A stretch of DNA of 25,763 nucleotides from a virus: the IMG/VR virus record IMGVR_UViG_3300020055_000140, positions 1 to 25,763 of that record; one strand, 5' to 3'. A program made the translations under genes and the position numbers. Positions 1 through 25,763 of the stretch are shown in pieces (position 1 is the stretch's first letter; each line of letters starts with the position of its first letter). The notes under the pieces are model-generated. The model had not been told where the DNA came from, did no database searches, and saw nothing but the letters and a program-made list of their open reading frames with translations.

Positions 1-531
1 TAGTGCGGCTAGTGCCTTGTCTTGAGCGCCCGTAACTATATTTGTTGCGGAACTTACAGTTTCTGTAAAGGCTGTTTGAGTTTCTTTCCAAACGCCTTCC
101 CAGCTTGCTGAATTAACATCAATGCCGATTTTACCAAGACCCTTACCAATTAAACTTTCAGAAGTAATTCCAAGGCTCTTTGCAGCAGCGCCAACAGTTT
201 CACCAAGAACCTTACCAACACCATCAGTTACTGTGCTGAAAAATTTAGAGGTTCGACTTGCCATAGTTACAGCGCCTTGAATAAATTTCCCGGCTGCATT
301 AACCACAGTAGAGCCAAGGCCTGTGTACCCCGCCATAGCTCCACCAAGCCCTGTTAATCCCGCCGATAACATTTGCCCAATTCCCGGTAAAACAAGCGCA
401 AGGCCAATCTGACCTATAATGCCAATCTTGTCCATAAACTTACCGACTTTTTTAAAAAGGCCTTTAATACCCTTTCCAACCTTCTTGACAACTTTTTTAA
501 TGCCAGAAAATATTTTTTTGAAAAACCCCAT
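1..531 (-). CDS. Partial cationic/amphipathic phage structural protein (N-terminal 177 aa)
   Basis: This reading frame starts with ATG at 531 and stays open for 177 codons to the left edge, so only the N-terminus is visible. A GGAGGG Shine-Dalgarno site, lying inside the last codons of the upstream gene, precedes the start; only 2 bases separate that gene's stop from this ATG. The first 35 residues are strongly basic and amphipathic (MGFFKKIFSG, then repeated KKVGK/KKVVKK blocks). A hydrophobic Gly-rich stretch follows (IGIIGQIGLALVLPGIGQML) and then a Gly/Ala/Thr-rich helical region. I recall similar N-termini in marine podophage virion proteins, but the function is unknown. Position after the long hendecad protein suggests an internal or ejected virion protein that contacts membrane or DNA. 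That role is inference; the coding call is strong. Confidence 0.8.
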   Translation of the reverse strand, partial: MGFFKKIFSGIKKVVKKVGKGIKGLFKKVGKFMDKIGIIGQIGLALVLPGIGQMLSAGLTGLGGAMAGYTGLGSTVVNAAGKFIQGAVTMASRTSKFFSTVTDGVGKVLGETVGAAAKSLGITSESLIGKGLGKIGIDVNSASWEGVWKETQTAFTETVSSATNIVTGAQDKALAAL

Positions 532-533
532 TA

Positions 534-3500
534 TTACGGCCCTCCGAAGAAATTATCTATCATACCCATTAAACCATTAATGGTCGTACTTTTACTATTA
601 CCAGCAGCAGTTTCATTTCCTAGAGCTACAGCATAAAGCTGAGTCTTTCTTGTTTGATCATTTTCGTAGCTCTGTCGGAAATAGTTTGCACTGTCTCGTG
701 CTTCTTGCCACATATTCTGTTGTTGTTGCATTGTCATAGCAAAAGCATTTTGAGCATTTTGTCTATTTGCATCATTTTGAGCAGCAGTTTCAGCAAGAGT
801 TAGCTGCCTAGCCCACGCGGTATCCGCTTGAGCAATTGCTTGAGCATTGGCCGCATTAAACTGCTCTCTTGCAAATTCTTGACTTGCGTTAAATTGAGAG
901 GCTTGAAGCTCCATTGTCGCATTTGCAATCCGTTCAGAACTTGCTGATCTAATTTGAGCCGTTTTAACCGCCGCACCAGCACTGATACTAGCCGCAGATA
1001 CTGTTGCGCTTGCCGCAATGTTTGCAGTTGTGATCCTTGTTTCATTTTCTTTATCAACAAGTGTCTGCTGATTAATTGATTGCGCATTAAACTGATTCAT
1101 AGTATTAATTTGAGCAGCGTTAAACTGAGAAATTTGTGCCGCCATGCTCGCATTAAACTGATCTACTTGGTTTTGACTTTGAGCATTAAACTGTGCCGCT
1201 GCATTAGTCATGGCCTGATCAGATAAAAGAGCCTGTTGCTTCATTTGAGCATTTAATACTTCAGTCTGCTGTCTATTACTTAGATTTGTCATATCCATCT
1301 GCAAGAAAGCAGCCGCGTTTTGTGCAGCAATTCTTGTTCTATTATCAAGATTAGCAAGATCTAAAGATGCAAGCGCCGTAGCATTTTGCATAGCCGCCTG
1401 TTGTTCAGCATTAAAATCAGACAAGATCATTGTTTGCATAAACTTACTATTGGCTAATTGAACCTGTTGATCGGCATTAAATTTAGCCATATCCATGTTA
1501 GCAACCATTGATGCATTCTGAACCGCTCGTTGCTGATCAGCATTTAGCTGTGCAACATTCATGTTAGATGCAATCTGTGCTTGAAGTAGGTTTGTTTGCA
1601 TACGAGCATTAAGATTAGCAAGCTCGGTTTGTTGTGCCGCATTCAAATTTTCTGAGCTGGCCTGATTTAGTGCGCTCAGATTTGCAAGGCGCATTTGTTG
1701 GTCGTTGCTTAAATTTGCAAGTTCCATCTGCTGTTTAAAGTCAGCATTTTTAGCCATAAAGTCAGCAGCAACTTGCATCTCATTTAAGCGCCTAACATTT
1801 TCAGCAGACATATTTGCTGCATTTGTTTGGTACTCAAGCTGGAGATTTGCAAGTTCTGTTTGTTGCTCATTACTCAGATTTTGAGCATTCATCGCCTGTT
1901 GGTTTTGAACATTTTGGACGGCTGCTTGCTGTCTATTTTGAAGATTTTGAAGAGCTGTCTGCTGCTGTAGTTGAGCAGAAGTCATCATAGTTTCTTGTGA
2001 AAACTGACTTTGTAATACAGACATTTGTTGAGCTAGTTGTGCTGTTTGAGAACTAGCAGTTTGTCTATTTGCTGTATTTTGTAGCCTTCTCTGTGCCTCA
2101 AGATTTGCTGTCTGAACACGCGCTTGTTGTTCATTCGTAAGATTTAATGCAGACCGCTCTTGTAAGGCTAAAGCGTTTGCTTGCGCCATAGGAAGGGCAG
2201 TTTGAATAATTGCATTAAATAAAGCATCTCTTCCAATAGTAGAAACTTCTAAGCCTCGTTGTGCCATTTGTTGATTCATAGCATCAACTGCTGGCCTAGC
2301 CCACATTGGAATTTCTCCGTCTTCTAAGCCGCCAAGCAACGTCTCCATTTGTGAAGATACAAGAGCTTCGGTTGGCAGTGCGGCAACGGCTGCACGAATT
2401 TCAATAGGCTCGTCATCTAACTGGGCCTCAACACTTTGAGGATCTTCAACAATAGTCGCTGAAAGATCTGCTGGCAACGCACCAACTTCTGCAACCATTT
2501 CTGCTGCCGCGCCTTTTGCCGCTGTGCCTTTGACTGTACGCATAGAGGCTGCTTCATAGCCCACCATGCCAACAATCTCAGCAGCGGTTCCATCTGTTGC
2601 AGGAACGCCTGTTATTGCTTCTCGGCTTTGTGCTTCAGCTTCTGGCGTTGCAGAAACTTGAGCAAGCCTTCCAGTTACAGGATCTACAAAAGCATCTGCT
2701 GATAATTCATATTCAGCAAGGCCTGAAAGAGCAGCTTGCTCGGCCTCAAGATCTCGTTCGGCTGCAATAGCCCTTTCAGTTAATTCTTGCTCTTCAAAAT
2801 CAACAATAGCTTCTTCACTTACTTCGCCTTCTTGCGCAGTTGCTTCTTCAACGTCTTCTGCAACTAAAGTAGGATCATAAGTTGTGGCTGTTACGTCTTC
2901 TGGCGCTTCTGCTGTTTGAATATCTTCAATAATAGTAGCATCACCAGACTTACCAAGTCCTGCCGTTCCTGAAACGGTTCCAGTAGTTGTTTCTGTTGCT
3001 GGGGTCAGCGGCTCTGATGTGACGGGAATGGCAGGGTGACCGCCAGTTCGTGGTACATCTGGTCTTACGCCACCTGTTTGTGGGTGCGGTTGCCTTTGAC
3101 CACCTGATTCTTGTATTGACGGTGAATAAACGTCTTGGCCTCTAGGCGCTTCTTGCCGTCTTGAAGTCATGGTTCTTGGCCGTACCCTTTCTTCTTTTTC
3201 GACAGTTCGATCAAGAGAAGAGCCACCATAAAGGTTACCAATTACTTCTTTTTGTCTAGCTTCTTGTTTTCTTTTTTCTACATCAGGGCCAAAAGGCGTA
3301 AATTCTGCTTTAGACGTTTCCTTCATCTCAATAATAGGAGTTGTTTCTAAACCAGTTCGATCAACTTTTACAGGTGTATAGATTGCTTCCTCTGGAAGAG
3401 TGGCAGGGGGCGGCCCCTTTACTCCTGCTGCTGGATCATATGCGTCTGCAACACCATCACCATCAAGGTCTACATTAGGCGCAGGGCCACCCGTTTTTGT

Positions 3501-3815
3501 GGTTGTGGGTGGGGTTGATCCCGGCCCAGTTCCCCTACCACGGCCTGTATCCGCAGGAGAAGGGGCAGTAGTCCTTGGGGTAGGCGTAGCTGGTGTTGGC
3601 TTAGATCTAGTTTCAAGTACTATGTCGCCCATTGTAAGATCTTTAGGTGGGGGCGGTGTAGTCTTCTGCGTTGTTTTTGAAACGGGCTGTTTTACTACAG
3701 CAGAAGATCTTAAAACCTGTATTCTATTAGCTAGTTCTTGTGCAGGACTAAGCTCTACTTTATCCAGTGCCGTTCTAGCAGTAGTTCGCCTTTGTGGTGG
3801 TTTTCTTGTAGCCAT
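534..3815 (-). CDS. Giant hendecad-repeat virion protein (1093 aa)
   Basis: Residues 1-480 or so are low-complexity and probably disordered: a basic N-terminus, Pro/Thr-rich stretches, a DxDxDGxxD calcium-type loop at about 116-127, then Glu/Ala-rich sequence. Residues about 495-558 are a compact conserved-looking block (GEIPMWARPAV, then GRDALFNAII). Residues about 559-1042 are roughly 44 unbroken 11-residue repeats rich in Gln, Asn and Ala (for example LSNDQQMRLAN, FNAEQQAAMQN), the signature of a hendecad coiled coil. A short tail ends in NFFGGP. GAGGAAAA precedes the ATG. The GEIPMWARPAV block plus Gln/Asn repeats recalls a family seen in marine phage structural modules, without known function. 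A virion rod, fibre or DNA-ejection protein is likely. There is no signal peptide or membrane segment. Confidence 0.9.
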   Translation of the reverse strand: MATRKPPQRRTTARTALDKVELSPAQELANRIQVLRSSAVVKQPVSKTTQKTTPPPPKDLTMGDIVLETRSKPTPATPTPRTTAPSPADTGRGRGTGPGSTPPTTTKTGGPAPNVDLDGDGVADAYDPAAGVKGPPPATLPEEAIYTPVKVDRTGLETTPIIEMKETSKAEFTPFGPDVEKRKQEARQKEVIGNLYGGSSLDRTVEKEERVRPRTMTSRRQEAPRGQDVYSPSIQESGGQRQPHPQTGGVRPDVPRTGGHPAIPVTSEPLTPATETTTGTVSGTAGLGKSGDATIIEDIQTAEAPEDVTATTYDPTLVAEDVEEATAQEGEVSEEAIVDFEEQELTERAIAAERDLEAEQAALSGLAEYELSADAFVDPVTGRLAQVSATPEAEAQSREAITGVPATDGTAAEIVGMVGYEAASMRTVKGTAAKGAAAEMVAEVGALPADLSATIVEDPQSVEAQLDDEPIEIRAAVAALPTEALVSSQMETLLGGLEDGEIPMWARPAVDAMNQQMAQRGLEVSTIGRDALFNAIIQTALPMAQANALALQERSALNLTNEQQARVQTANLEAQRRLQNTANRQTASSQTAQLAQQMSVLQSQFSQETMMTSAQLQQQTALQNLQNRQQAAVQNVQNQQAMNAQNLSNEQQTELANLQLEYQTNAANMSAENVRRLNEMQVAADFMAKNADFKQQMELANLSNDQQMRLANLSALNQASSENLNAAQQTELANLNARMQTNLLQAQIASNMNVAQLNADQQRAVQNASMVANMDMAKFNADQQVQLANSKFMQTMILSDFNAEQQAAMQNATALASLDLANLDNRTRIAAQNAAAFLQMDMTNLSNRQQTEVLNAQMKQQALLSDQAMTNAAAQFNAQSQNQVDQFNASMAAQISQFNAAQINTMNQFNAQSINQQTLVDKENETRITTANIAASATVSAASISAGAAVKTAQIRSASSERIANATMELQASQFNASQEFAREQFNAANAQAIAQADTAWARQLTLAETAAQNDANRQNAQNAFAMTMQQQQNMWQEARDSANYFRQSYENDQTRKTQLYAVALGNETAAGNSKSTTINGLMGMIDNFFGGP
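690..2141 (-). repeat. About 44 tandem 33-bp (11-residue) degenerate repeats
   Basis: Within the 1093-aa gene, residues about 559-1042 can be cut into consecutive 11-mers with no insertion or deletion. Typical units are LTNEQQARVQT, LSNEQQTELAN, LNAAQQTELAN, FNADQQVQLAN and LSNRQQTEVLN. Position 1 is hydrophobic or Ala, positions 5-6 are often QQ, and position 11 is usually Asn. Many units alternate in pairs, giving a 22-residue super-period. The DNA copies are degenerate, so the period is kept by selection on protein structure rather than by recent duplication. Confidence 0.85.
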
Positions 3816-3826
3816 TTATATTTTCC

Positions 3827-4186
3827 TCAGTACGACCAAATAGCAGGAGAAGGAAATTCATCATCTGCCATGTCTAAGTGTATAAAACGTCCGTTTCCTT
3901 TTTGATTTATTCCTATTCTTTTAATACCCTGCGCTAAAGCAACCTCAAGAACTTTTAAAGCTTTATCTCCTGTTACGGCTATATCAACTGCAGAGCCTGT
4001 TGTATGCGCTCCACCACGAAGCTTTGATGCTTCAATAGGATGCTCAATACATCTATAGCCAGAGCTAACAACAAAAGGAAAATTACATTCATGCCTAATG
4101 TTATTTAAAATCTTTAAAAATTCTTCATTAAATTTGTAGTCGCCGCAGTGCTGACAGCTTAACTCTTCTTTTGTAAAATAATTCAT
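3827..4186 (-). CDS. M15-family peptidase endolysin (119 aa)
   Basis: This is a zinc peptidase of the M15 (D-Ala-D-Ala carboxypeptidase/endopeptidase) type that cuts peptidoglycan stem peptides at lysis. The SGYR motif lies at residues 42-45, the zinc-ligand block GGAHTTGSAVDI supplies H61 and D68, and RFIHLD supplies H103. The N-terminus carries a CxxC (C11, C14) typical of short phage members. The length fits a single-domain phage endolysin. There is no signal peptide or SAR anchor, so release should depend on a holin. Its ATG overlaps the stop of the upstream small membrane protein as ATGA, which indicates translational coupling with the holin candidates. Confidence 0.92.
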   Translation of the reverse strand: MNYFTKEELSCQHCGDYKFNEEFLKILNNIRHECNFPFVVSSGYRCIEHPIEASKLRGGAHTTGSAVDIAVTGDKALKVLEVALAQGIKRIGINQKGNGRFIHLDMADDEFPSPAIWSY

Positions 4187-4383
4187 TCTTTTTTACCAGA
4201 ACCCAAAAACAGTCCAAAAGCACCCGTTAAGGCTCCTGTCATTACACTGACTAAGCCTGCTTGTTCTAGGGTGGGTGTTGGTATTTCCATAAACCATTCA
4301 ACAACACGATATGTCATAATGACCATCGCCACCATCAAAAGCCGTGGAACTACTCGCCATTTGTCTAGTTCTTCTGGTTTCAT
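4183..4383 (-). CDS. Small two-helix membrane protein, holin candidate (66 aa)
   Basis: The protein has a short charged N-terminus (MKPEELDKWRVV), a hydrophobic helix (LLMVAMVIMTYRVVEWFM), a short polar turn (EIPTPTLEQ), a second Gly/Ala-rich helix (AGLVSVMTGALTGAFGLFLG) and a basic tail (SGKKE). Two transmembrane segments with a charged C-terminus fit a small class II-type holin or holin partner. It lies directly upstream of the M15 endolysin and is coupled to both neighbours by 4-base ATGA overlaps. I recall similar proteins beside marine phage endolysins. Which of the membrane proteins here acts as the holin cannot be decided from sequence. Confidence 0.85.
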   Translation of the reverse strand: MKPEELDKWRVVPRLLMVAMVIMTYRVVEWFMEIPTPTLEQAGLVSVMTGALTGAFGLFLGSGKKE

Positions 4384-4754
4384 TTTTTCTTTAGCTGCAT
4401 TAGTTTGTCAGCGCCCCTAATACCAAAGCTTGCGCTTACAGCCAAAAAAAGTAAGTATTGATACCAATCCGGTAAAGTATCAAGTGTATTAAAGCTGTCA
4501 TGAACGCGAGCAACAATAGTGGGATCATTAACGACAACAGAGTATCCCAAACAAAACAAAGGGACTGCCAGCACAATCGTCCAAAATTCATCTTTCCAGC
4601 TTGATGCAGAAGCGTCAGCCATTTTGCTTTCCCAATCTGCATCATTCTGGATAACCTGTAACTTAGCTTGGTGCTTTGCTTGAGCCTGCTCATGTTTGTT
4701 ATTGAGATAGCCCCCTACTAAGTTTGAAATTGGTGAAATAAGTGCTTGCCACAT
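4380..4754 (-). CDS. Holin-like membrane protein resembling the gene-transfer-agent 3TM holin family (124 aa)
   Basis: An N-terminal amphipathic segment (ALISPISNLVGGYLN) is followed by a charged Gln/Lys-rich helix (HEQAQAKHQAKLQVIQ) and the block SSWKDEFWTIVLAVPLF, which begins a first transmembrane helix. An Asp-containing loop leads to a second hydrophobic helix (YLLFLAVSASFGI) and a KKK tail. The WKDEFW segment plus helix pattern resembles holins of the GTA_holin_3TM type as I remember them. The start is 1 base after the lipoprotein stop, and its own stop overlaps the next ATG. It probably permeabilises the inner membrane for the M15 enzyme. Family assignment is moderate; membrane topology is clear. 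Confidence 0.8.
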   Translation of the reverse strand: MWQALISPISNLVGGYLNNKHEQAQAKHQAKLQVIQNDADWESKMADASASSWKDEFWTIVLAVPLFCLGYSVVVNDPTIVARVHDSFNTLDTLPDWYQYLLFLAVSASFGIRGADKLMQLKKK

Positions 4755-4755
4755 A

Positions 4756-5592
4756 TTAGTTACAAGTTACTACGATTTGACCAGTTTCATTCGTTGTAAC
4801 AATACAGCCACTTTGCTCATTAGCCAACATATCTTTAAAGTCGGAATTTATAATAGTTGCATACTGAACCCAGCTTTTTGTGGTTTCGTGCATACCAAGC
4901 AGGCCTTGAATACCAAGACTTTCAGCAGTTTCAAGACCGTTAGTGCCAAGTGTTACAAGGCCATCCATAGCGTTATTGCTTATGTTAGCTGCTACGTTAA
5001 GACCGTCTTCAGCCGTAAGCCCAACTTGAGTAAGGCCAGCTGTTGCAATGTTAGTGTTAGCAGTAAACCCTGCAGTGCCTAAAGTAGTTAGGTTATCCAT
5101 GCCAGTAGTACCGAGATTTACCATACCGTCAATAAACGGAGTGTAGTCTACGTTTCCTACGGCAGTAAAGCCTGCACTAGAAATGTCAGAGAAACTGCCG
5201 TACAAGGCCTGTTGAGTCTGAGCATCAGCGGTTACTCGCGCTAGATCAACTTGTGAGTTGTAGCGAGCCATAGTCTTGGCTGAGTCTGCTTGCATCCACA
5301 TCATACCAAGAGAGGTCACAGGAGACGCTAGGATAGACGCCCACTGGATAGCTTCTGATTGTTGGGGAATAGGATTAGCAGTAGGAGTCTGTGTTAGAGC
5401 CAAAGCCATTACAGCAGCACTAGCGGCCTGTCCATCTCCTGCAGCAGCGATAGCAGAAAGGGCGTCAAACTTGGCTTGTGCCGCTCTTGAGTTAGCCTCT
5501 GCTGCTTTTTGTACTGCTTCATAGTATTGACTTGAGCTAGATGCACAACCTACTAAAAATACTAATACTGCGGCTACTAAAATATTCTTCAT
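4756..5592 (-). CDS. Phage lipoprotein with LGTxG-type repeats (278 aa)
   Basis: A classic lipoprotein signal is present: MKN, hydrophobic core, then lipobox LVGC with the lipidated cysteine at residue 16, followed by Ser-rich sequence. The mature protein is Ala-rich and helical. Its C-terminal half has loose repeats built on LxTLGTxGL/F units (NLTTLGTAGF, LVTLGTNGL). The last residues contain two cysteines (SGCIVTT and a terminal VTCN). The start overlaps the upstream stop as ATGA, with AGGAG 8 bases ahead. Membrane lipidation in a lysis-proximal gene could mean an outer-membrane spanin, a superinfection-exclusion lipoprotein or a late envelope factor. At 278 aa it is much longer than usual o-spanins, so I make no functional claim. 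Confidence 0.85.
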   Translation of the reverse strand: MKNILVAAVLVFLVGCASSSSQYYEAVQKAAEANSRAAQAKFDALSAIAAAGDGQAASAAVMALALTQTPTANPIPQQSEAIQWASILASPVTSLGMMWMQADSAKTMARYNSQVDLARVTADAQTQQALYGSFSDISSAGFTAVGNVDYTPFIDGMVNLGTTGMDNLTTLGTAGFTANTNIATAGLTQVGLTAEDGLNVAANISNNAMDGLVTLGTNGLETAESLGIQGLLGMHETTKSWVQYATIINSDFKDMLANEQSGCIVTTNETGQIVVTCN

Positions 5593-5852
5593 TGGGTTTT
5601 CTCCTTTTCACCTAAAAGTTTTTTAGCGCGAGCAATATCATTCAAAAATGATTGTTTACAATGCTCTTCTTGCCACGCCTGAAAAATAAAATTTAGGCTT
5701 TTTTCTAGCTGCTTCCAACCCTGTTTGTCGTTCAGTCTATAGGCTCTTCCTGAGACTGACTCATTTGGATTATCAGACAGCAATAAAGCCGTGTTGATAA
5801 GTTGGCTTGTAGCATCACCAACATGAATCATATAATTTACAAACTTATTCAT
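5589..5852 (-). CDS. Conserved small phage protein of unknown function (87 aa)
   Basis: This is a soluble helical protein. Notable segments are VNYMIHVGDATSQLINTALL, the SVSGRAYR core, and LNFIFQAWQEEHCKQSFLND. The combination of an N-terminal helix, an S-GRAYR motif and a W-x-x-EHC-like motif resembles a small family I recall next to lysis genes in podophages of proteobacteria; no activity is known to me. GGAG lies 6 bases before the ATG, and the stop overlaps the lipoprotein start as ATGA. Retention in a compact late operon argues for a real conserved gene. There is no membrane segment or signal. Confidence 0.85.
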   Translation of the reverse strand: MNKFVNYMIHVGDATSQLINTALLLSDNPNESVSGRAYRLNDKQGWKQLEKSLNFIFQAWQEEHCKQSFLNDIARAKKLLGEKEKTQ

Positions 5853-5875
5853 AATAACTCCATTTATTTGAAAAC

Positions 5876-6148
5876 TTACTTAACAGAATATACCACAATA
5901 GATACAACAGCACTTAAAATTATCCAAAAAAATCTTTCGGAATTTTTAACAGATGTTGCGTTAGTAGCGACAATACCCGCTAGTTCTTTTATATCATCTT
6001 CTTGATCGTCCAGCCTTTTCTCGTGCCTGTCCATGCGCTTGAACACAGAAAGCATTTGCTCTTCAACCCGAGCAATCTGTGATACTGCTTCAGTCAGCTT
6101 GTCTAGCTTCTGCTCAATACGATCTAATCTGTGTTCGTCTAACATCAT
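5876..6148 (-). CDS. Coiled-coil protein with C-terminal membrane anchor (90 aa)
   Basis: Residues 1-55 are a charged coiled coil (HRLDRIEQKLDKLTEAVSQI, then RMDRHEKRLDDQEDDI). They are followed by a Thr/Ser linker and one C-terminal transmembrane helix (FFWIILSAVVSIVVYSV). This tail-anchored layout is common in small phage lysis-region membrane proteins and could be a holin, a holin regulator or a spanin-like part. The start is ATG-ATG at 6148; upstream there is only a weak AGAG-type ribosome site. It lies between the larger membrane coiled-coil protein and the 87-aa gene. The function is unassigned, but the coding call is firm because of coherent heptads and tight spacing. Confidence 0.82.
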   Translation of the reverse strand: MMLDEHRLDRIEQKLDKLTEAVSQIARVEEQMLSVFKRMDRHEKRLDDQEDDIKELAGIVATNATSVKNSERFFWIILSAVVSIVVYSVK

Positions 6149-6160
6149 AATAATCTCTAA

Positions 6161-6640
6161 TTATTGGAGGGGATTTGATAAAGCATCCATAGCACTCCAG
6201 AGATCATTAATCTCACGGGTTAGACTTTTGACTTCATCATCATATTTTTCTACAATAGCCGCTTGGTTTTGTACGGTTATTGCGCTCTTTTCAGATTCTT
6301 TTTCTGCTTCTTCAACACGATCACGGAGGTCAAGTAATTCTTTTTGCCGCTCCATAATTTGCTCTAGGTTTGTTCCTAGTTCAGATAGCTTTCCTTGAAG
6401 TCCTGATATATTTTGATCAGTGAGCCGTTGCTCCACAAGACTGATACGATCAGTAAGGTCTGTGAGGTCAGGAACCTGAATAGCATCCAGCCTTCCTTCA
6501 ATACCATCAATGCGAGCAAAAAACTGAGAAGCGGCCCATATACCACCGCCGATACTAGTAGCCATAGACAAAACAATAGCAACCCAAACGCCTTTGAAGC
6601 TTGTGCCATTAACATTTAATTCTACTCCTTCCAGCGACAC
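6161..6640 (-). CDS. Membrane-anchored coiled-coil protein (159 aa, GTG start)
   Basis: I place the start at GTG 6640 because GGGAGG sits 6 bases upstream and the preceding stop (6644-6642) is 1 base away. A longer in-frame TTG at 6664 lies inside the previous gene and lacks such a site. The protein begins MSLEGVELNVNGTSFKGV. It has one transmembrane helix at about residues 17-37 (VWVAIVLSMATSIGGGIWAA), then a long heptad-rich coiled coil to the C-terminus (IEGRLDAI, LTDRISLVEQRL, LRDRVEEAEKE). N-in/C-out topology with a periplasmic rod would fit an i-spanin-like or envelope-spanning role. I recall the N-terminal sequence type from marine phages, with no assigned function. Confidence 0.85.
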   Translation of the reverse strand: MSLEGVELNVNGTSFKGVWVAIVLSMATSIGGGIWAASQFFARIDGIEGRLDAIQVPDLTDLTDRISLVEQRLTDQNISGLQGKLSELGTNLEQIMERQKELLDLRDRVEEAEKESEKSAITVQNQAAIVEKYDDEVKSLTREINDLWSAMDALSNPLQ

Positions 6641-6641
6641 A

Positions 6642-7496
6642 TTATCCTCCCAGACAGCTATCAACTATTGAAGGATCTTGGAAGAATGCACACGGGTTGT
6701 ATGTTGGCCCCGTCTGATAGAAATTGCTGCTTTCGCCTTCTGTCAGGATCTCTGCGGTTGTCTTGAAGTATGTGTTGACCATTAGAACTGCAACAGTGTC
6801 CTGTACGCCTTCAAACCAAACCACTACCTCTCCCATTGCCGAGTCAAAAAACACCTCTGTAGCATCCGCATAGGTAGAATTGATGCTATCTGCCTGCTGA
6901 TTTGCGCTGTCTATCAGGTCAGGGCTGTTAGCTACAGCCATAAATGCTGCCGCAGTCTGAGAGTTTTCTTCAACCGTAGTCAAAGTATCGTTGTAAAGAT
7001 CAACCTCTGATTGCTCTAGCGTTACATCATTTGTTGCAATATAGTCTTGAACGGCTGCAAGAGCTTCACCATCTCCAGCCGCCTGTGCATCTGAAGCAAT
7101 TTCATTAACTCTTACAACTTCAATAACCGCCGCTGACGCAGAAACATAGGCATCTACGGCTGCGCTAACATTGTTCATTGCCTGATTTGCAGCGTTATCA
7201 AAATACTCTTGAGCGCCTACATCAACTGTATATGTGGCGTTTTGTACAGCCGTTACAGCCATGTTATAGGCGTCTGCTTGATCATAACTAATAAGTCCAT
7301 TATTTACTGTACCTGTCGGCGCAATACCTCCTATAGACGCATAAGAAGTCATACCACCTACTGCGCGAATACCATAGTCAAACGTAGACCGAATAGATGC
7401 GCTCGTGTTTACAAGGTCATCAATCTCCGTTATTGATAAGGCTGGTGCGGAAACGCTCGCTAAGGCTAACGCCATCGCTAATTTCTTGATCGTCAT
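6642..7496 (-). CDS. Secreted Ala-rich protein with Sec signal peptide (284 aa)
   Basis: The N-terminus is a good Sec signal: MTIKKLAMALALASVSAPALS, with likely cleavage near residue 21. The mature part is Ala/Val/Asp-rich and mostly helical, with no membrane segment. The last 16 residues contain two cysteines (PCAFF and DSCLGG), possibly a C-terminal disulfide. AGGGG precedes the ATG. The start lies inside the upstream gene, giving a 77-base overlap in a different frame, and the signal peptide argues that this is the true start. No family recognised. A periplasmic role is inferred. Neighbours are a second exported protein and a membrane coiled-coil protein. Confidence 0.85.
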   Translation of the reverse strand: MTIKKLAMALALASVSAPALSITEIDDLVNTSASIRSTFDYGIRAVGGMTSYASIGGIAPTGTVNNGLISYDQADAYNMAVTAVQNATYTVDVGAQEYFDNAANQAMNNVSAAVDAYVSASAAVIEVVRVNEIASDAQAAGDGEALAAVQDYIATNDVTLEQSEVDLYNDTLTTVEENSQTAAAFMAVANSPDLIDSANQQADSINSTYADATEVFFDSAMGEVVVWFEGVQDTVAVLMVNTYFKTTAEILTEGESSNFYQTGPTYNPCAFFQDPSIVDSCLGG

Positions 7497-8049
7497 CTAC
7501 TACCCCTATGTTTAAAACAAGATCATAAAAAGGTTTATTTTCTTTATAGTCTGGAATGAATAGTTCAGGAGTCCTTTTCATTGCCAGCATAGCTGCTTTG
7601 CCCACAACCAATTTACCGTTTACCAATAGTGGACAAGGTGTTCCTGATGTAAACATTGCTAGCCACACAGATGTTTCTTGACACATTAGAGAAACGGCTG
7701 CTATGCTCATTCCCATTTCTTTTAATGTTTTTGCATCTTTGCGACGATTACATTTATCGTCTTGAATGTACTGTCCCGCACTTACACCAAATACTACAAA
7801 CTGGGCCGCGCCAGATTTTGACTTTAAACAAGTGTCGTTACCGCTACTCATTAAACTTGGTGCTACAGAACTATATACGGGCATTTGACTGCTTGATCCA
7901 GCACCATTATAAGTTTTACTATTATTTGTTGTATTGTTATTAGAGTTTACTGTGCTGTCTTGTGTGTTGGTATTTAAGTCACCTTCTTGATTATTTTGGG
8001 CGTCAGCGCCCAACGACAACAATAAACATAGCCATAGTATACGCTCCAT
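7420..8049 (-). CDS. Secreted conserved phage protein, Cys-rich (209 aa)
   Basis: This begins with a signal peptide (MERILWLCLLLSLGADA, predicted cleavage after ADA at residue 17). An Asn/Thr-rich low-complexity stretch follows, then the block SSQMPVYSSVAPSLMSSGND. Four further cysteines (NDTC, DDKC, LMCQ, TPCP) could form two disulfides in the periplasm. The MPVYSSVAPSL...GNDTC block resembles a protein I recall from marine podophages, where it is also of unknown function. The 3' end overlaps the next gene by 77 bases. It follows the oxygenase cluster in the operon. It is likely periplasmic; the function is not assignable from sequence. Confidence 0.87.
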   Translation of the reverse strand: MERILWLCLLLSLGADAQNNQEGDLNTNTQDSTVNSNNNTTNNSKTYNGAGSSSQMPVYSSVAPSLMSSGNDTCLKSKSGAAQFVVFGVSAGQYIQDDKCNRRKDAKTLKEMGMSIAAVSLMCQETSVWLAMFTSGTPCPLLVNGKLVVGKAAMLAMKRTPELFIPDYKENKPFYDLVLNIGVVDDDQEISDGVSLSERFRTSLINNGD

Positions 8050-8068
8050 AAATTAAAACTCTTTATTT

Positions 8069-8695
8069 TCATGCTAGGGAAAAGTTTACTACTAAGACAA
8101 GCCTTAAAGGATCGTCTGATTTTGGATAATCATTAAAATGAAATCTGTTTCCTTCAAAAATAATTATTTTGTCTTCTTCTGGTTCTATAGACTCTATAAC
8201 GGACACATCTTTATAATCTTTTATTGTTTCGCCTGACTGCCACTTTTCATGACATAAATGAGTTGAGCCGCTAGTAGTGTTAAAATATAGAAGCATAACC
8301 AAATGCTTGTTAGTTGAATCTATATGAGGAAGGGTGTTTTCTAGTCTATCTGATCTAGATCTTGGAGTTAAATTTAAAGCTGATCTAAAAATTGTTCCTA
8401 GTTTTAAACCATTATACTCCAAAGTGCTTTTTACTGTATGATATACTAATCCAGCAGAGGGTGATTCTGCCCTTCCTTCTAAGTTGCTTTCATTTTCAGA
8501 TCTATTGTGTATTATGTGATTTAATACATATGTATAGTTATTATTAATAATATCTTTATCGAACGTGCGTGGAGTCGGTTCTCTTAACTCCCAAAGTATA
8601 TAATTTCTATCTGTATCTTGCGTGATTCGATTTTTAAATATAATATATGTTTCGTCTTTTGGGTTTTTTAACACCGCATAGGCAGGACTACTCAT
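8069..8695 (-). CDS. 2-oxoglutarate/Fe(II)-dependent oxygenase-like protein C (208 aa)
   Basis: The iron facial triad of the 2OG-Fe(II) oxygenase fold is visible: the HxD pair H124-I-D126 (LPHIDSTNKH), a following hydrophobic strand (LVMLLYFNT), the distal histidine H186 in NRFHFNDYP, and R198 (PLRLVLVVNF) placed to bind the 2-oxoglutarate carboxylate. A strand ending KIIIFEGNRFH matches the usual lead-in to the distal histidine. Such enzymes hydroxylate protein side chains, nucleic acids, lipids or small molecules; the substrate cannot be read here. It overlaps the upstream oxygenase gene by 4 bases (ATGA), so the two are co-translated. It is the last of three consecutive oxygenase-type genes. 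Confidence 0.78.
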   Translation of the reverse strand: MSSPAYAVLKNPKDETYIIFKNRITQDTDRNYILWELREPTPRTFDKDIINNNYTYVLNHIIHNRSENESNLEGRAESPSAGLVYHTVKSTLEYNGLKLGTIFRSALNLTPRSRSDRLENTLPHIDSTNKHLVMLLYFNTTSGSTHLCHEKWQSGETIKDYKDVSVIESIEPEEDKIIIFEGNRFHFNDYPKSDDPLRLVLVVNFSLA

Positions 8696-9339
8696 AAACG
8701 AATTTGCTCAATCCATCCAGTAGCAATATATTTTTCTCCCGACAAAGGTGGATTGCCTCTGTGAACATGAGTAAAATGAGCAGGCCATATAACAACCCGT
8801 CCTGTCTTTGGTTTTATTCTAGATGTTTGGTATAAAAATTCAGTTTCTCCACCTTCAAAGTCATCATTTAAATATAGCATAGTAGCTAAGACTCTTTGGG
8901 TTGTTCCGTTTGCTGTATTTTCGCAGTGCCAAACATGATAACCTTCTGCTGGTTTTGTTTGTTGAATATTAAAATATGAATGCCGCAGCTCCATATTTGT
9001 TAATTCTTCATATTTATCTGAATATATTTCAAAACAAGTATTGATAAGTTTATTGTATCCTGCAATGTATCCTAAATAGTCATCGACAGGTAGCATATAA
9101 GAATTTTCTTCGTTTAATACTCTTTCTCTTTCAAGAAAAGGCCAAGTCGAAAATCCGGTATCTGTCCTTGTATTTGCAATAGTCTCCCCGTCAGAGCTTG
9201 GAATTTTTTTGCGAGGAACCGCTACATTAGCGTCTTTTGCTATTTGAAAATACTGTAGTAGCGGATCAGTATCAAAATCTGTGTCAAAGATACCAATAAA
9301 GTTATCAATATTTGCTTCTAAAATTTTTATAGTATTCAA
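8692..9339 (-). CDS. 2OG-Fe(II) oxygenase, prolyl-hydroxylase-like, with HxE variant (215 aa)
   Basis: The C-terminal half is a recognisable prolyl-4-hydroxylase-type core: GYHVWHCEN (H138-x-E140 where most relatives have HxD), MLYLNDDFEGGETEF (the characteristic LNDDFEGGE strand), IKPKTGRVVIWPAHFTHVH with the distal histidine at 191 or 193, and K203 in GEKYIATGW for 2-oxoglutarate. The Asp-to-Glu change at the second iron ligand is unusual, though I recall similar WHxE versions in marine phage homologues. The start is TTG, supported by GGAGG 7 bases upstream. Its stop overlaps the next oxygenase ATG. The substrate is unknown; virion, host protein or envelope targets are all possible. Confidence 0.88.
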   Translation of the reverse strand: MNTIKILEANIDNFIGIFDTDFDTDPLLQYFQIAKDANVAVPRKKIPSSDGETIANTRTDTGFSTWPFLERERVLNEENSYMLPVDDYLGYIAGYNKLINTCFEIYSDKYEELTNMELRHSYFNIQQTKPAEGYHVWHCENTANGTTQRVLATMLYLNDDFEGGETEFLYQTSRIKPKTGRVVIWPAHFTHVHRGNPPLSGEKYIATGWIEQIRL

Positions 9340-9351
9340 AGAAATCCTCCA

Positions 9352-9957
9352 TTACTTCTGTCCAGAAACTATTTTTAGGGCTTCATGCCCTGTACTTGGC
9401 TGTGTATACACCAAAAGATGTATATTATCATTTAATCCTATATTTTCTTCTGCTTGTAATGCCTCCGTAGGTATTCTGTCTAGTATCCCTATCTCTGGAG
9501 AGTAATAAAGTTCTTTACCTTTTTTAGTTAGCGTTCTAACAAACGGCTCTTTACTTGAGCTAACTAATTGCATTCTATATATTATAACATTTAAATCTGG
9601 AAAAGTAGTATCTATATGCGGATAAATTTTGCAACCCTTTTTAACCCTAATTAATACACATCTTAATATATCAGAGTGTATTGCTGCTTGCGATAAAGCA
9701 AGCTCAAGATTTTCTAAAAGCTTTTGAAATACTGCATCTGCTCCCGCAGTTATGTGCTTTTGATATGTAGCGTTTTCAGTAATTTCTGAAGAAGGCGTTA
9801 CTAGTGGGATACACTCTGCTTCTCTAAAAGGCCCAGAAGGATCAAATTGTTGTATTTCCCAAAGACTTTCTGAAAGCTCCCTATATTTTTTTATACTTTT
9901 ATCTTGTATAGGAACAACTGAGTTATCTACAAATAGTGTGTCTTTGAAGGCTACCAT
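9352..9957 (-). CDS. Aspartyl/asparaginyl beta-hydroxylase-like oxygenase (201 aa)
   Basis: The sequence IYPHIDTTF gives an HxD pair (H114, D116), followed by RMQLVSS (R128) as in Asp/Asn beta-hydroxylase or cupin-type 2OG enzymes, where H-x-D precedes a strand with R-x-x-L. A candidate distal histidine is H180 in NDNIHLLVYT. The N-terminal half (SLWEIQQFDPSGPFREAE) has no clear motif. Assignment is weaker than for the next two genes because the spacing to the distal histidine and the missing W-x-x-G segment differ from the textbook family. The ATG at 9957 has no clear Shine-Dalgarno site and follows the upstream stop by 6 bases. It is the first of three consecutive oxygenase-type genes. Confidence 0.7.
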   Translation of the reverse strand: MVAFKDTLFVDNSVVPIQDKSIKKYRELSESLWEIQQFDPSGPFREAECIPLVTPSSEITENATYQKHITAGADAVFQKLLENLELALSQAAIHSDILRCVLIRVKKGCKIYPHIDTTFPDLNVIIYRMQLVSSSKEPFVRTLTKKGKELYYSPEIGILDRIPTEALQAEENIGLNDNIHLLVYTQPSTGHEALKIVSGQK

Positions 9958-9963
9958 AAATTT

Positions 9964-10455
9964 TTAAAGAGTATTTTTGTCTGCCAACATAAAGTCTCTG
10001 CGTTCAGCAGCTAAAAGACCAACAGAAATTAAATAGTCAATACCGCCTATAGTTTGTGGGTCTTGTGGGTCTACAAAAGAAGCCGATGCAAGATCATCAA
10101 GAAATATTTTTACAGTTGCATCTGTTTCAGCAGCAGCATAAATCGCTGTTTTTTCTGCAAGAGTAAACTTATTTCTAAACTCACCAACAGAATAGGATCT
10201 GGCTGCCGTAGCTAATCTTATGGCTGTTGGATCATTGGGATCTGGCTCTACGGGGTCAGGATCACTAACCGTAAGATTTTCTACATCTACAATTTTATTT
10301 AAAAAATAGTCTTGGTCTTGAGCTTCTGGAAAAAGCTCTACCATAGCATCTAAATCTAAATAACGAGCATCTAACTCTAGCACAGTATTATCGTAGGTTT
10401 CTGTTATTCCTGTAACTAAATTATCTGCTTCTCTTTTAATTAAAAATAGTGGCAT
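9964..10455 (-). CDS. Tail-region accessory protein of unknown function (163 aa)
   Basis: This is a two-part protein: an acidic N-terminal domain (residues 1-68), a short Asp/Pro linker (VSDPDPVEPDPNDP) and a helical C-terminal domain with FRNKFTLAEKTAIYAAA and the block ASASFVDPQDPQTIGGIDYL. The C-terminal pattern (a helix, then a Val-Asp-x-x-Asp-Pro turn, then a hydrophobic helix) occurs in small proteins I recall encoded beside phage tail fibre genes. A fibre-associated or assembly role is inferred from position only. The ATG at 10455 is 13 bases after the fibre gene's last base. Confidence 0.8.
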   Translation of the reverse strand: MPLFLIKREADNLVTGITETYDNTVLELDARYLDLDAMVELFPEAQDQDYFLNKIVDVENLTVSDPDPVEPDPNDPTAIRLATAARSYSVGEFRNKFTLAEKTAIYAAAETDATVKIFLDDLASASFVDPQDPQTIGGIDYLISVGLLAAERRDFMLADKNTL

Positions 10456-10468
10456 TGTTTATCTCTCT

Positions 10469-11341
10469 TTAAGATATTTGAGTTGCTGAAAATTCGACGT
10501 AATATTGGTTGCTGTTAGAACCCGGCCAATTACCCCAGCCATTAGTGGAACTACCGTTGTAGTTTCTATTAAAATAACCCATAAGAACATAACGTACATT
10601 TGTACTATTTATAAATCTACAACTAGCGCCGTTATAATCACTATGGTACTCATAGCCGTAAACAGCGCCATCCAGCGCAGGGCCACTATTTACAGACATT
10701 CCCCCTCCATTAGTCGTAAGAAATGTTTTGGCAGTATTAACAGAAGAAATTGTCCATGTGTCATAGTCATTAGCACTATTTATTTGAGTCCGAGTCGCAA
10801 GACGTTGAACGCTACAGCTACTCAAGCGACTAGAAACAGTTGTATCAAGCCTGTTCCGGTATGTTGTTGTCCAGACGTTACTAGAGAGTGCAGTAGAAGC
10901 GGGAGCGCGTGAGCTAATACTAGTATCAAGATAGCCTGCTCTAGTATTTGTCCATGTAGCCGTAGAAAGGGCCGTGGACGAGGGCGCACGGGAACTTACA
11001 GTAGTATCAAGGTTGTCTAGGTTTCCTGCTCTAGTACTTGTGTATACATTACTAGACAAGGCTGTAGAAGAGGGTGCGCGGGTGCTAATAGCCGCATCTA
11101 AATATCCTGCTCGTGTGTTTGTCCATGTAGCCGTAGAAAGCGCAGTAGACGATGGCGCTCTTGAGCTAATAGTCGAATCAAGATTATCTAAATTTGTTGC
11201 TCTTGCGGAAGTCCACGTTGCTGTAGACAAGGCCGTAGATGCTGGAGCCTTTGTGCTTATATTATCATCTAAATAGGCAGCTTTAGCATCTGTCCAAGTA
11301 GCAGGATCAAGACCGCCTAAAAAATCTCTTAAATTACTCAT
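10469..11341 (-). CDS. Repeat-built tail fibre protein (290 aa)
   Basis: I start at ATG 11341 (MSNLRDFLGG) because it overlaps the previous stop as ATGA and has GGTGG 8 bases upstream; an in-frame GTG at 11353 would add four residues. Residues 11 to about 177 are six tandem units of the form LSxxxWTxxRAxxLD followed by ISxRAPSSTA. Lengths alternate 27, 30, 27, 30, 27 and about 25 residues. The remainder is a Gly/Asn/Tyr-rich domain (GYFNRNYNGSS, GWGNWPGSNSN) likely to be a beta-structured tip. Ser/Thr/Ala/Asp repeats with a tip domain are typical of trimeric fibres that bind the host surface. Receptor binding is inferred. Confidence 0.85.
   Translation of the reverse strand: MSNLRDFLGGLDPATWTDAKAAYLDDNISTKAPASTALSTATWTSARATNLDNLDSTISSRAPSSTALSTATWTNTRAGYLDAAISTRAPSSTALSSNVYTSTRAGNLDNLDTTVSSRAPSSTALSTATWTNTRAGYLDTSISSRAPASTALSSNVWTTTYRNRLDTTVSSRLSSCSVQRLATRTQINSANDYDTWTISSVNTAKTFLTTNGGGMSVNSGPALDGAVYGYEYHSDYNGASCRFINSTNVRYVLMGYFNRNYNGSSTNGWGNWPGSNSNQYYVEFSATQIS
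10811..11311 (-). repeat. Six tandem fibre repeats alternating 81 and 90 bp
   Basis: Within the 290-aa fibre gene, units share the core WTxxRAxxLD...ISxRAPSSTA. Odd units are 27 residues; even units have three extra residues (an added NLD). The pair therefore forms a 171-bp super-unit. The DNA copies are also similar (recurring tccatgtagccgtagaaag), so recent duplication or gene conversion is likely. Confidence 0.8.
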
Positions 11342-13695
11342 ATTAACATCCACCCTTGAGTTGCGTCAACGTATTCTAAAACGCCTGAAAAATAATCAAC
11401 ATCTAAAGTTAAGTCAGTAGCAGAACCCATAATATTACTAGAATTTCTGCCAACAGTCACTGAAGTAGTTGCAAAATTACCACCATAATCAACAAAGCCT
11501 ACTTGATCTCCTGCGGTGGGAGAAGCAGGCAAAGTCATTGTAAATGTGCCACCAGAGCTATCTAAATAGTATCTGTTGCCTTTTACGGCTGTAAAGTTTG
11601 CGGTTTCTGCTGGTGTTTGTGAAGCCAAGCCTCCACTAGCTGCTACAGCATTAACCCATTCAGATCCATTATATGCCAACACCTGATCAAGCGCAGGACT
11701 TGTAATAGTTACGTCTGTAAGCTCTGAAAGCTCATCGGCTGTATCTACTTGAGCATCTACATAAGCTTTAATAGATTCTGCGGTTGCCAGTGTTGTAGCA
11801 GTAGCTGTAGCAAAAGTATCGTCATCAAGAATAGCTGTTCCAGACACCCCCGTATTAATTACAGGAGAAGTTAAAGTTTTATTTGTTAAAGTGTCTGTCG
11901 TATCTCTGCCTACCAAAGTATCTGTTGATGTTGGTAGTGTAAGTGTTCCTGTATTGCTGATTGAGCTAATAACAGGAGTTGTAAGTGTTTTGTTTGTTAG
12001 GGTATCTGTTGTATCCCTACCGACCAAAGTATCGGTAGATGTAGGTAGGGTCAAAGTTCCTGTATTACTAATAGTAGAAATAACAGGCGCAGTAAGAGTT
12101 TTGTTTGTAAGCGTCTGCGTACCCGTAAGCGTAGTAACTGTAGAATCAATAGCAACCGTCAGCGTATTAGTCGCACCGCTTGTATCAATGCCTGTGCCGC
12201 CAGCAATCGTTAGAGTTTCAGAGTCTAAGTCAATGCTTAATGCACCGCCCGTATCCCCTTGGAAGTCTAAGTCTTGGGCAGTTACTTGAGAATCTATGTA
12301 GGTTTTTATAGCCTTTGCAGAAGCAAGTGTATCATCAGAGGCTGAGACACTACTAAGGTCTGTATCGACCGCAGTAACACCAGTAGAAGTACCAATAATA
12401 AGAGTATCAACATCTGCTGTTCCAACTACTGTTAGTGTTGAGCCATCAAAAGTTAAATTACCGCTATCTTCTATAGAGCCAGCGGTTCCTGCAAGAACCA
12501 CCCTACCTGAAGTAAGGTCGCTAACTGTTGCGCTGGCAAGAGTTGATTCTCCTGTAACTCCCAGCGTAGTAGATGCTGTAATACTTGTAAAGGCTCCTGT
12601 AGAAGCTGTTGAGCTACCAATTGCTGTAGCATCTATTGTACCGCCATTTATATCAGCAGTCGTTAAAACAGAGCTAGCAAGAGTAACAACACCAGTAGCA
12701 TCTGCAATAGAGCCTGCTGAAGTACCGTCTTTTGCTTTGATGTTTGTAACTTCAACATTAGTAGTATCAACTGTTGTTGCATTTGCTGTTGTAAAAGTCG
12801 CTTCTGCTGCACTTGAGCCTCCAATTGTGGCTCCATCAATAGTTCCACCATCAATATCAGCAGTATCAGCTACTAAACTATCAATGTTGGCAATTCCGTC
12901 AATATAAAGATTTCGCCATTCTTTTGTAGCACTACCAAGATCATAAGTATCATCAACATCAGGAGTGATGTGTGAGGCTATGTCTGCGCCAAGAGTAATT
13001 GTATCGGTATCTGCATCACCAAATGTAAGGTTTCCAGAAATTGTAGCATTGCCCGTTACAGTTAAGTTACCGCCAACCGCTACATCACCTGTAGTAGTAA
13101 TTGCATCAATATAAGCATTTGCCCAATATAGTGAAGTGCTACCAAGATCCCAAAGGCTGTCTGTTTGTGGCAAGAAATTTGAATTAACTGTAGCAGTTAT
13201 AATCAGCGTATCTGCTGCTGCATTGCCAATTGTTACATCGCCAGAAAAAGTTGCTGTCCCACCAACATTAAGAGTAGTTCCAATCACTGCTGAAGCATCA
13301 ACACTCAAGTCATCAATTGTAGCTGTACCATCTATATAAAGATTTTTGAACTCAAGTGAGGCCGAGCCAAGATCAATATCATCATCGGTTACTGGGACAA
13401 TAGCCCCATCTTGAATGCGGATTTGTTCGACAGGCGCACTAGCTACTTCTACAAAGAAGCCCCAGCGGTTGTTGGAATCATCGACAACAATTTTATTATT
13501 AAAATCTAAGTCGCCAATTTGCGGAATGTTACCGCCTTCTCCAACAGTGCCATCATGTCTATGTCCGGTAGTAACTGCACTAATGCTAGAATAATTGAAT
13601 GCATTTACAAGCTGATTGTATTCATCATTAAATAACGCTGCTGTAATGGTATCGCCATCTGCAAATGTACTTTGTCGCGAATAGTTTTGAGCCAT
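11338..13695 (-). CDS. Large tail fibre / appendage protein (785 aa)
   Basis: The N-terminus has a conserved-looking attachment segment (YNQLVNAFNYSS, GHRHDGT). Three repeats follow with the motif DLGSxxxxWxNxYID (DLGSASLEFKNLYIDG, DLGSTSLYWANAYID, DLGSATKEWRNLYIDG), each followed by GG-NL-TV-type beta segments. A long Ala/Thr/Ser/Asp-rich beta-repeat shaft comes next, with TLTNKTLTxPVI repeats around residues 525-615. The C-terminal domain (FTMTLPASPTAGDQVGFVDY) resembles a common fibre C-terminal fold. The lack of charge and the abundance of Thr, Gly and Asp fit a beta-helical trimeric fibre. AGGAG precedes the ATG. Its stop overlaps the second fibre gene. Confidence 0.88.
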   Translation of the reverse strand: MAQNYSRQSTFADGDTITAALFNDEYNQLVNAFNYSSISAVTTGHRHDGTVGEGGNIPQIGDLDFNNKIVVDDSNNRWGFFVEVASAPVEQIRIQDGAIVPVTDDDIDLGSASLEFKNLYIDGTATIDDLSVDASAVIGTTLNVGGTATFSGDVTIGNAAADTLIITATVNSNFLPQTDSLWDLGSTSLYWANAYIDAITTTGDVAVGGNLTVTGNATISGNLTFGDADTDTITLGADIASHITPDVDDTYDLGSATKEWRNLYIDGIANIDSLVADTADIDGGTIDGATIGGSSAAEATFTTANATTVDTTNVEVTNIKAKDGTSAGSIADATGVVTLASSVLTTADINGGTIDATAIGSSTASTGAFTSITASTTLGVTGESTLASATVSDLTSGRVVLAGTAGSIEDSGNLTFDGSTLTVVGTADVDTLIIGTSTGVTAVDTDLSSVSASDDTLASAKAIKTYIDSQVTAQDLDFQGDTGGALSIDLDSETLTIAGGTGIDTSGATNTLTVAIDSTVTTLTGTQTLTNKTLTAPVISTISNTGTLTLPTSTDTLVGRDTTDTLTNKTLTTPVISSISNTGTLTLPTSTDTLVGRDTTDTLTNKTLTSPVINTGVSGTAILDDDTFATATATTLATAESIKAYVDAQVDTADELSELTDVTITSPALDQVLAYNGSEWVNAVAASGGLASQTPAETANFTAVKGNRYYLDSSGGTFTMTLPASPTAGDQVGFVDYGGNFATTSVTVGRNSSNIMGSATDLTLDVDYFSGVLEYVDATQGWMLI
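11850..12113 (-). repeat. 37-residue tandem repeat in the large fibre, about 2.4 copies
   Basis: Units begin TLTNKTLTxPVI, continue SNTGTLTLPTSTDTLVGRD and end TTD. Two complete 111-bp copies and a partial third are present, almost identical in protein and very similar in DNA. Similar TLTNKTLTxP units occur in many phage fibres. Confidence 0.8.
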
Positions 13696-13697
13696 TA

Positions 13698-15308
13698 TTA
13701 TCTCCTACCTGATGGCATATAATCTATATAAAAACCATTTATTGCATAAGGAAAAGATTTATCATCTGTTCTTAACCTTAAACTCATTGTATATCCAGAA
13801 CCCTCTACTGCCTGTCTAACCATTGGATCATTTGTCCCACCAAATTCTGCCCTACCAAAAAGAGAAGTACCAAAAATTGCAGGCAGTGGAACGTGAGCTA
13901 AAGAATAATCTGCTGGCTGTGCAATTGCGCTAGATTTATAATCATATCTTATTCGTAAAGTAGGATCTACTTCACCTTCTGGCGAAACAGAAATTTTAAC
14001 GTACTTTAAAGTTTTCTTTGTTCCGATATCTCCAAAATCTAAATCTGAAGTTTCGTATGTTGCAAAAATATTTTGTTCTACACCATCTTCTAGAAAACTA
14101 TTACCAGTGTCGTGATTATAAATATAGCCATCTTTGTCACCATGATAAATAATTTCATCATTTTCATAGTTTAGTGTTGAAACTAAACCAAAGGCCTGTA
14201 TACCTTGTGTTTCAGACCATTCAAAGTTTTGTCCAGTAAAGGTTCCAATAATCCCTCTGGCACTATTTCGGCTTTGAGCAATGCCAGAATAAAATAAACG
14301 ATATTGAGACTTAGAGCGAACTACGCAGCTACTGATTTGATAATCACCAACTCTTTTGCCTATATCTCCAATAATACTTTGAATTTGTCTTGAAACTGAA
14401 CTTAGCTCAACGTCTCCAATTCTTGCCGTTCCTGCAATTGTTCGTATACCGTCTGGACTAAGAAATAAAAGATCACCACCAATTTCTTGAATGCTGTAAG
14501 CACTTAAACAACCAATGTTATTTGTAACTTGGACAATTACTGGAGTGCCATTAATATCATCTAGACGGTGAATAGTGTTTTGACAAAAAATAAATAGAGA
14601 ATCACGGAAGCTTTTTACCCCCGTAATTTTATCTGCAATTGATGCTGCTCCAGAACCTGTACCAGTAAAATCTCTATCGTCATTTGTTTTTGACCAGTAA
14701 ACTGTGCTTGGCGCATTGTCAGGATCTACAATAATTAAATGTTTGTCATGAAGCTCAATAAATTGTCCAGCCGCAGGGTTGGTAATTTCTTCATAAACAA
14801 AAAGCCTTCCTGCTCCTGTACCATCAATATGAAAATGAGCTACTTCGTCTTTGCCTGTTGCGATAGACAAAGAACCATAAAGACTTGAAGTGTGGCCTGT
14901 AGGCGCACGAGTCAACACAAACTGTGCAGGATATTGATCTACGGCTTGATTGGGCCTATCTAGCTCTGTCTGCGAACTTAAATTAGCCTCTGTTACACCA
15001 GAATGACCAGTATCATAATTTACTTGAATCCAAGAGGCTCCATCTTCTGAATAATAAATAGAAGAGCCAACGACAACAACAAGCCCTAAAGCATACGGGT
15101 AAATACCTAAAATTGGATTTCCTGCTTCTGGCCTTGTTGCGGATGCTCCACCAAATGCTGTAAAGCCGTTTATGCGTCTATAGCCACCATCTGTATCAAT
15201 TTCAAAGTTTGTTAGTTGGGTGGCAAACCCCGGCTGTCCCGTAAGTTCTAACGAGTTTAAATTTGTATTAAGACCACCTCTACATGAAAAGCTAAATGCC
15301 TGAGACAT
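13698..15308 (-). CDS. Tail/stabilisation protein, probably beta-propeller (536 aa)
   Basis: The N-terminus (SFSCRGGLNTNLNSLELTGQPG...FEIDTDGGYRRINGF) matches the opening found in many podophage tail proteins that read as beta-propellers, analogous to P22 gp10 packaged-DNA stabilisation proteins: GGLN, then a tail-DGG-RR-GF motif. The middle has repeating beta-strand segments (LFIFCQNTIHRL, LLFLSPDGIRTIAG). The order after the gp4-like adaptor and before the fibres is the same as for the P22 connector stack. The start overlaps the upstream stop as TAATG. A role in plugging the portal channel or connecting to the tail is inferred from fold type and order. Confidence 0.8.
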   Translation of the reverse strand: MSQAFSFSCRGGLNTNLNSLELTGQPGFATQLTNFEIDTDGGYRRINGFTAFGGASATRPEAGNPILGIYPYALGLVVVVGSSIYYSEDGASWIQVNYDTGHSGVTEANLSSQTELDRPNQAVDQYPAQFVLTRAPTGHTSSLYGSLSIATGKDEVAHFHIDGTGAGRLFVYEEITNPAAGQFIELHDKHLIIVDPDNAPSTVYWSKTNDDRDFTGTGSGAASIADKITGVKSFRDSLFIFCQNTIHRLDDINGTPVIVQVTNNIGCLSAYSIQEIGGDLLFLSPDGIRTIAGTARIGDVELSSVSRQIQSIIGDIGKRVGDYQISSCVVRSKSQYRLFYSGIAQSRNSARGIIGTFTGQNFEWSETQGIQAFGLVSTLNYENDEIIYHGDKDGYIYNHDTGNSFLEDGVEQNIFATYETSDLDFGDIGTKKTLKYVKISVSPEGEVDPTLRIRYDYKSSAIAQPADYSLAHVPLPAIFGTSLFGRAEFGGTNDPMVRQAVEGSGYTMSLRLRTDDKSFPYAINGFYIDYMPSGRR

Positions 15309-16078
15309 TAAACAAACCTCACGCGATCATCTTTTATATAATAAGGTTCAGGAACCATAAGATTAGCTTTCATTAATCTAAGGCCACGACGATACTCTTC
15401 ATTAGCTAACGCCGCTGGTTGAATATTTTCTTTAAATTGATGAATATAATATCTTGCTCTAGAAAGCAAAACAGGCTTGTAAACATCTGGAAAAACAAGT
15501 TCGTCTGTATACGCAGATAATTCTGTTGGTTGATTATAGGCATAAAACCATACGCGATATGCTTTATCGGGAATGGGGCTAAGGCCAAACATTCTTCCAT
15601 CAGGACTTCTAATTACTCTTTTAGGCTCGCCTCCGTTTGCAGCATCAGCATCGTCTGCATTTTCAGAGGTTCGATAATAATCTTTCCATTCTTCAATTGT
15701 AGTAAATCTTAAATTTTTTGCGGTGTATGGAGCGGCTTCTCCGCTTACACCCACAGTTGTCAAATAAAAATTATCCCAATCAACAAACCCATAATCATCT
15801 AAAAGAGAAGAGCTTGCTGGCTTTAGTTCATACCAGCGAGTATTTGCAACAGTTTCGACATAAGTATTGCCGTACATTGGATCGGTAGTGCCGCTTTCTG
15901 ATACAGACAAAAAAGGCCATTGGGGTTCTTCTAGCACAATATCAAGATATGCACGATTGATGCAATCTTTTATATGCGCTTGTATCCCAAGAGCCGCTGA
16001 AAAATTAACAGAGGTTAAAGGAACCTCATTCAGCTCTCTTAAAAGTTCGTTTGTAAGTGTCAGATAATTTGTTGCCAT
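15308..16078 (-). CDS. Head-to-tail adaptor / tail tube-like protein (256 aa)
   Basis: The N-terminal helical bundle (YLTLTNELLRELNEVPLTS, LGIQAHIKDCINRAYLDIV) and the EEPQWPFL segment match phage adaptor proteins of the P22 gp4 or T7 gp11 type as I know them. The latter half contains a beta-rich part (RVWFYAYNQPTELSAYTDELVFPDVYKPVLLSRA). It sits in the expected place between capsid and propeller-type tail protein. The ATG overlaps the stop of the 48-aa gene (TAATG), and its stop overlaps the next gene likewise. Membership of the adaptor class is likely; the exact type is not certain. Confidence 0.78.
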   Translation of the reverse strand: MATNYLTLTNELLRELNEVPLTSVNFSAALGIQAHIKDCINRAYLDIVLEEPQWPFLSVSESGTTDPMYGNTYVETVANTRWYELKPASSSLLDDYGFVDWDNFYLTTVGVSGEAAPYTAKNLRFTTIEEWKDYYRTSENADDADAANGGEPKRVIRSPDGRMFGLSPIPDKAYRVWFYAYNQPTELSAYTDELVFPDVYKPVLLSRARYYIHQFKENIQPAALANEEYRRGLRLMKANLMVPEPYYIKDDRVRFV

Positions 16079-16224
16079 TATTTTTTATGAACCTTCTGTA
16101 TAGGGAAGTTCGCAGCTTTAGTAGCACCTTTGTGTGCCTTAAAGCCATCTTTTGGGTCTTTCATTAGTTTGAAGCTTTTACCGCTTTTCATCCAATGATA
16201 ACCTTCAGGGGCGTTTACTTTCAT
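16078..16224 (-). CDS. Tiny basic conserved phage protein (48 aa)
   Basis: ATG at 16224 opens a 48-codon frame that begins MKVNAPEGYHWMKSGKSFKL, contains KGATKAANFPIQKVH and ends with KK-TAA. It overlaps the upstream 62-aa gene as ATGA and the downstream adaptor gene as TAATG, so it fills the space exactly. The GYHWMKSG...KAANFPIQKVHKK pattern is one I recall from marine phage genomes between coat and adaptor genes; the function is unknown. With about ten Lys, one Trp and no acidic cluster, it could bind DNA or act as a small capsid accessory protein. It is easily missed by length cut-offs. Confidence 0.82.
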   Translation of the reverse strand: MKVNAPEGYHWMKSGKSFKLMKDPKDGFKAHKGATKAANFPIQKVHKK

Positions 16225-16409
16225 TTTTTCTTCATTGACTCATTATGGTCTGGAGACATTTGCCCTGCTTCCATTTCCATAATACTATTGTAATCACGAA
16301 CAACGCCACCCTCTGACATCATGTTACGCTTTGGGGCATACCCACCGCCCATATATGCAGAACGCTTTTCGCCGCCCATCATATAAGGCATTCGCTTTTT
16401 ATTTTTCAT
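16221..16409 (-). CDS. Small Met/Gly/Lys-rich protein (62 aa)
   Basis: The frame can be extended upstream to 16493, but I start at ATG 16409 because AAGGAAG lies about 7 bases before it and the upstream extension is read by another gene. The sequence begins MKNKKRMPYMMGGEKRSAYM and carries a Tyr/Met/Gly-rich middle (GGGYAPKRNMMSEGGVV) and a charged end (MSPDHNESMKKK). It resembles short phage proteins with repeated Met-Gly-Gly units often found near the coat gene; the function is unknown. It overlaps the 50-aa gene by 11 bases and the 48-aa gene by 4 bases. The coding call relies on the ribosome site and tight packing. Confidence 0.72.
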   Translation of the reverse strand: MKNKKRMPYMMGGEKRSAYMGGGYAPKRNMMSEGGVVRDYNSIMEMEAGQMSPDHNESMKKK

Positions 16410-16551
16410 TTTTTTCTTCCTTATCTTTTTTGCCAAATATTTTATCGTAGTTTTCTGAATATTTACTATGGTCAATCGCTCTGTATCTACCACGTTTATT
16501 TTCAGTAAGCTGCATTTTAAGTGGCTTGTTAGGAGTAGAAATAAGGGGCAT
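16399..16551 (-). CDS. Small basic protein downstream of the coat gene (50 aa)
   Basis: ATG at 16551 opens a 50-codon frame: it starts MPLISTPNKPLKMQLTENKR, continues through YRAIDHSKYSENYDKIFGKK and ends KDKEEKNEK. AAAGGA sits about 8 bases upstream. The YSENYDKIFGKK segment resembles short marine phage proteins with a W/Y-x-x-NYDxIFGK motif. The 3' end overlaps the next small gene by 11 bases. It is the first gene after the coat protein terminator, so it is expressed either by read-through or from an unseen promoter. The function is unknown. Confidence 0.78.
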   Translation of the reverse strand: MPLISTPNKPLKMQLTENKRGRYRAIDHSKYSENYDKIFGKKDKEEKNEK

Positions 16552-16561
16552 TTTTTAATCC

Positions 16562-16597
16562 TTTAAAAAAGAAAGGGAGGGATATTTCACCCTCCCC
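16562..16597 (-). terminator. Intrinsic terminator after the coat gene
   Basis: Read on the minus strand, a GGGAGGG / CCCTCCC stem (7 bp, arms at 16590-16596 and 16575-16581) with an 8-base loop is followed by TTTCTTTTTT. This is a canonical rho-independent terminator. It starts about 10 bases after the coat protein stop. It probably limits transcription past the most abundant protein, with partial read-through to tail genes. Confidence 0.88.
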
Positions 16598-16606
16598 ACT
16601 ACTATC

Positions 16607-17593
16607 TTAGTCGATAGTGTAGTAAGCACCGATCAGTGCTTCAGGACGCAGAACTTTAGCACCCCAAACGTGCAGACCGCGAACAATGTCACCAAAGCTA
16701 GAAGGATCACGGAGAACCTCAGTGCTAGTGATGGATTGTGCAGTTGCAACAGCACTCATGTGACCAGCCAGCATAAAGCCAGTAGCCGTAGCGGTAGAAG
16801 GCATATTGTTTGACTTGTACATGGAGAATCCACGCAGCTTGCCAGAACTTACCAGACCATTACGGATAGAGCCTTGACCAGCGTTGTAGTCTACTGACAA
16901 CAACTTAGAAGAGCTTTGAGAAAGCGTCTCGTAGAAGTCAGGAGAAGCTACTACCCAGCGACCTTCTTCCGGTACATTTTGATCGTCAAGCAAACGAGCC
17001 ATGCGAGCAAGAACGTCCAGAGGATCAGCTTCGCCAGAAGCAAAGCCCAAGTCGATAGAGGCAGTGGTTTCAGTTACGCCGCCAGTACCAGCAGCAGCAT
17101 CAGCACCCATAACATGATCAGGGCCAGAAGCTGACAAGCCAGCCTGCATAATGCTGAATACGCCTTCGTCAAACGCATCACGCAAAGCATAAGCTGCTGA
17201 AGAAGAAGCTACTTCTTTGAAGTTGACATGAGACATTTTCGTTTCAATGTCATCGACAATGAACTTGAAGCCGTTCGCACGATCAACAACCAGAGTAAGC
17301 TCTTGGTCGGTCAGCTTGGTTTGCGTTACGTCTTGACCACGCTCATACTGATAAACAGTAATTACTGGCTCTTTGATGATCTTAACGCTATCACCATAAG
17401 ATGCAATTTCACCAGCGTAGTCGGTGTTGGTTACAGCTTCACAGACTGATGACTTTCGGAAGAAGTTAAGTACCTTCTTACTATAGACAGCAGGCAGGAA
17501 GAATGAGTTAGTTTGACCCGCAACCGAGTTCGCAAAGTTAGCATCGGTATCAGTTGCTGGCTCAAAATATTGGTCACTTACGTTATAAGCCAT
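16607..17593 (-). CDS. Major capsid (coat) protein (328 aa)
   Basis: Features typical of HK97-fold podophage coat proteins are present: FFLPAVYSKKVLNFFRKSSV near the N-terminus, TNTDYAGEI, GDSVKIIKEPVITVYQYERG leading into the E-loop/strand region, VVDRANGFKFIVDDIE, and a C-terminal domain with RDPSSFGDIVRGLHVWGAKVL. Length is in the normal range. It directly follows the scaffold gene (28-base gap) with AGGAG about 9 bases before the ATG, and is followed by a strong terminator, as expected for the most highly expressed gene. GC and codon choice look more polished (frequent AAC, GGT and GTA codons) than in flanking hypothetical genes, consistent with high expression. Confidence 0.93.
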   Translation of the reverse strand: MAYNVSDQYFEPATDTDANFANSVAGQTNSFFLPAVYSKKVLNFFRKSSVCEAVTNTDYAGEIASYGDSVKIIKEPVITVYQYERGQDVTQTKLTDQELTLVVDRANGFKFIVDDIETKMSHVNFKEVASSSAAYALRDAFDEGVFSIMQAGLSASGPDHVMGADAAAGTGGVTETTASIDLGFASGEADPLDVLARMARLLDDQNVPEEGRWVVASPDFYETLSQSSSKLLSVDYNAGQGSIRNGLVSSGKLRGFSMYKSNNMPSTATATGFMLAGHMSAVATAQSITSTEVLRDPSSFGDIVRGLHVWGAKVLRPEALIGAYYTID

Positions 17594-17621
17594 TTCTATT
17601 TACTCCTAAAAAGACAAGTTG

Positions 17622-18452
17622 TTATTTTGCTACTCGTCCCTCGCGGATGGCTAGATCAATTTCCTCTTCGTAACGATCATATTCATCTACGGACATAGCA
17701 GCAATTTCCCGTTGTGTCCAAACTTTAGCTGTTTTAGGCTCAACACTTGTTGTTTTGGTTGATACCATGTCAGCAGCAGTGGACTTTGAAGGCTGTGACC
17801 GAGGAGAACTTTTTGTGTTAATTGCAATATTGTTTTCCATCTTATAAAGATCAATAGCACGACTTGCTAAATCTGCATTATCTGGGTTCTTATAAATCCA
17901 GCGTTGAATTTCTTCTGGCTGAACTTTTGCCCATTCATGAAACCGCTCATCACCCCTAATATCTTCAAAATCAGGGTGTCGTTGCTTCAATCTTTCTTCT
18001 GCGTCCCGCTTACTAATTTCTAGCTCGCGTTTTTCAAAAGTAGAAAGTTTTTGCTGTAGAGCAGAAAGCTGTTCTGCGCTTCGCAAATGTGCAACTGTTT
18101 CAACAGTATCATATAGATCAGGGTAGTCGCGTCTAAACTGCTCAAGATCTTCTACGCTTTTTGGCGGTTCGTACTGCGGAATTGCAGACCTTGCCATAGC
18201 TTGAAGCTCTTCTTCACGCTGTTTAAACTCAGACAGTTTCTGATCATAATGTTTTTTTAGATCATCATACCGCTTTTTATAATTTGTGCGAGGAGCCTTT
18301 TCTTTTTGAGGGGTTCCGTCTTCTTCGGAAGTAGCCTCTTGTGGCTCTTCAAAAAACAATGAATCTGCACTTGCAGTAGGAGGGCCATCTTCATAATGCC
18401 ACGCCTTTTTCTGATTGTACGGATTCGCTTGCACTTCTTGTTCTTCACTCAT
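17622..18452 (-). CDS. Scaffolding protein (276 aa)
   Basis: This is an acidic, highly charged protein without a globular core. The disordered N-terminus contains SEEDGTPQKEKAPRTNYKKR. A coiled coil spans about residues 58-140 (YDDLKKHYDQKLSEFKQREE, LSALQQKLSTFEKRELEISK), followed by a linker. A conserved-looking C-terminal helix (WTQREIAAMSVDEYDRYEEE) ends in IREGRVAK, the type of coat-binding tail seen in podophage scaffolds. The position immediately upstream of the coat gene is diagnostic. AAGGAG lies about 8 bases before the ATG. It should direct procapsid assembly and then leave or be degraded; no protease is visible in the window. Confidence 0.88.
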   Translation of the reverse strand: MSEEQEVQANPYNQKKAWHYEDGPPTASADSLFFEEPQEATSEEDGTPQKEKAPRTNYKKRYDDLKKHYDQKLSEFKQREEELQAMARSAIPQYEPPKSVEDLEQFRRDYPDLYDTVETVAHLRSAEQLSALQQKLSTFEKRELEISKRDAEERLKQRHPDFEDIRGDERFHEWAKVQPEEIQRWIYKNPDNADLASRAIDLYKMENNIAINTKSSPRSQPSKSTAADMVSTKTTSVEPKTAKVWTQREIAAMSVDEYDRYEEEIDLAIREGRVAK

Positions 18453-18484
18453 GTCACTTCTCCTTTATGGGGCTTGTTGTCTTT

Positions 18485-18591
18485 CAAGGTGGCTGTGTTA
18501 TTGCGCTTATTAACACAGGGTCTTGATACTACAAGGTGGCCTCAAGGTTATAATTGTAATAAGGGGCTAGAAAATTCTAGGTAGCCTTATT
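18485..18591 (-). promoter_or_regulatory. Structured intergenic leader ahead of the scaffold gene
   Basis: The 134-base gap holds two inverted repeats and a direct repeat. One hairpin (18558-18591) has outer AATAAGG/CCTTATT arms and an inner CTAGAA/TTCTAG stem; it overlaps the stop codon of the 378-aa gene. A second (18493-18518) has CTGTGTTA/TAACACAG arms with a 10-base loop. CAAGGTGGC occurs at 18485-18493 and 18532-18540. No convincing sigma70 promoter is seen on the minus strand. It may be a processing site, attenuator or protein-binding leader that sets scaffold and coat levels. Function is inferred. Confidence 0.5.
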
Positions 18592-19723
18592 GGTTTAGAA
18601 GACTAGGCGCTTTGCTTGCATAGATCATTTGGCGTTGAATATCGTCCTGTTGCTGTTGATTTTCCTGCAACATTTGATTTTCAATATTTTTATCCATAGC
18701 ATAATTTGTCATCAAACTACTTGATGGATCATTGTATGGACTGCCGTTTGCCATGCCGCCATAGGCTTTGCCTTCTCTTCCGTTATCATATTCTTGTTCT
18801 GCATTCTCCATCATTTCTTGGAGTTTATCAGCGCCAATATGATCTACGGCTTTTTTGGTGAATACAAATTCACCGTCCGATAACCTTGCGGGTATCGAAT
18901 CTGACGTACCAGTTCCCGGCCCTTCAACTTCACCGGAACCTGTAAATTCGCTTGCACTAAGAATTACTTTATCTAAAATTTCTTCAAGGCGAGAATCATC
19001 ATCTAAAATCTTAAATAAATATTCTTGTTCGTCCTGAGATAAAATTTCTGCTTTTACAAAGTCTACATAGTCTTCTTCCATATCTTCGTCTGAGTCCATT
19101 TTTTCTTCATACTCAGGAGGAAGAATAATAGCTACATCCATTTTACCACCTTCATTTTTTACTTCTCGTGGCCCCAATGTAGCTCCAACATCAGGAAGTT
19201 CTCCTGCAAAAATCTGAAGATCTTCGTCTGAAAGATTATCCATAAACTGACGAGAATCTTTAGCATTTAAGGTTGATACATATTCAAAAATTTCATCAAT
19301 GTCATTAAACATTTCAAGATTTTGAGCAACTTCTATTGGCTCCATTCCGCGAGCCATTTCAATAGCATCATTAATAGGCGCTTCGCTCCCACCCATTTTT
19401 GCTCCTTGGGACTGAGGAAGTGCATCCATTAATTCTAGATATTGGTCTTCTGAAAGATCATCAAGTGCTTGCGGGTTTTCGTCTAAGATCTGAATAAGTT
19501 GTTGAGATGCTTTTTCTTTAGACACCATATCTTTTTTAGCAGCCTTCGTTTGTTTACCAACAATTGCTGCGACTAAATCTAAGACTGCCCCGCCTTTACT
19601 ATATGCTTCACGCTCTGGAGGAACCATAATAGATCCTCCGTCACCAAAAACTCCACGACCCTTCAGAACATCTGCTTGAGTTACTTTACCATCGCCTGTT
19701 AGATCTGGGAATTTTTTAGCCAT
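18587..19723 (-). CDS. Acidic virion-module protein with dockerin-like calcium loop (378 aa)
   Basis: The N-terminus FPDLTGDGKVTQADVLKGRG reads as a DxTGDGxVTxxD calcium-binding loop (D7, T9, D11, D18). A Gly-rich stretch and an acidic helical body follow, with two related segments (LSEDQYLELMDALP and LSDEDLQIFAGELP). Near residues 270-320 is the motif GTSDSIPARLSDGEFVFTKK, a common phage D-S-I/V-P-A-x-L-x-x-G-E-F-V motif found in virion-associated proteins. A Met/Gln-rich tail completes it. AAGGA precedes the ATG; the start overlaps the 77-aa gene by 8 bases. Its place between portal and scaffold suggests a head or internal protein. The precise role is unknown. Confidence 0.85.
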   Translation of the reverse strand: MAKKFPDLTGDGKVTQADVLKGRGVFGDGGSIMVPPEREAYSKGGAVLDLVAAIVGKQTKAAKKDMVSKEKASQQLIQILDENPQALDDLSEDQYLELMDALPQSQGAKMGGSEAPINDAIEMARGMEPIEVAQNLEMFNDIDEIFEYVSTLNAKDSRQFMDNLSDEDLQIFAGELPDVGATLGPREVKNEGGKMDVAIILPPEYEEKMDSDEDMEEDYVDFVKAEILSQDEQEYLFKILDDDSRLEEILDKVILSASEFTGSGEVEGPGTGTSDSIPARLSDGEFVFTKKAVDHIGADKLQEMMENAEQEYDNGREGKAYGGMANGSPYNDPSSSLMTNYAMDKNIENQMLQENQQQQDDIQRQMIYASKAPSLLNQ

Positions 19724-19949
19724 TATCTTTTTCCTTTCGTCTTTGATTTACTTGTTCTTGTAATGTCAGCAAGTTAGCCAGAGAACTCGCTTTCCCCTGC
19801 TTGCGGTACATTTCCTGTTCCGATTGTGCCACCGCCAGTGCCTGTAACTCCTGCATCCGTAGGTTCGATAGGTGTTCCTTCAGCGGCTCCCACATCTCCG
19901 GGTTGTTCACCATCGGGGCCAACTTGTTCGCCAGTTGCTTGTCCAACAT
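19716..19949 (-). CDS. Overprinted small protein inside the portal 3' end (77 aa)
   Basis: ATG at 19949 begins a 77-codon frame overlapping the last 176 bases of the portal gene in another frame and ending 58 bases beyond it. AGGA lies about 10 bases upstream. The protein is helical and ordered-looking (LAPMVNNPEMWEPLKEHLSN, LRMQELQALAVAQSEQEMYR, LANLLTLQEQVNQRRKEKD). In the same DNA the portal frame reads only Gly/Thr/Pro-rich low complexity, suggesting the small protein constrains the sequence. The WEPLKEHL-LR-x-x-ELQALA pattern resembles small proteins I recall after portal genes in marine phages. It is probably a head-completion or portal-associated factor; the function is unknown. Confidence 0.8.
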   Translation of the reverse strand: MLDKQLANKLAPMVNNPEMWEPLKEHLSNLRMQELQALAVAQSEQEMYRKQGKASSLANLLTLQEQVNQRRKEKDNG

Positions 19950-21945
19950 TGTTTTGCATTCCTATAATTTGCGCAGCAATAGCCGCTTCTTCGGGATCAT
20001 TAAGTATTTCATCAGGATCAAGATCCAAGCTATATGCAAGCTCTGAAATAAGCTTTGACATTTTAACAAATGGTGCAATAGCTGGATTTTGTGCTGTCTG
20101 AAGAAACATTGTCAATCGTTGACTTCTTACTTCCTTTTGCATCAGGCTGTTTGTACCCATAGCCCGAATTTCTAAATCACCTTCAGTTTTCAGTGCGCCT
20201 TCAAAGAACTGCATATTCCATTGAAAGTATGCTTTTCCAAGTGGGCGTAGCAAAAAATCGTCCAAGTTTTTTACAACAGTTTTAATGTTTAGGGTTGCTG
20301 CCCCAAGCAACATAGACATACCAGAAGCTGTTCGTGTCATGCTCTGCACACCCGTTTGACCGTGTGAGTAGCTAGGAATGCCTGTTTGTTCGTCTGCAAG
20401 CTGTCGAAACTTATCAAACATCATCATATTTTCTGTAGATGTGTTTGGAAACTTTACGCCATGAATTGCTTGCCCCGGCATACCAGACTGACGCCTAAAG
20501 ACTTTGCCGGGATAAATTTCCATGCTTTGACCGCCGACAAGCATCGTCTCGTCTACGTCAAAAACTAATGAACCGCTTAACGCAAGATTATCAATAGCCA
20601 TTCGTGCATGACCATTCATAATCTGCTGACTATCATTCATGTTTTCAGCAACGCCAATACCAAAGAAAGAGTAGGGGTTGCGCTCATAAGGGAAAGCATT
20701 ATACGGAATACGCGCAGGCGTAAATGGATTTACTACCGCTCGCAATACTCGACCATTACAGATCCAAGCATTAATTTGAATTTCATCCAAAGAATCTATA
20801 GAGTCAGAAAGCTCCATCCCAATTTCTTTGGCATATTCAACATCCATCATTCCCCAATATTCTAAGACTTCAAATTTATTTGAGCCTAGCTCGCTCATGC
20901 GATTATCGTCTTTTAGCTCATACTCGTAGTCTTTCTCAGTATAGTTTGGCCCAAGCATAAGACAATTACGAATCTCATCTTCATTAAAATAAGGCATTTT
21001 ACGCAATGCCCTAAGTTGAGACTTGTTTAGCTTATGTCGATGGACAACATACTCGCACTCATCAATAGAAGTAGCGTTGGGATCAGGGAAAAAATCCCAG
21101 ATAGAAACAAACTCAATCCGAGGAACCCTGACAAAAATTGGATCATAGGCTCTTTCTCCTTCACTGTTAGACCAGCGGTGTAGAGTTTTGTTATGATTAA
21201 ACGGCCCTTTTACAATTCCTGTACCAAAAAGAACTGCTTCAAATAAAGCATTTCTTAATTCGGTTGTACCGTTGGACTCATCAATCTGATCATGAATAAG
21301 CTTTTCCATATTTCTAGCTGCTTCAACCGCAGGAGAAATTTCTGGAATCTCTGGTATTGGAGATGGGCCTTCTTCAAAAGTTACCTTTTCGTTTGAAGTA
21401 TAATCTTCAAAAATACCTTTACCGGAGTTTATTGTTGCTCCCGGCTTTAATACACGACCATCGCCCTGATATCCTAAATCAAAAGGATTAATTTTTTCTT
21501 CTTCTTCTCGCGCAGGAGCCGAACTCATTTCAAGATCGGGCTGTGCTTCTGAGCTTAAATGCATATACTCAGAAATGCCTTCCGGTAAAGTTGTAGGCGA
21601 TACACCGATAGGAAATTTACCTGTACCAAAAATAACATCTACAAGCTGACCAAAAGCAGCAAGCACTTTAGTTTTAGTAACTTTAATAAATACCCGAGAC
21701 TTTTCAGATTCTCTAAATTTTATATTTTTAGGATATATGCCACGAAAATTGTGGTAGGCGGTCATCCAACGATTCTCATCTGCATCACGCGCCATTTCAG
21801 CATCCACAAAACGAGCTTCAATCAGGCCAGCAAGATTTGATTTTAAACCTTCTGCAAGGTTTAGCTGCATCCCATCTTCATTTTCAACTTCTTCAAAATA
21901 GATGTTGTCTGCATTTTCAATAAATGTATTTTCAGGTTCTGACAT
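19774..21945 (-). CDS. Portal protein, P22-like (723 aa)
   Basis: Length and content match large P22-type portals: an N-terminal wing (ARDADENRWMTAYHNFRGIY, VIFGTGKFPIGVSP), a long insertion with Glu-rich sequence, ALFEAVLFGTGIVKGPF, and then the stem/crown region QIMNGHARMAIDNLALSGSL with IYPGKVFRRQSG, DEQTGIPSYSHGQTG and MTRTASGMSMLLGAATLNIK. The last 60 or so residues are Gly/Thr/Pro-rich and overlap a second gene. It forms the dodecameric DNA channel at the capsid vertex and binds terminase. AGGA precedes the ATG, two bases after the stop of the 36-aa membrane peptide. Confidence 0.95.
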   Translation of the reverse strand: MSEPENTFIENADNIYFEEVENEDGMQLNLAEGLKSNLAGLIEARFVDAEMARDADENRWMTAYHNFRGIYPKNIKFRESEKSRVFIKVTKTKVLAAFGQLVDVIFGTGKFPIGVSPTTLPEGISEYMHLSSEAQPDLEMSSAPAREEEEKINPFDLGYQGDGRVLKPGATINSGKGIFEDYTSNEKVTFEEGPSPIPEIPEISPAVEAARNMEKLIHDQIDESNGTTELRNALFEAVLFGTGIVKGPFNHNKTLHRWSNSEGERAYDPIFVRVPRIEFVSIWDFFPDPNATSIDECEYVVHRHKLNKSQLRALRKMPYFNEDEIRNCLMLGPNYTEKDYEYELKDDNRMSELGSNKFEVLEYWGMMDVEYAKEIGMELSDSIDSLDEIQINAWICNGRVLRAVVNPFTPARIPYNAFPYERNPYSFFGIGVAENMNDSQQIMNGHARMAIDNLALSGSLVFDVDETMLVGGQSMEIYPGKVFRRQSGMPGQAIHGVKFPNTSTENMMMFDKFRQLADEQTGIPSYSHGQTGVQSMTRTASGMSMLLGAATLNIKTVVKNLDDFLLRPLGKAYFQWNMQFFEGALKTEGDLEIRAMGTNSLMQKEVRSQRLTMFLQTAQNPAIAPFVKMSKLISELAYSLDLDPDEILNDPEEAAIAAQIIGMQNNVGQATGEQVGPDGEQPGDVGAAEGTPIEPTDAGVTGTGGGTIGTGNVPQAGESEFSG

Positions 21946-21947
21946 GA

Positions 21948-22058
21948 TTATCCTATTGGTGTTAGGCTTACAATACTATATATTAAAGTCCAGCCCGTTA
22001 CAATACCTAAACTATAAATACCCCAAGTATTAAGAGGACGCCAAATTTTATTCTTCAT
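21948..22058 (-). CDS. Tiny single-pass membrane peptide between terminase and portal (36 aa)
   Basis: ATG at 22058 overlaps the large terminase stop (TAATG), and its TAA lies 2 bases before the portal ATG, so it fills the 112-base gap precisely. The peptide begins MKNKIWRPLNTWGIYSLGIV and ends SLTPIG, with one hydrophobic segment from about residue 12 to 31 after a basic N-terminus (positive-inside). There is no strong ribosome site of its own; expression would be by translational coupling. A 36-aa frame can occur by chance, but exact fit, charge pattern and a coherent membrane segment favour a real gene. The function is unknown. Confidence 0.65.
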   Translation of the reverse strand: MKNKIWRPLNTWGIYSLGIVTGWTLIYSIVSLTPIG

Positions 22059-23740
22059 TAGTAACCAAATGTTCCGTCTGCTGGTTGGTATATAGTCTCT
22101 CTGTGAAAGTCCCTTATTTGGCTATAAGTATCGTGTACTCGTGGTCTAGCCATAATAAGATACCGCAAAGCATCATATGCGTGATCTGATGCCTTAGTAT
22201 CTACATCTTCAGGGTTACTTTTATCTAAAGGAATACTTTGAAGTTCGCGTATCAGGTTAGGACAAGTATTAAATATTTGTATTTTGGGCCTTCCGCTTTG
22301 CTGCAACTTTAAGTATTCGTGAATCTGTATTTTTCCTGCAACCCTGTTTTTATCTGCTCGTCTAAGCTTGTGTCCAGCTTTTACAAGCGTTTCTCCTACT
22401 GTCGGGCCTGTTTGCCCTGTTCTGTTCCAACAAGCTGTATCTAGTACGCCGGGAACACTTAATGGATCATTTAGTTCCATTTCAGTTATCATATGAGCTA
22501 GGTCAGTGCCTAGTAGACCTTTACGATACAATTCTCTATAAATTATTAGTGTACCATCGTCTTTGTCTACGGCTCCCCAGACACAAGCTGATTCTGAAGC
22601 ATATCCATAGTCAATGCCTTTTATACGTTCCCAATGTAAAGGAATTTCAAAAGGCTCAATTACATGGAGATTGCGATCAAACTCTGTAAAGGCTGCACCT
22701 TCTGCAACCTCCCAATCTCCTTCTAAAAGCTGTCGCCGTTGTGTAGGTGGCAACGCCTTTAGCATTTGTTCGTAGCGTCCATCAGCAGCCAGAAAGGGGT
22801 TATCCTCTAGTCTAGCTGGTATAAACTTTCGCGTTAATCCATCTTTACCAATAAAAGACTCGTAGGGTGGAGATGGATCTATATATCTTTTCTTTACCCA
22901 ATGCGCCCCAACACCACCGGGGTTAGCTGTACACCGCATATAAGGTATAATCTCTGGATCTGTTGTACGCAGTCGAGAAGCCAAGTAGTTCCAAGAAAAC
23001 TCTGTAGCTTGGTGCGTAATCTCGTCAAACCCAATCCAACTATATGCTTGACCTTGGTAGCGATAAACATCTGCATCTCTCTCCAAGAATCCAAATTCTA
23101 TTTTAGCTCCAGAAGGAAAGTTCCAAAGCTTTTCTACTTCTTTGTACTTACAACCGGGAAAGGCTTTCGGGTAGAGTTCCCGAGATTTATCAATTAGCTC
23201 TCGCAACTCTGGCATAGAACGCCGCAGGATTAAAGCCCTATGCGCTGCCCGATGAGCAAAGCGAAGAGGATCAACCAACATCGCATAGCTCTTGCCTCCA
23301 CCAGCCGCACCGCCGTACAAAACATCAGTCTCAGAAGCAGCGAGAAAGTCTGTTTGTGGGCCATCGTTGGGCCTAAAGATGACATTCTCTTCTGCGACAG
23401 TCCTTAACGATTTGGGTAAAGCATCAGGAGTTTCTGTTGTTATTTTACCTTCTGCTTTTGCCTCAGTTCCCTCTAGCTTTTGCAGCGTCTTTTTAGAGGT
23501 GTCAAGTGACTTTTTATAGTTTTCTAGTTTGGTGCGTACCTGCGCTAACCGCTTTTCTTTCTTTCTAACGGTTTTACGGGCTTCAATCTTGGCCTTGGTT
23601 TCAGAGTGATAGTTATAACCACGCCCTGAAGAGCCTTTTGGCCTGCCCGTCTTTTTTCGGGGAGTCCCGTCTTTCTTTAAGACAAACTCACCGTTTTCAT
23701 CCTGAACATAATTGTCAGGATTCAAATCCCAATCATTCAT
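22058..23740 (-). CDS. terL: Terminase large subunit with basic N-terminal extension (560 aa)
   Basis: The packaging ATPase/nuclease is clear. The Walker A block YGGAAGGGKSYAML is at about residues 142-155, Walker B is YSWIGFDEITHQ, and the coupling region is CTANPGGVGAHWVKKRYI. Nuclease acidic residues lie in GIDYGYASES, GVLDTACWN and SDHAYDALRYL. I start at ATG 23740 (MNDWDLNP); a TTG at 23752 would add four residues. About 110 residues precede the ATPase: an acidic start, a GRPKG AT-hook-like piece (KKTGRPKGSSGRG) and a Lys/Arg-rich coiled coil. That extension is longer than usual. It cuts the concatemer and pumps DNA through the portal. Confidence 0.96.
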   Translation of the reverse strand: MNDWDLNPDNYVQDENGEFVLKKDGTPRKKTGRPKGSSGRGYNYHSETKAKIEARKTVRKKEKRLAQVRTKLENYKKSLDTSKKTLQKLEGTEAKAEGKITTETPDALPKSLRTVAEENVIFRPNDGPQTDFLAASETDVLYGGAAGGGKSYAMLVDPLRFAHRAAHRALILRRSMPELRELIDKSRELYPKAFPGCKYKEVEKLWNFPSGAKIEFGFLERDADVYRYQGQAYSWIGFDEITHQATEFSWNYLASRLRTTDPEIIPYMRCTANPGGVGAHWVKKRYIDPSPPYESFIGKDGLTRKFIPARLEDNPFLAADGRYEQMLKALPPTQRRQLLEGDWEVAEGAAFTEFDRNLHVIEPFEIPLHWERIKGIDYGYASESACVWGAVDKDDGTLIIYRELYRKGLLGTDLAHMITEMELNDPLSVPGVLDTACWNRTGQTGPTVGETLVKAGHKLRRADKNRVAGKIQIHEYLKLQQSGRPKIQIFNTCPNLIRELQSIPLDKSNPEDVDTKASDHAYDALRYLIMARPRVHDTYSQIRDFHRETIYQPADGTFGY

Positions 23741-23960
23741 ATCGGTCTGCAATCTTCTTCAGGCCCATATGTGAAATACTACGTCCAGTATCATATTCTA
23801 GCCACATAGCGCCCTCGCGTAAAGATAAAACTTTATTTTTTATCAGCGGAACGACTTTATTGAGGGCTTTTAATTCCTCTGGAACTTCTTCTAAAAATTC
23901 GCTGTTTTCTTCTTTTAGTTTATAACCAAAAGGTATTGTACTGCTAGTGCGCCTCTTCAT
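23733..23960 (-). CDS. Small helix-turn-helix-like protein between terminase genes (75 aa)
   Basis: I start at ATG 23960 (MKRRTSSTIPFGYKL), with GAAGG 5 bases upstream; an in-frame TTG at 23972 has no ribosome site. The sequence IPFGYKLKEEN...ELKALNKVVPLIKNKVLSLR and then EGAMWLEYDTGRSISHMGLKK reads like the resolvase-type 'recombinase' or HTH segment in which LSLREAAxWLxxxTGRxISHxGLxK forms a helix-turn-helix. I recall this short family beside terminase genes in marine phages. It overlaps the small terminase gene by 17 bases and the large by 8. It is probably DNA-binding and assists packaging-site recognition; that role is inferred. Confidence 0.82.
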   Translation of the reverse strand: MKRRTSSTIPFGYKLKEENSEFLEEVPEELKALNKVVPLIKNKVLSLREGAMWLEYDTGRSISHMGLKKIADRYE

Positions 23961-24339
23961 AATCGCCTTCAATTACTACTTCTTCTTTGGCTGGTAAAAT
24001 GAAAAGACCATTAGAGCCTTGTACGTTTATATCTAGTTTGTCTGTCTTGGCTAGTCCTACGCGGTCTAGGAGCGTCTGAGCGGCCTGTAGACGGACATTA
24101 GCTTGGGGTATGGGCTGTTCACTGTCCATAACCTCAACAAGCTTTAGAGCGGCTTTAGGGGCGCTTTGGGCTAATATAGTCTCAGCTAGTTCAATTATCT
24201 CTGTTTTTAGTGCTTTAACTACGGATGTATATGAGCCTTCAGCGTACCCCGCAAGCTCTGCTGCTTTTTTAGAGTCTCCACGACAATCAACAAGATGGTC
24301 TAGAAACGATTGTTGTTTTATAGTAAGTTCTTTTTTCAT
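23944..24339 (-). CDS. Terminase small subunit-like protein (131 aa)
   Basis: The N-terminal half LTIKQQSFLDHLVDCRGDSK, then KAAELAGYAEGSYTSVVKAL is the typical small-terminase DNA-binding helix-turn-helix (KQxxFLxxL...GxxxKAAxxAGY). The second part, LAETILAQSAPKAALKLVEV followed by PQANVRLQAAQTLLDRVGLA, is an oligomerisation helix region. An acidic tail follows. It recognises phage DNA and recruits TerL. The ATG lies only 8 bases after a perfect -10 box with no Shine-Dalgarno site between, so the transcript is predicted to be nearly leaderless. It is the first gene of the leftward block. Confidence 0.9.
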   Translation of the reverse strand: MKKELTIKQQSFLDHLVDCRGDSKKAAELAGYAEGSYTSVVKALKTEIIELAETILAQSAPKAALKLVEVMDSEQPIPQANVRLQAAQTLLDRVGLAKTDKLDINVQGSNGLFILPAKEEVVIEGDYEEAH

Positions 24340-24347
24340 AATTATAT

Positions 24348-24376
24348 ATTATATACCTGTATTTAAATACTGTCAA
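24348..24376 (-). promoter_or_regulatory. Perfect sigma70 promoter for the leftward operon
   Basis: On the minus strand TTGACA (24376-24371), a 17-base spacer and TATAAT (24353-24348) match consensus exactly. Initiation would be near 24341, within about 3 bases of the small terminase ATG at 24339. It is the only strong promoter I see for the structural block. Use by host RNA polymerase is expected. Confidence 0.88.
24359..24370. promoter_or_regulatory. 12-bp palindrome inside the leftward promoter spacer (operator candidate)
   Basis: GTATTTAAATAC is a perfect palindrome occupying most of the spacer between -35 and -10. A second perfect palindrome, TATGTACATA (24381-24390), lies just upstream of the -35. 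Bound repressor would block polymerase. No repressor gene is recognised in the window. Confidence 0.55.
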
Positions 24377-24417
24377 GTATTATGTACATAGAGTTTTGGT
24401 AATAGTTGGCAAAAGTC

Positions 24418-24446
24418 TTGACAAAATTAAGTTTCATGGCTATAAT
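24418..24446 (+). promoter_or_regulatory. Perfect sigma70 promoter for the rightward transcript
   Basis: TTGACA (24418-24423), a 17-base spacer and TATAAT (24441-24446) match consensus exactly. Its -35 is 41 bases from the -35 of the leftward promoter, so the two are back to back. Initiation near 24453 would give a leader of about 590 bases before the gene at 25041. Confidence 0.88.
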
Positions 24447-24450
24447 AGAT

Positions 24451-24473
24451 TATATGGCCCACCGGGTCATATA
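24451..24473 (+). promoter_or_regulatory. Stem-loop at the rightward start site
   Basis: TATATGGCCC and GGGTCATATA pair over 10 bp (one G-U) around an ACC loop, exactly at the predicted transcription start. It could be a 5' RNA-stabilising hairpin or an operator overlapping the start site. A short hairpin TGCAG-CGCC-CTGCA follows at 24482-24495. Confidence 0.55.
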
Positions 24474-24598
24474 TAGGTCAGTGCAGCGCCCTGCAACTAC
24501 TTTTGGCTCACAGGGAGGATCAGTGAGACTTTAAAGATCTTTGAAGTGGGGCGACAATCTAGTTGACATTCAAAACCTTCCGAATTGTGCGTGAATGA

Positions 24599-24640
24599 GT
24601 ATATATATACCCCCACCCCCCCGGCCACCTGCCCACCCCC
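24599..24640. other. TA palindrome plus C-rich / G-quadruplex-like tract
   Basis: GTATATATATAC (24599-24610), a 12-bp palindrome, abuts a run of C-tracts of 5, 7, 3 and 5 bases. On the minus strand these are four G-runs with loops of 1, 9 and 1 bases, able to form a G-quadruplex. An easily melted TA element beside such a tract resembles an origin or strand-opening site. No function is demonstrated. Confidence 0.5.
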
Positions 24641-24645
24641 ATTCG

Positions 24646-24879
24646 CACACTTCAAAACTCTCCAGAGTTTTCAAAAATTATTCTGCTCCTCTCCCAGACT
24701 CCAAAGAATTTTAAAAAATCTTTAAAGATTTTTTAGTTCGCCCCGAGAATCTTCTAGTTTACGAAACTAGAAAAACTTTTTAGAGTGCAAAAATTTTTAG
24801 AATTTTAAAAAAATTCTAGGAATTTCAAAAACTTTTTAAAAATACTAGCAAGTATTTTTAGTCTCTCCGAAGATTCTCG
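24646..24879. repeat. Dense array of perfect inverted repeats in an AT-rich non-coding stretch
   Basis: In about 230 bases there are at least five strong inverted repeats. AAAACTC/GAGTTTT has a 4-base loop (around 24654-24671). A 24-bp perfect palindrome lies at 24712-24735 (centre CTTTAAAG). TTCTAGTTT/AAACTAGAA has a 3-base loop (24752-24772). TAGAATTTT/AAAATTCTA has a 3-base loop (24798-24818). TAAAAATACT/AGTATTTTTA has a 4-base loop (24837-24860). In addition CGAGAATCTTC (24744-24754) and GAAGATTCTCG (24869-24879) pair at long range and enclose the last three. AAAAACTTTTTA occurs at 24771 and 24827. The array lies within the 700-base gap without genes. Origin, structured RNA or terminator cluster are the candidate roles. 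Confidence 0.75.
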
Positions 24880-24941
24880 CAACCCACCCCCGAAGCGCAT
24901 CACACACTCTTTCACAACCGCATTATGCGCAGGGAAAGACG

Positions 24942-25036
24942 TTGACATTTTTGCTCCCCATCGGTTACTTTGTAATGGCCTTGGCGATGACCAAGGGCAA
25001 CTTAACCTAGCAACGGGGCAAAGCCCCAGAGGAGTT
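24942..25036 (+). promoter_or_regulatory. Possible second promoter and hairpin leader before the 156-aa gene
   Basis: TTGACA at 24942-24947 is followed 18 bases later by a weak TACTTT. Two hairpins come next: CCTTGG/CCAAGG with a 6-base loop (24979-24996) and GGGGC-AAA-GCCCC (25015-25027). The latter touches the AGAGGAG ribosome site, so its folding could modulate initiation. A further TTGACA at 24563 shares the 9-mer GTTGACATT but has no -10. Promoter activity is uncertain. Confidence 0.45.
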
Positions 25037-25040
25037 TCAA

Positions 25041-25511
25041 ATGTCTAACGCAATCCAATTCGACGCTACAGCCAATGCAACCGTCAAGCAGATCTACATG
25101 ATCGGGTCACACTTTGCCAAACTCACAGGATCTAATCCGCAGGAAGTTTGGGGTTTGACTAAGCGATTCCCTGCCGCCATGATGAAGTGGAATGCAGAGC
25201 ATTCTAATACTCCCATAACTATGGGAGACATTAACACTTGGAAGTCTGGGAACAAAGTTCCCGCTAAGTTTGTGAAGATGGTCACGGCTAAAAAGCCGAC
25301 CTCTCCAAAGACTTCAAAGAAGTCTCCAAAGCCCGAGGCAGTCGCAAAGCCGAAGGCTTCTCCAAAGCCCTCCGAGATGCCCGTGGGTGATTTCAAAGAT
25401 CACTTTGAAAAGATTACGGGCCGAGTCTTTAGACTCGAACAGGATATGGCAACCATGAATGCCAAGCTAGATATTATTATGGCTTTCGTTCAGGAAGATC
25501 CTGAAGCCTAA
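25041..25511 (+). CDS. Unknown protein with Lys/Pro linker and C-terminal coiled coil (156 aa)
   Basis: This is the first rightward gene. Residues 1-83 look globular (VKQIYMIGSHFAKLTGSNPQ, EVWGLTKRFPAAMMKWN, MGDINTWKSGNKVPAKFV). Residues 84-113 are a Lys/Pro/Ser linker resembling histone H1 or HU-type tails (KKPTSPK, KASPKPSE). Residues 117-150 are a coiled-coil helix (FEKITGRVFRLEQDMATMNA). TCTCCAAAG repeats in the DNA encode the SPK units. AGAGGAG lies 6 bases before the ATG. No family recognised. The tail suggests nucleic-acid contact and the coil oligomerisation, perhaps an early regulatory or DNA-binding protein; this is inference. Confidence 0.85.
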   Translation: MSNAIQFDATANATVKQIYMIGSHFAKLTGSNPQEVWGLTKRFPAAMMKWNAEHSNTPITMGDINTWKSGNKVPAKFVKMVTAKKPTSPKTSKKSPKPEAVAKPKASPKPSEMPVGDFKDHFEKITGRVFRLEQDMATMNAKLDIIMAFVQEDPEA

Positions 25512-25522
25512 TAATATTATGC

Positions 25523-25542
25523 AGCCCCGTTTCGGCGGGGCT
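25523..25542 (+). terminator. GC-rich hairpin after the 156-aa gene
   Basis: AGCCCCG and CGGGGCT form a 7-bp stem with a TTTCGG loop, 12 bases after the stop codon, followed only by TTCC. It is a strong stem but a poor U-tract, so it is a weak or attenuating terminator or a processing hairpin between two co-transcribed genes. Confidence 0.5.
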
Positions 25543-25569
25543 TTCCAAGCCCTTCAAAGGAATAACATC

Positions 25570-25758
25570 ATGAATAATATTATAACCGTAAAGATCAAGA
25601 ATCATTATGGCGCTGAACATATCTATCCAGTTTGTCCCAAAGCCCACAGCTTTGCTGGCATTGCCGACACCAAAACCTTAACGCCTTACGTTATAAAATT
25701 AATTAAGTCATTGGGATATAAAGTAATTGTTGAAACCAACACTCCGAAGGAGCTTTGA
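25570..25758 (+). CDS. Small conserved-looking protein of unknown function (62 aa)
   Basis: The frame is open from 25519, but I start at ATG 25570 (MNNIITVKIKNHYGAEHIYP): AAAGGA lies about 8 bases upstream, and the earlier ATG lies in the terminator-like hairpin. The protein reads ITVKIKNHYGAEHIYPVC, then AHSFAGIADTKTLTPYVIKL and ends KVIVETNTPKEL. The pattern NxYGxExIYPVC...FAxIAxTKTLT...IKxLGY is one I associate with small proteins on proteobacterial phages and plasmids, with no known role. It looks like a compact alpha/beta domain. It is followed after 2 bases by another ATG, consistent with an early operon. Confidence 0.82.
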   Translation: MNNIITVKIKNHYGAEHIYPVCPKAHSFAGIADTKTLTPYVIKLIKSLGYKVIVETNTPKEL

Positions 25759-25760
25759 AG

Positions 25761-25763
25761 ATG
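25761..25763 (+). CDS. Start codon of a further rightward gene, cut by the window edge
   Basis: The last three bases are ATG, 2 bases after the TGA of the 62-aa gene. AAGGAG sits 8 bases upstream, inside that gene's final codons. This is the arrangement used throughout the window, so a third gene of the rightward operon probably begins here. Nothing can be said about the product. Confidence 0.5.

Follow-up and report, generated by a model that had tools for sequence, protein, structure and literature searches.

The window, a virus record of 25,763 bases, carries its late genes on the (−) strand in the order terminase (22058-23752), portal, capsid, tail genes, fibre, genes A, B and C, and lysis-type genes. 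The terminase is 67% identical to its counterpart in Pelagibacter phage HTVC115P, and the source virus is a pelagiphage-like podovirus, with relatives among the phages that infect the marine bacterium Pelagibacter. Gene A (9352..9957, 201 amino acids) is a member of the fibre cassette and encodes a possible, very divergent 2-oxoglutarate (2OG)-type oxygenase; gene B (8692..9339, 215 amino acids) encodes a predicted 2OG-Fe(II) oxygenase of prolyl-4-hydroxylase-like type that belongs to phrog_61; and gene C (8069..8695, 208 amino acids) encodes a predicted 2OG-type oxygenase that belongs to phrog_274. All three are on the (−) strand. The start codon of gene B is TTG, with GGAGG ahead of it, and the stop of gene B overlaps the start of gene C in an ATGA (8692..8695, (−) strand), a reading of the sequence that suggests translational coupling. 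The initial annotation gave the coordinates, the lengths and the ATGA overlap correctly, and its placement of the three genes between the tail fibre and the lysis-type genes of a late operon agrees with the gene order. It also held that the genes are not recent duplications; indeed, comparing them in pairs gave no meaningful similarity.

The fibre cassette and its exchangeable slot

Directly upstream of gene A lies the gene for a 163-amino-acid fibre-cassette protein with a Pro-rich linker (9964..10455), preceded by those for a 294-amino-acid repeat protein with SSRAPSSTALS repeats (10469..11353) and a 785-amino-acid tail fibre (11338..13695), all on the (−) strand. The C-terminal part of the fibre is common to fibre gp66 of HTVC115P and to a second virus, L003 (57.8-kb record). 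There, a homologue of gene A (L003:9941-10573) is preceded by the same fibre C-terminus, the repeat protein (L003:8842-9447, E 4.8e-64) and the 163-amino-acid protein (L003:9457-9936, 41% identical), and is followed by an 88-amino-acid gene related to the one at 5589-5852 of the window. This five-gene module occupies 9352-13695 and 5589-5852 in the window and L003:7475-10830 in the second virus; in the window, B, C and four further genes separate the 88-amino-acid gene from the rest of the module. Outside the module, almost none of the genes compared are related between the two viruses, so its presence in both suggests module exchange. The C-terminal part of the 163-amino-acid protein also matches a protein of Acidithiobacillus phage AcaML1 (43% identity, E 1e-8), a phage with a distant host.

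HTVC115P is syntenic with the window on both sides of the slot (fibre gp66; gp54, gp49 and gp47), and its slot holds gp55-gp65, several of which are fibre-like by inspection; no 2OG gene was found among them. The GC content of A, B and C together is 34%, compared with about 41% for their neighbours. Synteny and low GC content together fit the view that A-B-C is cargo in an exchangeable region downstream of the fibre gene. In the L003 virus, A has a GC content of 44% against 51% for its surroundings, and B and C are not clearly lower.

Genes B and C and the phrog_274 label

The initial annotation proposed searches against curated 2OG families. Gene B matches one of them, PF13640 (2OG-FeII_Oxy_3), above its cut-off (E 2e-14; 54.7 bits, cut-off 27), as well as phrog_61 in PHROGs (8e-47). 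Its best matches in the PDB are the prolyl 4-hydroxylases 3itq (1.4e-6) and 5c5t (1e-5), the latter from a chlorella virus; PKHD hydroxylases are also found. Known prolyl 4-hydroxylases use HxD. The bacterial and chlorella virus enzymes (3itq/5hv0, 5c5t) are related to gene B in sequence (E 1e-6 to 1e-5) and share its distal His and Lys; however, their metal carboxylate is Asp, whereas that of gene B is Glu. The predicted metal site of gene B is H138-C-E140...H193, plus the basic K203 at the 2OG-binding position, and an alignment of 76 relatives retains each of these four residues in 69-76 sequences, with no exception at H193 or K203 and with Glu in 69 and Asp in 6 at the carboxylate position. 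Glu is thus the norm of the family. Judged by its sequence, gene B is a clear 2OG-Fe(II) oxygenase, prolyl-4-hydroxylase-like. Aligned over 87% of its length, it shares ~46% identity with the phrog_61 proteins of cyanophages S-M1, QB2 and S-RIM2 (PF13640), and the phrog_61-type relatives among viral contigs have the same H-x-E...H...K arrangement; the cyanophage relatives are from cyanomyoviruses, whereas gene B lies in the fibre cassette of a pelagiphage-like podovirus. Many marine phage 2OG proteins have been found to resemble human EGLN3, with both iron-binding histidines retained (PMC12774648).

For gene C, the same searches gave a divided result: no Pfam family was matched above its cut-off, but phrog_274 was (1.8e-19), and an iterated 2OG profile seeded with gene B reaches gene C at 6.6e-13. 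The candidate site of gene C is H124-x-D126...H186...R198, all four residues being invariant in 12 divergent phrog_274 members. The cyanophage phrog_274 proteins have HxD...H...R in common with gene C, although it is only ~26% identical to them. A scan with the C-type protein of L038 found only itself. Taken together, the family and profile matches and the site place gene C, as predicted from sequence, among the 2OG-type oxygenases.

PHROGs describes phrog_274 as 'DNA endonuclease V'. A profile built from 12 phrog_274-type proteins had EGLN1-type 2OG hydroxylases as its top PDB matches, weakly (E 0.02), and found no endonuclease V in the PDB, so gene C was rejected as a T4 endonuclease V (DenV). 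Other members of phrog_274 score towards PF13640, though under its cut-off. The label is most likely wrong, as the family looks like 2OG oxygenases; it is widely used, and its probable mislabelling affects current annotations. In cyanophages and viral contigs, 2OG-oxygenase-like proteins are included in PHROGs labelled 'DNA endonuclease V', 'DNA endonuclease' and 'ferrochelatase' (phrog_274, phrog_2297 and phrog_2954/phrog_3531); an example of such a protein is L006:673-1242, with HRD...H. If those labels are wrong, this bears on reports of ferrochelatase and 2OG co-occurrence.

Gene A

The candidate site of gene A comprises H114-x-D116 (in PHID), H180 and K195. Protein and DNA-pattern scans of viral contigs identified a single distinct homologue, the L003 gene (~56% identical), in which all four residues are kept, and besides it only the near-identical L002. 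A third candidate, L092, was rejected as a chance match. No relatives were found in genome contigs, and phages and plasmids gave no credible match. The pattern H.D-(40-90)-H-(8-18)-[RK] occurs in 9% of gene A shuffles, and 41 of 268 non-2OG ORFs have it as well; thus, the motif is no better than chance and is not, by itself, evidence for membership in the 2OG family. Searches of Pfam, PHROGs and NCBIfam gave no 2OG family match for gene A; none appeared with the threshold relaxed to E ≤ 1 or to E ≤ 10, and its profile scores against 2OG ORFs and against other ORFs showed no useful enrichment of the former at the top ranks. The Asp_Arg_Hydrox family, which the initial annotation had suggested for comparison, gave no match either (PF05118, within the window, E ≤ 10), and gene A was rejected as an Asp/Asn beta-hydroxylase. 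The view that the locus encodes three 2OG oxygenases therefore holds, by sequence, for B and C; for A, with its chance-level motif and no family match, it is only possible.

The same results would be expected if the product of gene A were not an oxygenase but served the fibre cassette in an accessory role, such as assembly, with HxD...H...K arising by coincidence. The conservation of A alongside fibre genes in two different viruses points in the same direction, and we consider the chances of this explanation to be slightly below even. It has to contend with the homologue, which keeps PHID, the distal His and the Lys, and with an hhalign comparison of gene A with 93 families, in which the C-type 2OG family ranks first with PHID aligned, at a probability of only 3.8%. 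Predicted structures also bear on the question. Two low-confidence AlphaFold models of gene A (pLDDT 46 and 50) were searched with Foldseek, and the top matches included many 2OG enzymes (AlkB, ALKBH5, FtmOx1, P4H, a Burkholderia 2OG oxygenase and viral hydroxylases), with other folds mixed in and none significant; the matches of these models may be said to lean to 2OG enzymes. On balance, the odds that gene A has a very divergent 2OG fold are about even. It is very unlikely that gene A is the first member of a new and extremely rare 2OG oxygenase family linked to fibres, one that modifies the receptor-binding proteins encoded next to it, with further steps supplied by B and C; if it were so, the phage would hydroxylate its own host-recognition apparatus.

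The B-C pair and its proposed role

The L003 virus has, in addition to A, homologues of B (56% identical) and C (36%), which are ATGA-coupled and lie ~26 kb from A. This B homologue is absent among the viral-contig matches listed for gene B and was found by searching the L003 record. The distance from A indicates that the unit is B-C, not A-B-C. On the one hand, the three genes are contiguous here, all three are present in each of the two lineages in which A was detected, and the low-confidence models of A are closer to 2OG folds than to other folds, as would be expected if A, B and C were all 2OG oxygenases in one dedicated pathway of fibre or virion modification. On the other hand, the second virus has its B-C pair far from A, A is only a possible member of the superfamily, and pairs of the B-C type occur in phage loci where A was not found. 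We consider a single pathway of this kind unlikely, and the dedicated pathway suggested in the initial annotation is not supported; nor is the triplet a single conserved unit.

The pair itself recurs. A phrog_61-type gene adjoins a phrog_274-type gene in L038, L052, cyanophage Syn10 (L004) and the L018 group, and the same 4-base ATGA overlap is present in L096, L038 and L052; in L064 the order is reversed, with C then B, so a strict B-then-C order was rejected. Among the matches listed, at least several unrelated marine phages have B-type and C-type neighbours. Of the proposed triplet, what stands is a pair of distinct 2OG oxygenase subtypes that are translationally coupled, lie in a late operon close to fibre genes, and recur as neighbours in other marine phages. 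Such a recurrent, coupled pair is a small, testable unit among the many 2OG oxygenases of marine phages.

Both B and C are intact as read from the DNA and fall in 2OG families, with complete sets of metal and co-substrate residues. Each would bind Fe(II) through a pair of His residues and an acidic residue (Glu or Asp), decarboxylate 2-oxoglutarate with O2 and hydroxylate a protein side chain, most likely proline in the case of B because of its relatedness to the prolyl 4-hydroxylases of bacteria and viruses. The substrates would probably be Pro-rich or repetitive phage proteins made simultaneously, such as those of the fibre cassette. The window offers three candidates: the Pro-rich N-terminus of a 1093-amino-acid protein encoded in the same operon as B-C, the Pro-rich linker of the 163-amino-acid protein, and a 156-amino-acid protein with Pro/Lys-rich repeats of SPKP type (25041-25511, (+) strand). 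We somewhat favour the combined reading that B and C encode 2OG/Fe(II) oxygenases of two different kinds, coupled in the late operon, that act as protein hydroxylases in virion production on a substrate we infer, and that A belongs to the exchangeable fibre cassette as a gene in its own right, outside any obligatory three-step pathway.

The main rival to virion-protein hydroxylation is host-directed activity: as auxiliary enzymes, B and C may act on host proteins or small molecules by hydroxylation, or may alter the level of 2-oxoglutarate, in which case their place next to the fibre would reflect no more than a slot that takes up cargo genes. This rival draws on a slot that is open to exchange and has a low GC content, on cyanophage genomes in which members of these families are found at many different positions (C-type genes are also found away from fibres, e.g., beside the sliding-clamp gene in S-SM2), and on the roles proposed for phage 2OG oxygenases, which are general, including 2OG levels, DNA repair and metabolism (PMC3037559, PMC9602691). 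The B-C pair of the L003 virus, which is not near a fibre, likewise argues against fibre-only roles. However, for genes in a late structural operon, virion proteins are no less plausible as targets, and gene B is closest to protein prolyl hydroxylases; we regard a host-directed role as the less probable one, with a minority chance of being correct.

The initial annotation contrasted the single 2OG oxygenases known in marine phages with this tandem set of three; in a wider comparison, the placement is not unusual. Runs of 3-7 adjacent 2OG genes are frequent in a sample of viral-contig loci with B relatives (among the matches listed), seven being found in L038 and L052; since the loci were picked for carrying B relatives, these frequencies are not general, and 2OG membership in the arrays rests on an iterated profile, with possible drift. 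Five adjacent 2OG genes follow shortly after fibre-like genes in L040. In the L038 and L040 arrays, all members but one match PHROGs related to 2OG enzymes; the remaining one falls under 'minor coat protein'. In cyanophage Syn10, motifs point to a run of about six 2OG or JmjC-type genes, of which three score above a Pfam cut-off, two score below it and one has no Pfam match. Similar expansions have been described: 2OG oxygenases are present in 14 of 16 cyanomyoviruses (PMC3037559), cyanophage S-SCSM1 has 24 2OG genes (PMC9602691), and pelagiphages have eight non-orthologous types (PMC9599517). In these, as here, a genome may hold several divergent 2OG oxygenases, some of them adjacent; what differs in this phage is a coupled B-C pair together with an unrecognised gene A in a fibre cassette. 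Oxygenase clusters are common in marine phages, and the B-C pair plus A belongs to this already described kind.

Within the same loci, 17 of 19 genes of phrog_7084 (~240 amino acids) have a 2OG oxygenase gene as their immediate neighbour, compared with 30 of 83 other ORFs (Fisher p 2e-5), in loci that were pre-selected for 2OG genes and include some near-duplicates. Examples are L096:2238-2957, L038:7196-7972 and L052:7267-8007, with further cases in L043, L045, L031 and L057.
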